Shown here one piece after another: positions 1-64,000 of a stretch of 64,000 nt of DNA (the stretch's first letter is position 1; every line of letters starts with the position of its first letter). A program made the position numbers and the translations under genes. Where the stretch lies: the NCBI GenBank assembly GCA_007859745.1, contig SMLU01000001.1, forward strand, positions 3,100,001-3,164,000, written 5' to 3'. The notes below the pieces were generated by a model. That model was not told the origin of the DNA. It saw nothing but the letters and a program-made list of their open reading frames with translations, and searched no databases. This stretch comes from Phycisphaerae bacterium RAS1. Its GTDB lineage: Bacteria; Planctomycetota; Phycisphaerae; UBA1845; Fen-1342.

Positions 1-1061
1 TTGACGTGGTCGCCCGCCGCGTGCTGCTGGCCGATGGCGAGGTGGGTTACGACTCGCTGATCGTCGCGGCGGGGGCCAGCCACAACTATTTCGGGAACGA
101 CGCCTGGGCGGCCCTGGCCCCCGGGCTAAAAACGCTCGAGGACGCGACGCAGATTCGAGCGCGAATCCTGGCCGCGTTCGAGGCGGCCGAGCGAGAGAGC
201 GACCCGACAACGGTCCGCGCCTGGCTGACCTTCATCGTCGTCGGGGCTGGTCCGACAGGGGTCGAGCTGGCCGGGACGCTGGGCGAAATCGCGCGCGACA
301 CCCTGCGACATGATTTCCGTACGATCGACCCCGGCAGCGCCCGCATCCTGCTGGTCGACGCCGCCGATCGGGTCCTGCCGACGTTTCCGGCGCGGCTCTC
401 CGCCAAGGCAGAGCGGTTGCTTCGACGGCTGCGCGTGACGTGTCGAACGCGGACGAAGGTCGAGGCGATCCATGCCGACCATGTGCTTCTGGAGCGCGAC
501 GGCGTGGTCGATCGCGTGGACGCACGCACGGTGCTCTGGGCGGCGGGTGTGCGGGCCTCGCCGGTCGGCAAGCTCGTCGCGGACGCGACCGGCGCCAAGC
601 TGGATCGCGTGGGGCGCGTCGTGGTCGAAGCGGACTGCTCCGTCTCCGGCAACCGCAACGTCTTTGTCATCGGCGATCTGGCCAACTTCACGCACGAGAG
701 CAACCAGGCGCTTCCCGGCGTCGCTCCGGTGGCCATGCAGCAGGGCAGTTACGTCGCGCGGCTGATCGTGGCGCGCCTGGGCGGCGCCAATCTCAAGCCG
801 TTTCGCTACGCCAACAGGGGCAACATGGCGACCATCGGCCGGGCTGCGGCCGTGTGCGATTTCGGCTGGATTCGAATCTCCGGGTATTTCGCGTGGCTGG
901 CTTGGCTGTTCGTGCACCTGTTCTTCCTGATCGAGTTTCAGAATCGCGTGCTGGTGATGCTGCAGTGGGCGTGGAATTACTTCACGTTCAACCGCGCGGC
1001 GCGGCTGATCACCGGCGAGACGTTGATTCCGAAGACGCGCTCGCCGGTCGAGGTAAAGTAG
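1..1061 (+). CDS. ndh: Type II NADH dehydrogenase (NDH-2), 5' end outside window
   Basis: Single-subunit FAD protein that passes electrons from NADH to quinone at the inner face of the membrane without pumping protons. Only the last ~352 residues are present, because the frame is open to the first bases of the window. The visible part has the second dinucleotide-binding loop GAGPTGVELAG, the FAD-site VFVIGDLANF motif near residue 220, and a hydrophobic C-terminal stretch (YFAWLAWLFVHLFFLIEF) typical of the NDH-2 membrane anchor. The stop is TAG at 1059-1061. The family is clear, but the true start cannot be seen. The next 310 bases to the following gene hold one palindromic repeat and a promoter. 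Confidence 0.9.
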   Translation, partial: DVVARRVLLADGEVGYDSLIVAAGASHNYFGNDAWAALAPGLKTLEDATQIRARILAAFEAAERESDPTTVRAWLTFIVVGAGPTGVELAGTLGEIARDTLRHDFRTIDPGSARILLVDAADRVLPTFPARLSAKAERLLRRLRVTCRTRTKVEAIHADHVLLERDGVVDRVDARTVLWAAGVRASPVGKLVADATGAKLDRVGRVVVEADCSVSGNRNVFVIGDLANFTHESNQALPGVAPVAMQQGSYVARLIVARLGGANLKPFRYANRGNMATIGRAAAVCDFGWIRISGYFAWLAWLFVHLFFLIEFQNRVLVMLQWAWNYFTFNRAARLITGETLIPKTRSPVEVK

Positions 1062-1141
1062 GCGCCGGGCGCGCGGCGCCAGGCTCGGGCGTGGCAGATT
1101 GTGGCAGGCTCGGCGGGCATTTCCGTTCGCGGGCTTGCCAG

Positions 1142-1240
1142 TCCGAACCCGCCGCGCCAAGCGGCGGGTTGACGATCGTACGCGCGCGGCGCCTCATAGG
1201 CCGTGGACGTCAACCCGCCGCTTGGCGCAGCGGGTTCGGA
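1142..1240. repeat. 99-bp two-hairpin palindromic repeat, copy 1
   Basis: Arms TCCGAACCCGCCGCGCC and GGCGCAGCGGGTTCGGA are inverted around a variable centre. Each arm folds on itself (CCCGCCGC-loop-GCGGCGGG). The outer flank GCAGGCTCGGCGGGCA at 1104-1119 also belongs to the family, and appears inverted at copy 2. Same length as the copies at 11211, 15747 and 48499. Confidence 0.85.
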
Positions 1241-1310
1241 AAAGCGGCTCGGCCAGCGGCGTTTGCGCAATCCCAGCCGCACCGCAGCGCGCGAGCTGAC
1301 TCGGCAAAAC

Positions 1311-1339
1311 TTGACACGCGCCGCCGACGCTCCGACAAT
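1311..1339 (+). promoter_or_regulatory. Sigma70-type promoter of the tsaC-fusion/rpiB operon
   Basis: A perfect -35 TTGACA (1311-1316), a 17-bp spacer and GACAAT (1334-1339, 4 of 6). The predicted transcription start is about 1346, some 26 bases before the ATG at 1372. It lies just after repeat copy 1. Confidence 0.65.
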
Positions 1340-1371
1340 CCGCCGGGCAACGGGAACGGACTGGGCACGCG

Positions 1372-2508
1372 ATGCGGACAATCAGCGTAACTTCCGCCGA
1401 CAGCAGCGCTTATGCTGTCGCGATGGGCGAGGCTGCCAGCGCCCTGCGCGACGGTGCACTGGTCGTGTTCCCGACCGAAACGGTCTACGGCGTCGCCGCG
1501 AGCGCTGCCGTCCCACAGGCCGTCGCCCGCCTGCGTGAGCTGAAAGGCGCCGGCGCTGTGCCTCTCACCGTACACCTGGGCCGCAGGTCTGACGTCAAGC
1601 GCTACCTCTCCGCGCCGTCGCCGCTGATGCGCCGGCTGGCGCGTCGTGGCTGGCCCGGCCCGCTGACGCTGGTATGCGAGGAGCCGGCGCCGGGCGAGAC
1701 CGCCGTCGGTCGCCGCCTGCCGGCGGAGCAGTCCGGCGCGATCTACGGCGACGGCAAAATCTCACTGCGCTGCCCGGATCATGCCGTCGCGGAGCGCCTG
1801 TTCGCCGATCCTGACGTTCCGGTCGTCGCGACCAGTGCGAATCGCGCCGGCGCGGCGCCGCCGTGCGACTGTGACGAAGCGCTGCGAAACGTCGATGGGC
1901 AGGTCGATTATGTCCTCGACGGCGGGCGGACAAAATTCGCCGCGACCTCGACCGTCGTGGAAGTGCACGGAAACGCGTGGCGCGTCAGTCGTGAAGGCGC
2001 GCTCGATTCGCGCACGGTCGCGCGCCTGACGCGCAGCGAGGTCTTGCTGGTCTGCACCGGGAACTCCTGCCGCTCGCCGATGGCTGAGTATCTGCTGCGA
2101 GCCCGCCTGGGTCAGTCTCTCGGCCTTTCCGACGAGGAGCTTCGCGCCGCCGGCTATGTTGTTTCGTCTGCCGGGACCTCGGCGATACACGGTGGAAGCG
2201 CCTCAAGCGGTACAATCTACGAGCTGGCGCAGCGCGGGATCGACGCGCGGGGCCATCGCTCGCGACCGCTCTCGGTTGAGCTGCTGCGGCAGGCCGAGCG
2301 GATCTATGTGATGTCGCCGGAGCATGCGGCGGCCGTGCGGGACTTGCTGCCGACAGGTTCGGCGCGCGTGGCGCTTCTGGACCCGTCCGGCCCGATTGCC
2401 GACCCGATCGGGGGCGGCCCGGCCGAGTACGCCCGCTGCGCCGCCCAGATTGAGCGGGCGGTCGACGCTCGCGTTGAGGAGTTCATCCGTGAAGATCGCG
2501 ATTGGTAG
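1372..2508 (+). CDS. Threonylcarbamoyl-AMP synthase (TsaC/Sua5) fused to low-molecular-weight phosphatase
   Basis: Residues 1-215 are a YrdC/Sua5 domain, which makes threonylcarbamoyl-AMP for tRNA t6A37 from threonine, bicarbonate and ATP. Visible motifs are VFPTETVYG, PLTVHL, TSANRAG and STVVEV. Residues ~224-378 are a low-molecular-weight protein-tyrosine/arginine phosphatase, with the P-loop CTGNSCRS (nucleophile Cys228, Arg234) and a DPIGG general-acid region near the end. Both active sites look intact. In Bacillus the two are separate neighbours (ywlC and ywlE) next to rpiB; here they are one reading frame followed by rpiB. The stop overlaps the rpiB start by 20 bases. Which substrate the phosphatase domain uses (phosphotyrosine or phosphoarginine) cannot be told from the sequence. 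Confidence 0.88.
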   Translation: MRTISVTSADSSAYAVAMGEAASALRDGALVVFPTETVYGVAASAAVPQAVARLRELKGAGAVPLTVHLGRRSDVKRYLSAPSPLMRRLARRGWPGPLTLVCEEPAPGETAVGRRLPAEQSGAIYGDGKISLRCPDHAVAERLFADPDVPVVATSANRAGAAPPCDCDEALRNVDGQVDYVLDGGRTKFAATSTVVEVHGNAWRVSREGALDSRTVARLTRSEVLLVCTGNSCRSPMAEYLLRARLGQSLGLSDEELRAAGYVVSSAGTSAIHGGSASSGTIYELAQRGIDARGHRSRPLSVELLRQAERIYVMSPEHAAAVRDLLPTGSARVALLDPSGPIADPIGGGPAEYARCAAQIERAVDARVEEFIREDRDW

Positions 2509-2950
2509 CGACCACCGCGGGTACGAGGCGCGAGAGCGGATCAAGGCTTTGCTGAAGAACCTCAATTGCGACGTGGTCGATTTCGGCCCCGCGTCGAAGG
2601 ACGCCTGCGACTATCCCGACGCCGCCTTCGCCGTCGCCGAGGAAGTCTCGCACGGCAAAGCCGATCGCGGCATTCTCTTTTGCGGCAGCGGCATCGGCAT
2701 GTCGATCACGGCCAACAAGGTCGCGGGCATCCGCGCGGCGCTGTGTCACGACGATCTGACGGCGCAGATGTCGCGCCGCCACAACGACGCCAATGTGCTC
2801 TGCCTGCCGGCCGACCTGGTGGGTGACGCGCTGATGCAGAACATCGTGCGCGTCTGGCTGGCGACCGATTTCGAAGGCGGCCGGCACGCGCGCCGCGTGC
2901 AGAAAATTGTCGAATTCGAAAAGGCCCACTGCAAGGACGGCACGCTCTAG
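2489..2950 (+). CDS. rpiB: Ribose-5-phosphate isomerase B
   Basis: Interconverts ribose 5-phosphate and ribulose 5-phosphate in the cytosolic pentose phosphate pathway. The product is 153 aa, the usual RpiB length. The N-terminus is IAIGSDHRGYEA, the active-site Cys65 lies in FCGSGIGMS, and the phosphate/ring-opening region is SRRHNDANVL. I chose the GTG at 2489 because it starts the conserved strand and has GAGGAG 7 bases upstream; the longer open frame upstream is inside the previous gene. It is translationally coupled to the TsaC-phosphatase fusion (20-base overlap). Confidence 0.93.
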   Translation: MKIAIGSDHRGYEARERIKALLKNLNCDVVDFGPASKDACDYPDAAFAVAEEVSHGKADRGILFCGSGIGMSITANKVAGIRAALCHDDLTAQMSRRHNDANVLCLPADLVGDALMQNIVRVWLATDFEGGRHARRVQKIVEFEKAHCKDGTL

Positions 2951-2985
2951 CTAGTCTGGCTGGTCACGCTGTTCGCATCGACAGT

Positions 2986-3041
2986 GGGTGGGACGGGCGT
3001 CTCGCCCGTCGCGCGGGACGGGCGAGACGCCCGTCCCACCC
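2986..3041. repeat. GGTGGGACGGGCGTC inverted repeat, copy 1
   Basis: Near-perfect 56-bp palindrome: GGGTGGGACGGGCGTCTC ... GAGACGCCCGTCCCACCC. It lies between the convergent rpiB and tsaE. The same element occurs at 20008, 37055 and 40010, and inside feoB at 60822. The rest of 2951-3203 shows nothing I recognise. Confidence 0.9.
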
Positions 3042-3203
3042 ATGACGCAGTTTATCGGCGACACCAGCCCGCGGCCCTCTCCCCGCGAGCAGAGAGAGGG
3101 CCGCCGCCGGCGGAATGCCGGATCCGTGTCAGGCCCCGGGCCGTGGTATTACTAACGCCATCGGCCGCCGCCCCTCACTGAAATAGCTCCGGGAATTCTC
3201 AGC

Positions 3204-3668
3204 TCAACCCGCCCGAGCCATTCCAATCGCCGCCTCCGCCGCGGCTGACAACCCCGCCAGTCTCAGCCGCCGGTGGGTGTTGTCGATGTGCTCGAGCTCG
3301 ACGCCGATCGCCCCCGAAGGCAGCAGCCCCTCGGCCCGATCGGCCCACTCGACCGCAACCACCGCGCCGCGATCCGCCAGAATCTCATCCAATCCCAGGT
3401 CAGCCAGCTCGGCGGCCGCGTGCAGCCGATAGGCGTCGATGTGAATCAGCCTCAGCCGGCCGGCGTATTCACGCACCAGTACAAACGTCGGACTGACGAC
3501 CGGCTCCTCCGGCGGCACATCCAGCCCGGCGGCCAGCCCCTTGACGAACTGCGTCTTGCCCGCTCCCAGCGCCCCGCGCAGCGCGATGACCTCGCCGCCG
3601 GTCAGCGTCCGCCCCAGCGCGGCGGCGACGGCCTGTGTCTGCCGCGGATCGCTGGTTTCCAGCATCAT
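3204..3668 (-). CDS. tsaE: tRNA threonylcarbamoyladenosine biosynthesis ATPase TsaE
   Basis: P-loop ATPase that drives the TsaB-TsaD complex in t6A37 synthesis. The product is about 154 aa, the normal length. It has the Walker A motif GALGAGKTQF near residue 32, then VVSPTFVLVREY, HIDAYRL and VAVEWADRAE, all characteristic of TsaE. The open frame reaches 3701, but the ATG at 3668 forms an exact ATGA overlap with the thiL stop and is the likelier start. A t6A enzyme (the TsaC domain) is encoded less than 1 kb away on the other strand, so two steps of one pathway sit together although convergently transcribed. Confidence 0.9.
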   Translation of the reverse strand: MMLETSDPRQTQAVAAALGRTLTGGEVIALRGALGAGKTQFVKGLAAGLDVPPEEPVVSPTFVLVREYAGRLRLIHIDAYRLHAAAELADLGLDEILADRGAVVAVEWADRAEGLLPSGAIGVELEHIDNTHRRLRLAGLSAAAEAAIGMARAG

Positions 3669-4603
3669 TGCGAGGCTCCGCGAAAGTGCCGCCAGCCGCA
3701 TGGTTCAAGCGGACGGATCTCGCCGGCTTCGCGAAGAAACAGGCCCGGCTGCCGAATCATCTCGCCCACGCGCCGCAGTCCCAGCGGCGCGATGCGGTCT
3801 TCGATCACGTCGGCGTGCACGACCACGGCAAGCTCGAAGTCCTCGCCGTCGCTCAATGCGTGCTCGCGCGCGGAGCGGCCGTCGCGCTGTGCCAGTGTGC
3901 GCGCGTCGGGGTGAATGCACCCATCGAGGCCGGCCGCGTCCAGGAGCGCCCCGCATCCGGACGCCTCGGCGATGCGCGACACATCGAGCGCCAGTCCGTC
4001 GCTGATGTCGATCATCGCGTGCGGCTGCAGCAGGCGGGCGATCTGAAGCGCCTCGCGCACGCGCGGCTGAAACGTCAGGTGCCGCCCCACGATCGAGCCG
4101 CCCAGCAGGCCGCTGACGTAGATCTGGTCGCCCGGCCGCGCCCCGCCGCGCATCACCGGCCCAAAGTCGGGGTCCGGCCGCGCCGCGACGGTGATCGAAA
4201 CGACCGTAGGCCAGGCCCAGCTATTCGTATCGCCGCCGGTCATCTCGCAGACAAACTCATCCGCGCAGGCCTGGGCCCCGTCGAAAAGCGCCAGCGCGTC
4301 GTCCATCGAAAGCGCGTCGTTCAGCGCCACGGCGATCAGCGCCGATTGCGGATGGACGGCCATCGCCGCGCAGTCGCTCAGATTCACCGCCATCGCCTTT
4401 CGGCCGATGGCGCGCCAGTCGTGACGACGCGAGTCGAAGTCCACCCCGTCCATGAGCATGTCCACGGTCCAGAGCAGCTCGCCGCCCGGTGCGATTGTCG
4501 CCATGTCGTCGCCGAAGGGCACGCCTCCGGCGATGCGCGGCGCGAGCCGACCGGCGATCTCGCGGATCAGGTGAAGCTCGTCCTTCTCGTTTGAACGGGT
4601 CAT
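3665..4603 (-). CDS. thiL: Thiamine-monophosphate kinase
   Basis: Phosphorylates thiamine monophosphate to the active cofactor thiamine pyrophosphate with ATP. The product is 312 aa, of family length. Motifs in order: PFGDDMATIAP (metal/ATP loop), WTVDMLMDGVDF, AVNLSDCAAMAV, CEMTGGDTN, MIDISDGLALD and LSDGEDFELAV. These cover the AIR-synthase-type nucleotide fold. The gene ends in a 4-base ATGA overlap with tsaE, so the two are co-translated. The upstream gap to 4694 holds only a strong hairpin. Confidence 0.93.
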   Translation of the reverse strand: MTRSNEKDELHLIREIAGRLAPRIAGGVPFGDDMATIAPGGELLWTVDMLMDGVDFDSRRHDWRAIGRKAMAVNLSDCAAMAVHPQSALIAVALNDALSMDDALALFDGAQACADEFVCEMTGGDTNSWAWPTVVSITVAARPDPDFGPVMRGGARPGDQIYVSGLLGGSIVGRHLTFQPRVREALQIARLLQPHAMIDISDGLALDVSRIAEASGCGALLDAAGLDGCIHPDARTLAQRDGRSAREHALSDGEDFELAVVVHADVIEDRIAPLGLRRVGEMIRQPGLFLREAGEIRPLEPCGWRHFRGASQ

Positions 4604-4624
4604 TTCAGCAATGTCGAAAACACA

Positions 4625-4658
4625 GCGGCGGCGCCGACGTTCGTCGCCGGCGCCGCCG
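4625..4658 (-). terminator. Hairpin after the thioredoxin-like gene
   Basis: Long GC stem (CGGCGGCGCC paired with GGCGCCGCCG) about 35 bases past the stop of the gene ending at 4694. On the minus strand it is followed by a short TTTT run. The U-tract is weak, so this is a candidate only. Confidence 0.4.
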
Positions 4659-4693
4659 TAATTGTCGGTTGAGACGGGACAGCGCTCGCCGGA

Positions 4694-5890
4694 TCAGCTC
4701 GGTGACTTCAGCGCCTTTTCAATCGCGGCGGCGAGCTGCTCTTCAATCTCCGGGCCGGCCCCGGACCCGCCGAAGACGACCTTTCCATCCGGGCCGATGA
4801 CGTAGAACGTCGGGATGCCGTTGACCTTGTAGGCTTCCGCCACGTCGTCGCCGTTGAGCAGCAGGCCGTAGCTGTAGCCGTTGTCCTTCATGAACTTGGC
4901 CGGGTCATCCTGCGGCTTGCGCTTCTGCCAGGTGTTGACGCCGTAGATCAGGACGCCCTTGTCCTTGAACTTCTCGTGCATCTTCTGAATGCCGGGCATG
5001 GCCTTCTTGCACGGGCCGCACCAGGTCGCCCAGAAGTCCAGCACGACCACTTTGCCCTTCAGCTCCTTGAGTACGACCGTCTTGCCCTCCGGCGTGGGGA
5101 GCGAGAACTCCGGCGCGGCGGAGCCGACAGCGAGCGTCTCGGGCTCATCATCGCCGCCCATCATCTTGGCCAGGTCTTTCTCCGCGTAGCCCTCCGGCTT
5201 GGCCGGCTTGAACTGGGCAGGCTTGAGATCGGGCTTCAGGTCCAGCCCGGTGAGCTGCATGATCCGCGTGCTCGCTTCACCCTCAGGCGTTTTCTGGATG
5301 CGGTCCGCGCGGCGCGGCAGGTGGTCCTTTCGGCCGATGTACCAGCGGGCCTCGCCCTGGCCTTCCGCGTAGGTGACGGCGATCACGTCGCACTCGACGT
5401 CGCCGATCGCCTTCGTGCCTTCGTGCTTGATCGTCTCCGCCTTGATTTCGTCAGTGAACGGCGTCTCGTGCACGAATTCCTGCATGAGCAGCAGCCCGGC
5501 GAACTGGAGCAGCGGTCCGGCCTGCGACTGTTTCGCGAAAACGAACTGCTTTTCACGGTCTTCGATGACCACGACGCGCTCGCCGTCCGCCGCGACCGTG
5601 AACTTGACGGTCTCATCACTGGCCGGCGCTTTCATCGTGCCGTCGACGCGCGCCTTGAATCCGCTCTTCTCGTCCGCCGCCCGCTCGCCCACGACCGTGC
5701 CGCTGGCCTTCGGATTCCGATCGGCCCCTGCGCCCTCGACCCAGAACTCAGCCTTGTACGCGAAGCCCTTCAGGGCCTTGGTCGCGTCGTCAGCCTGCTT
5801 CATGATCTCGCGTGGGTCGGGATCGCCCGCCATCAGCGGGGTGCACAGGAACGCCAGAACCGCCAAGGCGGCCGAACAATACCGTTTCAT
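4694..5890 (-). CDS. Secreted LolA-like / thioredoxin (TlpA/ResA-type) fusion
   Basis: 398 aa with a signal peptide (MKRYCSAALAVLAFLCTPLMA). Residues ~25-250 form a beta-rich domain like LolA or the DUF2092 outer-membrane-lipoprotein carriers. Residues ~260-398 are a TlpA/ResA thioredoxin fold with FWATWCGPC (CGPC at 291-294) and the cis-proline in GIPTFYVIG (Pro360). It is probably an extracytoplasmic thiol-disulfide reductase; its partner is unknown. I chose the ATG at 5890 because it starts the signal peptide and has GGAG 7 bases upstream; the open frame to 6109 runs into the neighbouring gene. This domain pairing recurs in Planctomycetota and Acidobacteria. Confidence 0.82.
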   Translation of the reverse strand: MKRYCSAALAVLAFLCTPLMAGDPDPREIMKQADDATKALKGFAYKAEFWVEGAGADRNPKASGTVVGERAADEKSGFKARVDGTMKAPASDETVKFTVAADGERVVVIEDREKQFVFAKQSQAGPLLQFAGLLLMQEFVHETPFTDEIKAETIKHEGTKAIGDVECDVIAVTYAEGQGEARWYIGRKDHLPRRADRIQKTPEGEASTRIMQLTGLDLKPDLKPAQFKPAKPEGYAEKDLAKMMGGDDEPETLAVGSAAPEFSLPTPEGKTVVLKELKGKVVVLDFWATWCGPCKKAMPGIQKMHEKFKDKGVLIYGVNTWQKRKPQDDPAKFMKDNGYSYGLLLNGDDVAEAYKVNGIPTFYVIGPDGKVVFGGSGAGPEIEEQLAAAIEKALKSPS

Positions 5891-6026
5891 CCAGATCTCC
5901 AAGACATTGGGCGGACCGACACATGCCGGCTCGTCAGGGCCCACCAAACCAATGATCATCGCCGGGATTTTATTCCGAAACAAGCGAAACCCGCGGAAAT
6001 CCGGCAAGAACCGACAACTCGGGCGC

Positions 6027-7025
6027 TCACGAGCACCGCACGAACTGCGCGGGCGCCAGACCGCTGGCGGGCAGCGCCGGCCCGATCTCCGCCAGAAACC
6101 GCTGCGCATCCTGGTAGTACCCCGCCGTGGGCCGAACCTGGGGGCAGCGCTGCTTCCACCACCCGTTGAACCGCTCCATCAGCAGCTCACGTGTGTACTT
6201 GGCCGTCATGCTGGCCAGCGCCACCGGCAGAAACCGCTGATCCCCCTCCACATAGAAACCGATCTGCCAGTCGTTCTGCGGCGACGACAACCGGTAACGG
6301 CTGCAGGTTTCCGAGACCTCCTCTTCGTGCAGCCTGCGCTGCGGGAAGCACTGCATCAGCAGGTCGCGATAGCTGGTGCGCCCGCCCAGCCGGTCGATTC
6401 GGAAGAGGACGTCGCGGTCGTCGCCGCCCGTCGCCGCGGCGCGGGCGATCAACCGCATCACCTGCTCCAGAAGCAGGTCGGCCTTGTTTCGGCTGCGCCC
6501 GCCGCCGGCCGCGCCGCCGCGGGGCGCCAGCCTCGTGTTGTAGTAATCCTCGGTGATGACCTGCGCCATGAGGGCGGTACAGCGCAGTCCGGCGGCGCGC
6601 AGGCTCGATTCAAGCCGCGCCACAACGCCGTCGCCGTTGGAACGAGCCGGATCGCGCGGCAGCGGCGGGCTGAGATCGGCGTACCAGGGGCACGCGCTGC
6701 GCGAGGCTGGATGAATCGGCGCGCCGAGCGCCGTCAGCCAGCCGTCCAGCGCGGCGACGGGCGCGCCGGCCAGCCGCGCAAAGGCCAGCACGCTGCGCTC
6801 GAGCGTGTGAATCCCCGCCTTGCGGTCAAACGCCGCCTTCGAATCGTTGACGACCAGCCGCCAATCGCCTTTTCGCCGCGGCTCGCGACAGACGGCGTCG
6901 TCGAGCCGCGCCCACAGGCACGCATCGGCGGCGTCGGGCGCGGCCTGCCAGACGCTGGCGGCGACGACCAGCGGCCCGAGCATCGGCCCATAGCCGGCTT
7001 CATCGATACCGACCAGCAGCGGCAC
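6027..7025 (-). CDS. RNase HII-like protein, enlarged
   Basis: 332 aa with the layout of RNase HII (cleaves RNA in RNA-DNA hybrids). It opens with VGIDEAGYGPMLGP, giving the catalytic Asp7-Glu8 pair. It then has NDSKAAFD, an RIDRLGGR segment (third acidic residue) and GDQRFLPVALASMTAKYTRE, which matches the fourth acid and the AxSxxAKxxRD signature. It is over 100 residues longer than usual RnhB, mainly in a central insertion (~90-190). The family is clear from spaced motifs, but activity is inferred. It is the last gene of the overlapping operon that begins at 9171, and starts 1 base after the MlaE stop. Confidence 0.7.
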   Translation of the reverse strand: MPLLVGIDEAGYGPMLGPLVVAASVWQAAPDAADACLWARLDDAVCREPRRKGDWRLVVNDSKAAFDRKAGIHTLERSVLAFARLAGAPVAALDGWLTALGAPIHPASRSACPWYADLSPPLPRDPARSNGDGVVARLESSLRAAGLRCTALMAQVITEDYYNTRLAPRGGAAGGGRSRNKADLLLEQVMRLIARAAATGGDDRDVLFRIDRLGGRTSYRDLLMQCFPQRRLHEEEVSETCSRYRLSSPQNDWQIGFYVEGDQRFLPVALASMTAKYTRELLMERFNGWWKQRCPQVRPTAGYYQDAQRFLAEIGPALPASGLAPAQFVRCS

Positions 7026-7026
7026 G

Positions 7027-7884
7027 CTACCATCCCAGAACGTAGAAGACCGCGGTGAAAACCGTGTCGGCGCCGATCAGTGCGACGATGCTCTTAACGA
7101 CGGTGGTCGTGGTCGCCCGGCCGACGCCAACAGCTCCGCCCTGAACGTTCAGCCCTTCGTAACACGCCAGCGAAGCGATGATCGCGCCAAACACTCCGCC
7201 TTTGAACAGCCCGGTGAAGTAATCCTTGGTCGTCAGCGCATCGCGTGTCAGATCGATATAGATCTGCGGATCGACTCCCAGCACAAACACGCCCGTCAGG
7301 AAGCCGCCGAAGACGCCGATGACGTCCGCGATCACCGTCAGGCCGACCATCATGACCGTCGTCGCCAGAATCCGCGGCGAAACCAGGTAGCCGATGGGAT
7401 CGAGCGCCGTGGCCCGCAGCGCCTTGATTTCCTCGCCCTCCACCATCGCCCCCAGCTCGGCGGCGATCGACGCACCCGCGAAGCCGCTCAGGATGATGGC
7501 GCTGATCAGCGGCCCCAGCTCGCGGAAGACGGCGATCGCCACCACATCCGCGACGCGCTCGAGCTGCCCGTAGAGCTTGAGCGTCGGCGCCATGTTCAGG
7601 GCCAGGATCACGCCGATGAAAATCTGCACCAGAAAGACGATCGGAATGCTGCGGACGCCGACGCGGATCATCTGTGCGAACAGCGCCCCGCGCCGCATCC
7701 GCCCGCCGCGCCCGGCGGGCCGCGCCAGCAGCCGCCGCAACACGCCGCCCTGCATCCGCGCGATGCCGCCGACGTAGCCGGCCGCGCCGCTGAGCGTCTC
7801 GAGCACGCCGCGGACCGCAGAACCGAGTCGCTCCACGGGGCGGCGCCAGGGAGAGCTGTCGGCCGGATCGTAAGGGGCGCTCAT
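7027..7884 (-). CDS. MlaE-family ABC transporter permease
   Basis: 285-aa inner-membrane permease of the Mla/MCE lipid transporters, which move phospholipids between membranes. The hallmark segments are VFLVQIFIGVILALN, ELGPLISAIILSGFAGASIAAELG, the EEIKALRATALDP coupling region and SPRILATTVMM. Five or six hydrophobic helices are visible. No MlaF ATPase or MlaD/MCE gene is adjacent; instead it overlaps (ATGA) a STAS-domain gene upstream, as MlaB is linked to MlaE in proteobacteria. The substrate is inferred from the family. Confidence 0.88.
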   Translation of the reverse strand: MSAPYDPADSSPWRRPVERLGSAVRGVLETLSGAAGYVGGIARMQGGVLRRLLARPAGRGGRMRRGALFAQMIRVGVRSIPIVFLVQIFIGVILALNMAPTLKLYGQLERVADVVAIAVFRELGPLISAIILSGFAGASIAAELGAMVEGEEIKALRATALDPIGYLVSPRILATTVMMVGLTVIADVIGVFGGFLTGVFVLGVDPQIYIDLTRDALTTKDYFTGLFKGGVFGAIIASLACYEGLNVQGGAVGVGRATTTTVVKSIVALIGADTVFTAVFYVLGW

Positions 7885-8231
7885 AGCCGCCGCGCCTCAT
7901 CCTGCGTGACGGCGATGTTGAACAGCCGCGACAGGTGCGTGATGTCGAACACATCCCGAACGCGCGGCTGCAGTCCGCACAACACCAGCTTTCCGCCGGC
8001 GCGCTCCGTCTTGCGGCGCAGCTCGACGATCGTGCCCACGCCGGACGAGTCAATGTACTTCACGCCCGCCAGATCCACGATCAGGCGGACGGCGGGCGTT
8101 TCGAGCAACGCCAGAAACCGGTCGCGCAGCTCCGGCGACGTGTTCAGGTCGATGTCGCCGCGGACGACGACCGTGCGGGTTCCCGCCGCGTCCTCCACCG
8201 TGACCTCAAGCTCCGGGAGCGACTCGCTCAC
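7881..8231 (-). CDS. STAS-domain protein (anti-sigma factor antagonist or MlaB-like)
   Basis: 116 aa, all one STAS domain: VRGDIDLNTSPELRD, LIVDLAGVKYIDSSGVGT and LRRKTERAGGKLVLCG. The DSSG serine is the residue phosphorylated by RsbW-type kinases. The GTG at 8231 gives a GTGA overlap with the kinase gene upstream and starts just before the domain. The neighbour upstream is an RsbW-like kinase, which suggests a partner-switch pair; the neighbour downstream is MlaE, which suggests an MlaB role. It could serve both. Confidence 0.85.
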   Translation of the reverse strand: MSESLPELEVTVEDAAGTRTVVVRGDIDLNTSPELRDRFLALLETPAVRLIVDLAGVKYIDSSGVGTIVELRRKTERAGGKLVLCGLQPRVRDVFDITHLSRLFNIAVTQDEARRL

Positions 8232-8695
8232 GCGCCGCTCCTCGACCCGTCGTCGCATTTGGCCGTGTGTGTCAGATACTTGACCATGACCAGGAGCATT
8301 CCGCCGCCGTCGGCATGGGAGTAGCGGGCCGAGTTCGTCATCGCGTGAATAATGTGAACGCCCAATCCCCCGGGCCGGACCTCTTCCAGCCGTCGGCCGG
8401 CGATCTTGCTCAGGTCCACCTGGCGGCCGAAGTCGCGGATGCGAACCTCGACGCCCGGACCCTCGACCGCGTCGCGAATCGGGCGGCATTCAATGTGAAT
8501 CGGCTGGTCGGTCCGGCCGCCGTAGCCGTGGCGGATGACGTTGGTGAGCGCTTCATCCACGGCCAGCACGATCTCGGCGATCTGCTGTTCGTTCCAGCCG
8601 TTCGGCCCGAGCCAGGCGCGCAGGTGCTCGCGGACCGGCTGCAACTCGGTCGGATCGCTGCGAATGTCCACGCGCAGAGGCGCTGCGGCGCTCAT
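8228..8695 (-). CDS. RsbW-like anti-sigma serine kinase (GHKL ATPase)
   Basis: 155-aa GHKL-fold ATP-binding protein. The N box is VDEALTNVIRHGY, the G1-like box RIRDFGRQVD and the G2 box RPGGLGVHII. Such proteins bind a sigma factor or phosphorylate a STAS partner. No sigma factor is encoded nearby. It overlaps the STAS gene by 4 bases (GTGA) and the upstream lipoprotein gene by 4 bases (ATGA), so partner and kinase should be made together. Confidence 0.85.
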   Translation of the reverse strand: MSAAAPLRVDIRSDPTELQPVREHLRAWLGPNGWNEQQIAEIVLAVDEALTNVIRHGYGGRTDQPIHIECRPIRDAVEGPGVEVRIRDFGRQVDLSKIAGRRLEEVRPGGLGVHIIHAMTNSARYSHADGGGMLLVMVKYLTHTAKCDDGSRSGA

Positions 8696-9171
8696 GGCGA
8701 ATCGATCTCCCGCTGAGACAGAGCTTGCGCGGCGCCGCCGCCGTCGGCAGGACCTGGCGAATCATCGGGCGGAGGCGGACGGCGGCCGTGCACCACGACC
8801 TCGGCGTTGCGCAGCGCCTCGCGCCAGCGCTCCACGGCGACGGCGCGCTCGGCCGGCGACGCGTAGTAACGATATCCGAAATCCTGGTCGCACAGATCGC
8901 GCAAGGCCAGGGCCGCATACATTCTCACGGCGCGGTCCGGGTCTTCCAGCAGATCCACGAGCTTGTGAACGGCCTCCAGATCGCGCGCCTCGGCGACCTG
9001 CACGACCGCCCGCGCCCGCTGCACCGGATCGCTCGATTGCAGGGCTCGACGGCGCCCCTCGGCCGAATTGCAGCCCGCCAGCGCCGCGGCCGCGAGACAT
9101 GTCGCGATGACGCGCGTCACGCGGCGACGACAACGAACGCGTCGCCGGACTCTTGCGCTCATAGATGGCAT
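8692..9171 (-). CDS. Small lipoprotein with HEAT-like repeat
   Basis: 159 aa with an arginine-rich N-terminus, a hydrophobic segment and a lipobox ending LAGC, so probably a lipid-anchored protein. Residues ~45-100 (QRARAVVQVAEARDLEAV, then AVRMYAALALRDL) look like one or two HEAT-type helical repeats, a protein-binding scaffold. The C-terminus is proline-rich. It heads the overlapping operon with the RsbW-like kinase. The ATG at 9162 is an equally good start. The function is unknown. Confidence 0.65.
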   Translation of the reverse strand: MPSMSARVRRRVRCRRRVTRVIATCLAAAALAGCNSAEGRRRALQSSDPVQRARAVVQVAEARDLEAVHKLVDLLEDPDRAVRMYAALALRDLCDQDFGYRYYASPAERAVAVERWREALRNAEVVVHGRRPPPPDDSPGPADGGGAAQALSQREIDSP

Positions 9172-9330
9172 CGGTGGCGATTATAGAGACCGGCGGGCGC
9201 ATCCGCCTAGTGAGGCAGTTACGCAGATCGCGCCTGATCCAAGCCGCGACCGCGAGAGAGCGGTTTCCGCCCGCTGGATGCCCTTCGCTCCAATACGGTC
9301 GCGGCTCGGTTCAGAAAGGCGGCAGCGAGA

Positions 9331-9362
9331 AGGGCCGGCCGGCAACGCGCCGGACCGGCCCT
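9331..9362 (-). terminator. Hairpin after the 9392 gene
   Basis: AGGGCCGG paired with CCGGCCCT around a second GCCGG/CCGGC pairing, 30 bases past the stop at 9392. There is no long U-tract. The rest of 9172-9391 shows nothing I recognise. Confidence 0.4.
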
Positions 9363-9391
9363 GAAGCGTCAAATGAAAGTCCGCCCGCCGA

Positions 9392-10957
9392 TCACGGCCC
9401 TGCGAGCAGCGCGATGAACGGGTTAATGTCGAGAATATCGACGTTTCCGTCGCCGTTGACGTCGGAGTTGGCCAGCGGACAGCACGGGAAGTCGAGCGCG
9501 TACTGGGCCGGGTCGCCGATCGCCAGAATGAACGGGTTGATGTCGAGGATGTTCACTTCGCCGTCGCAGTTGGCGTCGCCGATGAGCGTCGCCGCCCGCG
9601 GCGGGAGCTGCATGACCAGCAGCGCCTGGCCGAGGCTCACGGCGGCGCCGTTGCGCAGATCGCAGTGGAAGTAGTAGCGCCGATCCGCCGTCAGGAACGA
9701 ATCATCGTTGTTGAACACCGAGAGGAAGGCGTCGTCGTCAAGCAGGCCGTTGCCGTCGACGTCCACGCCGTCGCCCTCGCGCGCCACGACCAGCTCGCCG
9801 TTGAGCACCAGCACGCCGTTGGCATTCAAGTCCGCGTTGTTGGTGACGCCGCCGATGACGACATCGCAGCAGTCGTTGACGGCGTTGTTGAAGAACGTCG
9901 TCGAGAAGGGGGTGTCGTCGTACAGCTCGGTGTTGCCGGGCGTGATGGGCTGGTCCGTCGCGGCGATGACCGACGTGACCTGGCGCACCCAGTCGATGCC
10001 GTCCGCGTTGCTGCCGCGGAAGGAATAGCACAGGCCGTCGGGCGAAATCTGCTGGCTGCCGGCGTCGCCGGAGATTGCGGAGACGAGCGAGACGAACGTC
10101 GAGCCGGGCAGTACGACGCCTTCCTGGGCCACGACGCGGCCGTCATAGACCATGACGAGATCGCTCGTGGTCGCGCCGTTCAGGTCGGCGTGGTAGATGT
10201 AGTGCGAGCCGTCACCGCTGGAGCGGAACCGGTCGCTGGTGAGGTTGTCGAGCGACTGGTCGGGCGCGACCAACTGGCCGGCCGGGACGGTCACGTCCGT
10301 CTCCGCCATGGCCGTGCCGGTCAGCGGATCGGTGTTGCTGAAGAGCGCTTGCTTGGTCGTGGTCGGCGTGAGAACCGAGCGGAAGCGGACGTCGCCATTC
10401 TCGAGAATGTGCGACGCGTTGTTGGTCGAGCCGTAGTTCTGGCCGGCGATGCCGGGGACCGGGCCGGTGCCTTCCCTTGCGACGATCGAAAACGCCGACG
10501 GGGGATTCACGTTGTCGGCGCGAACGACGATGTCATCCGCCGTCGTCGCGGCGCCGGTGTCGGCGTTGAACGCGATGCGCCCGCCGTTGTTGATGCCCAT
10601 TTGCGTGCGAATCGAGACGTACGTCACGGTCGGGTCGCCCGGAATCTGGTCGCCCTCCTTGACGATCAGCACCGCCCCAGCGCCCGTATCGCCGCTGCCC
10701 TGGATGATCACATCGAGGTCGACGCCGGCCTGATCCGCGACGGCGCCGAGAATCCACATCCGGCCGTCGGGACTGACGAACGGTCGGTCAAATTGCGTGG
10801 CCGTACCGGGGTTGAACACCGCCCCGGCCAGGCCCGGCACGCCCGATGTCGGGGCATGGAAGTTTGAGAAGATGACCTTGGGGGCCGCGGCAAACGCGCC
10901 GCAGGCGGCGGCCAGACAACCGGCCGCGGTGAGAAATCGTGTCAGTCGGGAACGCAT
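9392..10957 (-). CDS. Secreted protein with dockerin-like C-terminus
   Basis: 521 aa. A signal peptide (FLTAAGCLAAACGAFA) precedes ~430 residues of repetitive beta-type sequence (VKEGDQIPGD, VAREGTGPVPG, VAQEGVVLPG, VAREGDGVD). These 'xxxEGxxxPG' units recur about every 80-90 residues and resemble the planctomycetal DUF7453-type extracellular family. The C-terminus has two EF-hand-like loops, GDANCDGEVNILDINPF and SDVNGDGNVDILDINPF, as in dockerin I. The same tail ends the proteins at 43391 and 45859. It is probably exported and Ca2+-stabilised; the binding partner is unknown. The 5' side (10958-11210) holds no gene. Confidence 0.75.
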   Translation of the reverse strand: MRSRLTRFLTAAGCLAAACGAFAAAPKVIFSNFHAPTSGVPGLAGAVFNPGTATQFDRPFVSPDGRMWILGAVADQAGVDLDVIIQGSGDTGAGAVLIVKEGDQIPGDPTVTYVSIRTQMGINNGGRIAFNADTGAATTADDIVVRADNVNPPSAFSIVAREGTGPVPGIAGQNYGSTNNASHILENGDVRFRSVLTPTTTKQALFSNTDPLTGTAMAETDVTVPAGQLVAPDQSLDNLTSDRFRSSGDGSHYIYHADLNGATTSDLVMVYDGRVVAQEGVVLPGSTFVSLVSAISGDAGSQQISPDGLCYSFRGSNADGIDWVRQVTSVIAATDQPITPGNTELYDDTPFSTTFFNNAVNDCCDVVIGGVTNNADLNANGVLVLNGELVVAREGDGVDVDGNGLLDDDAFLSVFNNDDSFLTADRRYYFHCDLRNGAAVSLGQALLVMQLPPRAATLIGDANCDGEVNILDINPFILAIGDPAQYALDFPCCPLANSDVNGDGNVDILDINPFIALLAGP

Positions 10958-11210
10958 GCTCTTGCCTCCATTTGCTACAGTTGGAACTGCTCCGCCGCCC
11001 GAACAGACCGGCGGCGGCTCGCTTCACCATCCCATCGGCGGCGCGACGCCGTCGCGACGCCTCCCTCGGGACCGCCGGGTGCGTTGCCAAGTTGACCACC
11101 CGCGCTGATACCCTGAGTCCACTTATCTTACTGCGCGGGCGGTCAAAGCGAATGTCGAAATCCGCATGTTCATCGTTGTTCGCTGCAATCGCCGCAGCCT
11201 AGAGGGTCCG

Positions 11211-11309
11211 TCCGAACCCGCCGCGCCAAGCGGCGGGGTGACGATCGTAAACGCGCAGCGTCGCTCAGGCCGAGGACGTCACCCCGCCGCTGGGCGCGGC
11301 GGGTTCGGA
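11211..11309. repeat. 99-bp two-hairpin palindromic repeat, copy 2
   Basis: Same arms as copy 1 (TCCGAACCCGCCGCGCC ... GGCGCGGCGGGTTCGGA) and the same length. It is followed by AAATGCCCGCCGAGCCTGC (11312-11331), the inverse of the flank before copy 1. It lies between divergent genes. Confidence 0.88.
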
Positions 11310-11375
11310 CAGAAATGCCCGCCGAGCCTGCAAAATACATGGTCGCACGTCCTGCTCCCGAGCCGTCCCTGATAA

Positions 11376-11403
11376 TTGCACGATTCGCCGTTTCGCATAT
11401 AAT
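11376..11403 (+). promoter_or_regulatory. Near-consensus sigma70 promoter before the secDF region
   Basis: TTGCAC (11376-11381), a 16-bp spacer, then a perfect TATAAT (11398-11403). The expected start is about 11410, upstream of the small exported protein and secDF on the same strand. Confidence 0.7.
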
Positions 11404-11421
11404 CGCCGCTCCTGCAAATAC

Positions 11422-11919
11422 ATGGGCGATATGTTAAGAACCGGACGAAACGTCTCGATGCCCCTCGCGTGTGCCGCGGCCCTGCTGCTCGTGGTCGTCG
11501 CTGAGGGCAACGCCTGGCCCTGGCTTGCGGAAATCTCCCCGCAACCGGCGACCCCCGCTCCGGCCTCAGACGATGGCGCCCCCGACGACGCCCCGCCGCC
11601 GCCCGCCTGCATTACCGCACTGGCCGACGTGGCGCCGCCGCGCTGCGGCGATGGCCCGCGTCTTTCGCTCCGGTGCGGCGCAGGTCCGGAAGACTCGCCA
11701 CCGCGGGCGTCCGCCGCGCCGCGGCCCTCGCCCCTGGTCTGGACACTCGCCGTCGCGGTGCTTCCGGGCGCCTGCTTCGCCGCGGAGTTACTCAGCCCAT
11801 ACGAGCTGCCTGCCCGGGCGATGGGGGCGTGGCGATCACACGCAGCAGCCGACGCGCGCGAATGTTTCCGAACGCTCCTTCGCTCGGCAATCCGCCGCAC
11901 CGGCCCGCCGCCGGCCTGA
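11422..11919 (+). CDS. Small exported hypothetical protein
   Basis: Up to 165 aa. A hydrophobic N-terminal segment (LACAAALLLVVVAEGNA) reads as a signal or anchor, followed by a low-complexity Pro/Ala linker with several cysteines and a second hydrophobic stretch (LVWTLAVAVLPGACFAAELL). I do not recognise it. It is supported by a strong promoter just upstream and by sitting 126 bases before secDF, where many bacteria have yajC, though it does not look like YajC. There is no clear Shine-Dalgarno site; ATG 11431 or 11458 could be the start instead. Confidence 0.4.
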   Translation: MGDMLRTGRNVSMPLACAAALLLVVVAEGNAWPWLAEISPQPATPAPASDDGAPDDAPPPPACITALADVAPPRCGDGPRLSLRCGAGPEDSPPRASAAPRPSPLVWTLAVAVLPGACFAAELLSPYELPARAMGAWRSHAAADARECFRTLLRSAIRRTGPPPA

Positions 11920-12044
11920 CCCGCCCCACGCACGGTCCGCCGGGCGCCGCTCGGCGGGAACCGCGCAATCGCCACAACTGAATTCAATGACCGCCCCTGA
12001 CCGGCCTGCCCGGTCGCGGGCCCTTTCACCGAAGGAAGAAAGAG

Positions 12045-15000
12045 ATGTTCGAGAAAAACCTGGCCCAGCGCCTGGGACTGATTGGCGTGGTGGTCGTGAT
12101 CGCCATCCTGGCGCTGTTCGACTTTCGCGATCGGAAACTCAACCTCCGCCCCGGCCTCGATATCGCCGGCGGCGTGTCCATGATCTTCGAAATCGACGAT
12201 GAGGGCATGCAGGACAATCCCAACCTCGCCGAGGAAATGAAAACGCTGCTCCAGAAGCGCGTCGACCCGCACGGCGTGTACGACCTGAAGTGGCGCGTCC
12301 ACGGTCGCAACCGCATCGAAGTGCAGATGCCGCTGCCTCCCAAGGACGCCAAGCGGCTTCAGGAAGAATACCTGAAGGCCGAAGAAGAACTGTTCAGCAC
12401 CAACCTCAAGCTCAGCGCAGTCGAAACCGCGGTCCGCATGCCCGTCGCGCAGCGGGCGGATGAAATCCGCCGGCTGGCGGCCGGCGCCGCCGAGCGCGAG
12501 CAGCTTCTGACCGCGGCCGCCCGCGCGTACGACACGTACGACGCGGCCCAGGTCGATTTGCGCCGCGCCCGCGCCGGTGAGGCGGTCAAGCCGCTCGAGC
12601 TGCCGGACGAAATCGCCAGCGCGCCCGCGACCGCCAGCGGACCGACGCCGCAGCAGCTCGAAGCGCTCGAAGCCGCCCGTCGCGACGCGCAAGAGGCGTA
12701 CGAAGATGCACTGGGGGCGGTGCTGGCCGGCAACCTGGACGCGACCCGCTTCAAGGACATCCTCGAAATGGAGGACACCTCCGCCATTCGGCGCAACAGC
12801 CTGGCCGAGCTGGAAGGCCGGCACCCGCAAATCAAGGACAAGATCGCCGCCGTCCTCGAAAAACACCGCACCTGGCGGCAGTCGCGCGGCGCGCTCGACG
12901 GCCCGGCTGACTTGCAGCGACTCCTGCGCGGCGCCGGCGTGCTGGAATTCCGCATCCTGGCCGAGCCGAACCCGGACAACATGACCAAGTTCGATCGCTA
13001 TCGACGCCAGCTTCTGGAAATCGGCCCGCGCCCGCGGCCCGGCGACGAAGAGGGCTGGTTCAAAATCGACAACCCGCTGGCCTTCTTCTACCTGAATTCG
13101 CCGGCGGAACTGGCCGCGATGGACTACAAGAATCACCGCAGCTTCGTGGTCGAAAAACGCGGCGACACGTTCTACGTCCTGGGCCGGCTGGGCCAGGAAT
13201 TCGGCCTGCTGCACGGTCAGAACTGGCAGCTCAAGCGGGCCATGATCGACCGCGACCAGCAGGGCCGGCTGTGCGTGCAGTTCCAGCTCGACCAATCCGG
13301 CGGCGGCTTGTTCGAAGACCTGACGCGCCAGAACCTGCAAAAGCAGTTGTGCATTCTGCTCGACGGTACGGCTTACTCGGCCGCCGTCATCCAGAGCAAG
13401 ATCTCCACGCACGGCCAGATCACCGGTGACTTCAGCCTGGAGAAGGTCAGCTACCTGGTGCAGACCATGCAGGCCGGTGCGCTGCCGGCGCGCCTGAAGG
13501 AGACGCCGCTGTCGGAGCGCACCATCGGTTCGAGCCTGGGCGAGGCGAATCTCAACAAGGCGCTTTACAGCGGCTACATCGCGGGCTGCGCCGTGATCGC
13601 GATCATGATCGGCTACTACTTCCTGTGCGGCAGCGTGGCCGTCGCGGCCCTGGCGCTGAACGTGCTGCTGACGCTGGCGATCCTGGCGATGCTGGACGCG
13701 CGCATGACGCTCGACGGCATCGCCGGCATCATCCTGTCGATCGGCATGACCGTCGACGCCAACGTGCTGATCTACGAGCGGATGCGCGAAGAAAAGCAGC
13801 GCGGCTCGTCGCTGCGGTTGATCGTCAAGAACGGCTTCGACAAGGCCTTCAGCACCATCTTCGACTCAAACATCACCACGCTGCTGATCTGCGTGATCAT
13901 CTACTACGTCGGTTCGGAAGAGATCAAGGGTTTCGGCCTGACGCTGGGCTGGGGCATCGTGCTGAACCTCTTCACCTCGGTCTTCGTCTCGCGCACGCTC
14001 TTCTCGCTCCTGCTGAAGTACAACGTGCTCAAAGACGTGAAGATGATGCACCTGATCCCGCCGCCCACCATCGACTGGTACGGCAAACGCAAAATGTTCC
14101 TGGCGATCTCGACAGTGGTGATCGCCTCCGGCCTGGCGCTGACCTGGTTCCGCGGCAAGGACCTGCTCGACGTCGAGTTCCGCGGCGGCGTCAACGCAGA
14201 GTTGGAGCTCAAGCAGCGCGGCCTGAACGACATCGATATCGCCCGCAAGATCACCGACGCGTCCGCCGGCCTGAAGTCTGACGCCGCCAAGCTCGCCTCC
14301 GCGACCGTCGAGCCCGGCGACGGACCCAGCACGTTCATCGTCAGCATTCCGGGCGTCGACCAGAAGCGCATCGCCGCCTTCATTATCGAACCCCTGGAAG
14401 ACGCGTCTCTGTTGCAGCGCGGCGGACTGGACATGCGTGCCGGCGAAGACCGCGTCCGAATCCGCGCCAAGGAAAGCGCCACCGCCGAGCAGCTTCAAAA
14501 CCTCATTCGCGGACTGACCGCCGCCGGCGCCGGCGCCGCCGACAATATCGCCCGGTCCGCCGTCGGCTCGGTGGTCGACCTGGGCAACGACGCCGAAAAG
14601 GGATTGATCTGGAACATCACCACGATTGAAACCAACAAGCGCCTGGTGCAGAACGCGATCGAGACCGCCGTCGGCCAGGACCTGCGCATTCAGCCGCGCA
14701 TCACCTACGTGTTCCGCGGCCAGGAGGGACGTCCGGTCCCGATCACCGACTCGCGCCTCGAAAATGTCCTGAGCGGCCTGCCGCCCGAGTTCTCGGCCGA
14801 CGTGACCGACTTCCGCGAGGGCGCGGCGCTCTGGTTCGACGACATGAGTCCGCCCCAGTCCGTCCAGACCGTCAAGACGCGCCTCAAGAACATGCGCCTG
14901 CAGCCCGGCTACCAGGATTACCCCTACCGCCCATTCGAGATTCTCGGCGTGAAACCGGCCGGCGGGAAGGACGAGAGCGGCCAGCCGCTCTATTCCAGCA

Positions 15001-15707
15001 TGGTGGTCGTGCTGAGCGACGCCTCCTACCGCTACTCGGAAGACGCCGACCGCTGGCTGAGCGAGTTCGCCGGCAAGGAGCAGACGCTGGCGATGGCCAC
15101 GCTGGATTCCGAGCAGACACTCCGCAAGGTGTCGCAGTTCAAGCCGCAGATCGCGGCCCAGTCGCAGACGCGCGCCTCGCTGGCCCTGCTCCTGTCGTGG
15201 GCCATGATCATCGGCTACGTCTGGATTCGTTTCGGCCGCCCCTCGTACGGCATCGCCGGCGTCATCGCGCTGGTGCACGACGTGCTGGTCGCCCTCGGCT
15301 GCGTGGCGCTCTCGGGCGTCATCGGCGGCGGCGGGGCCTTCGGCTCGGTCCTGCTGATCGACGATTTCAAAATCAGCATGCCGATCATCGCCGCTTTCCT
15401 GACGATCATCGGCTTCTCGATCAACGACACCATCGTCATCTTCGACCGCATCCGCGAACTCCGCGGACGCCTCGGCGTCGTGACGCCGCGGATCATCAAC
15501 GACGCCGTCAACCAGTGCATGGCCCGCACGCTGCTGACGAGCTTCACGGTGCTGGTGGTGCTGCTGGCGATGTACATCTTCGGCGGCAGCAGCATCCGCG
15601 GGTTCAACTACGCCATGTTCCTCGGGTCGATCAGCGGCGTGTACTCGACCGTGGCCATCGCCGCGCCGATCCTGCTCTTCGGCGCCAAGGACGTGCAGGA
15701 AGAGTGA
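12045..15707 (+). CDS. secDF: Fused protein translocase subunit SecDF
   Basis: 1220 aa, SecD and SecF in one chain. It uses the proton gradient to complete Sec export on the periplasmic side. The SecD half has TM1 at ~8-25, a large periplasmic region with a long helical insert (~110-290), and a membrane block ~505-660 with GMTVDANVLIYERMREE (Asp near 567). The SecF half starts with RKMFLAISTVVIASGLAL (~686) and carries TIIGFSINDTIVIFDRIRE near 1122. AAGGAAG lies upstream of the ATG. It is longer than the ~750-aa Bacillus SecDF because of the expanded periplasmic domains. Confidence 0.95.
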   Translation: MFEKNLAQRLGLIGVVVVIAILALFDFRDRKLNLRPGLDIAGGVSMIFEIDDEGMQDNPNLAEEMKTLLQKRVDPHGVYDLKWRVHGRNRIEVQMPLPPKDAKRLQEEYLKAEEELFSTNLKLSAVETAVRMPVAQRADEIRRLAAGAAEREQLLTAAARAYDTYDAAQVDLRRARAGEAVKPLELPDEIASAPATASGPTPQQLEALEAARRDAQEAYEDALGAVLAGNLDATRFKDILEMEDTSAIRRNSLAELEGRHPQIKDKIAAVLEKHRTWRQSRGALDGPADLQRLLRGAGVLEFRILAEPNPDNMTKFDRYRRQLLEIGPRPRPGDEEGWFKIDNPLAFFYLNSPAELAAMDYKNHRSFVVEKRGDTFYVLGRLGQEFGLLHGQNWQLKRAMIDRDQQGRLCVQFQLDQSGGGLFEDLTRQNLQKQLCILLDGTAYSAAVIQSKISTHGQITGDFSLEKVSYLVQTMQAGALPARLKETPLSERTIGSSLGEANLNKALYSGYIAGCAVIAIMIGYYFLCGSVAVAALALNVLLTLAILAMLDARMTLDGIAGIILSIGMTVDANVLIYERMREEKQRGSSLRLIVKNGFDKAFSTIFDSNITTLLICVIIYYVGSEEIKGFGLTLGWGIVLNLFTSVFVSRTLFSLLLKYNVLKDVKMMHLIPPPTIDWYGKRKMFLAISTVVIASGLALTWFRGKDLLDVEFRGGVNAELELKQRGLNDIDIARKITDASAGLKSDAAKLASATVEPGDGPSTFIVSIPGVDQKRIAAFIIEPLEDASLLQRGGLDMRAGEDRVRIRAKESATAEQLQNLIRGLTAAGAGAADNIARSAVGSVVDLGNDAEKGLIWNITTIETNKRLVQNAIETAVGQDLRIQPRITYVFRGQEGRPVPITDSRLENVLSGLPPEFSADVTDFREGAALWFDDMSPPQSVQTVKTRLKNMRLQPGYQDYPYRPFEILGVKPAGGKDESGQPLYSSMVVVLSDASYRYSEDADRWLSEFAGKEQTLAMATLDSEQTLRKVSQFKPQIAAQSQTRASLALLLSWAMIIGYVWIRFGRPSYGIAGVIALVHDVLVALGCVALSGVIGGGGAFGSVLLIDDFKISMPIIAAFLTIIGFSINDTIVIFDRIRELRGRLGVVTPRIINDAVNQCMARTLLTSFTVLVVLLAMYIFGGSSIRGFNYAMFLGSISGVYSTVAIAAPILLFGAKDVQEE

Positions 15708-15746
15708 GGCCTGCGATCGACGAGCGACACCGAGCGCGCGTATCTG

Positions 15747-15845
15747 TCCGAACCCGCCGCGCCAAGCGGCGGGTTCACCTCCCCGGCCCATGCGGCGCCG
15801 TTCGCCTACTCTCCGCAACCCGCCGCTCGGCGCGGCGGGTTGGGA
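15747..15845. repeat. 99-bp two-hairpin palindromic repeat, copy 3
   Basis: TCCGAACCCGCCGCGCC ... CGCGGCGGGTTGGGA; the right arm has diverged slightly (GGTTGGGA for GGTTCGGA). It lies between the codirectional secDF and 15922 genes. Confidence 0.82.
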
Positions 15846-15921
15846 AAAGACCGCCCGGCAGGAGTGTCGGCAGCGTGCGCCGACCGGCTGTCGATCCGTG
15901 GACTGATCTAGGGAGACACGA

Positions 15922-17445
15922 ATGCCTCGGATTGACACGTCGCAACCCACCGGCGGTAGGAACCCGCGGTCGCTGCTTCGTGTTTGCAGGACGGCTGCGG
16001 GGTGCGGCGCTACCGTGACCCGTCGCGCTCACGGCGCAACGTGGGCGTCCACCTGCGCCGCGGTGTGGCTGGGCGCCATAGCTCGCGCTGCCCAAACAGC
16101 GCCGGCACAAAAGCCGGCCGTGCTGCGTGCCGCCGAAGAGGCTCGCAGCGCCAGCGCATTGGTCACCTCGCGCGTTGAATATTCGCGCTGGCGGCGTCCG
16201 ATCGGAGCCGACGAGCCGGATCACACGCATTTCTACACGTTTGAGTGTGCCGGCAATCAGTACGTGACGAGGTACTGGGGCGATGAGGAAGGGGTCGTCC
16301 GGCGACACCCCGACGGCCGCGCGGCTACGGTCTATTCTTTCCCGGGGCCGCGTCACATGCTGCACGATGACGACGGCGACTGGGTGCATTCGGAGGGGGC
16401 GCCGAGCGTGGAAGTGTGGGATCACGATACCCATCGCCCCGACTTCGGCCAGTTTGAGCTGCGATCCGTCTCGCTCAATCCAGGCGGAAAGGACATGACG
16501 GTCGACCAAGCGCGGCGCAAAGCCGGACTGTCGCCGATCGAATATTCCGTGGCCACCGATGGCGAGCTGGACCTGGTCTCCAGCACGCACGAGGGCTGGA
16601 CGCTGAAGTGGTGGATCGACCGAAAACGGAACTTCAGCATCGTAAAGTCACACGTGCTGCACGAGGGCAAGCTGCTGGGCGAGATGCTCTACCACACCGA
16701 GGAGATTGACGGGGCATGGTTCACCACCCGGCTCGAGCGCTACGTCTACGATCACGACGTACGTGAACTGCGCGAGATCGTGCAGGTCCACCACGCCGAG
16801 TTCAACCGTCCGGAGCACCCGCAGCAGCTGACGCCGGAACACATCGGCGTCGAGGTGGGAACCAGCGTCGACTTTCAGACCAATCCCGAGCGCAGCGGCT
16901 ACTGGGACGGCGACAAGATTATCCCCCAGGACGAGTTCTTCACGAAACTCCACAACGGGGAATTGGTGCGCAGCCCGGGCGTGCAAAAGGCGCTTGACAG
17001 CCTGCCGCGCATCTCGACGCCCGCGATGTTTGACGCTGCGGAGCGCGAGGCGAAGGCGCGTGACGCAGCCGATCAGGCGGAGCCCGAATTGCCCAAGCCG
17101 GCGGCGGATCTGCGGCGACAGGCGGATTCGGCGTGGGCCCGCTACACACGCAGTTTCATTGTGGACTATGGCTTGGACCGAGAGCAGACGCAGAAGGCGT
17201 GGGGTGTGCTGCGCGACTGCCAGGAGCAGGCCGCCCGCTACCTCAAACGCGAGCGCGAGGCGTTTGCCAAACTCGACGCCGCGAAGCCACCGGCGGGCGA
17301 CGGCGCACCAAGCTCCTCCCCGGCGGCTGATGCACGCGCCGCCAGGCTGCGCGAGCCGATCGACCGGATTTTCGAGAGCGAGTTGAAGCCCCGCCTGGAG
17401 CGTCTCCCCACGCGAGCCCAGCGGCAGCGAGCAGAAAAGCGGTAA
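15922..17445 (+). CDS. Secreted hypothetical protein with RLERLPTRAQR tail domain
   Basis: 507 aa. The N-terminus is long and basic, with a hydrophobic segment ~45-58 that may be a signal. The central ~300 residues are tryptophan- and aromatic-rich (TLKWWIDRKRNF, YWDGDKIIPQDEFF) without a recognised family. The last ~130 residues are helical: AWARYTRSFIVDYGLDREQ, then RLERLPTRAQRQRAEKR. The same two blocks end the protein at 22270, so this is a shared domain of unknown role. AGGGAG precedes the ATG. I assign no function. Confidence 0.7.
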   Translation: MPRIDTSQPTGGRNPRSLLRVCRTAAGCGATVTRRAHGATWASTCAAVWLGAIARAAQTAPAQKPAVLRAAEEARSASALVTSRVEYSRWRRPIGADEPDHTHFYTFECAGNQYVTRYWGDEEGVVRRHPDGRAATVYSFPGPRHMLHDDDGDWVHSEGAPSVEVWDHDTHRPDFGQFELRSVSLNPGGKDMTVDQARRKAGLSPIEYSVATDGELDLVSSTHEGWTLKWWIDRKRNFSIVKSHVLHEGKLLGEMLYHTEEIDGAWFTTRLERYVYDHDVRELREIVQVHHAEFNRPEHPQQLTPEHIGVEVGTSVDFQTNPERSGYWDGDKIIPQDEFFTKLHNGELVRSPGVQKALDSLPRISTPAMFDAAEREAKARDAADQAEPELPKPAADLRRQADSAWARYTRSFIVDYGLDREQTQKAWGVLRDCQEQAARYLKREREAFAKLDAAKPPAGDGAPSSSPAADARAARLREPIDRIFESELKPRLERLPTRAQRQRAEKR

Positions 17446-17500
17446 GCCGGACAGGGCGTGTGACAATTCACTGGTTGGCATGCCGACGGCCGCGTGCCGC

Positions 17501-18361
17501 TCAACGCCGTCCGCCGGCGAATCTCCCCGCCAGCAGCCCTTCGCGCGCAAATACCGCGTCGAACTGCGGCCCTTCGGGAATCTCACGCAGCTCGTGCAGC
17601 TCGAGCCCCTCGCGCAGCAGGCTCACATACCGCACGCGCGGCAGCCGCCCGCGGAAGCCGCGCGACGTCAGATGCTCGATCAGGCCGGCGGCCGAGCTGC
17701 CGGTCTTCCGCAGCCATTCGTCCGTGACTTCGCACACCACCGCCAGGTCGTTGCGCCGCAGGGTCTGCTCCATGCCGCGGAGCACTTCGTGCTCGAAGCC
17801 CTCCACGTCGATTTTCACCAGCACCGGCCCCGCCAGCTCGTCCGCCGCCAGCACGTCGTCCAATCGCCGCACCGGCACGCTGACGGACGCCGTCACCGCC
17901 CCCGACTCGACGAACGAGCACGTGCCGGAGTGATCGTCGGCGAAGCTGTTCAGCCGCAGCTCCCCTGCCTCGGCCGCCAGCCCCATGTTGAACGTGGTGC
18001 AGTGCGAAATCTGGTTGATCGTCAGATGTGCTCTCAGCACGTCGAACGTCGCCGGGTTCGGCTCGAACGCCAGGACGCGCCCGCGGCCGCGAAGTACGCG
18101 GGCCGCATGCAGCGTGTGAATGCCGCGGTTGGCGCCGATGTCGATAAACGTACCGCCGTCCGAGAGCAGCGCGTCGATCAGCAGCGGCACGATGCGGTCG
18201 TGATAGACGCCCTTGAAGTAGTGCTGGCGGCAGGACCAGTCGCCCAGGTCGGCCTGCACGTACGCCCCCAGGTTGCTGTCCCAGAACACGCGCTGCCGCC
18301 TGGCCAGCGTCCGCTTCAGTTCCGGATCGCCGGGATAGTCGCCGTAGTTGCGCCCCAGCAC
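17501..18361 (-). CDS. FkbM-family methyltransferase
   Basis: SAM-dependent O-methyltransferase fold, usually acting on glycans or polyketide-like substrates. Visible motifs are GTFIDIGANRGIHT (SAM loop), VLAFEPNPATFD and VLVKIDVEGFEHEVLRGM, the FkbM signature. GTG 18361 gives 286 aa but has no ribosome site. The frame stays open and protein-like (WRLWLAERIRPI) back to 18460, where a stop lies inside the terminal repeat of the IS element. A CTG at 18448 with AAGGGAG upstream is a possible start. The native 5' end and promoter may therefore have been replaced by the IS insertion. Confidence 0.8.
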   Translation of the reverse strand: MLGRNYGDYPGDPELKRTLARRQRVFWDSNLGAYVQADLGDWSCRQHYFKGVYHDRIVPLLIDALLSDGGTFIDIGANRGIHTLHAARVLRGRGRVLAFEPNPATFDVLRAHLTINQISHCTTFNMGLAAEAGELRLNSFADDHSGTCSFVESGAVTASVSVPVRRLDDVLAADELAGPVLVKIDVEGFEHEVLRGMEQTLRRNDLAVVCEVTDEWLRKTGSSAAGLIEHLTSRGFRGRLPRVRYVSLLREGLELHELREIPEGPQFDAVFAREGLLAGRFAGGRR

Positions 18362-18457
18362 GAATCGGTAGATGCGCCCATAGCCGCGCGGCGCCCAGGC
18401 GCGAATCGGGCGGATGCGCTCGGCCAGCCAGAGTCGCCAGGAACTCAGCGGTCGCTC

Positions 18458-19964
18458 CCTTCAGAGACTGAGAACTTTTCCTTTGGCCGGCGTCGGTTTC
18501 CTTGTCGCATGGTCTGCGGCTCGTGATTCGCTTGTTTACTTCGGCTGCACCGGCGGGTTCATTCGCTCACCGTTGGTCAGGTGACGAGCTGCGCGGTGAA
18601 GTGCATCACGTTGTAGGCGAGGGCGGCCCAAAGGGCCTGGCAGCGTACTTTGGCCAGCCCGCGCACGACGCATTGCGCCAGTCCGCGATACCGTTTCAAG
18701 TCGGCGTTGACCGGCTCGGCGGTCGAGGCTCGCTGCTTATAGATCGTCTGGCCCGCCGGCGTTCCCATGCGCACGCGCCAGGCCGCCACGCCCGGACCGT
18801 CAGAGCGTTTGGGCGCAAAGCCCGCGGTGTCGTTCCTGGTCTTCTGCGGCGGCGCATAGATGCGTGTGCCCGCCGCTTCGGCGCGCTCGATCTCGGCCAA
18901 CTGCACGTAGCCGCCGTCGAGCAGGTGCTCTACCACCTTCGCGCCGCTGCGCCGCTCCACCTGGGCGCGCAGCGGCGCTGCTTGCTGGTGGTCGCTGCGG
19001 GCCTGGGTGACGTCCACCCCCACAATCGCGCGGCTCTCCACGTCGGTTGCCAGTTGTACGTTATACGCCGGACGGTAGCCGCCGTCGGGCATCTTCATGA
19101 CGCGCGCTTGCGGGTCGATCGTCGAGGCCCGCGGCTCTTTGGCACGCACGTCCGGCCGCTTGGACTGCTGCTGGTCTGCGCCAATCTTCGGCAACTCGGC
19201 CAACGCCGCTTCGATTCGCTCGACCCGCTCCCGGGCCGCACGCTCCTGCGCGGCACGCCGTCGCGCATCCGCGGCAGGGTTGTCCGACTGGGCCTTGACC
19301 GCCGCCACATGGGCGCGGGCTTCCGTCAGTTGACGCTGCAGCGTCGCCTCGCGGCGGAAGGTGTGCCGCCCGGCGTCGGCCCGCACCTTGGTTCCGTCCT
19401 GCGCAATCCGACGCACGCTCACGATCCGCTTGTGCATCAGCACCGCCAACACCTGCGAAAACAGTTCGTCCAGCGCCGCCCCGTGACCGACGCGGAAGTC
19501 ATTCAACGTGTGATAGTTCACCGGCACGCCGCCGCACAGCCAGCGAAAAGCGTCCTGGCAGCCGCAGCGTCGCTCGATCTCGCGCCCACTGCCAATCCCC
19601 TCGATCGTCGCGTACAGCCACAACGCCGTCAGCAACTGCGGATCCGTCGCCGGCCGGCCCGGCTCGTCGCCGCGCGCCTTGAGCGGGGCGCTGAACGCCG
19701 AAAGATCGAGCCGCTCCACGACCGACCAAACCGCCCGCGCCGCGTGATCCGCCGGCAGCAGATCCTCCAGACAGCACGGCAGCAGCAACGACTGCTCGCG
19801 ATTCGGCCGCCGAAGCCGCGGCGGCTCCGCCAACGCACACCGCCCCGTCGATTCCGATACTGGGTCGTTCATCACGGCATCCATTCCGGCAATCAGCATC
19901 GTCGTGTCCATGTCGAATAATGTACCATCCCCGGCAAGGGGGATTTATTCTCACTCTCTTCAGG
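18458..19964. mobile_element. IS1182-like insertion sequence, complete (1507 bp)
   Basis: Terminal inverted repeats CCTTCAGAGACTGAGAAC (left, 18458) and CCTGAAGAGAGTGAGAAT (right, read on the minus strand from 19964) match at 14 of 18 positions. They bracket one transposase gene. I saw no flanking target duplication of 4-8 bases. The size suits the IS1182 family. Confidence 0.72.
18577..19911 (-). CDS. IS1182-family transposase
   Basis: 444 aa DDE transposase that cuts and joins the IS ends. The N-terminal part has QSLLLPCCLEDLLPADHAAR and the Y/F-rich LLTALWLYATIEGI region. The DDE core shows AQDGTKVRADAG (first Asp), LLDGGYVQLAEIE (second Asp) and YKQRASTAEPVNADLKRYRG (catalytic Glu, the YREK-like region). 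The coiled-coil insert ~195-245 is Ala/Arg/Glu-rich. The frame is intact and both terminal repeats are present, so it may be active. It is transcribed toward fkbM. Confidence 0.88.
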   Translation of the reverse strand: MDTTMLIAGMDAVMNDPVSESTGRCALAEPPRLRRPNREQSLLLPCCLEDLLPADHAARAVWSVVERLDLSAFSAPLKARGDEPGRPATDPQLLTALWLYATIEGIGSGREIERRCGCQDAFRWLCGGVPVNYHTLNDFRVGHGAALDELFSQVLAVLMHKRIVSVRRIAQDGTKVRADAGRHTFRREATLQRQLTEARAHVAAVKAQSDNPAADARRRAAQERAARERVERIEAALAELPKIGADQQQSKRPDVRAKEPRASTIDPQARVMKMPDGGYRPAYNVQLATDVESRAIVGVDVTQARSDHQQAAPLRAQVERRSGAKVVEHLLDGGYVQLAEIERAEAAGTRIYAPPQKTRNDTAGFAPKRSDGPGVAAWRVRMGTPAGQTIYKQRASTAEPVNADLKRYRGLAQCVVRGLAKVRCQALWAALAYNVMHFTAQLVT

Positions 19965-20007
19965 TGCCGGATTGGGGGGGCACTATAGCGTATCGGCCGG
20001 TGAATCT

Positions 20008-20071
20008 GGGTGGGACGGGCGTCTCGCCCGTCCCGGCCGCATCTGGAACGGGCAAGATGCCCATTCCACCC
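20008..20071. repeat. GGTGGGACGGGCGTC inverted repeat, copy 2
   Basis: GGGTGGGACGGGCGTCTC ... GGGCAAGATGCCCATTCCACCC, 64 bp, with an imperfect right arm. It lies 43 bases from the IS end. The rest of 19965-20247 shows no gene. Confidence 0.85.
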
Positions 20072-20247
20072 GAAGATTGCCAGGCCCGCGCGGGCGGGAG
20101 ACGGCACTCCCGGTTCGCGCCGAATCTGGCGCAAATTTGGCCCACGGGTATTCCGTTCCGCCCGGTTTGACGTAAGATAGAATCAGCAGGGGTGTCTGTG
20201 CGCCGTCGCTCGGGCGATCCGGCGCTGGTGCAGTAAGGAGTATGACT

Positions 20248-21054
20248 ATGCTTCGGCGATGGATCCCGGTCATTCTGGTAGGCGCGTCGAGCGTCGCGGC
20301 GCTGGCACAGACCTCGGGCGGCCGCACCGTACGTCCGCCGACGGCGCGCGTGTCGCAGACGCTGCGCCTGCTGAACCAGCAGATCCCGGAAGTCTCGTTC
20401 GAGGAAATCCCGCTCGAAAGCGTCATCGACTGGATCGCCAACCAGACGCAGGCCAACGTCAAGGTGCGCTGGCAGACGATCGTCGACGCCGGCGTCGAGC
20501 GCGACAAACCCATCAGCCTGAAGCTCAAGAACCTGCGCCTCTCGGCGATCCTCTGGCTGATCCTGAACGAAGCCGGCGGCGGCAGCGTGAAGCTCGCCTA
20601 CCGCGCCGCCGGCGACCTGCTGGTCATTTCCACGGAGGAGGATCTCAACAAGGAAATGGTCACCAAGGTCTACGACATCGCCGACCTGCTGGCCAGACCT
20701 CCCCTGTTCCGGAACGCCGCCCAGCTTGATCCGGCCCAGGCCCTGCAAGCGGTCCAGCAGTCCAGCCAGGGCGGCCAGGGCGGATTCGGCGGTCGCGGCG
20801 GCGGTGGCGGTGGCGGCGGCGGCGGCCAGCTCTTCCAATCCGGGCAGCAAAACCGGCAGGAAGACAACGCCGGCGGCGACGAGCTGCAGCGCCTGATCGA
20901 TCTCATCACCCAGACCATCGAGCCGGACACCTGGACCCAGGGCGGCGGCCAGGGCACGATTCACGCCTTCCGCAGCACCATCGTCGTCCGAAATACGCTG
21001 ATCGTTCACCAGCAGATCAACGGCTACGTCGAGGATGCCGCCGAAGGACCGTAA
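20248..21054 (+). CDS. Exported protein with secretin/TonB short N-terminal (STN)-like domain
   Basis: 268 aa with a signal peptide (RWIPVILVGASSVAALA). Residues ~40-135 (VSFEEIPLESVIDWIANQTQ, then ISLKLKNLRLSAILWLIL) match the STN/secretin-N domain of type II/III secretins and TonB receptors. A glycine-rich linker (~180-195) leads to a second helical/beta unit (ELQRLIDLITQTIEPDTW) typical of planctomycetal relatives. No secretin pore domain is present, so it is not a full secretin. I chose ATG 20248, with AAGGAG 7 bases upstream, over ATG 20242, which has only a 1-base gap. Confidence 0.72.
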   Translation: MLRRWIPVILVGASSVAALAQTSGGRTVRPPTARVSQTLRLLNQQIPEVSFEEIPLESVIDWIANQTQANVKVRWQTIVDAGVERDKPISLKLKNLRLSAILWLILNEAGGGSVKLAYRAAGDLLVISTEEDLNKEMVTKVYDIADLLARPPLFRNAAQLDPAQALQAVQQSSQGGQGGFGGRGGGGGGGGGGQLFQSGQQNRQEDNAGGDELQRLIDLITQTIEPDTWTQGGGQGTIHAFRSTIVVRNTLIVHQQINGYVEDAAEGP

Positions 21055-21078
21055 CGCACCGCGTTTTCAGGCAATCCC

Positions 21079-21113
21079 GGCCGGAGGCGAGTTCATCGCT
21101 TCCGGCCTTTTTT
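21079..21113 (+). terminator. Rho-independent terminator
   Basis: GGCCGGAGGCGA, a 5-base loop, TCGCTTCCGGCC, then TTTTTT. It is the clearest intrinsic terminator in the window, 25 bases past the STN-like gene. Confidence 0.92.
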
Positions 21114-21129
21114 GATTGGCCGTCACGCC

Positions 21130-21405
21130 ATGTCCGACGTTTTCAGCCTCGGCCTGATGATCATGCTGGCCGCCATCGCGGCGATCGGCGGATTGGTGAT
21201 CGCGGCGCGCCTGCGGCGCTGGACCAGCGCGGAACAGAAGGTCGAAGCCTTCACCATGCAGGAAATCCGCGAGATGCTCGCACGCGGCCAGATCAGCGAG
21301 CAGGAGTTCGAGGCGATGCGCGCCGCGCTGTTGGGCCGCCGCGCGCCGGCCGCCCCCGTCCAGCCGCCGGCCCCGCCTGAATCGCCGCCGCCCGGCTCAA
21401 CCTGA
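21130..21405 (+). CDS. Small membrane protein with SHOCT-like domain
   Basis: 91 aa. One transmembrane helix (GLMIMLAAIAAIGGLVIA) is followed by a short helical domain EIREMLARGQISEQEFEAMR, which fits the SHOCT short C-terminal domain, then a proline-rich tail. The ATG at 21130 has no clear ribosome site. Its end overlaps the convergent purQ by 9 bases. SHOCT domains are linked with oligomerisation; no specific role can be given. Confidence 0.65.
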   Translation: MSDVFSLGLMIMLAAIAAIGGLVIAARLRRWTSAEQKVEAFTMQEIREMLARGQISEQEFEAMRAALLGRRAPAAPVQPPAPPESPPPGST

Positions 21406-22191
21406 CGCGTGCCGGCGCGACAAGAATTGCACCGCATTCTGGAACAGGGCCAGCCCGTCGCCCTGCTCGCGCGGCGGCAGCGACGTCCAGCACGGATGCT
21501 GGCTCCACGACACAAACCGCTCCGGGTGCGGCATGAACCCGAGGATGCGCCCCGTCTCATCACACATCCCCGCGATGTCCGCTTCGCTGCCGTTCGGATT
21601 GGCGGGCATCCCGTCGGCGGCGCCGGATTCTCCGCGAACGTATCGCAAGGCCGCCAGCCCAGAGTCGAGTACGCGCCGCCGCGCGCCATCGTTCACAAAG
21701 ACCACGCGCCCCTCGCCATGCGCGATCGGCATTTCGTAACGCGCGCCTGGCGTGAGGAACGGGCATCGCGCGGTCGTCGCCTCGACGCACACCCAGCGAT
21801 CCTGAAACCCCGGCGGATCGTTATACGTCACGGAACAGATGCGGCCATGATCCTGCCAGCCAAACGGCAGCAACCCCGCCTGTACAAGCACCTGAAATCC
21901 GTTACAGATGCCCAGCACCAGCCCGCCGCGATCCACCAGGCCGCGGATCGCTGGCAGCAGGCTGCGTCGAATTTGGGCGGCGAATACGCGCCCGGCGGCG
22001 ATGTCGTCCCCATACGAGAATCCGCCGGGAATCGTCAGGACCTGGAAAGTGTCCAGGAGCGATGGCGTTTCAATCAGGCGCCGGATGTGAACGCGCTCGG
22101 CGGTCGCCCCGGCCGCTTCCCACGCGTGCCGCGTCTCCAGGTCGCAGTTGGTCCCGGCGGCTCGCAAGATCAACACCCGGACCGCGCTCAT
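21397..22191 (-). CDS. purQ: Phosphoribosylformylglycinamidine synthase subunit I (glutaminase)
   Basis: Glutamine amidotransferase subunit of the fourth step of purine synthesis, feeding ammonia to PurL. The product is 264 aa. The nucleophile Cys lies in LGICNGFQVL, the oxyanion region is TIPGGFSYGDD, and the catalytic His-Glu is GFMPHPERF. I set the start at ATG 22191 (MSAVRVLILRAAGTNCD), the conserved N-terminus. No purL or purS lies nearby. Confidence 0.93.
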   Translation of the reverse strand: MSAVRVLILRAAGTNCDLETRHAWEAAGATAERVHIRRLIETPSLLDTFQVLTIPGGFSYGDDIAAGRVFAAQIRRSLLPAIRGLVDRGGLVLGICNGFQVLVQAGLLPFGWQDHGRICSVTYNDPPGFQDRWVCVEATTARCPFLTPGARYEMPIAHGEGRVVFVNDGARRRVLDSGLAALRYVRGESGAADGMPANPNGSEADIAGMCDETGRILGFMPHPERFVSWSQHPCWTSLPPREQGDGLALFQNAVQFLSRRHASG

Positions 22192-22204
22192 GCGTGCTTC
22201 CTGC

Positions 22205-22233
22205 TTGAAACCCCGCCGCAACCGGCAGAGAAT
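22205..22233 (+). promoter_or_regulatory. Candidate promoter for the 22270 gene
   Basis: TTGAAA (5 of 6), a 17-bp spacer, GAGAAT (4 of 6), about 30 bases before the ATG. It lies in the divergent gap with purQ. Confidence 0.45.
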
Positions 22234-22269
22234 ACTAGCTTTGTCGTACCGACGCCCTCGGAGTCTCGA

Positions 22270-23553
22270 ATGAGAAAGCTTGTGGCATTCGCGCTGCTTC
22301 TGCAAGTCCACGCCGTCGCGTGGCCCCAGGATGCGCCGGATGACCGCCGCGACCGCCGCAGCGGCACGCAGCAGATGGCCGGTCAGCTCCTGGAGACCTT
22401 CCGCGGCCTGGGCGACTGGCGCGAGCACTACGGCTACATGATGGACGCCGTGGACGGCATTTACGAAGCCAACCAGTGGAACAGCGAGCCGGACCAGTTC
22501 TCGCGCGAGCTGATTCACACGGTCGAAGCGGTGGAGCCGTGGGACTTCCAGGGCCGGCTGGACACGATGGTGGGCATGTTCAGCGACCGGTACCTGCTGG
22601 ACGAGGAGCAGGAAGAGAAGCTGCGCGACGTCTTTATGCAGCAGATGGGGGGCATCGTCCGCGACCACGGGCCGAGGATCATGGAATACGCCGGCGAAAT
22701 TGTGAAGACGCGGGCCGCCGGCGAGCCCTTCACCCCGGAACTCGTCGCGCGCTGGACGAAGATGTCGCAGCCGGTGTACGAGGACATGAAGAAGCGCATG
22801 AACCGGATGGCGGGCGAATTCATGCAGGACGTCGGGCCGCAGCAGCGGTCGATGATCGAGGCTGACCTGGGTGCGGCCAACACCCGTCTGAAACGCGTTG
22901 ATGAACTGAATGAGCAATGGCGAAATGGACAGTGGACGCCGGCGGATTGGGGCATGCACAACGACCCCATTCAGCTCGCCGGCGAAGCCCGCGTCGCCGC
23001 CGGCGGCGGCGCGACCGGCGGCGCGGTTCCGATCGGTGGTAAGCCCGCAAGACCGGGTGAAGCGCCTCCGGCCGCGCCCGGCACAGCCGCGCCCGGCGCT
23101 CCTGGAGATGGCGGCGTACCGGCCGCGGGCGCGGATGGCCCGCCCGCTCCGCCCGGCGCCGAGCCGACCGTGCCGGGCCGCAAGGGCAGCGCGCCGGCGG
23201 CGGCGGAGAACGACGCCTGGTCGCAGTATGTGCGTGACTTCATCCGCCGTTACCAGCTCGACGCCGACCAGGCACAGCGCGCCTGGCTGATCCATGGCGA
23301 CGTGCGCGCCCGGGCAGGGGAGCTAGGTGTGAAGCCCGCTGCCGGACCGGCGCCCGAAAAATCCGGCGGCAAGCCGGGCACGAACGGCTCGGCCAGTGCG
23401 GCTGGCACTGACTCACCCGCCGGCCAGCGGCTGTTTGACCAGATGAAGCGGCGACTGGAGCGGCTGCCGACGCGCGCTCAGCGCCGCGCGGCGAACGCGG
23501 CGGGTAGCGGCGACTCAAAACCGGCGGCCGCGCGCCCGGCGGAGAAGCGGTAA
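22270..23553 (+). CDS. Secreted hypothetical protein with RLERLPTRAQR tail domain
   Basis: 427 aa with signal peptide LVAFALLLQVHAVAWPQ. Residues ~25-215 are helical and charged (EDMKKRMNRMAGEFMQDVGP), possibly coiled. A long Ala/Pro/Gly linker (~245-310) leads to the terminal domain AWSQYVRDFIRRYQLDADQ plus RRLERLPTRAQRRAANAAG, shared with the protein at 15922. There is no enzyme signature. Its function is unknown; the shared tail suggests both proteins meet the same partner or the same envelope site. Confidence 0.7.
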   Translation: MRKLVAFALLLQVHAVAWPQDAPDDRRDRRSGTQQMAGQLLETFRGLGDWREHYGYMMDAVDGIYEANQWNSEPDQFSRELIHTVEAVEPWDFQGRLDTMVGMFSDRYLLDEEQEEKLRDVFMQQMGGIVRDHGPRIMEYAGEIVKTRAAGEPFTPELVARWTKMSQPVYEDMKKRMNRMAGEFMQDVGPQQRSMIEADLGAANTRLKRVDELNEQWRNGQWTPADWGMHNDPIQLAGEARVAAGGGATGGAVPIGGKPARPGEAPPAAPGTAAPGAPGDGGVPAAGADGPPAPPGAEPTVPGRKGSAPAAAENDAWSQYVRDFIRRYQLDADQAQRAWLIHGDVRARAGELGVKPAAGPAPEKSGGKPGTNGSASAAGTDSPAGQRLFDQMKRRLERLPTRAQRRAANAAGSGDSKPAAARPAEKR

Positions 23554-23570
23554 CGCCGGCAAGGGCGCCT

Positions 23571-23647
23571 GTAGCGTCGGCCCTCTGCGGCCGACGGCGG
23601 TCCTTCGGAGTTTTGGCGCATCGTCGGCGACGGAGGGCCGACACTAC
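23571..23647. repeat. GTAGCGTCGGCC inverted repeat, copy 1
   Basis: GTAGCGTCGGCCCTCTGCGG ... GGAGGGCCGACACTAC. Its right edge supplies the TAG stop of the gene ending at 23644. A second copy is at 56002. Confidence 0.85.
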
Positions 23648-24411
23648 GTCGCATGTTCGTGAATTCGCCCGATCAGCCGCAAGAGCCCGTCCAGGATCGT
23701 CAATGGGTGGGGGGGGCAGCCCGGAACATACAGATCGACGGGCAGGATTCCTTCCACGCCGTTCAGAACGTCCGGGCTATCGCGGAAGGGTCCGCCGCTG
23801 ATGGCGCACGCGCCGACGGCAATCACGATTCGCGGCTTGGGAACGGCTTCGTACGTCCCGAGCAGCGCCGCGTGCATATTGCGCGAGACGGCGCCCGTCA
23901 CGAGCACGCCATCGGCGTGCCGCGGCGACGCCACGAACTGAATTCCGAAGCGCGACAGATCCCAGCCCACCGTGTTCAACACATTTGTGTCCAAGTCGCA
24001 GGCGTTGCAGCTTCCGGCGCACACCTCGCGCAGCCGGAGGGCGCGGCCGAGAATCCGGTGCAGCTCGTCCGACATCCGCTGCGCAAGTCTCAGTTCGCCG
24101 TTGCCGATCACCAGGTCGGTCCGGCGCGACGTCGCCAGGCGGTAATCCTGCGTATAGCGAATGGCGCCTTCGGGACAGGCGTCGACGCAAGCCGTGCAGA
24201 ACAGGCACTTGCCCAGGTCGAGCTTCAGGCCGCCATCGGTGCTGATGGCCTGAGTGGGGCACGCCTCGATACAGACTCCGCAACCGTCCGGACACTTCGC
24301 AGCGTCCAGTTGGGGCCTGCCGCGATAGCGCTCCGGCAGAACAGGCAGTTGCACGGGGAACCCGGTCGTCCGGTGTCCCTGGTGCAGCCGCGTTTTCAGG
24401 ATTTGCAGCAT
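23644..24411 (-). CDS. Ferredoxin-small subunit fusion of the hydrogenase-like complex (HyfH/HyfI-like)
   Basis: 255 aa. Residues 40-80 hold two 4Fe-4S ferredoxin motifs (C40, C44, C47, C51 and C69, C72, C75, C79). Residues ~115-250 are a NuoB/HycG-type small subunit with cluster cysteines C135, C138, C202 and C232 (GSCNACD, VGACAISGG, VPGCPPHP), the N2-like proximal cluster. Two proteins that are separate in E. coli Hyc/Hyf are one here. It would carry electrons to or from the large subunit at the cytoplasmic face. It is the last gene of the operon, 50 bases after the large subunit. The TAG stop is part of the adjoining repeat. Confidence 0.85.
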   Translation of the reverse strand: MLQILKTRLHQGHRTTGFPVQLPVLPERYRGRPQLDAAKCPDGCGVCIEACPTQAISTDGGLKLDLGKCLFCTACVDACPEGAIRYTQDYRLATSRRTDLVIGNGELRLAQRMSDELHRILGRALRLREVCAGSCNACDLDTNVLNTVGWDLSRFGIQFVASPRHADGVLVTGAVSRNMHAALLGTYEAVPKPRIVIAVGACAISGGPFRDSPDVLNGVEGILPVDLYVPGCPPHPLTILDGLLRLIGRIHEHAT

Positions 24412-24461
24412 TGTCGTTCCACGGTCGGTTCTTCAGGCCCTGGTTCTTCTCCGCGCCGCCA

Positions 24462-26005
24462 TCACACGTCATGCCCCGCGTAGCTGAGGTTAAAGCTCTT
24501 GTTGCAGACTGGAAAATCGGAGATCGCCATGCCGCGCAGCGCCCGCGCCAGCCCGAACCAGTTGTGCATCGAGGGATCCTTGGCCTTCATGCACGCCAAT
24601 TTGCCCGCCGCGTCGGTGAATGCGACGTGCATCGCCTCGCCGCGCCACGTTTCGGCGACTCCGAACGCCATCACATTCGGTTTCAGCTCGCCCAGCGGCT
24701 CAAAGATCGTCCCGCCGGGCTTGTTTCCGAGCAGCTCCAGGAGGAACTCGAGCGAGCGCTGCACCTCCAGCCAGCGAACGACCGCCCGGGCGTACACGTC
24801 TCCGGTCGTCTCGACGGCGATTGGAATATGGCTGAACTGGAACACGCCGTGGGGATGATCGCAGCGCACGTCGCGCCGGCATCCGCAGGCGCGCGCCGCC
24901 GGACCGACCAGGCCGATCTCGTCGGCCTGCTGCTCGCTCAGCGCTCCGACGCCCTCGAAGCGTGCGAGCACCGATGACTGGGCGAACATCAGGTCGAGCA
25001 CTTCCAGCGTTTCGCTCCGCAGGCCCTCCAGGCGCTGGCGCATGCGTTCTGCGGATGCGAGCGGGATGTCGAAACAGACGCCTCCGGGACGCAGCAGATT
25101 TCGCCCGAAGCGGTTTCCACAGATTTCGAGCGTCAGGTTCAGATACTCGCCGCGAAGGCGGCCGAGATAGGCCGACGCAGGCAGGAAGGCCACGTCGGTG
25201 CATAGCGCCCCCAGGTCGCCCACGTGATTGGCGAGCCGCTCCAATTCCAGGGCGACGCCTCGAATGGCGGCCGCCCGCAGGCTGACCCTGCTTCCGGCCA
25301 GCGCCTCCAGCGCGGTGCAGTAGGCCAGCGCGTGCCCGATGGACGCGTCCCCGGCAATGGTCTCGGCCACGATCGCCGAGCGCGTCGCATTCGGGTGGAG
25401 CAAGAGCCGCTCGGCGCCGCGATGCTGGTAGCCGAGCACAATTTCCAGGTGGAGGACTTCCTCGCCGTGACATTGAAAGCGGAAATGCCCGGGTTCGATG
25501 ATGCCCGCGTGCACGGGGCCGACGGCGACTTCATGGACTTCCTCGCCCTCGACACGATAGAACGGGTAGTCGCCGGGGATGGCGCGGTTGGGATCGAATG
25601 GTCCCCACGGCGCGGGCGACCCGTCGTCGGTGGCGTGGTAGCGCAGCGGTTTGAGCCAGGGGTGCCCCAGCGGATGCACGCCGAACTGCTCGGCGATTTC
25701 CCGCTCGAAGGCCTGGGCGGCCGGCCATTGAGCCGAGATCGACGGGTAGGCCGGCGCGGCCTGAGCTTCGGGTCCGCGTCGCACATCCGTCGTGCAAACC
25801 TCGAACCGACTCGCCGAATCAAACGCCAGAAACGCGTACAAACGGATGGTGTCGGCGGAAACACGCCGGCCGAAAAGATTCGCCAGGCGTCCGCCGCGTG
25901 CGCGGCCCGCCAGCACGTGGTCCGCGAACCCGTCCGCGGCCAGCGCCGGGATCTTCGACAGGTCCGCCGCCTGGCCCTGCCGGATGGTCAGCCAGCCGCC
26001 GCCGT

Positions 26006-26009
<4 letters not shown>
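24462..26009 (-). CDS. Large subunit of hydrogenase-related complex (HyfG/HycE-like, NuoC-NuoD fusion)
   Basis: 515 aa. Residues ~60-130 are NuoC/30-kDa-like (FEREIAEQFGVHPLGHPW). Residues ~150-515 are NuoD/HycE-like (VGPVHAGIIEPGHFRF, LGYQHRGAERL). Where [NiFe] enzymes have ERxCGxC, this protein reads ETIAGDASIGHA (A219-G-D-A222). The terminal DPCxxC is SDFPVCNKSFNLSY, with one Cys (C502). The nickel site is therefore absent, as described for Ehr complexes. The GTG at 26009 gives a GTGA overlap with the HyfF-like gene and has GGAGG upstream. The true substrate is unknown. Confidence 0.85.
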
Positions 26010-27502
<1,493 letters not shown>

Positions 27503-27503
27503 G

Positions 27504-28166
27504 TCATGATTCCTTGAGCACGTCGAGCAGGTGCGTGTCCATGTGGTCAAACTCGCGCCGGATGTGGTAGACCACGATCGCCATGATGAATACGCCGACG
27601 AAGAGGTCGAGCAGGATTCCCAGCTCCACCAGCAGCGGTGTTTGTTTCAGCAGCAGCAGCCCGAGAATGAAGATGCCGTTTTCGAGCACCAGAAAGCCGA
27701 GCACCTGCGTAATCGCCTTGAGACGGCTCACGAGCGTGAGCAAGCCGAGCAGCAGCGTGGACAGCGCGACCGGCACAATCAACTTCGACACGGGTTCGGT
27801 CGGCAGCGGCAGCCGCACGGCGACCGCGAAGCTGCCGATCACGAGAATCGCGCCGACAAACACGGACGCGGTGAAGCCGATGAAAGGCTCGACCTCGCGG
27901 TGCACCTCGCCGGTGCGGATGATCCGCAGCAGGATGTAAGGGATCAGGATCACCTTCAGCGCGATCGTTCCGGCGGCGATGACGAATCCGTGCAGGCCGA
28001 GCGGCTCGCCCTTGAAGACATCCCCCGCCAGCGGCAGAAACGCCAGCAACAGGCTCTGCAGCGCGAACAGGCGGACTCCGGACGCCAATCGGCTGACAGC
28101 GAGCATGCCGAGATTCAGCAGAATGACAAGCACCAGCACGGAGTCGATGATCGTGTGTGCGTTCAA
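27504..28166 (-). CDS. HyfE-like membrane subunit
   Basis: 220 aa, the same size as E. coli HyfE (~216). Six or seven helices, with a C-terminal part like NuoK (GFLVLENGIFILGLLLL, then LVELGILLDLFVGVFIMAIV). It starts at TTG 28166, giving a TTGA overlap with the HyfC-like stop. It probably forms part of the ion path between the HyfC-like anchor and the antiporter subunits. Confidence 0.85.
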   Translation of the reverse strand: MNAHTIIDSVLVLVILLNLGMLAVSRLASGVRLFALQSLLLAFLPLAGDVFKGEPLGLHGFVIAAGTIALKVILIPYILLRIIRTGEVHREVEPFIGFTASVFVGAILVIGSFAVAVRLPLPTEPVSKLIVPVALSTLLLGLLTLVSRLKAITQVLGFLVLENGIFILGLLLLKQTPLLVELGILLDLFVGVFIMAIVVYHIRREFDHMDTHLLDVLKES

Positions 28167-29098
28167 TTCAGACTCCGCGTAAGAGTCAATACCGCCGCCA
28201 GCGCCGCAAGAACCGATGCACTCGCCAGCAGCAGCGGCACGCGATTCAGACGCAGCCGCGCCATGGTTGATTCGATGACGCCGACCAGCACGGCTAGTGC
28301 GGCGAGCTCCAGAAACCGCAGCGGCACATCGACCCACAAAGGCCAGCCCGGATGCGGAATCGCCGCGTGAAGCAGGATGGACCCCAGCAGCGTGAACTTG
28401 AGCGCCGCGGCGTACGTGATGTACGCGAAATCCGGGCCGCTGTGGTCCAGCACCATGACCTCGTGGATCATCGTCAGTTCGAGGTGCGTTGCCGGGTCGT
28501 CAACCGGCACGCGGCAGGTCTCGGTCAGCAGCACGATCATCAGGGCGCCGACGACCAGGAGCATAGCGGGTCCGGCGGTCGCCCACGCGGTGTAGAGCTG
28601 GCTGCCGATCATCTGACTGAGTTGCAGGCTCCCGGTCGCGATCGCCAGGACGGTGAATGAAAGGAAGAGCGCCGGTTCGGACATCGCGCCGAACGTCACC
28701 TCGCGGGATGCTCCCATCCCTTCAAAGCTGCTGCCGGTATCCATGGCGGCCAGCACGGTGAGCATCCGTGCGAGCGCAAAAAGATAGGCCACCAGAATCA
28801 GGTCGCCGGCGAATCCCAGCGGCGCGTCGGACGACAGGACGGGAATGAGCGTTGCGGCGGTCAGCATCGCGGCCAGGTTTACGATCGGGCCGGCGCGAAA
28901 AATCCAGGTCGTCGTCTGGCTGTAGACGACGCCCTTGCGCATCAGCTTGTGAAGGTCATAGTAGGGCTGGAGCCAGGGCGGGCCGTCCCGACCGCCGAAC
29001 CACGCTTTCGTTTTCACGATGGCGCCCAGCAGCAGCGGCGGCAGCGCCAGCACCAATGCCGCCTCTGGAATAGCCGCAACGACGCGCAGCGCGTTCAC
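28163..29098 (-). CDS. HyfC/HycD-like (NuoH-type) membrane anchor
   Basis: 311 aa, about eight helices. NuoH-family features: RDGPPWLQPYYDLHKLMRKG, ALARMLTVLAAMDTGSSFEGMG, TETCRVPVDDPATHLELTMIHEVMVLDHSGPD is present in shorter recognisable pieces with the conserved acidic residues. This subunit joins the cytoplasmic arm to the membrane arm in complex I-like enzymes. The GTG at 29098 gives a GTGA overlap with the upstream HyfB-like gene, with GGAG 8 bases before it. Confidence 0.88.
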   Translation of the reverse strand: MNALRVVAAIPEAALVLALPPLLLGAIVKTKAWFGGRDGPPWLQPYYDLHKLMRKGVVYSQTTTWIFRAGPIVNLAAMLTAATLIPVLSSDAPLGFAGDLILVAYLFALARMLTVLAAMDTGSSFEGMGASREVTFGAMSEPALFLSFTVLAIATGSLQLSQMIGSQLYTAWATAGPAMLLVVGALMIVLLTETCRVPVDDPATHLELTMIHEVMVLDHSGPDFAYITYAAALKFTLLGSILLHAAIPHPGWPLWVDVPLRFLELAALAVLVGVIESTMARLRLNRVPLLLASASVLAALAAVLTLTRSLN

Positions 29099-31263
29099 TT
29101 TGACACTCCGTCGACCGTTTGCGTAGCGCTGCCGGCCGCCCCCGCCTCCGAACCGTGCGATGAGAGCGATTCGATGCAGAAGACGACGAGCAACGTCAAT
29201 ACGAGGAAGGCCATGTACATGTGAATCCGTCCCTGCCGCAGCGCTGCAACCATGCCGGTCGCCAGCGTACGCAGCGGTCCCACGCGGCCCGGCGCTACGC
29301 CCGGCTCCGATTCCAAGGCGGGCTCTCCCGTCCACGAGACAGTCCGGACCATTCGAAACGCGCGGCTCACACCCCCAAGCAGGGGCGCAAAGAAGTCGTG
29401 TTCGGCCATGTCTGGTGTGTGGGTTTCGAGTTGGGCATGCCCGGCGAATGTGCCGGTCGGCGCCGCGAGTTTGCGATCCGGCCAGATCAGGTGGCGCAGG
29501 CTCTGGATGAGCGGCCACGCGAACGACGATGCAGAGTATTGCATGCGCGCCGAAGGCCAGGAGAATCCGCATCCCCACGTCGCGCCCGCCGGGGCCGGTT
29601 CGGCCAGATTGCGCCGCAGGAGGGTTCGCCGCGTAATCGCCAGCGCCGCGACGCCCGCCAGCAGAACCGCGGCCAGCATGCTCAGTTGCGTCGCCGGCGC
29701 GAGCGTCGACTGCGTTGAGCGCGCGAACTCTCCCCCGTTCAAGCCGCTTACGGCCCCCACGCCGGCCGCGGTAAGCGGAACGAAGACCCCGGGCAACACG
29801 CCGATGCCGATGCAGAGCAGCGCGGGGATCATCATTCCCACGCACATGGCTCGCGGCGTCGGATGAGCCGGGAGCGTCGCATCTCGCGGCTGCCCGAGGA
29901 ACACGACGCTGAAGACCTTGGCAAAGCACGCCAGCGCCAACCCGCCCATGAGCGCCAGCGACATCGCCGCCATCGCAGCCATGCCGGCCGACCAGCGCGA
30001 CGTGTTCATCGCGCCCCCGAACAGCGATCCGTAGAGAATCCACTCACTGACAAAGCCGTTGAAGGGGGGCAGGCCGCAGATCGAGATGGCCGCAACGAGG
30101 AACAGCGCCGCGTTGACGGGCGTCCTGCGGGAAAGTCCGCCGAGCCGCTCAATATCCCCCGTGCCGGTGGCGTGAATGACGGCCCCGGCCGAGAGAAACA
30201 GCAGTCCCTTGAATAGCGCGTGATTCAATACGTGCAGCAGCGCCGCGCCGTAGCCGAGCGCGACCAGCGCCGGCAGGCCGAGCGTCTGGCCGAGCATCCC
30301 CATGCCGATGCCCAGACCGATGATCCCGATGTTCTCCACGCTGTGATAGGCCAGCAGCCGTTTGATGTCGTGCTGCGCGAGTGCGTAAAGCACACCCAGA
30401 ACGCCGCTGACCATCGCAAACAGGAGCATCACGACGGCGCAGCCGGTCGGCAGGCTGGGCAGCCAGCCAAGCAGGCGCAGCAAGCCATAGATGCCGGCCT
30501 TGATGACGACGCCCGAAAGCAGCGCCGAAACCGGACTGGGCGCGGCGGGATGCGCCACCGGCAGCCAGACGTGCATCGGCATGAGGCCGGCCTTCGTTCC
30601 AAATCCGAGCAACCCGAGCAGGAATAGCACGGTGCTGGCGCCAGGATCGGCCCCCTGAAGCGCGGCGCGAAAAGCATGCAGATTCGTGGTTCCCGCGGCG
30701 GCGACGAGCATCCCGAAAAGCGGAAGGACGAAGAGCGCCGTGCCCAGGTGGTTCGCAATCAGATAGACCCACGCCGCGCGACGCACTTCCTCCTGGCGAT
30801 GGTGAAAGAGAATGAGGAAGAACGAGCCCAGCATCATCAGTTCCCAGGCAAACAGGAACAGCGCCGCATCGTCGGCCGTGACCACGAGGATGAGCGCGGC
30901 GACCAGAACGCACAGGAATGCGCCGAGGGATGGAACCGGCGCTCGGCCAATCTCGGCCTGCAGGTACGCCCACGAGTAGATGGCGACGGCGACGCTCACC
31001 AGGGCAATGGTGACCAGGAACCATGCCGACAGACCGTCCAGGGCCAGTCGAGCTTCTCCCAATGGCATGGGCCAGTGGACCGTTGTCACGGGCGCGTCTC
31101 CGTCCTGCAGCAGGCAGGGCAGCCCGGCGGCCAGACAGAGAACCGACGCGCAGGAGATTGAGAACATTGCGACCAGCAACGCGACACGCGGCATCCGCCA
31201 AAGCAGTGCGGACAACGTGGCGCCGCCAACAAGCACGGCCAGGCTGGCGAGGATCGCGGTCAC
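29095..31263 (-). CDS. HyfB-like antiporter subunit, second tandem copy
   Basis: 722 aa, NuoL/HyfB type. The core ion-translocating motifs are FLFAWELMMLGSFFLILF, GFGTKAGLMPMHVWLPVAHP and LLAYHSVENIGIIGLGIG. After ~14 helices comes a long tail with WGCGFSWPSARMQYSASSF, seen in HyfB C-termini, and a last helix MAFLVLTLLVVFCIE. The GTG at 31263 overlaps the previous gene (GTGA). It is clearly homologous to the gene at 31260-33359 over its full length, including the tail motif, so the pair is a duplication. Confidence 0.88.
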   Translation of the reverse strand: MTAILASLAVLVGGATLSALLWRMPRVALLVAMFSISCASVLCLAAGLPCLLQDGDAPVTTVHWPMPLGEARLALDGLSAWFLVTIALVSVAVAIYSWAYLQAEIGRAPVPSLGAFLCVLVAALILVVTADDAALFLFAWELMMLGSFFLILFHHRQEEVRRAAWVYLIANHLGTALFVLPLFGMLVAAAGTTNLHAFRAALQGADPGASTVLFLLGLLGFGTKAGLMPMHVWLPVAHPAAPSPVSALLSGVVIKAGIYGLLRLLGWLPSLPTGCAVVMLLFAMVSGVLGVLYALAQHDIKRLLAYHSVENIGIIGLGIGMGMLGQTLGLPALVALGYGAALLHVLNHALFKGLLFLSAGAVIHATGTGDIERLGGLSRRTPVNAALFLVAAISICGLPPFNGFVSEWILYGSLFGGAMNTSRWSAGMAAMAAMSLALMGGLALACFAKVFSVVFLGQPRDATLPAHPTPRAMCVGMMIPALLCIGIGVLPGVFVPLTAAGVGAVSGLNGGEFARSTQSTLAPATQLSMLAAVLLAGVAALAITRRTLLRRNLAEPAPAGATWGCGFSWPSARMQYSASSFAWPLIQSLRHLIWPDRKLAAPTGTFAGHAQLETHTPDMAEHDFFAPLLGGVSRAFRMVRTVSWTGEPALESEPGVAPGRVGPLRTLATGMVAALRQGRIHMYMAFLVLTLLVVFCIESLSSHGSEAGAAGSATQTVDGVSK

Positions 31264-33359
31264 GGGGCCCCGCCATTTCCCGGCAGAATCGCCGGCATCG
31301 GCCCGGCGGACCGAATCGCGCTTGTTGACGCGGTTTCCGTTTTCAGTCGTGCGTTCGAGAATGGCGAATACCACGCCTCAACCGCAAAGACGGTCAAGAG
31401 CGTGGCGACGATGTACATGAGATAAAGCTGAACGCGGCCGTGCTGGAGCGGCCACAGTCGCTCGCAGGCCCGCGCGATCAGGAGAAAGGCCGGTCGATAG
31501 CCGAATTGGACGGCGGCGTCGGCCGTTTGCGTGCTCAGGCTGCTCTCGGCGGCGAAACTGCCCGACGGCCGCATCGCGTCGCGCCGCGATCGCAACAAAT
31601 CGCGGAAGCTGTGAACCAGGTCCCACGCATACGACGATCCCGTGTACTGCATGCGCGGCGTTGGCGCGGCGTAGCCGCATCCCCACGTCACTTGCCGGCC
31701 CACCATTTCGGGCCGACTCTGGCGGCGGCGAAGGACGACCAGCCCGGCGCCGACGCCGATGACCAGCAAGGACATGCCGCTGACCCAGCCCAGGGGCGAC
31801 AGAATCGTATCCAGGTACTCCTGCGCAGCGCCGCGCGGCCCGCCAATGACGGTCAGGGGCGCTTCAAACACCCTGCCGAGGAGCGGCGCGCCAAGCGCGG
31901 CCATGATACATCCCAACGCCAGCAGGGACATTCCGGCTTGCATGGACAGGGGCGTCGCGTGGACCTGCACGCCGGCGTCGCGCGGCTCGCCCAGGAACAT
32001 CACGCCGAAAAGCTTCGAGAATCCCGCCAGCGCCAACCCGCCCATCAGCGCCAGCGCCGCCACGCCGACCAGCGCGAAAGCCGCAACCAGCAGCGAGTTC
32101 AGCGCCGCGCCGCGCAGCAGGCCGCTGTAGATCAGGAATTCCCCCACAAATCCGTTGAGCGGCGGCAACGCGCAGATGGCCGCGCACCCGATCCCGAACA
32201 GCGCGGCGTTCCGCGGGTCGCGCCGCGCCAGACCGCCCAGCCGCTCGATGTCGCCGACGTTGGTTGCGTGCAGGACGGCTCCCGCCGACAAGAACAAAAG
32301 CCCCTTGAACAGGGCGTGATTCAGCACGTGAACCAAGGCGCCGCCGAAACCGAGCACCGCCAGCACAGGCTGATGCGTCGCCCGGCCGAGCATTCCGAGC
32401 CCGATTCCGAGGACGATGATGCCGATGTTCTCGACGCTGGAGTAGGCCAGCATGCGCTTGTACTGCCGCTGGGTCAGCGCGTACAGAATCCCCATCAAGC
32501 CTGTGACGACCGCGAACCCCACCACGACCAGCGCGCACCAGCGCGGCAGCGGCGGAAGCCAGGAAATCAGCCGCAGCAGCCCGTAGATGCCGGTCTTGAT
32601 CACCACGCCGGACATCAGCGCTGATACGGGGCTGGGAGCGACAGGATGCGCCTCGGGCAACCACACATGCATCGGCATGATCCCCGCCTTGGCGCCGAAG
32701 CCCAGCAGCCCCAGGAAAAACAGCAGGACGCATGTCGTCATTTGCGATGCGTCAAAGGCGCCCGCGAAACTGGCGAAGGAAGTCGAACCGGCTCGCGCCG
32801 CGAATACTCCGAAAGCGGGAATGACGCCGAAAGCCGTTCCGAGATGCGTGGCGACCAGGTACATCCACGCGCCATGCCGCGTCTGCGGGTCGCGATGATC
32901 AAGACCGACCAGCAGAAACGCCGACAGGCTCATCAGCTCCCAGCCGATCAGAAACAGAACGACGTCAGCCGCGCAAACGGCGATGACCATGCCCGCCACC
33001 AGAACGTTCAGCAGCGCGCCCACCGCCCATGTGGCCCCGTTGGGAATCGCGCTGAAAAAGTAACCCCAGGAGTAGATCGCGACCGCGGCGCTGACGAATC
33101 CGATCGCAAGCAGAAACCACGCCGACAAGCCGTCGATCATCAGTGACGCGGACCCAATGGGAAGCGGCCAGGCGACGCTCAGCGCCTGCGTCCTCGAAAC
33201 CGGCAGGAGCACCCGCATGGCCGCGCCGCAGCAAACCAGCCCGGCGACGCCGATGCAGCCGAGGGCGACTGCCAGCGCCGCGGGCGGGCGCCGCGCCATC
33301 ATGATCGAACCGACCGCACCGGCTGCCAGGAAGATGAGTGCCAGCGGCACTTCGATCAC
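31260..33359 (-). CDS. HyfB-like antiporter subunit, first tandem copy
   Basis: 699 aa, NuoL/HyfB type. Motifs: FLIGWELMSLSAFLLVGLD, GFGAKAGIMPMHVWLPEAHP, MLAYSSVENIGIIVLGIG and ALPPLNGFVGEFLIYS. The tail carries WGCGYAAPTPRMQYTGSSYAW, parallel to the second copy. The GTG at 33359 gives a GTGA overlap with the EIIA gene. It is the first structural gene of the membrane complex. Like its twin it keeps the TM5 Glu and TM7 Lys, so both copies could pump ions. Confidence 0.88.
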   Translation of the reverse strand: MIEVPLALIFLAAGAVGSIMMARRPPAALAVALGCIGVAGLVCCGAAMRVLLPVSRTQALSVAWPLPIGSASLMIDGLSAWFLLAIGFVSAAVAIYSWGYFFSAIPNGATWAVGALLNVLVAGMVIAVCAADVVLFLIGWELMSLSAFLLVGLDHRDPQTRHGAWMYLVATHLGTAFGVIPAFGVFAARAGSTSFASFAGAFDASQMTTCVLLFFLGLLGFGAKAGIMPMHVWLPEAHPVAPSPVSALMSGVVIKTGIYGLLRLISWLPPLPRWCALVVVGFAVVTGLMGILYALTQRQYKRMLAYSSVENIGIIVLGIGLGMLGRATHQPVLAVLGFGGALVHVLNHALFKGLLFLSAGAVLHATNVGDIERLGGLARRDPRNAALFGIGCAAICALPPLNGFVGEFLIYSGLLRGAALNSLLVAAFALVGVAALALMGGLALAGFSKLFGVMFLGEPRDAGVQVHATPLSMQAGMSLLALGCIMAALGAPLLGRVFEAPLTVIGGPRGAAQEYLDTILSPLGWVSGMSLLVIGVGAGLVVLRRRQSRPEMVGRQVTWGCGYAAPTPRMQYTGSSYAWDLVHSFRDLLRSRRDAMRPSGSFAAESSLSTQTADAAVQFGYRPAFLLIARACERLWPLQHGRVQLYLMYIVATLLTVFAVEAWYSPFSNARLKTETASTSAIRSAGPMPAILPGNGGAP

Positions 33360-34057
33360 CGTGCGCCCCCCCGGGCCTTGTCGGCCTGGAGCACGCGCCG
33401 CTCGATCTCCGCCGATTTCGTGAGGATCGCGTCCTCGGCCGCCCGCCGGTCGAGCAGCTCGCGGAATTGGCCGTCTTGCAGGGCGAACATGAGGTGGCTG
33501 AGGAGCGTCAGGTGGATGTGCACGGTTGTGCTGATGATGACGAACAGAACCGTCACCGGTTTCTTGTCCAGTGCACGGTAGTCAATCGGCTGGCTGAGAA
33601 ATGCGAGCGAGACGCTGGGTTCGGCCAGGCCGAGCACGATCGGGCCGCGCGGGTGCGGAATCGCGACGCCGTTGCCAATGCCGGTGGAGCACAAAGCCTC
33701 GCGCGCCAGGAGCACGCTGAGCAGTTCGTCCCGGTCGATCTGCTCCGGCAGTTTCAGCCGCGCACACACTTCGCGCAGCGCCGAAGTCTTGTCGGTGCAG
33801 GGGACGTCCTGGAGAACTCCACCGCGCGCAAGGGCGCCTGTCAGCAGCAGGTCGCCGTCCGCCTGCTGGTTTTCATGAAAGAACTCGGGCGCGACCTTGA
33901 TGCTGCGCGCCGCCGCCCATTCGAGCAGCTCGACGCGGTTCAATCGATAGCGGTCCTTGACCCGGTAGCTCGGCAGCGTGCCGTTGCGAATCCACGCGTA
34001 GATCTGGTCCTCGTTGACATTGAGCATCCGTGCGGCGTCTTTGGCGGTCAGATCCAT
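33356..34057 (-). CDS. HTH-PTS EIIA (nitrogen/fructose-type) fusion protein
   Basis: 233 aa. Residues 1-55 are an excisionase/MerR-type helix-turn-helix (TAKDAARMLNVNEDQIYAWI, then RYRLNRVELLEWA). Residues ~75-220 are a PtsN/FruA-like EIIA phosphocarrier with the phosphorylatable His135 in GNGVAIPHPR. No membrane sugar permease is encoded, so it is probably regulatory. GGGAG lies 8 bases before ATG 34057. It sits 11 bases after aspS and overlaps the first HyfB-like gene (GTGA). This makes it a likely sensor of PEP/carbon state or a controller of the membrane complex. That link is inference from gene order. Confidence 0.82.
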   Translation of the reverse strand: MDLTAKDAARMLNVNEDQIYAWIRNGTLPSYRVKDRYRLNRVELLEWAAARSIKVAPEFFHENQQADGDLLLTGALARGGVLQDVPCTDKTSALREVCARLKLPEQIDRDELLSVLLAREALCSTGIGNGVAIPHPRGPIVLGLAEPSVSLAFLSQPIDYRALDKKPVTVLFVIISTTVHIHLTLLSHLMFALQDGQFRELLDRRAAEDAILTKSAEIERRVLQADKARGGAR

Positions 34058-34068
34058 GACCGTGCTCC

Positions 34069-36060
34069 CTACTTCTTGGCCGGCAGCGCCGTGCGGATGA
34101 ACAGCTCGGCCAACTGCTTGTCGTCCACCGGGCTGGGCGCCTCCGTCAGCGGACAGAAGAACTCCTGCGTCTTCGGAAAGCTGAACGTGTCCAGCAGGCT
34201 GTCCAGTCCGTTCAGCAGCATCACCATGCGGTCCACGCCCATCGCGAACCCGCCGTGCGGCGGCGGACCGTGCCGCAGGGCTTCGAGCAGGAAGTTGAAC
34301 TTGAGCTTCTGCTCCTCGGGTGTCAGCCCCAGCAGACGGAAAATCTGCGCCTGAACGTCGCTGCGGTGAATACGGATGCTGCCGCCGGCCAGCTCGACGC
34401 CGTTGACGACCACGTCGTACGCCTTGGCGCGGACCTTCAGGGGGTCGCTCTCGAGCAGGTGCACGTCTTCGTCCATCGGCGCGGTGAACGGGTGATGCAC
34501 CGCGTAGTGCCGGCCGTCCTCGGCGTGATACTCCAGCAGCGGGAAATCGACCACCCACAGGAAATTCCACAGGCCCTTCGGAATCAGGTTGCGGCGGCGG
34601 GCGATCTCCTCGCGCAGCCGGGCGAGGAACTTGCAGACGTTGGCTTCGGTGTCGGCGGCGAAGAAGATGCAGTCGCCTGCATTCGCCCCGGTTGCGGCCA
34701 GTAGTTCGGCGGTGAGCGCCTCGTTAAAGAACTTGGCGACGCCCGTCTTCAGTTGTAGCCCGGCCGCCCCCGGCCGGTCCTGCAGCCCGGCCGCCCCCGG
34801 CCGGTCCTGCAGCCCGGCCGCCCCCGGCCGGTCCTGCAGCCCGGCCGCCCCCGGCCGGTCCTGCAGCCCGGCCGCCCCCGGCCTGAGTTCGCCGCTGTTG
34901 CCGACGGGACCGCCCGTGGGCGGGCGGGCTACATCGCCCGTGGGCGGGCGGGCTACATCGACCTTGACATACGGCAGCCCGCCGGCGCCGATTCCCTTCA
35001 GGATGTTCTGATAGCTGGTCTCGGCCTTTTCGATCTCGCTCTGCGAAATATCCGCGCCGCCGGGCACGACGACGCAGCGCACGCAGCCGCCTTTTTCGAT
35101 CGGGCCGGTGAACACCTTGAAATCCGTCTTGCGCGCGACCGCGGTCACGTCCCTGATCCGCAGATCGTAGCGCGTGTCGGGCCGGTCGATGCCATACTCC
35201 GCCATCGCCTGCGCATACGACATCCGCGGCAGCGGGTTGGGCAACTCGACGCCCAGCATCTCCTTCCACACCACCCGCAGATACCCCTCCGCAACCTTCA
35301 GGACGTCGTCCATCTGAATGTAGGACATCTCGACGTCGAGCTGCGTGAACTCGGGCTGGCGGTCCTTGCGGCTGTCCTCGTCGCGAAAGCAGCGGACGAT
35401 CTGCATGTACTTGTCGAAGCCGCTGATCATCAGGAGCTGCTTGAAAAGCTGCGGCGACTGCGGCAGGGCGTAGAACGTGCCGGGGTGCTTGCGCGACGGA
35501 ACGAGAAAGTCGCGAGCGCCCTCGGGCGTGCTCTTGGTCAGGAAGGGCGTTTCGATCTCGATGAAGCCCTGCTTGTCGAAATAATCGCGGATGAGCTTGA
35601 CCGCCTTGTGCCGCGAGATCAGCGCCTTCTGCATCACCGGCCGGCGCAGATCGAGATAGCGATATTGCAGCCGCAGCTCGTCGTTGACGTTGATCTCATC
35701 CTCAATCAGAAACCGCGGCGTCTCGGACGTGCTGAGAATGTCGATCTCGTGCACGTTGATCTCGACCGTGCCGGTTTTCATCTTCGGATTGACCATCTCG
35801 AGCGGACGGGCCGCGACCTCGCCCCGGATGCAGATGCAGAACTCGCTCCGCAGCCGGCCGGCGGTCTCGTGGGCTTTCGGATCGGTCTGCGGATTGAACT
35901 TGATCTGCACGATGCCCTCGCGGTCGCGCAGGTCGATGAAAATGATCCCGCCGTGATCCCGGCGGGTATGAACCCAGCCGGCGAGGACGACGGGCTGGCC
36001 GATCCGTGTCGGACCGACCTGACCGCAATAGCAGGACCGCTGATTGTAGGCAAGCGCCAC
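34069..36060 (-). CDS. aspS: Aspartyl-tRNA synthetase with in-frame repeat insertion
   Basis: Class II synthetase charging tRNA-Asp (possibly also tRNA-Asn). The N-terminal OB-fold shows GWVHTRRDHGGIIFIDLRD. Motif 2 is FRDEDSRKDRQPEFTQLD and motif 3 is GFAMGVDRMVMLL. At 663 aa it exceeds the usual ~590. The excess is residues ~364-434 in the GAD domain, made of two DVARPPTG units and five RPGAAGLQ(D) units encoded by intergenic-type repeats. The frame continues intact afterwards (KTGVAKFFNEAL), so the enzyme is presumably functional with an added loop. Start GTG 36060. Confidence 0.93.
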   Translation of the reverse strand: MALAYNQRSCYCGQVGPTRIGQPVVLAGWVHTRRDHGGIIFIDLRDREGIVQIKFNPQTDPKAHETAGRLRSEFCICIRGEVAARPLEMVNPKMKTGTVEINVHEIDILSTSETPRFLIEDEINVNDELRLQYRYLDLRRPVMQKALISRHKAVKLIRDYFDKQGFIEIETPFLTKSTPEGARDFLVPSRKHPGTFYALPQSPQLFKQLLMISGFDKYMQIVRCFRDEDSRKDRQPEFTQLDVEMSYIQMDDVLKVAEGYLRVVWKEMLGVELPNPLPRMSYAQAMAEYGIDRPDTRYDLRIRDVTAVARKTDFKVFTGPIEKGGCVRCVVVPGGADISQSEIEKAETSYQNILKGIGAGGLPYVKVDVARPPTGDVARPPTGGPVGNSGELRPGAAGLQDRPGAAGLQDRPGAAGLQDRPGAAGLQDRPGAAGLQLKTGVAKFFNEALTAELLAATGANAGDCIFFAADTEANVCKFLARLREEIARRRNLIPKGLWNFLWVVDFPLLEYHAEDGRHYAVHHPFTAPMDEDVHLLESDPLKVRAKAYDVVVNGVELAGGSIRIHRSDVQAQIFRLLGLTPEEQKLKFNFLLEALRHGPPPHGGFAMGVDRMVMLLNGLDSLLDTFSFPKTQEFFCPLTEAPSPVDDKQLAELFIRTALPAKK
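34756..34970. repeat. Tandem repeats inside aspS
   Basis: About five 27-bp units (CAGCCCGGCCGCCCCCGGCC plus GGTCCTG) at 34756-34885, a short unique stretch, then two 24-bp units containing CGGGCTACATCGCCCGTGGG. The first family is the same GTAGCCCGGCCG sequence found between genes at 49343. All units keep the aspS frame. Confidence 0.9.
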
Positions 36061-36282
36061 AGGCGTCTCCGGTTGGCGTTGGGAGCAAATTAAGCCGCGT
36101 ATCTTATCGACATTACGCCGTCATGGGCGAGTGGGCGGATCGCCGCGGCAGGGCGGCACGGATCTGTGCCGCAGCGGCGCCGCAGGGGTGCATCGGGTTT
36201 CGGACGGATATGCCCGCCGAGCCCCCCAAATATTGATCGTCACCCCCACCCCCTGCGCCCCGCTGCCCTTGTATGCAGGTCC

Positions 36283-36311
36283 TTGCGATGGTGCGCGGCC
36301 GGCCTTATCAT
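36283..36311 (+). promoter_or_regulatory. Candidate promoter of rpmI-rplT
   Basis: TTGCGA (4 of 6), a 17-bp spacer, TATCAT (5 of 6). The expected start near 36318 leaves a ~90-base leader before rpmI, room for the L20 autoregulation known elsewhere, though I did not establish a fold. The remaining part of 36061-36407 shows only a degenerate fragment of the two-hairpin repeat near 36210-36230. Confidence 0.5.
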
Positions 36312-36407
36312 CCCTGATTCGATATCGCTCGGGCCGGGCTGAGGGCCGCCGCATGGGCGCGGCGGCCGTATCCTCAGCCGCAGCAGCGTGGAGACAGGGA
36401 ACGGCGT

Positions 36408-36605
36408 ATGCACAAGCGTAAACCGCACAAGGGCCTGCAGAAGCGCGTGAAGGTGAGCGCGCGGGGCAAGATCGTGCGTCACCAGAGCTTCCGCGGGCAC
36501 CTGCTCAGCGGCAAGTCGGGCCGCCGCAAACAGCGCCTCCGCCGGCTCAGGACCGTCGAGGGCAAGTTCGCCCAGAAGCTGCGCATCGCGCTGTGCGTCG
36601 AGTAA
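36408..36605 (+). CDS. rpmI: 50S ribosomal protein bL35
   Basis: 65 aa, the normal bL35 length. It is very basic: KPHKGLQKRVKVSARGKI, HLLSGKSGRRKQRLR. It is the first gene of the conserved rpmI-rplT pair. In most bacteria infC precedes; here aspS lies divergently upstream and no infC is visible. Confidence 0.93.
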   Translation: MHKRKPHKGLQKRVKVSARGKIVRHQSFRGHLLSGKSGRRKQRLRRLRTVEGKFAQKLRIALCVE

Positions 36606-36650
36606 CGCCGCGTCGCCGCACGTTATCGAATCTGAGAGGAGCCATCTTCC

Positions 36651-37013
36651 ATGCCACGAGTAAGACCCGGCGCGGCCACCCGCCATCGTCGCAAGCGGAC
36701 GCTCAAGAAGGCCAGCGGTTTCTGGGGAACGCGCAGTAAGAAATTCCGCATTGCCAAACAGTTCGTTATCAAGGCCGGGCGATACGCGTTCCGCGACCGC
36801 CGGGCCAAGAAGCGCGACTTCCGCGGGCTGTGGATCATCCGCGTGACGGCCGCCTGCGAGGCGCGCGGGACTTCCTACAGTCGCTTCATGAGCGGACTCA
36901 AGAAAGCGAATATCCTGCTCAATCGCAAGATGCTGAGCGAGATCGCGATCCACGATGCGGCTGCGTTTGACAAGCTGGTGCAGCTCGTCGGCAAGGCCGC
37001 CAGCGCCGCGTAG
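36651..37013 (+). CDS. rplT: 50S ribosomal protein bL20
   Basis: 120 aa, usual length. Conserved MPRVRPGAATRHRRKRTLKK, GFWGTRSKKFRIAKQ and RRAKKRDFRGLWIIRV. GAGAGGAG lies upstream of the ATG, 45 bases after rpmI. It binds 23S rRNA early in assembly and represses its own operon in E. coli and Bacillus. Confidence 0.95.
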   Translation: MPRVRPGAATRHRRKRTLKKASGFWGTRSKKFRIAKQFVIKAGRYAFRDRRAKKRDFRGLWIIRVTAACEARGTSYSRFMSGLKKANILLNRKMLSEIAIHDAAAFDKLVQLVGKAASAA

Positions 37014-37054
37014 CATGGACTGCGGGGGACCGGCCTCTGAGCCTGCGAGGACCT

Positions 37055-37118
37055 GGGTGGGACGGGCGTCTCGCCCGTCCCTGCGCGACCAAGAACGGGC
37101 AAGATGCCCGTTCCACCC
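37055..37118. repeat. GGTGGGACGGGCGTC inverted repeat, copy 3
   Basis: GGGTGGGACGGGCGTCTC ... GGGCAAGATGCCCGTTCCACCC. Its end touches the first possible start codon of the hydrolase gene at 37120. Confidence 0.88.
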
Positions 37119-37119
37119 A

Positions 37120-38439
37120 ATGGTCCCCCATCAGATGTTCGCGATTGGGGTGCTGCTTATGGCTGTCGCCGTTGACCCGCCCGGGGCCGGGTTGATTGAG
37201 TACATTCCCACCAGCGACGGCGGCAGCGTCGCCGTCAAGCGTCGGCCGACGCCCGGCGGCACACCCGTTGTCTTTGTCCACGGTCTGGCGGTCAACGCCG
37301 ACCTGTGGGACCTGCCTGACTGCCGCACCGACGAGTTTGAGTACCGCAGTCTCGCGTCGCTGCTGCACGAACTCGGCTACGACATCTGGCTGGTCAATCT
37401 GCGCGGGCACGGCGCGCCGAACATGTATAGCGCCCCGCCCGGCGGGCAGACCGATTGGTGCGTCGATCATTTCATCCTGTATGACATGCCCGCCGTGGTT
37501 GATCGCGTGCGAGCGGAGACGGGAAGACGGCCGTTTCTGATCGGCGCCAGCATGGGTTCGATGACGATCGCCGGCTACTTGCAGGGCGCGACGCTGGTCG
37601 GCCCGCCGGAAAAAGAGCGCATCATCGCCGACGAGGCGCTCGCCGCCGAACGGCAGCAGACCGTTGCCGGCTGCGTCCTGGTGGAATTCCCGGCTGCGCT
37701 GCGCTGGCCGCAGTCGCTGTACCGCGAAGACGGCGGCATGGACTGGCAGAAACTCTGGAACGACTGGCGCCGCGGCGACCCGGCCGTGAACTACCCGTTC
37801 GAGGTGCTGTCGCGGCTCGGTTGGCTCCAGGCGGTGATCGAGAGCCTCGGCCGCGTTCCGCTCGACTGGCTGCGCAGCACGCCGGTGCGCGACTACGTCT
37901 GGTCGCGGCTGCCGGCGGCGTGGGTGGAGCGGCTGGAGAAGGCGGAGAAGACGATCGTGCAGTCGCTGCTGGGGGCGGCGGGCACGTTCACCGGCGCGAC
38001 GCACCACCGCGCCGAAGTAATGGTCTCCGGGCGGCGCTTCGTGATCGACGACATGAAGGCCGGCGTTCTGCGGCAGCTCGCCAAGAGCGTCCGCTGCCGG
38101 GGGTTCGTCAGCGAGCTGGGCGTCGAGGACTACGTGTACTCGGACCACTACGACGCGATCACGCTGCCGACGCTCGTCATCGCCGGGGGGCGCGACCGGA
38201 TCGCCAACGCGGGTGTCGTTCGCGACGCGTTCTACGAGCGGATTTCGTCGGAAGACAAGGAGTTCCTGCTCTTCGACGATATTGCGCACGGAGAATTCGA
38301 GGCGGCCCCGGTCGCGACGCGCGTCGTCTATCCCGAGATCATCCGTTGGATCGCGGGCAGGATGGACGGCGCACACGGTCAGACAGTTACAGCGCTACGT
38401 CGGTGGTTCGCCGACGGATTGCAGGAAGAACAGCCTTAG
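37120..38439 (+). CDS. Alpha/beta hydrolase (lipase/esterase-like)
   Basis: About 439 aa. A hydrophobic N-terminus (MFAIGVLLMAVAVDPPG) may be a signal. The fold shows VVFVHGLAVNADLW (oxyanion loop), the nucleophile serine in IGASMGSM, Asp in IAGGRDRI and His in IAHGEFEA. The cap region ~195-330 is large, similar to gastric-lipase or polyhydroxyalkanoate-type hydrolases. The start is uncertain: ATG 37120 or 37135, both directly after a repeat and without a clear ribosome site. The TAG stop lies at the edge of a CCCCGGAGGGGCGG repeat. The substrate is unknown. Confidence 0.75.
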   Translation: MVPHQMFAIGVLLMAVAVDPPGAGLIEYIPTSDGGSVAVKRRPTPGGTPVVFVHGLAVNADLWDLPDCRTDEFEYRSLASLLHELGYDIWLVNLRGHGAPNMYSAPPGGQTDWCVDHFILYDMPAVVDRVRAETGRRPFLIGASMGSMTIAGYLQGATLVGPPEKERIIADEALAAERQQTVAGCVLVEFPAALRWPQSLYREDGGMDWQKLWNDWRRGDPAVNYPFEVLSRLGWLQAVIESLGRVPLDWLRSTPVRDYVWSRLPAAWVERLEKAEKTIVQSLLGAAGTFTGATHHRAEVMVSGRRFVIDDMKAGVLRQLAKSVRCRGFVSELGVEDYVYSDHYDAITLPTLVIAGGRDRIANAGVVRDAFYERISSEDKEFLLFDDIAHGEFEAAPVATRVVYPEIIRWIAGRMDGAHGQTVTALRRWFADGLQEEQP

Positions 38440-38490
38440 CCCCGGAGGGGCGGCAGAATAAAGCCCCGGGCGCGAGCCCGGGGAACGCTG
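38436..38490. repeat. AGCCCCGGAGGGGCGGC / CCCCGGGC repeat
   Basis: Two adjoining hairpins, AGCCCCGGAGGGGCGGCAG and AGCCCCGGGCGCGAGCCCGGGG. The first base triplet TAG is the stop of the hydrolase gene. The remainder to 38573 shows no gene. Confidence 0.75.
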
Positions 38491-38573
38491 AAGAAGGTAG
38501 CGTTGTTGTGCTCGCCTGCCCCGGTATTGATGCCGACGGCCCACGTGTATGACTCGCCGCCGGCCGGTACGCC

Positions 38574-39872
38574 TCAACTCAGCATTCCGGCAATGCAGCC
38601 CGTCATCCAGCTCGCCATCGCCCCCGCCAGCATCGCCCGCGGCGCGAGTCGCACCAGGTCGGAGCGGCGGTCCGGCGCCAGCACACCGATCCCGGCGATC
38701 TGAATGCCCATCGAGCTGATATTCGCGAACCCGCACAGACAGTAGGTCGCCAGCCGGATCGAGCGCTCGCTCATTCCGCCCGCGGCGACGAGCTCTTTCA
38801 AGTGGCCGTAGGCGACCATCTCGTTGGCCGCCATCGCCGTTCCCAGCAGTGCTCCAAAGGGCCGCAGGTCGGCGTTTTCAATGCCGATCAGCCAGGCGAT
38901 CGGCGCGAACAACCAGCCGAGCAGCACGCGCAGGGTCAGCTCCTGAACGCCGAGCGGCGTCAGGAGGTCGGCGATCGGTTTCACACGGCCCAGCGCCGTC
39001 AGCCCGATGTCGATCACGGCCATCAGCCCGACGAACGCAATCAGCATCGCCAGCACGTTGATCGCCAGTTGCATGCCCTGTGACGCGCCGGCGGTGGCGG
39101 CGTCGAGTCCGCTGCGCGTTTCGCGCGTCAGCTCCACGCGGGCGCGGCCGACGGTCTCGGGCGTGTCGCGCTCCGGCAGCATGATCTTGGCCATGATGAA
39201 CGCCGCCGGGGCCGACATGAGGCTCGCCGTCAGCAGGTGCCGCGCGAAGGTGACGGCCCTGGTTTCGTCGGCCGCGCCGCCCGGAGTGCTGCCGAGCCAG
39301 TCGACGTAGACGCCCATGACGCCCATCGAAATCGTGGCGAACCCGCCGGACATGACGGCCATCAGTTCAGAGCGCGTCATGCGCGAGAGGTAAGGCCGGA
39401 CGAGCAGCGGTGCTTCGGTCTGGCCCAGGAAGACGTTGGCCGCGCCGGAGAGGCTCTCCGCGCCGCTGACGCCCAGCGTGCGGTTCAGCAGCGCCGCCAT
39501 CACGCCGACGACGCGTTGCAGGATGCCGTAGTGATAGCCGATCGCCGAGAGCGTCGAGAACACGACGATCGTGGTCATGATCTTGATGCCGGCGACGGCT
39601 TTCCAGGCGACGTCCGCGTGATTTCCCGCCAGCGGTCCGAAGACGAACGCGGCCCCAGCGTCGGCGCCGCGCAAGATGACATTGACGCAGTGGCCGACGG
39701 CGTCGAAAACGGCCCGGCCCGAGTCGGTTCTCAAGACGAGCAACGCCAGCGTGAACTGAAGCAGCAGGCCGCCGAGAATGATCTTCACCGGCACGCGCCG
39801 CCGGTCGCTCGAAAGCAGCCACGCGATGAGCATGAGCACGAAGAGGCCGAGCAAGCCGCGCGACAGGGCCAT
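38574..39872 (-). CDS. Concentrative nucleoside transporter (CNT/NupC family)
   Basis: 432 aa, about ten helices. Imports nucleosides with H+ or Na+. Signature segments: FLGQTEAPLLVRPYL, GGFATISMGVMGVYV, GTAMAANEMVAYGHL and CGFANISSMGIQIAG. These include the QTEAP and NEF/NEM substrate-site motifs of the family. A monocistronic gene, with a vestigial transposon 100 bases upstream of its start. Ion and nucleoside preference are not predictable here. Confidence 0.92.
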   Translation of the reverse strand: MALSRGLLGLFVLMLIAWLLSSDRRRVPVKIILGGLLLQFTLALLVLRTDSGRAVFDAVGHCVNVILRGADAGAAFVFGPLAGNHADVAWKAVAGIKIMTTIVVFSTLSAIGYHYGILQRVVGVMAALLNRTLGVSGAESLSGAANVFLGQTEAPLLVRPYLSRMTRSELMAVMSGGFATISMGVMGVYVDWLGSTPGGAADETRAVTFARHLLTASLMSAPAAFIMAKIMLPERDTPETVGRARVELTRETRSGLDAATAGASQGMQLAINVLAMLIAFVGLMAVIDIGLTALGRVKPIADLLTPLGVQELTLRVLLGWLFAPIAWLIGIENADLRPFGALLGTAMAANEMVAYGHLKELVAAGGMSERSIRLATYCLCGFANISSMGIQIAGIGVLAPDRRSDLVRLAPRAMLAGAMASWMTGCIAGMLS

Positions 39873-39964
39873 GGCTACTCACGAATCGAGGGGAGCAGGA
39901 GACGCCGGGTCGGCGGGATTGTGGCGCGTGTCGCGGCGGCTGCCAAGGGCCGCGCCGTTGGTGG

Positions 39965-40010
39965 AGATTTCGGGCACTGCTAAAGTTAACTTTGGCAGTA
40001 CCAGATTTCG
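39965..40010. mobile_element. Vestigial mini-element: two 15-bp transposon ends joined tip to tip
   Basis: GGCACTGCTAAAGTT (39973-39987) abuts AACTTTGGCAGTACC (39988-40002), inverted copies matching at 13 of 15. The 30-bp palindrome is flanked exactly by AGATTTCG on both sides (39965-39972, 40003-40010), which looks like an 8-bp target duplication. Confidence 0.7.
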
Positions 40011-40071
40011 GGTGGGACGGGCGTCTCGCCCGTCCACGCGGTCAGGAACGGGCAAGATGCCCGTTCCACCC
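40010..40071. repeat. GGTGGGACGGGCGTC inverted repeat, copy 4
   Basis: GGGTGGGACGGGCGTCTC ... GGGCAAGATGCCCGTTCCACCC, immediately after the mini-element. A worn copy follows to about 40138 (CGCCCGTTCG ... CGAACGGGC). Confidence 0.85.
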
Positions 40072-40140
40072 GAAAGAGTTCACAGGCTCTCTCGCCCGTT
40101 CGTGCGCGTGGCGAACGGGCACGATTCGCGTTCCATCCGA

Positions 40141-40560
40141 TCAGGGTTGGCCGGCGGCGCGGCGGGCGCGATCGCGGACGCGGGCGGTCTCCGCGCGTTT
40201 GGCGGCAAGGTCGGCTTTCTCCCAGAAACGCGCAGACTTGGGCGACTTTTCGTGCAGGATGGCGCAGAGCGCTTCGTAGGCCTGCACGTGCCGCGCGTCG
40301 AAGGACTCGTTGAGCGCATCGGCCAGGGGTGCGCAGGCCGCCGGCGAGCAAGCCGCCAGGGCGGTGGCGGCGTCGCGGTCCGCCGCAGCGCGGTCGAGCA
40401 GAGCGTTGACCGGGGCGTTGGCGCGCGCTCGCGGCGAGGCGGGCGGCGCGGCCTGGGCGACGGATGCGGCGAGCAGCAGGCTCAGCAACCGGCCCGTCGC
40501 TCGCGCCCGTGGCAGCCCTGATCGTGGCGATTTCAGGCTCATGATGGCGATGCTCCGCAT
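40141..40560 (-). CDS. Small exported hypothetical protein
   Basis: 139 aa. A signal peptide (LLSLLLAASVAQAAPP) follows a basic start. The mature part is short, helical and Ala-rich, with four-helix-like pieces (NALLDRAAADRDAATAL, HVQAYEALCAILHE) and a positively charged end. I do not recognise it. ATG 40560 is preferred because the upstream open frame is a repeat. It resembles small periplasmic helical proteins but has no diagnostic motif. Confidence 0.55.
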   Translation of the reverse strand: MRSIAIMSLKSPRSGLPRARATGRLLSLLLAASVAQAAPPASPRARANAPVNALLDRAAADRDAATALAACSPAACAPLADALNESFDARHVQAYEALCAILHEKSPKSARFWEKADLAAKRAETARVRDRARRAAGQP

Positions 40561-40570
40561 GGGTACCGAC

Positions 40571-40735
40571 GCGACGCGTGCCCGAGTCAGAACGCGACGC
40601 GTGCTTCGGTCCGAACGCGACGCGCAAGCGAGCGCGTCGGCCTGCGCGCCTCGATTTGCGGCGCTGCCTGCCGCCGCGCTCGCTGGCGCTTCGCGTTCTG
40701 ACTCGCGCACGTGTCGCGTGCGTGCACGCCGGGCC
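40571..40735. repeat. CGAGTCAGAACGCGACGCG inverted repeat
   Basis: Arms CCGAGTCAGAACGCGACGCG and (inverted) CTTCGCGTTCTGACTCGCGC surround a centre rich in GCGACGCG and CGAGCGCG units. It fills the gap between the 40141 and 40738 genes. Confidence 0.75.
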
Positions 40736-40737
40736 GT

Positions 40738-41268
40738 TCAACGCACGCCCGTGGCCGTCATGCGCAGCAGCTCTTTGCGCAGGCGATAGGCCGGGAAGTC
40801 GTGTTCCTCGTAGCACTCGTCGAACAACCCGGCCGCGCGGTAGGCCGCGACCGCGTGTCGATTCTCCGGGAAGACGATCAGCGTCACTTTTCGCGCCGCG
40901 TGTCGATGAAAGGCATTGAGCAGAAGCAGGCGCGTGAGTTGCTTGCCCAGGCCACGGCTGCGCTGCGCGGGGTCGATGATGAGGTGCCCCAGCCAGTAGC
41001 TGCGCTCCGCCGTGTTGAGCACGTTCATCTCGCCATAGCCGACGATAACGCCCGCTTCGCCATCGGTCAGCAGCAGCGGCTGGCGGCCGGGCGACTGCCA
41101 GCCGCGGATCGTGGCGGGCGTGATCGGCGGTGCACTGGATGGCGCCAGCCAGAAGGCGTCCTGCTCGGTTCGCACCCACGACGCGACCTGTTCGGCCGCC
41201 TGCGAGAAAAAGGGATCGAGCCGCAGGCGGCGGACGTTCGGGCGGTAGATGGTCGGGCGCGCGGCCAT
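40738..41268 (-). CDS. GNAT-family N-acetyltransferase
   Basis: 176 aa. The GNAT core is LGHLIIDPAQRSRGLGKQL (the RxxGxG/A acetyl-CoA loop), followed by LIVFPENRHAVAAYRAAGLF, the motif B region. Start ATG 41268 (MAARPTIYRP); the open frame upstream is a repeat sequence. The acceptor substrate is unknown. Upstream, 41269-41483 holds worn repeat fragments (GGCGAAGGGCGAATTTCG, and an inverted pair GGTGCCATG/CATGGCAC) and no gene. Confidence 0.85.
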   Translation of the reverse strand: MAARPTIYRPNVRRLRLDPFFSQAAEQVASWVRTEQDAFWLAPSSAPPITPATIRGWQSPGRQPLLLTDGEAGVIVGYGEMNVLNTAERSYWLGHLIIDPAQRSRGLGKQLTRLLLLNAFHRHAARKVTLIVFPENRHAVAAYRAAGLFDECYEEHDFPAYRLRKELLRMTATGVR

Positions 41269-41483
41269 ACGAAATACCGAATGGCGAAGGGCGAATTTCG
41301 AAAGGCCAAAGACCGGAGGTCGAAACCCAACGGCCAACTCGGCGGCTGGGCGCCATCAAGGTGCCATGCCACCGCCTTTGGTTGGGCATGCCGACTCGAT
41401 GGCCGTCAGCATGGCGCCCATGGCACGTGTGCATTGGGCCTTCGGCCTTTAGCCTTCGGCCTCCTTTGATAGAGTATCACAGC

Positions 41484-42179
41484 ATGAACACTCCAGTCGA
41501 GACGATTCGCGGATATCCGGTCCAATTGCGCAGGCCGGTGGTCGGCGGGCGGACCTTTGAGCTGGTCGGTCCGGCGAACTATGAGTCGCTGGTCGATGAT
41601 CCGCGCGTCGCGGAGCGCTTCCGCCAGGACGAGTACATGCCGTACTGGGCTGAATTCTGGCCGGCGTGCCTGATCCTGGCGGACGCGGTCGCCGACTGGC
41701 CGGCGGCCGGATCGGGCCGGCCGCGCTTGAACGTCCTGGAACTGGCGTGCGGGCTTGGGCTGGTTGGCCTCGTCGCGGCGGCGGGGGGGCACCGCGTCAC
41801 GATGTCGGACTATGACGAAGATGCGCTGGCGTTCGTGCGCGAGAGCGCGCGGCGCAGCGGCATTCCGACGCCGGAGACGCGCTACATCGACTGGCGCCAG
41901 CGATACGATGACCTGCGGCCGGACCGCATTGTGGCGTCCGAAGTGCTCTATGAGACGCGCAGCATCAAGCCGGTGGCTGAGTTCATCGCGTACCACCTTG
42001 CCGACGACGGCCTGGCGCTGATCTGCGATGCGAACCGCTCGACGGCGGGGTTGTTCGACAGCATCGCGCGCGACTGCGGATTGAGCGTGCGGGAAGAGCA
42101 GATTCACCGGCCGGCGGCGGGCGGATGGCCGGCGGTGGAGGGCAGGCTGTTCAGAGTCAGTCGTAAGACTTCAGCTTGA
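41484..42179 (+). CDS. Class I SAM-dependent methyltransferase (METTL/NNT1-like)
   Basis: 231 aa. The N-terminal PYWAEFWPACLILADAV segment and LNVLELACGLGLVGLVAAA (motif I) are typical of the Methyltransf_16 group of protein-lysine and small-molecule methyltransferases. VTMSDYDEDALAFV is motif II and RIVASEVLYETRSI matches motif IV. The substrate is unknown. Start ATG 41484; convergent with the Rieske gene. Confidence 0.82.
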   Translation: MNTPVETIRGYPVQLRRPVVGGRTFELVGPANYESLVDDPRVAERFRQDEYMPYWAEFWPACLILADAVADWPAAGSGRPRLNVLELACGLGLVGLVAAAGGHRVTMSDYDEDALAFVRESARRSGIPTPETRYIDWRQRYDDLRPDRIVASEVLYETRSIKPVAEFIAYHLADDGLALICDANRSTAGLFDSIARDCGLSVREEQIHRPAAGGWPAVEGRLFRVSRKTSA

Positions 42180-42192
42180 CCGGAAGTTCAAA

Positions 42193-43293
42193 TCACCCTT
42201 CGCCCATGAACTCCCGCGCCAGCATTCGATGAAAGTGATGCGTTCCCTGTTCGCGCGACGGCGAGTAGCGCGCCCGGCCGAAGAGCCGCGACGCCATGCC
42301 GCGTTGAACAGCCTCCACGATCGCCTCGTCTTCGCGCTCGACGCGGTCCAGGCCTGCGCCGGCGCCGGACTCGAGCCTGGATTCGTCCAGCACGTAGGTG
42401 AGGAACGAGACGCGCGTGCGATCGACCGCCAGCGGCTTCACCACATTGATCGACAAGCCCCACGGGTAGAAGTTCAGCATCAGGTTCGGATACAGCCAGA
42501 AGTAGTACCCCGCAATCGCTTGCCCGTGATCGACATGGCCCGCCGGCGGCGTGATACAGGACTCGCCGCCGCGCGCCAGGCCGATCTGCACGCTTCCGGC
42601 TTCAAACAACTCGGTGCGGTAGCTGCCGTAGTCGATCACGTCGGCGAGCGAGGCGTGAACGTATGGGATATGGAAGCCTTCGAGGTAGTTTTCGCAATAG
42701 AGCGCCCAATTGGCCCGGACCAGATAGTCGCGGCTGCGCGACGCGTCGAATTTCAGAGCGTGCAGCGCCAGCCAGGCCACTCGCCGGATCACCGGCGCCA
42801 GCCAAGTTTCGAACGGCGCCCGTGGTCCAAGCGAAGCAAAGATCAGGCGGTCCCATGCAACGCCGTGGGCAACCTCGGGCAGGTGATCCGTGGGGCCCGG
42901 AAAACCCTCGACGTCGTCGAACTCCGGCATGCTGTGAAAGCGGCCGTCCAGCCCGAAGCGCCGGCCGTGGTAGCGGCAGCGAAGCGATTTCTCGTGACCC
43001 GGCAGCTCGCACACGAGCATGCCGCGGTGCGTGCAGACGTTTGAGAGGCAATGAAGGCGATCCTGTTCATCGCGCGAGAGCAGCAGCGGCTCGTTCACGC
43101 TTCCTTCGAGCAGCGTGAGGGGATGCACCTGTCCGGGCACGCGGACGGCGTCCATGTCCGCGGCGAATTGCCATGATGGGCGGAAGACGCGCTCGATGCA
43201 CTTCTCGTGAAACGCCGGGCTGGTATACAGCTCCGCCGGCGGGCCGGCGGCGCGGCGAATATCCGGGTTGATCTCGAAGTGCGGCCGGTTCAT
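42193..43293 (-). CDS. Rieske non-heme iron oxygenase, alpha subunit
   Basis: 366 aa. Rieske [2Fe-2S] ligands C87, H89, C106, H109 (CTHRG ... CRYHG). The mononuclear iron site has H208 and H213 (ENYLEGFHIPYVH) and probably an Asp in EREDEAIVEAVQ. The overall design is like choline or carnitine monooxygenase and ring-hydroxylating oxygenases. It needs a reductase that is not encoded nearby. Start ATG 43293, preferred to the TTG one codon upstream. Confidence 0.9.
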   Translation of the reverse strand: MNRPHFEINPDIRRAAGPPAELYTSPAFHEKCIERVFRPSWQFAADMDAVRVPGQVHPLTLLEGSVNEPLLLSRDEQDRLHCLSNVCTHRGMLVCELPGHEKSLRCRYHGRRFGLDGRFHSMPEFDDVEGFPGPTDHLPEVAHGVAWDRLIFASLGPRAPFETWLAPVIRRVAWLALHALKFDASRSRDYLVRANWALYCENYLEGFHIPYVHASLADVIDYGSYRTELFEAGSVQIGLARGGESCITPPAGHVDHGQAIAGYYFWLYPNLMLNFYPWGLSINVVKPLAVDRTRVSFLTYVLDESRLESGAGAGLDRVEREDEAIVEAVQRGMASRLFGRARYSPSREQGTHHFHRMLAREFMGEG

Positions 43294-43319
43294 CAACGCG
43301 CAGTATAAGGGGCCTCGCA

Positions 43320-43357
43320 GGGCGCGTCGCGCGGCCGCCGGACCGGCCGCGCGCCCT
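43320..43357 (-). terminator. Hairpin after the 43391 gene
   Basis: GGGCGC/GCGCGGCCG pairs with CGGCCGCGCGCCC, 34 bases past the stop. There is no clear U-tract. Confidence 0.4.
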
Positions 43358-43390
43358 TCCTGAAGTCGTCCTATCGCGCTGCACGCGCCG

Positions 43391-44092
43391 TCAGAACCCG
43401 CTCAGTCGCCCGATGAACGGGTTAATGTCGAGCACGTCGACCGAGTCATCCGCGTTCAGGTCGCCGTTCAGGATGCTGCATCCGGGATACGCCGCCGCGA
43501 ACGCCGCCGGATCGGAAAGCGCCAGGACGAACGGATTGATATCCAGGATGTCCACGGTGCAATCGCAATTCATGTCCGCCAGCAGCACGCTGGTCGCCAG
43601 CGCGACGAATCGGCCGGCGTCATCGAGATTCAGCCAGCCGACATTTTCCGCCCACGCGAAGCCGCGAAAGCGGCAGCCGCCGCCGGCGGACATTTCCGCC
43701 AGCCGCGCCGGTTGCGGCGGCGCGGCGAGACCGCCGCCGGCGAAGTTGACCCAGCCGACGTTTTCGCCCCACGCGAGTCCGAACAGCTCGCGCGTGTCTG
43801 GATCGAGATTCACGCCGAAATCGTAGGAATCGACATTGGCATACTGCACGCCGTCAGCCGGCGCGCCGTCGCCCAGATTCAGCCAGCCGGTGTTTTCGCT
43901 CCAGACAAAGCCGGACAGAATTCGCTGCCGCGCGAGGACGCCGTCGCCGGCGGCCGGCCGCTCGTGTCTCCAGTTGGTCCAGCCGATGTTCTCGGCCCAG
44001 GCGAATGCGTTTGCCGCGTCGATGTTGGATTGCGCCGGCCCATTCGCGCTCAGCACGGCCGCCAGCAGCAGCAGGCAGAAGAGAGGTTTCAT
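43391..44092 (-). CDS. Secreted WxxNxGW-repeat protein with dockerin-like tail
   Basis: 233 aa with signal peptide LFCLLLLAAVLSANGPAQS. Four copies of a short motif follow: FAWAENIGWTN, FVWSENTGWLN, LAWGENVGWVN and FAWAENVGWLN, spaced ~35-50 residues. The C-terminus has two EF-hand-like loops with DILDINPF/DVLDINPF, as in the genes at 9392 and 45859. It is likely cell-surface or matrix material. Function unknown. Confidence 0.72.
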   Translation of the reverse strand: MKPLFCLLLLAAVLSANGPAQSNIDAANAFAWAENIGWTNWRHERPAAGDGVLARQRILSGFVWSENTGWLNLGDGAPADGVQYANVDSYDFGVNLDPDTRELFGLAWGENVGWVNFAGGGLAAPPQPARLAEMSAGGGCRFRGFAWAENVGWLNLDDAGRFVALATSVLLADMNCDCTVDILDINPFVLALSDPAAFAAAYPGCSILNGDLNADDSVDVLDINPFIGRLSGF

Positions 44093-44117
44093 TTGTTCAC
44101 TCCTGTTTGTGCCGCGG

Positions 44118-45266
44118 TTAGTAGTCGTAATTGGCGTGCGGTCGGTCGCTGGTGCCGATGTTGCCGGCGTTGACGATCGGACCGACGGTGTTGCCGACGA
44201 CGATCATGAAGTTCGCCATGCTGTTGCCGCTGGCGGAGTTGCGCACGACGAGGTTGCCGGCGGATTGGATTTCGATCCCGGTCACGTTCCCGGTGATGTT
44301 GTTGCCGTCGATACGCGTCCGCTCGCCCAGCGAGTTCACGCGAATCCCCGCCCGGCTGCTGGTCAGACCGGCCGTCCCGTTTCCGCTTGCGTTGCTGTTG
44401 AGCACGACGCAGTCGCCGGCGACCTCGAAACCGTCGCCGCCGTTGCCGGCCGCCGTGCAGCCGATGATGGTCGACCCGGCCGACGTGACGATCCCATCCA
44501 GGTCGTTGCTGCTGGCGGTGCAGTTGCTGATCACGGAGCGCGTCCCCGCGAACATGCCCTGGCCGTTGCCGATCAGCGAACACCCGCTGAAGGTGCTCTC
44601 GCCGAAGGAGAAAATCCCGAAGTTCGGACTGCCCGTCACGAGACACCCGTTCACGACCGCGCCGTCCACGAAAAACCCGATGTTCGGATTGTCGATCGCG
44701 GTGCAGTTCGTCAGGATCGCCCCGCCCTGCGCCATCACGCCGATGAAGCTGTTGTTTCGCAGCGTGCAGTTCACGATGGACGCCCCGCTGCCCGCGGTAA
44801 TCCCGAAAGAGGCGTTGCCTGCCGCGGTCACGTTCTCGATCCGCTTGTTGGTCGCGTCGGAGAGGTCAATCCCGTCGCCGAAATTGCGAACCGTGCCGTT
44901 GCGGACGACGATGTTCTCGACGCCCTCGGCCGCGCGGACGCCGTCCGACGCACCAGCGCCGGCAATGTCAAACCCCATCAGGTCAAGCGTCACGTGGCTC
45001 GCCGCGATCTCGACCGCCGTGAGGTTGGTCGAAATGTTGCCGGTGAGATAGTAGGACCCCGGCTGCGTGATCCGATAGAGCACGCTGCCGCCGCCGGGCG
45101 TGGTGTCGGCGCCGATGGGCGTGCGCGGCTCCACCTGCGAGAGTGTTTTCATGGTGGAGGTGATCGGCCCCGGCGGGGGGTTCAGATCGCCCGCACGGGC
45201 CAGGAGCGGCCAGCCGCCGAGCAGAGCGAGCGAAATGACGCGTCGAACATCTGAGCTGCGAAACAT
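44118..45266 (-). CDS. Secreted right-handed beta-helix protein
   Basis: 382 aa with a signal peptide (VISLALLGGWPLLARA). Residues ~70-370 are ~22-residue rungs of the NosD/pectate-lyase-like type (IENVTAAGNASFGITAGSG, ISNCTASSNDLDGI, IIGCTAAGNGGDGFEV). ATG 45266 has a strong AGGAGG 7 bases upstream; the longer open frame is not needed. The stop lies 26 bases before the 43391 gene, so both are probably in one operon. It may be a carbohydrate-active or adhesive protein; no catalytic residues can be assigned. Confidence 0.8.
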   Translation of the reverse strand: MFRSSDVRRVISLALLGGWPLLARAGDLNPPPGPITSTMKTLSQVEPRTPIGADTTPGGGSVLYRITQPGSYYLTGNISTNLTAVEIAASHVTLDLMGFDIAGAGASDGVRAAEGVENIVVRNGTVRNFGDGIDLSDATNKRIENVTAAGNASFGITAGSGASIVNCTLRNNSFIGVMAQGGAILTNCTAIDNPNIGFFVDGAVVNGCLVTGSPNFGIFSFGESTFSGCSLIGNGQGMFAGTRSVISNCTASSNDLDGIVTSAGSTIIGCTAAGNGGDGFEVAGDCVVLNSNASGNGTAGLTSSRAGIRVNSLGERTRIDGNNITGNVTGIEIQSAGNLVVRNSASGNSMANFMIVVGNTVGPIVNAGNIGTSDRPHANYDY

Positions 45267-45478
45267 GATGTGCCTCCTGCGACACAAGCGGAGCGCCGGC
45301 CGACGTGAGCGCGAAGCGTCCGCGTCGTGATGGGCGCGCGTCCGGACGCGACCGCACCGCCACCACGGCACACATCGAGCGAGAATCGGCCTGCAAACTC
45401 CTGAGAGATGAGCACGCGAAGCGGCCCTGCTGCTCGAACACTAGCCGGTTTTTCGAGAAATGCAAGAAGATTCTGGCA

Positions 45479-45498
45479 GTCCGAGCCCGCCGCGCCAA
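45479..45498. repeat. Half copy of the two-hairpin repeat
   Basis: GTCCGAGCCCGCCGCGCCAA only, one arm, 45 bases before the full copy 4. Confidence 0.6.
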
Positions 45499-45542
45499 CG
45501 CCGCGTGCCCACAGTTTGTTGCAGGCTCGGTGGGCGCATCTG

Positions 45543-45640
45543 TCCGAACCCGCCGCGCCAAGCGGCGGGTTGACTTCCCGGCCTGTGTGACCCCGTTCGC
45601 TTGCGATCTTCACTCCGCCGCCTGGCGGGGCGGGTTCGGA
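45543..45640. repeat. Two-hairpin palindromic repeat, copy 4 (98 bp)
   Basis: TCCGAACCCGCCGCGCC ... CGGGGCGGGTTCGGA, preceded by GCAGGCTCGGTGGGCGCA, the family flank. It lies between divergent genes. Confidence 0.82.
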
Positions 45641-45858
45641 CAAACGGCCCAACCAGCCTGCCGCCGGCGCGAACTCCTACTTCGCGGGTTGCTATCGCGG
45701 GTACTTATCTGGACGCTGGTCGCCAACAAATGCACCCGATTTTTTTTCAGACCGGTCTCGTCCATCAGCTACGATAGGTGCGGGTTCCGTCTGCCGGACA
45801 TCCGCCGATCTCTTTTCATTTGTCCGCCCGAAGTCCGCCGGAAGCGGAAGGAGAAGCC

Positions 45859-47754
45859 ATGTTGTTTCATGTGTCTGGTCCGCGCTCGCTCTCGTCATGT
45901 ATTTTGGGTTGCGTGGGTTTACCGATCGCCTTGGCGCTGGCGCCGGCGGCGACCGGGGCCGAGCGTGGACCGACGGGCGAAACCTGTGAGGATGCGATCC
46001 TCATCTCGCTGGGCAGCATCGACAACTACACCGGGTTGCGGAGCGATGACGGTGACTCCGGCGGTTGTTTCGGCCTGGGTGACGACTCGCCCGACGTGTA
46101 CTTTCTGTTCTTTGCCAATACGCCCGGTCCGCACACGATCGAGACCTGCGGCGGCATCACCAATTTCACGACCGTCCTGTCGGTTCACACCGGTTGCCCG
46201 ACCGGCAGCAATAACCTGATTGTCTGCGACATCAACAGTTGCGGCGACGGGGCGTCGACCGTCACGATCAACGCGCTGCTCGACACGCCGTACTACATCC
46301 GCGTTGGCGGGCTGCTGAGCGACGAAGGCGATTTCACCCTGACCGTCATACCCCCGCCCAACGAGCCGTGCGACTGCAAAATCGCCGAGCCGATCTTCGG
46401 CAACACGTTTTTCGCCGGCTCAACCACGGGCGAACCGACCTGCACAGGGGAGCCGTGCTTCGCCGGGTCTCCTGCAAAGCTGTACGCCTACACGCCGGAT
46501 ACGAGCGGACTGGGGATTCTCGACACGTGCAGCGCAGCCACGAACTTCGACACCACGCTCTCGATCCACTCCGGCTGCCCGATGACGCCGGAAAACATGC
46601 TCGCCTGTAGCGATGACAATTGCGGTACGCGATCCAGCCTGACCTACTGCGCCACCGCCGGCCAGACCTACTACATCCGCGTCGGCGGCTACGAGGGCGA
46701 TTTCGGCGATTTCGAGCTGCTGGCGATTGTCGTGGACGTTCGCGTCACCGAGGGTCCGTTCCAGAATCCAGCCAACGGGCACTGGTACTACCTCACCAGT
46801 TTTGGAAGCTGGTCGCACCATGAACAGTTGGCCATCGGCCGCGGCGGGCATCTCGTCAGTATCAATGACGCCGCGGAGAATGAGTGGGTCCGTTCGACCT
46901 TCAGCCCGGCGGGCGGGTTTGACCGGTCATTCGTCATCGGCATCAACGACGCCGCCGTCGAAGGCACGTTTGAATGGAGCAGCGGCGAACCGGTGACGTA
47001 CACGAACTGGGCCGCGGGCGAACCGAACGGAGGCGCGTTTGAGAACTATGGCCAGATGGTTCCGAACGGCACGTGGAACGATGTTGAGGACTGCCCGGTG
47101 ATCGGCGACGCCGTGATCGAGGTCGAGTCGCTGATGCTGCCCGGAATCCTGGGCGGACCGGTCCGCAATCCGGCCAATTGCCACGATTACTACATTACCC
47201 ATCAGGGAACCTGGATTGAGGCGCAACTGGTCGCGGAGTCGATCGGCGGCGATCTCGCCACGGTCGACGACGTCGATGAGAACACCTGGCTTGTCGACAC
47301 GTTCCGCTTCTGGACCAAGACGGAGCGCCCCTTCTGGATCGGCCTCACCGACCGGAACGTCGAAGGTACGTTCGAGTGGGTGGACGGCACACCGGTGGGC
47401 TTTACCAACTGGAATCCCGGCGAACCCAACAACCTGGGCAACGAGGATTACGTGGCGGTGAATGACTTCAGCATCAACGGCTGGAATGACGCCCACAGCG
47501 GCGACTTCATCCCCGGCGTGATCGAAATCGCCGCGCCGCATTGCCCCTGCCAATGCCCGCTGGGCGACATGAACTGCGACGGGGCGGCGAACGTGCTGGA
47601 CATCAACCCCTTCGTGCTGGCGCTGCTCGACCCGGTGGCGTACGCCAATCAGTATCCCGAGTGCGACGTCAACAACGCCGACATCAACGGCGACGGGTTT
47701 GAGAACGTGCTCGACATCAATCCGTTCGTCGCGCTGCTTCTGGGCGGAGGGTGA
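45859..47754 (+). CDS. Secreted protein: PPC-like, two C-type lectin domains, dockerin-like tail
   Basis: 631 aa with signal peptide (ILGCVGLPIALALAPAATGA). Residues ~30-290 hold two PPC-like beta domains, each ending TPYYIRVGG/QTYYIRVGG then GDFxL. Residues ~300-430 and ~435-585 are C-type lectin-like domains (FVIGINDAAVEGTFEWSSGE; FWIGLTDRNVEGTFEWVDGT, NWNPGEPNN, NGWNDAHSG). The EPNN and WND motifs of Ca2+ sugar binding are clear in the second and partial in the first. The tail is NVLDINPF/ENVLDINPF, dockerin-like. GGAAGGAG precedes ATG 45859. Probably a sugar-binding surface protein. Confidence 0.8.
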   Translation: MLFHVSGPRSLSSCILGCVGLPIALALAPAATGAERGPTGETCEDAILISLGSIDNYTGLRSDDGDSGGCFGLGDDSPDVYFLFFANTPGPHTIETCGGITNFTTVLSVHTGCPTGSNNLIVCDINSCGDGASTVTINALLDTPYYIRVGGLLSDEGDFTLTVIPPPNEPCDCKIAEPIFGNTFFAGSTTGEPTCTGEPCFAGSPAKLYAYTPDTSGLGILDTCSAATNFDTTLSIHSGCPMTPENMLACSDDNCGTRSSLTYCATAGQTYYIRVGGYEGDFGDFELLAIVVDVRVTEGPFQNPANGHWYYLTSFGSWSHHEQLAIGRGGHLVSINDAAENEWVRSTFSPAGGFDRSFVIGINDAAVEGTFEWSSGEPVTYTNWAAGEPNGGAFENYGQMVPNGTWNDVEDCPVIGDAVIEVESLMLPGILGGPVRNPANCHDYYITHQGTWIEAQLVAESIGGDLATVDDVDENTWLVDTFRFWTKTERPFWIGLTDRNVEGTFEWVDGTPVGFTNWNPGEPNNLGNEDYVAVNDFSINGWNDAHSGDFIPGVIEIAAPHCPCQCPLGDMNCDGAANVLDINPFVLALLDPVAYANQYPECDVNNADINGDGFENVLDINPFVALLLGGG

Positions 47755-47812
47755 GAATCGGTCGTCGGGTGGTGAACGATCGCCGCTGTCGTGCGGGCGC
47801 CGCTTCGATCCG

Positions 47813-48343
47813 TCAGATGCCCAGCCAGCGGATGGCGGCCAGGAAGAACGCCAGCGCCAGCACGCCTGCCGCGGCGAGCCGCATCGAGGCGTGCTTCGCG
47901 CGCGGGCGCTTGGCCGAGACTTGAGCGGATTGCGGCCGGACGATCGGGAATCCATCGTCGCCGGCGAGCACCTGGGCGATCAGCAGATGGGCCTGGAACT
48001 CGCTCAGGCCGATGCGCCGCGCCTCGTCGATGATCTGCTCGCGGCGCGAGTGCCGCAGCAGCCCATCCTCGAGCGCATCGCCGATGCGTCGCGCGAGCAG
48101 GACGACCGCGTCCGGCGCGTGGCGCTGTTCGGAGAGATGCTGGGACTGCCGGGCCGGGTCGCGCAGCGCCGCGTACGCCACGTGCAGCCGATCGAGGTCG
48201 GCCGAGGCTTGCTCGCGGCAGGCGGGGTGGTGCAATCGATCGAGCAACGTCCGGCGGCGCAGAAGAAACTGCCGCTCGACCTCGGCGGGGCCGTATCGTC
48301 CGGGCGCGAGTCCCAGAATAGCGAAGTAATCTTGGCGTGCCAT
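47813..48343 (-). CDS. J-domain-like membrane protein with altered HPD
   Basis: 176 aa. Residues 1-70 read as a DnaJ domain (DYFAILGLAPGRYGPAEVE, then LDRLHVAYAALRDPARQ), but the loop that should be HPD reads LHHPACR, so the Asp is missing. A C-terminal helix (MRLAAAGVLALAFFLAAIRW) makes it tail-anchored. The loop change would be expected to weaken DnaK stimulation. Start ATG 48343. Confidence 0.68.
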   Translation of the reverse strand: MARQDYFAILGLAPGRYGPAEVERQFLLRRRTLLDRLHHPACREQASADLDRLHVAYAALRDPARQSQHLSEQRHAPDAVVLLARRIGDALEDGLLRHSRREQIIDEARRIGLSEFQAHLLIAQVLAGDDGFPIVRPQSAQVSAKRPRAKHASMRLAAAGVLALAFFLAAIRWLGI

Positions 48344-48498
48344 GCTTCTGTCCGGCCTCCTCAAGCCGTTCAGTGCATCATTGGCGCGTCGATTGCCCAA
48401 GGCAATTGGGAGTTGAGCTAAGATTTGGAACGCGTGTGGCGAGCAGTTGCGGCACACGCCGCCGGCCGGGCGGCAGACGCCGGCGGCCGGCCCTCTTT

Positions 48499-48597
48499 TC
48501 CGAACCCGCCGCGCCAAGCGGCGGGGTGACGATGGTACGCGAGCGGCGTCACACAGGCCGGGGACGTCACCCCACCGCTTGGCGCGGCGGGTTCGGA
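48499..48597. repeat. 99-bp two-hairpin palindromic repeat, copy 5
   Basis: TCCGAACCCGCCGCGCC ... GGCGCGGCGGGTTCGGA, followed by CTTGCCGAGCCTGC as at copy 2. Confidence 0.87.
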
Positions 48598-48649
48598 CAG
48601 AACTGCTTGCCGAGCCTGCACGCTCCCCCACGGTCGCGGCTCGAATCAA

Positions 48650-49282
48650 CTACTCCTTGTCGCCGTCCGCGCCGCGCTCCCAGCCATCGGCTTCGGTGGC
48701 GGCGCGGATCTGCTCGCCCGCGGCGCGATCGGGGACGGCGGTGAAGCTGCCCAGCAGGAGATAGGCGGACGGCTTGCTCCATCCGCCGAGCAAGCGGCTG
48801 ACCTCACGGAGCACCTGCATTCGCAGGCTGCCGCGGACCCGTCCGCCGTCGATGCGGTAGAGGGCTGCGATGCCCGTGCGCGAGACGAAGCGGCTCTCCA
48901 GGGGGCCGATGCGCACGGCGGCCCGCAGCTCGTCGCGCGAGACGAGGTAATTTCGCGCTTTACCTGTGGGTGGCTTCTCGAATCGCAACGTCATGTGAAA
49001 CTGGAAATTCAGCAGGTCATTGAAGGGCGAGCGGAAGCAGCGCCGCAGCGCGACCCAGACGCGCCCGTCGTCATCGGTCCACCAGTAACACTCGCTCAAA
49101 TCCAGTTTCGCGATGCGCGGGTCGGGCGGGTCGATGGAGGTGAAGTCGAGCGAGGCCAGCTCGATTCGGCCGGTGCCGGCGCAGCCCGAAAGCCAGATCA
49201 AGCCGGCGCAAAGGCATAGCGCCGCGGCGGCGCTGCACCGGCGAGTGTCGACTGGTGAATTTCGAATGTTCAGCGTGGGCAC
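48650..49282 (-). CDS. Hypothetical lipoprotein
   Basis: About 210 aa. A hydrophobic segment ends in the lipobox LSGC (AALCLCAGLIWLSGC), so it is likely lipid-anchored. The mature part is soluble mixed alpha/beta (LDLSECYWWTDDDGRVWVALRR) without a recognised family. The longer start at 49312 lies inside a repeat, so I prefer GTG 49282. Function unknown. Confidence 0.6.
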   Translation of the reverse strand: MPTLNIRNSPVDTRRCSAAAALCLCAGLIWLSGCAGTGRIELASLDFTSIDPPDPRIAKLDLSECYWWTDDDGRVWVALRRCFRSPFNDLLNFQFHMTLRFEKPPTGKARNYLVSRDELRAAVRIGPLESRFVSRTGIAALYRIDGGRVRGSLRMQVLREVSRLLGGWSKPSAYLLLGSFTAVPDRAAGEQIRAATEADGWERGADGDKE

Positions 49283-49342
49283 GGGTGGTCCGTTGAGAAT
49301 TCCGGCCGGCACGGGGGCCGGCCGCTACCGTCAGCCGGCCTT

Positions 49343-49456
49343 GTAGCCCGGCCGCCTCGGCCGGGCCGCGGCGCGGCCGGGGCGGCCGGGCTACGTCCGC
49401 GAACCGGCCGAGGCGGCCGGGCTACGACCGCGAACCGGCCGAGGCGGCCGGGCTAC
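49343..49456. repeat. GTAGCCCGGCCG repeat array
   Basis: One GTAGCCCGGCCGCCTCGGCC arm and three inverted units GGCCGAGGCGGCCGGGCTAC or close variants. Its right edge carries the TAG stop of glyA. Another unit type (GCACGGGGGCCGGCCGCTAC) lies just before, at 49306-49328. Confidence 0.87.
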
Positions 49457-50715
49457 AACGCATGGGACAGCGGGAACTGGCGGCACAGGTCGCGGACCTG
49501 CTGGCGCACGCGGCCGACGCGCGCCTCGTCGCCTCCGCTCGAGAGCGCCTCGTGCAGCAGCTCAGCGACGGACTTCATCTGGTCGGCCCGCATACCGCGC
49601 GTGGTCAGGGCCGGCGTGCCGAGCCGCAGCCCGCTGGTTTGCGTGGGCTTGCGCTCGTCGAAGGGGATCATGTTCTTGTTCACGATGATGCCGGCGGTTT
49701 CGAGCCAGCCTTCGGCCTGCTTGCCGGTCAGGTCCGGGTGCGCGGCGCGCAGATCGACGAGCATCAGGTGGTTGTCCGTTCCGCCTGAAACCAGGCGATA
49801 GCCGCGCGATTGCAGCGCATCGGCCAGGGCCTGCGCATTGGCCAGAATCTGCTGCTGATAGGTCTTGAACTCGGGCCGCAGCGCTTCGCCGAAGGCCACC
49901 GCCTTGGCGGTAATCACGTGCATCAGCGGGCCGCCCTGCGTGCCGGGGAAGATCCACTTGTCGATCGCCGCCGCGTCCGCGGCGCGGCACAGGATCAGCC
50001 CGCCGCGCGGGCCGCGCAGCGTCTTGTGCGTCGTGCTGGTGACGTAGTCTGCGCACGGCACCGGCGTCGGATGCAGTCCGACGGCGATCAATCCGGCGAT
50101 GTGCGCAATGTCGGCCATGAGCCGCGCCCCGACCTCGCGCGCGATTTCGGCGAACGCCTGGAAGTCGATGGTTCTGGGATAGGCGGACGCGCCGGTGATG
50201 ATCAGTTTCGGCTTGCAGTCCAACGCCAGCCGCCGCACGTCCGCCATGTTGACGCGTTCGTTGCCGCGCTCGACGCCGTAGTGAACGATGTTGTACATCG
50301 TGCCGCTGAAGTTGACTTTCAACCCGTGCGTCAGGTGGCCGCCGTGGGCCAGGTCGAGCGAGAGGATCGTGTCGCCGGGCTGAAGGCAGGCGAGGAACAC
50401 GGCCGTGTTGGCCTGGGCGCCGGAGTGCGGCTGCACGTTGGCGTGCTCGGCGCCGAAGAGCTTCTTAAGCCGATCCCGGGCGAGGTCTTCGACCGCGTCC
50501 ATGTTCACGCAGCCGCCGTAGTAGCGCTTGCCGGGATAGCCCTCGGCGTACTTGTTGGTGAAGACCGAGCCGGCGGCGGTGCGCACGGCGATCGATACGT
50601 GATTTTCGGAAGCGATCAGTTCGAGCGTGTTCTGCTGCCGCTCTTCCTCGCGGCGGATGATCTCCGCCACCTGCGGGTCGGTCGTCTCAAGCGGCTGGGC
50701 GAGAAACTTGTCCAT
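49453..50715 (-). CDS. glyA: Serine hydroxymethyltransferase
   Basis: PLP enzyme interconverting serine and glycine with tetrahydrofolate, the main source of one-carbon units. 420 aa, normal length. Motifs: [64 protein letters not shown] (PLP lysine) and [12 protein letters not shown]. The TAG stop lies in the edge of the GTAGCCCGG repeat, so the last residues (LSHAL) may differ from the ancestral end. Confidence 0.96.
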
Positions 50716-50727
50716 CGGTTGCCTCGG

Positions 50728-51384
50728 TTATTTGCCGCCGCCGGCGGGTGATTCGGGCGGAGCGAATTCGGCGAGCAACTCGCTCAGCAACTCGCGTTCG
50801 AGGTTGCGGTCGCGGCGGACGCGGGTCCAGACCGAATTCTGCCGGTCGCTGGTGGCGGCGTCGCGCTCGATCGCCGTGCCGGAGGAGGGATAGTCATCGA
50901 ATCGTCCGGTGGGCGTCTGCTGCTGCGTGGCGCGGGTGGTGTCCTGGCGTTCGATGTCGATTCGCAGCCGCGCCAGAGTTCCCGCGGCGCGCGGCGCCAG
51001 GGTCAGCGTGGCGACGCGCCGCATGCGCGAGCTGCCGCCGCGAAAATCGCGCGCCGTGCCGCTTTCATTTCGCGTGTCGAATTCGGCCGGCGCCGTGACG
51101 ATGCGGCCGGCGCGGGCGTCGAGCTGCTCAAGTCGTCCGAACTCGCGTCGCAGAATGGTCGCCGCGGCCGCGAGGACCTGGTCATTGCCGGCGGACTCGA
51201 CCAAACCGGTCTGATAGGGTTCGGGTTCGAGCGTTGCGTCCGTGCCGCAGCCGGCCAGTGGCGGCAATACGAGCAAAGCGAATGCGAGCCAAGCTCCGCG
51301 GCGCGAAGCGCGTGGGCTGCACCGGCGCAGCTCGCGCGTGTCGCAGTGCTTTTCGGCATGCCGCGCGCACTCAGGCGGAGTCAT
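50728..51384 (-). CDS. Hypothetical lipoprotein
   Basis: 218 aa. A basic N-terminus, hydrophobic LAFALLVLPP and lipobox LAGC predict a lipoprotein. The mature part has TILRREFGRLEQLDARAGRIV and beta strands (LTLAPRAAGTLARLRIDIERQ), like small outer-membrane-associated lipoproteins of Planctomycetota, with no known role. It lies 9 bases after the 51394 gene and 12 before glyA, so is likely cotranscribed with both. Confidence 0.62.
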   Translation of the reverse strand: MTPPECARHAEKHCDTRELRRCSPRASRRGAWLAFALLVLPPLAGCGTDATLEPEPYQTGLVESAGNDQVLAAAATILRREFGRLEQLDARAGRIVTAPAEFDTRNESGTARDFRGGSSRMRRVATLTLAPRAAGTLARLRIDIERQDTTRATQQQTPTGRFDDYPSSGTAIERDAATSDRQNSVWTRVRRDRNLERELLSELLAEFAPPESPAGGGK

Positions 51385-51393
51385 TGCGACCTT

Positions 51394-53619
51394 CTACGGC
51401 TTCTTGCCGGGTTTGCGACTGTCCGACTTTCCGCCGGGTGACATGGGAACCGGCTTCGGTTTCGGCGGACTGAGGTCGTCCTTGCCCTCGCCGCCGCCGG
51501 CTTTGCCGGTGCGCGCGGGGCGTTCGTCTTCGGGGGCGGGCTGAGCGGGAGGCGCGTTGTTCGGCGGCGGGTTCGCATTGCGGCGGTTGCCGGCGGGAGG
51601 TTTGGCGTCGTCAGCCGGGCGGGCCTTGCCGGCCGGCTCGCGAGTTGGCGGCGGCGCGTCGGCGGCGGGCGCGGGCTCTGCGGGTTTCTTCGGTGCATCA
51701 GCATCTGCGGCGGCGTCATCGTCCTGCGGAGGCGGCACCGGCTCGAGCAGCTCCGGGGGAAGGCGGAGATTGTCGGCGGAGCCTTTTTGCGCCGGTTCGT
51801 CGAGCGCTTTGCGCTGCGGATTGAGGCGTGATGATGACCGCGGCTCGGCGGAGCGCGGCGCGGGCTGAGGCTCAGTGGTTCGAGACGGGACGCGGGTCGT
51901 CGGCGCGGCGGCGGCGGGCTGGACTGGATCGAGCAGCGCCCGGGGCAGCGACACGTCGTCGGTTGAGAAGCGGCCGCTGTCGCGCGGCGTCTGGCGCGGC
52001 GCCGGCGGAGGAGCGATGGGGGCGCCCTCCGGCAGGCGCGGCGGCGGCAGCGGGCGCTGACCGCGGAGCATCAGGTAGTAGCGCGAGATGATCGAGCCGC
52101 TGCGATCTTCGAGCGCCGCCTGCTCGAGGCTCTGCAGGCCGCTTTCGCGACTGCCGCTGTGATATTCCAGGTAGCCCAGCAGGAATCGCAGCCGCGGATC
52201 CTCGCGCTCTTTCAGCCTTCGCATCATGTCGGCGCGGCGGATGTCGACGGTTTCGCCGCCGCCCAGGAGGGTCGTCAGGTCGAGCGTGAATTTCGTGATG
52301 TCCGGGAAGCGCTCAAGACCGCGCGTGATGAATACTGATGCGCTCAGGTAATCGCCGGCGGCCAGCAGCGCGTGGCCCTTGCCCAGCAGCGGCAGCGGGT
52401 TTCCGGGATCAAGCCGGCTGGCCGCGTCATAGCGCTCCGCCGCCTCGTAATAGTTCCCGATCTCCATCGACGATTCGGCCCGCAGCAGTTCGTCGTTCAC
52501 GGCGGTCGACGTTCCCGTGGCGAACGACTTCACCGGCTGGCGCGCGACGGCGGCGATGAACTGCTCGGCCTGCAGCGTCGCACGCTGATGGAGCGTCTCG
52601 GCGTAGTAGGGGTTGTCACGGATGGCGGACTGCATCTCGCTGAACCAGGATGCCGCCGGGTCACGGATCAGGGCGAGTGCGAGCTGCATGTCCGTGAAGG
52701 CGTCGTAGCCGGGCAGCACGCTCGGGTTCGCGACACGGAAGCCGGTCGACGGCGGCTCAGGCGTCTCGCCCGAACCGCGCGGCGCACCGAGCACGCCTGT
52801 CCGGCCGGCGCGCTCCGGCCGCTGGAGGCGGCTCGAAAGATCGAGCACAGGAAAACGGGGGTCGATCGCCTTCTGGATCACTTGCGGGGTCTGCCCGGGG
52901 GCGATGCGGTCCGCGGGCGTGCCGAGGATCGGGCTGCTTCCCAGCGGCTCCGGCTCTGCAGCGGCGCCGGTGCGCAGTCGCGAGTCGAGCGTCGGCTGCG
53001 GGCGGGAGAGCGTATCAAGATAGGGCTGATTGAATGCGGTGGACGTGACCGGCGCCTGCGTGGCCGGTCCGAGACCGAAAAGACTGCTCGAAAGCGTGCG
53101 ATTGCGGACCGGGGTGGGCAGGCCCGTGATCTGACGCTGAAGAGCCGTGGCCGGGTTGGAGTCGATGCGCGAGTCGATGGGGCCCGCTCCGATTCGGCTG
53201 AGGCCGCTTAAGCCGCTGCTGTCGCCCACGTCGCCGCGGAGATACCCGCCGGTGGGGGCCAGGGTGCTCGGATCGTAATAGGAGCGGGCCACCAGTCCTC
53301 CAAGCGGTGCGCTCGAATCGGCGAGGCTCACGGAATCACGCCGAAATTGCGCGAGTGTGCCGCTGGCCAGCGTTCCGCGAAACGAGTTCACGTCCCCGAT
53401 GGGTGAGTAGCTCTGAAGCGACAGGCCTCGACCGACGACGCCGGTCGCCAGGGCGTTTCCGCTCATCAGCGGCGAGACGGGGCGGCTGTAATTGAAGCGG
53501 TCGCCGACCGCCGGATTACGGTCAAGAAGCCGGCCATCGCCGGCGGGGTACTGCGCCGACGCCGCGACTGCCAGAGCACAGATTGCCCCGGCGGCGACTG
53601 CGATTCTGAGACAACGCAT
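51394..53619 (-). CDS. Secreted TPR-like protein with disordered ends
   Basis: 741 aa with signal peptide (IAVAAGAICALAVAASAQ). Residues ~30-290 are low-complexity and Ser/Gly-rich. Residues ~310-520 contain TPR-type helices (AESSMEIGNYYEAAERYDAASRLDPGNP, read as pieces ESSMEIGNYYEAAERYDAA and ALLAAGDYLSASVFITRGLE). The last ~200 are Pro/Ala-rich and charged. It is probably an envelope scaffold. It starts the operon with the lipoprotein and glyA. Confidence 0.7.
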   Translation of the reverse strand: MRCLRIAVAAGAICALAVAASAQYPAGDGRLLDRNPAVGDRFNYSRPVSPLMSGNALATGVVGRGLSLQSYSPIGDVNSFRGTLASGTLAQFRRDSVSLADSSAPLGGLVARSYYDPSTLAPTGGYLRGDVGDSSGLSGLSRIGAGPIDSRIDSNPATALQRQITGLPTPVRNRTLSSSLFGLGPATQAPVTSTAFNQPYLDTLSRPQPTLDSRLRTGAAAEPEPLGSSPILGTPADRIAPGQTPQVIQKAIDPRFPVLDLSSRLQRPERAGRTGVLGAPRGSGETPEPPSTGFRVANPSVLPGYDAFTDMQLALALIRDPAASWFSEMQSAIRDNPYYAETLHQRATLQAEQFIAAVARQPVKSFATGTSTAVNDELLRAESSMEIGNYYEAAERYDAASRLDPGNPLPLLGKGHALLAAGDYLSASVFITRGLERFPDITKFTLDLTTLLGGGETVDIRRADMMRRLKEREDPRLRFLLGYLEYHSGSRESGLQSLEQAALEDRSGSIISRYYLMLRGQRPLPPPRLPEGAPIAPPPAPRQTPRDSGRFSTDDVSLPRALLDPVQPAAAAPTTRVPSRTTEPQPAPRSAEPRSSSRLNPQRKALDEPAQKGSADNLRLPPELLEPVPPPQDDDAAADADAPKKPAEPAPAADAPPPTREPAGKARPADDAKPPAGNRRNANPPPNNAPPAQPAPEDERPARTGKAGGGEGKDDLSPPKPKPVPMSPGGKSDSRKPGKKP

Positions 53620-53736
53620 AGTGCACCTCAGGCTGCGTCCATTCTATCGGACGGCAATGCGACCGGTCGGACCTGCAGCCTTGGGACTCAAGCCGAGCAG
53701 ATTATAACGCGGGGATCGGGTAGCGGGACGACGCCG

Positions 53737-53851
53737 GTAGCAGCCGGCCCCCGCGCCGGCTGAGGCGGTAGCGGCCGGCCCCCGTGCCGGCCGTAGGTCG
53801 CGGAGGAACGTCGCGTGCCGGCCCACGGCCGGCACGGGGGCCGGCCGCTAC
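53737..53851. repeat. GTAGCGGCCGGCCCC repeat array
   Basis: GTAGCAGCCGGCCCCCGCGC, GTAGCGGCCGGCCCCCGTGC and the inverted GCACGGGGGCCGGCCGCTAC. The right edge gives the TAG stop of cysK. The rest of 53620-53736 shows no gene. Confidence 0.87.
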
Positions 53852-54795
53852 CCCTGTTCGAAGAGCGGCGTCGATAGATATCTCTCGCCGAACGACGCCA
53901 GCACGACCACGATCAGCTTGCCCTTGCTCTCCGGCCGCCGTGCGACGATGTCCGCCGCGCACAGCGCGCCGCCGGAGCTGATGCCGCCCAGGATGCCCTC
54001 TTCGCGCGCGGCGCGGCGCGCCCAGGCGAACGAGTCATCGTTCGAGACGTGCACGACGTCGTCGATCATGTCGAGATTCAGAATCTCCGGAATGAAGCCC
54101 GCCCCGATGCCCTGGATTTTGTGCGGGCCGGGCTGAAGCGGCTGGCCGGCGCGGGTCTGAGCGATGACCGGCGAGTGCACCGGCTCGACCGCGATGCACT
54201 TGAACGACGGCTTGCGCTTCTTGATCACCTCGCCGACGCCCGTCAGCGTCCCGCCCGTTCCAATGCCGGCGACCAAAATATCCGCTTTGCCGTCGGTGTC
54301 GTTCCAGATTTCCTCCGCCGTGGTCTTGCGATGAATCTCGACGTTGGCGGGATTGCGGAACTGCTGCGGCATGTAGGAATTGGGGGTCTCTTTGATGAGG
54401 GCCTCGGCCCGCGCCACGGCGCCGCGCATGCCCTCGGTGGCGGGCGTCAGCACCAGGTCCGACCCAAGCGCCTTCAGCACCGTTCGGCGTTCCATGCTCA
54501 TGCTCTCGGGCATGACCAGCACCAGCCGAATGCCCTTGGCGGCGCAGACGAAAGCCAGGCCGATGCCGGTGTTGCCGGAGGTCGGCTCGATCACGGTGGT
54601 GACGCCCGGCTTGATCGCTCCGCGGCGGATGCCGTCTTCGATCATGGCGACGCCGATGCGGTCCTTGACGCTCGAGAGCGGGTTGAAGAACTCGAGCTTG
54701 GCGTAGACCTCGGCGTGCGACTGGATAATGCGGTTGATGCGCACGAGCGGGGTGTTGCCGATGGTCTCGGTGATGTCTCGGAAGAGTCGGCCCAT
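53848..54795 (-). CDS. cysK: Cysteine synthase
   Basis: PLP enzyme joining O-acetylserine and sulfide to cysteine. 315 aa. PLP lysine K44 in [11 protein letters not shown], the substrate loop [12 protein letters not shown], the phosphate-binding [10 protein letters not shown] and [11 protein letters not shown] near the end. The TAG stop is inside the adjoining GTAGCGGCC repeat. No cysE is nearby. Confidence 0.94.
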
Positions 54796-54931
54796 TTTCG
54801 TCTCCAGAATCGCCGCGGCGGGTTGAACGCTTGTAATTCTCGGCCAAGCCTATTCCAATGTCAACGAAGTCCGGCCGACGCCCGAGCACGGGCACTGATC
54901 GGGTTTGGATCGCGGGCAGACGGCGCGTCTG

Positions 54932-55050
54932 TCCGAACCCGCCGCGCCAAGCGGCGGGGTGAGGTGCGCGCGGCGTTCGGCGTCAGTCGATATTGCGCCG
55001 CCGCGAACGCGCCCGGACATCACCCCGCCGCTTGGCGCGGCGGGTTCGGA
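54932..55050. repeat. Two-hairpin palindromic repeat, copy 6 (119 bp)
   Basis: TCCGAACCCGCCGCGCC ... GGCGCGGCGGGTTCGGA with a centre 20 bases longer than in the other copies. It lies between cysK and the small peptide gene, divergent. Confidence 0.85.
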
Positions 55051-55107
55051 AAGAAACGCCGCCCGCTCGGAAAGACGGGCACACCCCCGGAGCACGGAGA
55101 TTGCTGA

Positions 55108-55212
55108 ATGCAGACATCGACCAACGCGATCGCGGAAATCCTGCAGTTCATGGTGGCCATCGGATTCGTCGCCGCGATTATTTACGGCGTAATCCGCGGA
55201 CTCACGTTTTAG
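55108..55212 (+). CDS. Possible 34-residue membrane peptide
   Basis: Begins MQTSTNAIAEILQFMVAIGF and ends YGVIRGLTF before TAG. One clean transmembrane helix of ~20 residues, GGAG 11-14 bases before the ATG. It resembles small membrane proteins of respiratory or transport complexes but has no named match. Alternatively it is a chance frame. Confidence 0.4.
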   Translation: MQTSTNAIAEILQFMVAIGFVAAIIYGVIRGLTF

Positions 55213-55270
55213 CGCGGCGGCGCCCGACCACGAACGGGCTGTCAGTGGTACATCGCGCTCTCGCTTTCAC

Positions 55271-55324
55271 ATGGGGAGCATCGGCGTCCCGCCGGTGCGC
55301 ACCGGCGAGACGCCGATGCTCCCC
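55271..55324. repeat. GGGGAGCATCGGCGTC inverted repeat
   Basis: GGGGAGCATCGGCGTC ... GACGCCGATGCTCCCC, a perfect 16-bp stem with a second GCCGGTGCGCACCGGC palindrome in the loop. It sits 20 bases before plsY. Confidence 0.85.
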
Positions 55325-55344
55325 GAAAACGAGATCGTGACGTC

Positions 55345-55992
55345 ATGCAGAACTTTGAAGTCGCGATCGTCGTCGCCCTGGCTTACCTGATCGGGGCCGT
55401 GCCGTTCGGGCTGCTGATCGGCTTGTCGCGCGGCGTCGACGTTCGGCAGGCGGGCAGCCGGAACATCGGCGCGACCAACGTGGGGCGGGTGCTGGGGCGC
55501 AAGTGGGGGCTGCTGTGCCTGGCATTGGACGTGCTGAAGGGCTTCACGCCGGCGCTGTTCGCGTCGTTCATGTTCGCGTACGAGCGGGCGGATGCACGGG
55601 CGCACGTTTCGGTGCTGCTGGTCGCCGTCGCCGCCGTGCTGGGCCACGTCTTTCCGGTCTGGCTTTCATTTCGCGGCGGCAAGGGGGTGGCGACGACGGT
55701 GGGCGTGGCGCTGGGGGTGTACCCGGCGTATTCGATCGCGATGTCCGCGGCGCTGGCGGTTTACGCGATTCTGCGCTTCACGACCGGCCGCGTCTCGGTG
55801 GGCTCGCTTGCGATTGCCGTCGTTTTTCCCGCGTCGGTGTACGGGTACGTGCGCTATCGGGCCATGCCGATCGAGCACGCCTGGCCGCTGATCGCCGTTG
55901 CGCTGCTGCTGGGGCTGCTCATCATCTTCCGGCATGCGGCGAACATTCAACGCCTGCTGCGCGGGACGGAGCCGGCGACGCACGCGTCGTGA
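55345..55992 (+). CDS. plsY: Acyl-phosphate:glycerol-3-phosphate acyltransferase
   Basis: Integral membrane enzyme that starts phospholipid synthesis using acyl-phosphate. 215 aa. The three conserved loops are GSRNIGATNVGRVLG, GHVFPVWLSFRGGKGVATT and FRHAANIQRLL. Five to seven helices. Nothing unusual in the protein. Confidence 0.94.
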   Translation: MQNFEVAIVVALAYLIGAVPFGLLIGLSRGVDVRQAGSRNIGATNVGRVLGRKWGLLCLALDVLKGFTPALFASFMFAYERADARAHVSVLLVAVAAVLGHVFPVWLSFRGGKGVATTVGVALGVYPAYSIAMSAALAVYAILRFTTGRVSVGSLAIAVVFPASVYGYVRYRAMPIEHAWPLIAVALLLGLLIIFRHAANIQRLLRGTEPATHAS

Positions 55993-56001
55993 CGGTGGCG
56001 T

Positions 56002-56149
56002 GTAGCGTCGGCCCTCCGCGGCCGACGGCGGTGTACGCGGGGTTTTCGCGCATCGAACGACCTGAACGGCGACGTCCGCATCAGCATCACCCGCCGCTTG
56101 GCGCGGCGGGTTCGGACAGAGATCGTCGGCCACGGAGCGCCGACGCTAC
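56002..56149. repeat. GTAGCGTCGGCC inverted repeat, copy 2, with nested hairpin arm
   Basis: Outer arms GTAGCGTCGGCCCTCCGCGG and GAGCGCCGACGCTAC. Inside, at 56087-56118, is one arm of the two-hairpin family (CACCCGCCGCTTGGCGCGGC ... GTTCGGACAG). Confidence 0.82.
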
Positions 56150-56173
56150 GGCTCTCCACTCAACACCCGCCGC

Positions 56174-56974
56174 CTACCACCATTGCGGGGTAATGAACCT
56201 TCGCCCATGCGGCGTGTCGAGGACTTCAAACTCCGTTCCGTAGATCGCTCGCAGCGCCTCCGCGTTCAGCACGGCCGCCGGCGGTCCGTCCGCCGCCATA
56301 CGCCCTTCGCGAATCGCGATCACGCGGTCGCACACCGCCGCGGGGAGCTGCAGATCGTGGCTGATGAGGATCACCGCCCGGCCGGCAGCGTGTAACTCGC
56401 GCAGCAGCCGGACGAGCTCCACCTGGTGCGCCGGGTCGAGCGACGTGGTCGGCTCATCGAGCAGCAGCGCCTCGGCATCCTGCGCCAGAGCCGCGGCCAG
56501 GAGCGTTTTTTGCCGCTCGCCGGCGCTGACGGCGTCGATCGACCGCGTCGCCAGGTCCGCCAGGCCGCAGCGCGCGAGCGCGTCGCGAACGACGGCGTCA
56601 TCCGCGGCCGACAGCGGCCGCAGCGGCGGAACGTGCGCATAGCGCCCGCCGGCGACGACTTCATGGACGCTCATGGGCGGCAGCCGCTCGGTGGTCTGCG
56701 GCACATACGCCGCCAGCCGGGCCCGCCGCCGCGGCGCGATGCGATGCATCGCCGCGCCGTCCCAGGTGATCGCGCCCGCCGCCGGCGGGATCAGCCCCAA
56801 AAGGCCGAGCATCAGCGTCGTCTTCCCTGCTCCGTTCGGACCGATCAGCGCGACGCACTGGCCGGCGCGAATGCTCAGCGACACGCCGTGAATGACATCT
56901 TGTCGGCCACGCCGCAGCCGCGCGTCGCGGCAGACCAGCTCCCATTTCCCGTTCGCGCTGGCGGGCGTGTTCAT
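56174..56974 (-). CDS. ABC transporter ATPase (cobalamin/iron-siderophore type)
   Basis: 266 aa, FecE/BtuD type. Walker A GPNGAGKTTL, Q-loop YVPQTTERLPP, signature VSAGERQKT, Walker B ALLLDEPTTS, H-loop LISHDLQLPA. ATG 56974 forms an ATGA overlap with the receptor gene. No BtuC/FecD permease is present between or beside them in this window. Confidence 0.88.
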   Translation of the reverse strand: MNTPASANGKWELVCRDARLRRGRQDVIHGVSLSIRAGQCVALIGPNGAGKTTLMLGLLGLIPPAAGAITWDGAAMHRIAPRRRARLAAYVPQTTERLPPMSVHEVVAGGRYAHVPPLRPLSAADDAVVRDALARCGLADLATRSIDAVSAGERQKTLLAAALAQDAEALLLDEPTTSLDPAHQVELVRLLRELHAAGRAVILISHDLQLPAAVCDRVIAIREGRMAADGPPAAVLNAEALRAIYGTEFEVLDTPHGRRFITPQWW

Positions 56975-57948
56975 CGCGGCGGCTCCGAGATCGCGCGGCA
57001 GATCGCCTCGAACGTGTGCGCCACGCGCGGCCCGGGCAGGTAGTGCTGTCCGCCGCGGAGCACACGCACGCGCCGCTCGCGCACCGCCTTCAGGTCGCCG
57101 ACACGTGACCACGCCGCCAGCGCGTCGGCGTCTCCGCCGGGGCGACTGGCGCCGTCCGGATCGAGTTCGATCAGCACATCGGGATCGGTGCTCAGGATGT
57201 ACTCGAGCGAAAGCGGCCCCCACGGCTGCTGCGTGTCGTTCAGCGCCAGCTTGTGCCCCGCGAGCGCGATCAGATCGGCGTAAAACGAACCAGGCCCGGC
57301 GGCGTAGGGCGGCGTTGGCGGCGTGGTGAGCGTGGTTGGGAAGAGCAGCACGCGCGAGGGTGTCGCGGGGCGATAGCGCGTCGCGATTGCGGCCAGGTCC
57401 TCGCGGATCGCGGCGCACAATCGCCGCGCGGTTTTCGGGCGGCCGCAGAGCTCGCCGACGCGCGTCATGGCGTCGAATACGTCTTCCAGCCGGTTGTCCG
57501 GCAGCCATTCGCATGTCAGATTCAGCGGGCGCAGTCGATCGCTGATCGCCCGGCTCGTGCCGCTGATGAGAATCAGGTCGGGCTTGAGCGTCACCAGCAC
57601 CTCGACGTTCAGCTCATTCAGCGCGCCGAGCGGCGCGACCGCTGCGACCGCCGGCGGATAGTCGCAGTAGCGCGTGCGGCCGATCAGCCGATCGAGCAGC
57701 CCCAGCGCGCAGCAGATTTCGGTCGCCATCGGCGCCAGGCTGACGATTCGCTGCGGACCGGCGTTTTGTTCCTCCGGCACGACGACGGGGGAGGCGACGA
57801 AATCGTGCGCGAGTCCCGCGCCGCCAGAGGTCGGCGCCGGCGCAATTGGGGCGGAGGCCGGCGCGCTGGGCGGCCGGCAAGCCGTCGTCGCGATCAGCAC
57901 GAGCGTGCCGAGCACCAGCCCGATTCGCGTGAGCACGCGATACGTCAT
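56971..57948 (-). CDS. BtuF-like substrate-binding lipoprotein
   Basis: 325 aa. Lipobox ATTAC after a hydrophobic segment. The helical-backbone metal/B12 receptor fold shows RIVSLAPMATEICCALG, RTRYCDYPPAV (typical of BtuF) and DLILISGTS. It delivers cobalamin, haem or an iron chelate; the motif favours cobalamin. Overlaps the metallo-hydrolase gene upstream (ATGA) and the ATPase gene downstream (ATGA). Confidence 0.82.
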   Translation of the reverse strand: MTYRVLTRIGLVLGTLVLIATTACRPPSAPASAPIAPAPTSGGAGLAHDFVASPVVVPEEQNAGPQRIVSLAPMATEICCALGLLDRLIGRTRYCDYPPAVAAVAPLGALNELNVEVLVTLKPDLILISGTSRAISDRLRPLNLTCEWLPDNRLEDVFDAMTRVGELCGRPKTARRLCAAIREDLAAIATRYRPATPSRVLLFPTTLTTPPTPPYAAGPGSFYADLIALAGHKLALNDTQQPWGPLSLEYILSTDPDVLIELDPDGASRPGGDADALAAWSRVGDLKAVRERRVRVLRGGQHYLPGPRVAHTFEAICRAISEPPR

Positions 57949-58622
57949 AGCTCGTCAGGATCGATCTGGCCAGTGAGAAAGGGATTGCTGCGGCGTTCGC
58001 GGCCGATGGTCGTCGTCGGGCCGTGGCCGGAGTAGACGATCGTGTCATCCGGAAGTGACAGCAGATGCTTGCGTATGTTGCCGATCAGCCGTGCGCCCGA
58101 CGAGCCGGGAAAATCGACGCGCCCGATCCCGCCGGCGAAAAGTGCGTCGCCGACGATCGCCACTCCGGCCGCCGCACAATAATACGCCAGGCCGCCGGGG
58201 GAGTGCCCGGCGACATCGAGCACGTCGAAGCTGAGATCGCTCAACGTCAGTGATTCGCGCGGCGCCAGCAGCCGGTCGGCCGGGGGCGAGGTGACCGGCA
58301 GGCCCATCTGCGCAGACAAATTGACCTCGGCGTCGGTCAGAAACTCGCGCTCGGCGCGCGGCGCCCAGATCGGCACGGCTGGAAACGCGGCCCGAACGGT
58401 CTTGTTGCCGGCGATATGGTCCACGTGACAGTGCGTGAGCAGCAGCGCCGCCGGGGTCAGCTCACGCTGTTGGACCGACTGCACGATACGATCGCACTGC
58501 GGCGGGAATCCCGGATCGACGATCCAGCAGTCGCGCCCGCCGTCGCACCAGACGAGCAGGCCGTTCTGCTGGAACATCTGCTCGATGAAGACTTCGATAC
58601 GCAGCGGGCCGTGCGATTGCAT
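57945..58622 (-). CDS. Metallo-beta-lactamase-fold hydrolase (glyoxalase II-like)
   Basis: 225 aa. Zinc motif THCHVDH near residue 63, later AGHSPGG, VGDALFAGG and SGHGPTT supply the other ligands (H, D, H). The size and spacing fit the hydroxyacylglutathione-hydrolase-like branch. It heads the three-gene overlapping unit with the BtuF-like receptor, an association I cannot explain. Confidence 0.88.
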   Translation of the reverse strand: MQSHGPLRIEVFIEQMFQQNGLLVWCDGGRDCWIVDPGFPPQCDRIVQSVQQRELTPAALLLTHCHVDHIAGNKTVRAAFPAVPIWAPRAEREFLTDAEVNLSAQMGLPVTSPPADRLLAPRESLTLSDLSFDVLDVAGHSPGGLAYYCAAAGVAIVGDALFAGGIGRVDFPGSSGARLIGNIRKHLLSLPDDTIVYSGHGPTTTIGRERRSNPFLTGQIDPDEL

Positions 58623-58674
58623 CGCGGCGATTCTATGCCGCTTTCGGCCGGCCGGCGCGGGCCTTCGGCCAATC

Positions 58675-58759
58675 CGAGCCCCAAGCGCGAGCGCGCGGGT
58701 GTTTGTGCGAGCGTCATCCAGCCCTGAAAATGCCCCACGCGCTTGCGCTTGGGGCTCGG
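58675..58759. repeat. CCGAGCCCCAAGCGCGAGCG inverted repeat
   Basis: CCGAGCCCCAAGCGCGAGCG ... CGCTTGCGCTTGGGGCTCGG, with a 40-base centre. It lies between two minus-strand genes. I see nothing else in 58623-58794. Confidence 0.82.
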
Positions 58760-58794
58760 TTCTCAGTGGGCCGGTGCCAACACGGTCACACCCC

Positions 58795-59706
58795 TTACGG
58801 CGCGCCGCTCATTCGCCAGGCTTCGTATTCGCGCAGCAGCGGCAGCACGTCGTCCTTCAGCAGTTCCGCCTTCATGCGCTGCACCGTGCCACGGATACAG
58901 AGCGCGGCGCGGTACTCGCGGGCCACGGAAAGCAGCCGCTTCCATTGCTCCAGCGACGGAGAAAACGGCTCCTCGTCCTCGCCGCGCGATTTGCCCAGCT
59001 TGCTGAGCGGCAACCAGCCCATCTGCGGTGCGTGCCGGGAGGCGACCGCCTGCTTCAACTCGGCGCGGCAGCGTTCGAGGTCGCTATTCAGCAGGGCTTT
59101 CGTATCGCCGCGGAATTGCGCGACCCGTTGCGGCTGCATCCAGTCGACTTGTCCGGTCTCGTCGATCAGGTCGTTGACGTTCATGTAGGCTGAGCCTTGC
59201 CGCCAGCGCGGCTTGGGCCGCAGCTTCGACAAGAGCGCCAGCGCGCCGGGCCGGATGTTGTCGACCGTCGGCTCCTCCATGCCGTCCATGTAGACCCAGT
59301 CGAAACCGACCGCGTTGTAGGTGTCGGCCAGCCGCGACCAGTGTGCCTCGAAGACGCTCTTCGCGCTGTCCTTGGTTGCGCCGGGCGGACACATGTAGAC
59401 GTGCGCGCCGACGAGCAGAGCCGCGTCGCCGCGCCCGCGGATTTCAGCCACGTACTGCCGGGCCTTCTCAACGCCGCCGAGCTTCTCGGGAAGCAGGTGC
59501 GCCATAACGAGCAGCACTCGGCGAAAGCCGAGCTTCTCGGCCACGTCGCGCACGTCGGCGGGAGGTGGTGTATCGGAGTTTACGATGAAGAGGCAGGAGG
59601 GGATGGCGCCATCATCGGCGAGAGCGCGCCGTTGCAGGATGCCGCAACCACTGGCGCTCGTTAGCAGAAGGCCGAAAGCCGCCATACGCAAAACGCGAGG
59701 TGTCAT
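58795..59706 (-). CDS. Lipoprotein with TIM-barrel glycosidase-like domain
   Basis: 303 aa. Lipobox SASGC. The mature part alternates strands and helices with GFDWVYMDGMEEPTVDNIRP, an Asp/Glu pair at a strand end as in clan-D glycoside hydrolases, and NVNDLIDETGQVDWM. Possibly a polysaccharide-processing lipoprotein, but I do not recognise a named family. Confidence 0.55.
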   Translation of the reverse strand: MTPRVLRMAAFGLLLTSASGCGILQRRALADDGAIPSCLFIVNSDTPPPADVRDVAEKLGFRRVLLVMAHLLPEKLGGVEKARQYVAEIRGRGDAALLVGAHVYMCPPGATKDSAKSVFEAHWSRLADTYNAVGFDWVYMDGMEEPTVDNIRPGALALLSKLRPKPRWRQGSAYMNVNDLIDETGQVDWMQPQRVAQFRGDTKALLNSDLERCRAELKQAVASRHAPQMGWLPLSKLGKSRGEDEEPFSPSLEQWKRLLSVAREYRAALCIRGTVQRMKAELLKDDVLPLLREYEAWRMSGAP

Positions 59707-59795
59707 GAGTGCTCCGATCCGCTGGCATTGTACCGGGGGGGCGCCACGCCGCAGTTCGAGTCGGTCATACTTTATGGGACCTTACTTTGACCGGC

Positions 59796-59844
59796 TTGAC
59801 GATCATGGAACCACAGGTAATACTATTGATTGATAACTAAATCA
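59796..59844 (+). promoter_or_regulatory. feoAB promoter with candidate metalloregulator operator
   Basis: TTGACG (59796-59801), a 17-bp spacer, AATACT (59819-59824). Overlapping the predicted start is TGATTGATAACTAAATCA (59827-59844), an imperfect palindrome (6 of 9 pairs), AT-rich against a GC-rich background, as Fur/DtxR-type boxes are. ATG of feoA follows 49 bases later. Confidence 0.5.
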
Positions 59845-59893
59845 GTGGGCTGACGAGTCTGCCCACCGCATAGATACCTACCGGAGCTGCCCC

Positions 59894-60118
59894 ATGTCCC
59901 TTGCTCGCGTCCCATATGCCACGCCAGTTGAAGTCGTCGGGATTCGAGGCTCCGGCGCGGCGACGCAGCGCTTGATGGAGATGGGGCTGATCGAGGGGGC
60001 GTCTGTGCAGGTCGTGCGGCGGGCGCCACTCGGCGATCCGCTTCAGGTACGGCTGGGGGACTATGAGCTTTCGCTGCGGGTGGCCGACGCAGAGATGATC
60101 GATGTCGCGGGGTACTGA
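59894..60118 (+). CDS. feoA: Ferrous iron transport protein A
   Basis: 74-aa SH3-like cytosolic partner of FeoB: GSGAATQRLMEMGLIEGASV, then VQVVRRAPLGDPLQVRLG. Normal length. It is 20 bases upstream of feoB. Confidence 0.92.
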   Translation: MSLARVPYATPVEVVGIRGSGAATQRLMEMGLIEGASVQVVRRAPLGDPLQVRLGDYELSLRVADAEMIDVAGY

Positions 60119-60138
60119 TCTCGGTTGGTGTTGAGCAA

Positions 60139-62502
60139 TTGAGCGTCGCAAGGTCGAGCGATCCGCGCGAGCGGGCGGCGTCGCCGTGCGTTGTGGCGCT
60201 GGTCGGGAATCCCAACACGGGGAAGACCACGCTCTTCAACGCGCTGACGGGTTTCCGGCGGCACGTGGCGAACTATCCGGGGGTCACGGTGGACATCGGG
60301 CGGGGCGCGCTCCAGCGCTCGAGTCAACCCGTCGAAATCCTCGACCTGCCGGGCACCTACAGCCTGGCCGCCGTGTCTCCGGACGAGATGGTCGTGTCGA
60401 ACACGCTGGCGGGGCGGGTCGCGGCGCGACCGGACGTGGTCGTCATGGTGCTCGACGCATCGAACCTGCCTCGCAATCTCTACCTTCTCAGTCAGGTGAT
60501 CGAGTTCGGGCTGCCGGTGGTGGCGGCGCTGAACATGGTCGACGAAGCGGAATCGCGCGGCATTCGAGTTGATGAGCGGGAGCTCTCGCGGCGGCTCGGG
60601 ATTCCGGTGGTGCCGACCGTCGCGGTACGCGCCGAATCAGTCCGTCCGCTGGTTGTCGCAATCGAGCAAGCGGTCAGCCGGCCGACGCCGCCGAGGGCGC
60701 GGGTTGAGCTGCCGCCGGCGTTGATCGAGCAGGCTGACAATTTCATTCGCAAGACGCCGGTGTGGGTTGTGCGAACACGGGGTGTGACAGGAGTGTCGGC
60801 GCTGGGTGGAACCGCGTCACCGGGTGGGACGGGCGTCTCACCGGGTGGGACGGGCGTCTCGCCCGTCCCTGCCGGACGGGACGCGGGCGCGACGCCTGCT
60901 CCAATCCAATGCGCGAGCGAGGGGCCCGCTTCGCCCCAATATGCAGTCAGTCTGGGCGGAGCGCTGACGCGCGCCGAGGCGATTCGCATCCTGCTTGATC
61001 GCGAAGGATACGCAGAGAGACAGTTCTTTGAGCGCGGCGGATCGCCTGATCTGCTGATCGCGGCGCGGCAGCAACTGGCCGACGCCGGCGTCACCGGCCC
61101 GGCGGTCGAGGTGCGTGCCCGCTATGCGTGGATCGACGCGCTTCTGAGCGGCGTCATTGCGCGGCCGGACCAGCCCATTCGCACCTGGTCCGACCGTATC
61201 GACGCCATCCTGACGCATCGCGTCGGTGGGGGGGCGGCGTTGCTCGTGGTGCTCTTCGTGCTCTTCCAGTCGATCTTCAGTTGGGCGCGGCCGCTGATGG
61301 ATTTCGTCGATCTTTGCTTCGCGCGGCTGGGCGGAGCGGTGGGGCCGCTTGCATCTGAAGGCGTGCTGCGCAGCCTGCTGGTCGACGGTGTGATCGCGGG
61401 TGTGGGCGGCGTGCTCGTTTTTTTGCCGCAGATTCTGATTCTGTTCGCGTTCATCGCCGTGCTGGAAGACTGCGGTTACATGGCGCGGGCGGCGTTTATG
61501 GCCGATCGCGTGATGCGGGCGATGGGCCTCAGCGGCCGCTCGTTCATACCGCTGCTTTCGAGCTTTGCCTGCGCCGTGCCGGCGATCATGGGCACGCGGA
61601 CCATCGCGGATCGGCGCGAGCGCTACGTGACAATCCTGATCGCGCCGTTCATGAGCTGCTCGGCCCGCCTGCCGGTGTACGTGCTGATGATCTCGGCGTT
61701 CGTGCCCGCGACGATGGTCGCCGGCGGCTGGGTCGGGCTGCAGGGGCTGGTGATGCTGGCGATGTACCTGGTGGGCGTGCTCTTTGCGATTCCGATCGCG
61801 TGGCTGCTCAAGCGAACGGCGTTCGCCGGGCCGATGCCGACGTTCATGCTGGAGCTGCCGAGCTACAAGTTGCCGCGCTTGCGCGCGGTCGGGCAGCGGA
61901 TGTTCTCGGCCGGGCGCGAATTTGTCGTGCGGGCGGGCACGATCATTTTGGCGGTGAATCTGATGGTCTGGGCGCTGGGCTATTTCCCGCATCGCGACGC
62001 GGTAACGGCCGATGTGCGGGCGCAGGCGCAGGTCGCGGGCTGGGACGCGGAGCGCACAGACCAGGAGCTGGCGGGCGCGTACCTGCGCGACAGCCTGCTG
62101 GGCCGCATGGGCCACTGGATCGAGCCGGCCATCCGGCCGATCGGCTGGGACTGGCGCATCGGCGTGGCGACGATTGCATCGCTGCCGGCGCGCGAAGTGG
62201 TGATTGGGACGCTCAGCACGATCTTCAACCTGGGCGCCGACGACGCGGACATTGCCTCGCTGCGGACGGCGCTCCGGGAGGCGCGCTGGGAGGGCACGGC
62301 CCGCCCGCTGTTTGATCTACCGGTGGCCTTGTCGATCATGGTGTTCTTCGCGCTGTGTGCACAGTGCACCAGCACGCTGGCGGTGATCGGGCGTGAGACG
62401 AATTCGTGGCGCTGGCCGATATTCTCGTTCGTGATGATGACGACGGTGGCATACGCAGCCGCGTGGGGAGTGGCAGCGGCGGCGCGATCGCTGGTGGGAT
62501 AA
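60139..62502 (+). CDS. feoB: Ferrous iron transporter FeoB with in-frame repeat insertion
   Basis: 787 aa GTP-driven Fe2+ channel. The N-terminal G domain shows GNPNTGKTTLFN (G1), DLPGTYSLA (G3) and NMVD (G4). The membrane core has the two Gate segments LLSSFACAVPAIMGTR and TILIAPFMSCSARLPVY. Between the G domain and the first helices, residues ~213-265 are a Gly/Pro/Ser stretch (SPGGTGVSPGGTGVSPVPAG) encoded by the intergenic GGTGGGACGGGCGTC repeat, in frame. TTG 60139 is the start; no other start fits the motif position. Confidence 0.93.
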   Translation: MSVARSSDPRERAASPCVVALVGNPNTGKTTLFNALTGFRRHVANYPGVTVDIGRGALQRSSQPVEILDLPGTYSLAAVSPDEMVVSNTLAGRVAARPDVVVMVLDASNLPRNLYLLSQVIEFGLPVVAALNMVDEAESRGIRVDERELSRRLGIPVVPTVAVRAESVRPLVVAIEQAVSRPTPPRARVELPPALIEQADNFIRKTPVWVVRTRGVTGVSALGGTASPGGTGVSPGGTGVSPVPAGRDAGATPAPIQCASEGPASPQYAVSLGGALTRAEAIRILLDREGYAERQFFERGGSPDLLIAARQQLADAGVTGPAVEVRARYAWIDALLSGVIARPDQPIRTWSDRIDAILTHRVGGGAALLVVLFVLFQSIFSWARPLMDFVDLCFARLGGAVGPLASEGVLRSLLVDGVIAGVGGVLVFLPQILILFAFIAVLEDCGYMARAAFMADRVMRAMGLSGRSFIPLLSSFACAVPAIMGTRTIADRRERYVTILIAPFMSCSARLPVYVLMISAFVPATMVAGGWVGLQGLVMLAMYLVGVLFAIPIAWLLKRTAFAGPMPTFMLELPSYKLPRLRAVGQRMFSAGREFVVRAGTIILAVNLMVWALGYFPHRDAVTADVRAQAQVAGWDAERTDQELAGAYLRDSLLGRMGHWIEPAIRPIGWDWRIGVATIASLPAREVVIGTLSTIFNLGADDADIASLRTALREARWEGTARPLFDLPVALSIMVFFALCAQCTSTLAVIGRETNSWRWPIFSFVMMTTVAYAAAWGVAAAARSLVG
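60822..60870. repeat. GGTGGGACGGGCGTC repeat inside feoB, copy 5
   Basis: Two tandem GGGTGGGACGGGCGTCTC units (60822 and 60843), then GCCCGTCCC. Same family as copies at 2986, 20008, 37055 and 40010, here inside an open reading frame. Confidence 0.9.
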
Positions 62503-63111
62503 ATTGCCGACGCCGCCGGCCGGACCGTTTTTGACCGCGATGAGATCGGCACGCTCTACCCGGTCCTGGAGCAGCAGGGCGCGGCGAACGGGACGCATCA
62601 GCAGCAGGGGCCGCAGCAGCACAACTTCAACTTCCAGTACAACAACGCACCGAATGCGCATGTGCCGCTGATCGCGCTCGATATCGCCCCGTCGGTGATT
62701 CAGAATATCCAGGCGCCGCCGGGCTGGATCGTGCTCGACCCGCGCGACCCGGGGCGCACGAATATCAACCACCCGTTCTACCAGAACGACATGGAGGATG
62801 GGCATCCGTTCCCCGCGCCGTTCAATCCGAGCGTCACGCCGCCGGTGCTGGTGCGGGCGCTGAACGGGGCGGCGGCGCTGTTGCAGACGAACCCGGCGAT
62901 GACCATCGTGGTGTTCTCGACGCCGACGGCGCAGGTCGGTCCGATCGAGTGCTGGTCGGGCGGGCCGAATCCGCAGATGTTGCTGGGGCCGATTCCGCCG
63001 GGCGGCGGCGGTGTGCCGGCGGTGACGGATGCGGGAGCGGCGGTGCTGGCGTGCGTGATTGTGCTGGCGGCCGTGGTGATTCTGTGGAAGCGCGGCGGGC
63101 AAGGGGCATGA
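62503..63111 (+). pseudogene. Headless C-terminal fragment with IPTL-type sorting signal
   Basis: The frame opens directly after the feoB TAA and in the same frame, with no ATG, GTG or TTG before GTG 62662. It translates as protein-like sequence throughout (AAGRTVFDRDEIGTLYPVL). The end reads GGGVPAVTDAGAAVLACVIV then LWKRG: a VPxxxxxG motif, one helix and a basic tail, like the IPTL-CTERM sorting signal of exported proteins. The N-terminal export signal is missing, so it is probably the end of a deleted gene joined next to feoB. GTG 62662 could still start a 149-aa product. Confidence 0.45.
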
Positions 63112-63120
63112 ACGGGAAAA

Positions 63121-63239
63121 GTAGCGAGTAGCGAGTAGCAAATAGCGAGTTGCATGCGAATCGGCGCGCCCCCGGAAGACGCGGGCCTTGTCACTCGCTG
63201 CTCGCTACTCGCTACTCGCTACTCGACACTCGCTACTAC
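63121..63239. repeat. GTAGCGAGTAGCGAG inverted repeat
   Basis: GTAGCGAGTAGCGAGTAGC ... GCTACTCGCTACTCG CTACTACTT in pieces, with heptamer units (GTAGCGA) in tandem on each arm. Its right edge supplies the TAG stop of the binding-protein gene. Confidence 0.85.
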
Positions 63240-64000
63240 TTCGCCAGCCACTTGTCCCACTTCTTGCGGAACTCGGCGGCGTTTGCTTTCGTCACTTTCG
63301 TAAGCTGATCAACCATCATCGGCTCTTTCGGGTCTTCGTTCTTCACGACCTTTCTGAGCAGCGTTTCGACTGACTTGTAGCCCCAGCCGTAACAATCCTG
63401 CGCCCAGAGCACATCCACGTGGCCGCTCTCGAGGTATGAGAGCTGCGACGGCAGGGCGTCCACGGCGACCATTTTCACGGTGCCGGCTTTCCACTTGATG
63501 GCGTCCTTGGTGAAGAGCGGCCACCCGCCGACCATCGCCCAGCCTTGAATTTCCGGGTGCGTCGTCTGGGCGGCGTTGATCGCCTCGACCGACTGCTCGG
63601 CCGTCTCGGGGTGATAGAACACGCCGTCGCTCAGGAGCTTCATATTGGGATACTTTTTCAGCTCCTCCTTCACGCCCTTGACGCGTTTCTGGAGGTTCGG
63701 TGCGGTCTGGTTGCCGGCCAGGATGGCGATCGTCCCCTTCTCGCCCATCGCCGCCGCCAGCTCCTGCATGATCTTCCGGCCGCAGAGTTCGTCCTCGCTG
63801 CCGTAGCAGCACAGCCGCTTGCTGCGCGGCGCGTCGGAGTCGAAGGTCATCACCGGGATGCCGAGCTGCACCGCCTTGTCGATCGCGGGCGTGACGGTAT
63901 TCGCGTCGGTGCACGATACGATGATCGCGGCCGCCCCGCCGCGGGCGAGCGTCTCGATCGCCTCGGCCTGCTTCTGCGCGTCCTCATCGGCCGGCGTCTG
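63236..64000 (-). CDS. Sugar-type ABC substrate-binding protein (RbsB-like), 5' end outside window
   Basis: The last 254 residues of a periplasmic binding protein of the ribose/galactose class: AIIVSCTDANTVTPAID, VMTFDSDAPRSKRLCCYG, IAILAGNQTAPNLQKRVKG, EINAAQ-type hinge and VDVLWAQDCYGWGYKS. The open frame continues past the edge, so the signal peptide is not seen. The TAG stop lies in the adjoining GTAGCGAG repeat. The ligand is not predictable; a permease and ATPase would be expected upstream or elsewhere. Confidence 0.88.
   Translation of the reverse strand, partial: QTPADEDAQKQAEAIETLARGGAAAIIVSCTDANTVTPAIDKAVQLGIPVMTFDSDAPRSKRLCCYGSEDELCGRKIMQELAAAMGEKGTIAILAGNQTAPNLQKRVKGVKEELKKYPNMKLLSDGVFYHPETAEQSVEAINAAQTTHPEIQGWAMVGGWPLFTKDAIKWKAGTVKMVAVDALPSQLSYLESGHVDVLWAQDCYGWGYKSVETLLRKVVKNEDPKEPMMVDQLTKVTKANAAEFRKKWDKWLAK

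Follow-up and report, generated by a model that had tools for sequence, protein, structure and literature searches.

The HTH-EIIA gene and its neighbours

The window, by which we mean the whole 64,000-nucleotide stretch of Phycisphaerae bacterium RAS1 DNA that was analysed, carries at positions 33356-34057 of the minus strand a gene for a protein of 233 aa, here called HTH-EIIA. An excisionase-type winged helix of the HTH_17 family occupies residues 3-51 (33905-34051, minus strand; Pfam score 49.5 bits against a cut-off of 27) and is recognized by NCBIfam as well, where the ‘excise’ domain scores 41.1 bits, above its cut-off. It is joined to a PtsN-like PTS_EIIA_2 domain at residues 82-212 (33422-33814, minus strand; 87.9 bits, cut-off 27). 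The codon for His135 (33653-33655, minus strand), the predicted phosphorylation site, aligns with the active histidine of EIIA proteins; the motif around it reads GIGNGVAIPHPR, and the histidine is invariant in 119/119 relatives. This is the fusion, with His135 intact, that an earlier sequence-only reading had described, and Pfam bears it out. The AlphaFold2 model consists of two folded domains (mean pLDDT 91, pTM 0.73), and its residues 68-222 match crystal structures of EIIA-Ntr (3urr, Z 18.2; 1a6j, Z 17.4).

EIIA-Ntr, or PtsN, shares with HTH-EIIA the EIIA_2 fold, a phosphorylatable histidine and the EI-HPr relay. PtsN acts as a regulator of K+ and ion transport; HTH-EIIA is encoded with an ion pump, and not with HPr and EI. 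Unlike HTH-EIIA, however, PtsN has no N-terminal winged helix, and HTH-EIIA scores below the cut-offs of the PtsN equivalog models TIGR01419 (63.3 versus 138.7 bits) and NF008145 (51.7 versus 221 bits).

The gene stands immediately in front of an operon on the same strand. Its stop codon overlaps the GTG start of the first pump gene by 4 bp (33356-33359, minus strand), as the sequence-only reading had it. The genes that follow, all on the minus strand, encode two HyfB-like antiporter-type subunits (31260-33359, with a Proton_antipo_M domain and 538.6 bits for Hyf-4 subunit B; and 29095-31374, start uncertain), a HyfC/NuoH-like subunit that belongs to a conserved syntenic block (28163-29095, start approximate), a HyfE-like subunit (27504-28157, start approximate), a HyfF-like subunit (26006-27550), a HyfG-like, NuoCD-like subunit (24462-26024) and, assigned from sequence and synteny, a HyfI/NuoB-like subunit with a fused N-terminal 2x[4Fe-4S] ferredoxin-type region (23644-24411). 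In energy-converting hydrogenase-related (Ehr) complexes, by definition, the large subunit lacks the CxxC motifs that bind Ni in [NiFe] hydrogenases (PMC6349859). Both motifs are missing from the HyfG homologue of the window, and neither HyfG region contains one in any of 48 relatives. Because of this absence, together with the Hyf/Mrp antiporter-like membrane subunits, we class the pump by its sequence as an Ehr complex and not a hydrogenase, with redox-coupled ion pumping as its predicted activity. The cluster labelled ‘Hyf-like’ earlier thus belongs to the Ehr class. The operon shares with known Ehr complexes the antiporter-like HyfB and HyfF subunits, the NuoCD- and NuoB-like subunits and the lack of Ni ligands; tandem HyfB genes with a PTS-type regulator in front are not described in the Ehr literature that we found.

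On its other side, HTH-EIIA is separated by 11 bp (34058-34068) from aspS, the aspartate-tRNA ligase gene, at 34069-36060 of the minus strand. As aspS ends so close upstream on the same strand, HTH-EIIA does not head an operon of its own here, contrary to what had been proposed, and the gap is too small to accommodate a separate promoter or operator. We rejected aspS as part of the module; it is not a conserved neighbour, and lies beside HTH-EIIA in no other locus that we read.

The relay needed for a phospho-switch is present in the genome, so that objection falls away: EI and HPr are each encoded once, and their genes and that of a distinct PtsN-type EIIA adjoin one another on contig 2. EI occurs in 237 of the 248 genomes of the class that we sampled, and in all 58 of those with a close HTH-EIIA family member. 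Two further EIIA proteins are encoded in the window genome, one of which is a distant HTH-EIIA paralogue (L009:5765-6472; genome C1:2770782-2771453). This paralogue adjoins an EF-G gene, an arrangement that is not conserved, and its subfamily (MPYxNMTLEELARHIGMDAREVRR...) is found in many genomes of the class with no conserved neighbour.

Association with Ehr and ClC genes

The sequence-only reading had staked its proposal on a conserved association with Hyf-like clusters across relatives, and such an association is what we found. Among the 248 genomes, the close HTH-EIIA family (E below 1e-50) is present in 58, an Ehr large subunit in 55 and both in 52 (Fisher p 8e-43, a descriptive value, as related genomes are not independent). 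Three genomes have Ehr without a detected HTH-EIIA gene; in two of them the contig ends at that point, and only one (G035) truly lacks the gene. The Ehr operon immediately follows HTH-EIIA on the same strand at 38/40 loci read in the class and at 18/21 family loci in a wider sample of the phylum Planctomycetota, and HTH-EIIA is upstream of Ehr at 11/20 loci in the Desulfobacterota, a phylum that we reached via a Desulfobacula record. On a tree of 119 HTH-EIIA proteins, the type of neighbour is clustered, with 7 changes against 37.6 when shuffled. The association of HTH-EIIA with Ehr is thus real, and extends to many bacteria of two phyla. At two Desulfobacterota loci (L215, L217), two Ehr clusters lie side by side or back to back around one HTH-EIIA gene.

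A more distant HTH-EIIA subfamily is encoded just upstream of another ion transporter, a CBS-domain ClC chloride channel/antiporter. Its 25 loci in three phyla (L169-L175, L179, L203-L210, L222, L046-L052 and L054), of which one has a 1.3-kb gap and four are Pfam-verified, comprise nine of the 20 loci reached via Desulfobacula, eight loci of named Desulfobacterota/Aminicenantes records and eight from Planctomycetota. One genome (G799) possesses both an Ehr-type and a ClC-type module. Separately, in one Planctomycetota family (L176-L178) a further HTH-EIIA subfamily adjoins flagellar motor genes of FliM/FliN-like type, and no ion transporter was seen behind the gene.

A direct-repeat operator and the recognition helix

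Winged helices related to that of HTH-EIIA bind DNA in a characteristic manner. The HTH_17/MerR-like protein BldC occupies direct repeats of 9 bp in a head-to-tail arrangement, and Lys26 and Arg30 of its recognition helix read the bases (PMC5859096); RdfS and Xis oligomerize along DNA much as BldC does (PMC11963761). The HTH_17 domain of HTH-EIIA would therefore be expected to bind direct repeats with a period of one helical turn. Lys26 and Arg30 of BldC, in a sequence that we checked against PDB 6AMA, align with K17 and R21 of the canonical HTH-EIIA proteins; the alignment is a pairwise BLAST match (28% over 43 residues), as a phmmer search of the PDB with the HTH alone found just a weak match to RacA.

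A repeat of the expected kind is found in front of the genes. Word counts in the 200 bp upstream of 63 non-redundant Ehr-linked HTH-EIIA genes returned TGTC-N6-TGTC in 33 of the 63 regions, against 0.2 expected, and the resulting matrix reads AAAAATGTCCAnAnATGTCCAAT, a direct repeat TGTCC-N5-TGTCC with a 10-bp period. The putative operator usually lies 35-75 bp from the start codon and occurs in both orientations. Where the site is in the ‘-’ orientation, one of its halves falls on a TTGACA -35 box, followed some 17 bp later by a -10-like element, and this overlap somewhat inflates the scores of those sites. Canonical HTH-EIIA resembles BldC, RdfS and Xis in winged-helix family, in the Lys/Arg pair and in a direct-repeat site with a spacing of about one helical turn; BldC, by contrast, consists of an HTH alone, lacks a sensor domain and has an AT-rich site.

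Occurrence of the operator follows the recognition helix. We call the helix canonical where it has K/R17 and R21, as in 63 of 83 Ehr-clade proteins, the remaining 20 being diverged. In a leave-one-out analysis, an operator above the 95% background level precedes 55/63 canonical genes, and so is missing at eight, but only 1/20 diverged ones. When the matrix was trained solely on loci from the class, held-out canonical genes have the operator in 14/16 cases in the remaining Planctomycetota set and 5/8 in the second phylum (19/24 together), against 0/9 and 0/3 (0/12) for held-out diverged genes. This covariation rests on few events, namely five helix changes on the tree, and the diverged helices cluster.

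Four orphan members of the family, with no adjacent Ehr operon, keep the operator, and it is absent from the single Ehr operon that has no HTH-EIIA gene; the site therefore travels with the regulator gene and not with the pump. It supports a role for HTH-EIIA as a transcription factor that responds to the PTS and regulates its own gene. A TGTC-N6-TGTC direct repeat also precedes HTH-EIIA genes of Lentisphaerae type (L056-L061) that have no ion pump next to them, a hint that the site predates the link to Ehr. A motif search in front of the ClC-linked subfamily found nothing convincing. In 3 of 12 genomes scanned, the exact motif is unique to this promoter. We make no claim for a wider regulon; the other exact matches are mostly intragenic, and the many copies in one genome (G086) resemble a dispersed repeat, with ATGTCCCAGAATGTCC scattered over the genome (e.g. 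L234, L244).

The window protein is one of the diverged members. Its helix reads NEDQIYAW, with D17 and A21 (codons 17-21 at 33995-34009, minus strand) where most of the Ehr clade has K/R17 and R21, so that, unlike BldC, it has lost the Lys/Arg pair. No operator was found before HTH-EIIA or before aspS, or above chance within the window, and no alternative repeat common to the clade of the window protein was seen in upstream alignments. Several relatives carry HTH-EIIA as a tandem pair (L043, L123-L125, L127), and it is with the second of the two that the window protein groups. In these relatives the first member keeps an SE(K/R)T(V/I)YRW helix and, mostly, the operator, whereas the second has lost both; the window genome is without the first copy. 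Because the HTH is 88-89% identical to that of its nearest relatives, against 74-80% for the EIIA domain, it is under selection. Most likely, the window protein either recognizes another site or exerts its effect on the pump itself, and we rate transcriptional and direct control about equal for this chain.

A proposed PTS-responsive regulator and its alternatives

Our data are best explained by a model in which HTH-EIIA is a PTS-phosphorylated, BldC-like regulator that acts on the TGTCC repeats to control the operon behind it, a reading to which we assign a probability of roughly 0.6. Under this model, the EI-HPr relay would phosphorylate the EIIA domain at the conserved histidine according to the supply of PEP, so that the phosphorylation state would report the PEP and carbon-energy state of the cell. 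The BldC-like winged helix would bind the TGTCC direct repeats, 10 bp apart, in the promoter of its own gene, and phosphorylation would alter the assembly of HTH-EIIA on the repeat and with it how strongly both the regulator and the ion machine encoded downstream are expressed. In one subfamily the controlled operon would be that of the Ehr ion-pumping complex; in the ClC-linked subfamily control would probably operate via other sites. We infer the phosphorylation of HTH-EIIA, its DNA binding and the direction of its regulation, so of the phospho-switch first proposed for this locus, the components are in place (EI, HPr and the invariant histidine) and the switch itself is predicted. Control of operon expression, proposed at the same time, is likely at the level of the family, given the conserved operator, but the case is weaker for the window chain, which has lost K17/R21, has no operator and is attached to aspS.

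An alternative that we consider unlikely, though it deserves to be taken seriously, is post-translational control, in which the EIIA domain, phosphorylated or not, would bind Ehr (or ClC) and set its activity, and the HTH would be secondary or purely autoregulatory. Such control has a precedent in E. coli, where PtsN in its unphosphorylated form binds to the K+/H+ antiporter YcgO and inhibits it (PMC11808508). It would also account for a window chain that has been kept, complete with its histidine and the 4-bp overlap with the pump gene, despite the changed helix and the lack of an operator. That two unrelated transporter types, Ehr and ClC, are partnered with HTH-EIIA points the same way, as does the occurrence of the EIIA fold as the cytosolic domain of SLC4 anion exchangers. 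However, the operator is kept with the HTH-EIIA gene even at the pump-less orphans, and the HTH has diverged less than the EIIA domain in the clade of the window protein, which is unlike a vestigial HTH.

It is improbable that the direct repeat is the site of another regulator, with HTH-EIIA as a passenger or mere target. The phylogenetic clustering of the helix/operator covariation would allow for this, but the presence of the site at HTH-EIIA genes without Ehr, its absence at the Ehr operon without HTH-EIIA and its 10-bp direct-repeat form, which fits binding of the HTH_17/BldC type, all argue against it. We give almost no credence to the notion that HTH-EIIA is an ordinary PtsN paralogue that lies beside the pump by chance: the Pfam EIIA_2 family is common and orphan members exist, but hundreds of genomes from two phyla show the linkage, the genome has a stand-alone PtsN as well, next to HPr and EI, and the NCBIfam PtsN equivalog score is far under its cut-off (63 versus 139 bits).

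If HTH-EIIA is a PTS-phosphorylated transcription factor, as proposed, it has a parallel in PRD-type regulators such as MtlR, CelR and LicR, transcription factors with an EIIA-like domain that answer to PTS phosphorylation. These regulators differ from HTH-EIIA in having PRD domains and other HTH types and in controlling mainly sugar operons; Pfam finds no PRD domain in HTH-EIIA, only HTH_17 and EIIA_2. PRD regulators have been reviewed (PMC8560693). Whilst fusions of EIIA and DNA-binding domains are thus known, the literature that we searched contains neither the pairing with Ehr and ClC genes, nor the operator, nor the correspondence between helix and operator. Proteins of the HTH-EIIA type exist unnamed in databases, also in Chlamydia. 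No description of HTH-EIIA with Ehr or ClC was found in the literature searched, most subscription papers lying outside its reach, and a 2026 review of PTS-Ntr does not mention the terms fused, helix-turn-helix, DNA-binding, hydrogenase or chloride.

A broader proposal, to which we give an even chance, is that HTH-EIIA proteins form a class of one-protein PTS-to-promoter regulators, each composed of an EIIA domain and a BldC-like winged helix, which link PEP phosphorylation state to the transcription of Ehr and ClC genes in at least three phyla via direct-repeat operators. The window protein would then be a duplicated member, re-specialized after loss of the standard operator. The finding joins Ehr complexes to the nitrogen-type PTS, providing a likely output for the relay and a likely regulator for Ehr, and offers a short DNA site that is testable by gel shift. 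In E. coli, EIIA proteins control ion transport by protein-protein contact; the finding suggests a transcriptional form of this control elsewhere.

A minor observation concerns the neighbouring aspS gene, which contains in-frame tandem repeats at 34757-34960 of the window, a 27-bp unit present 4.7 times and a 24-bp unit present 2.1 times. Both repeats are 100% identical and encode RPGAAGLQD repeats in the GAD/insert region, and the reading frame stays open throughout.
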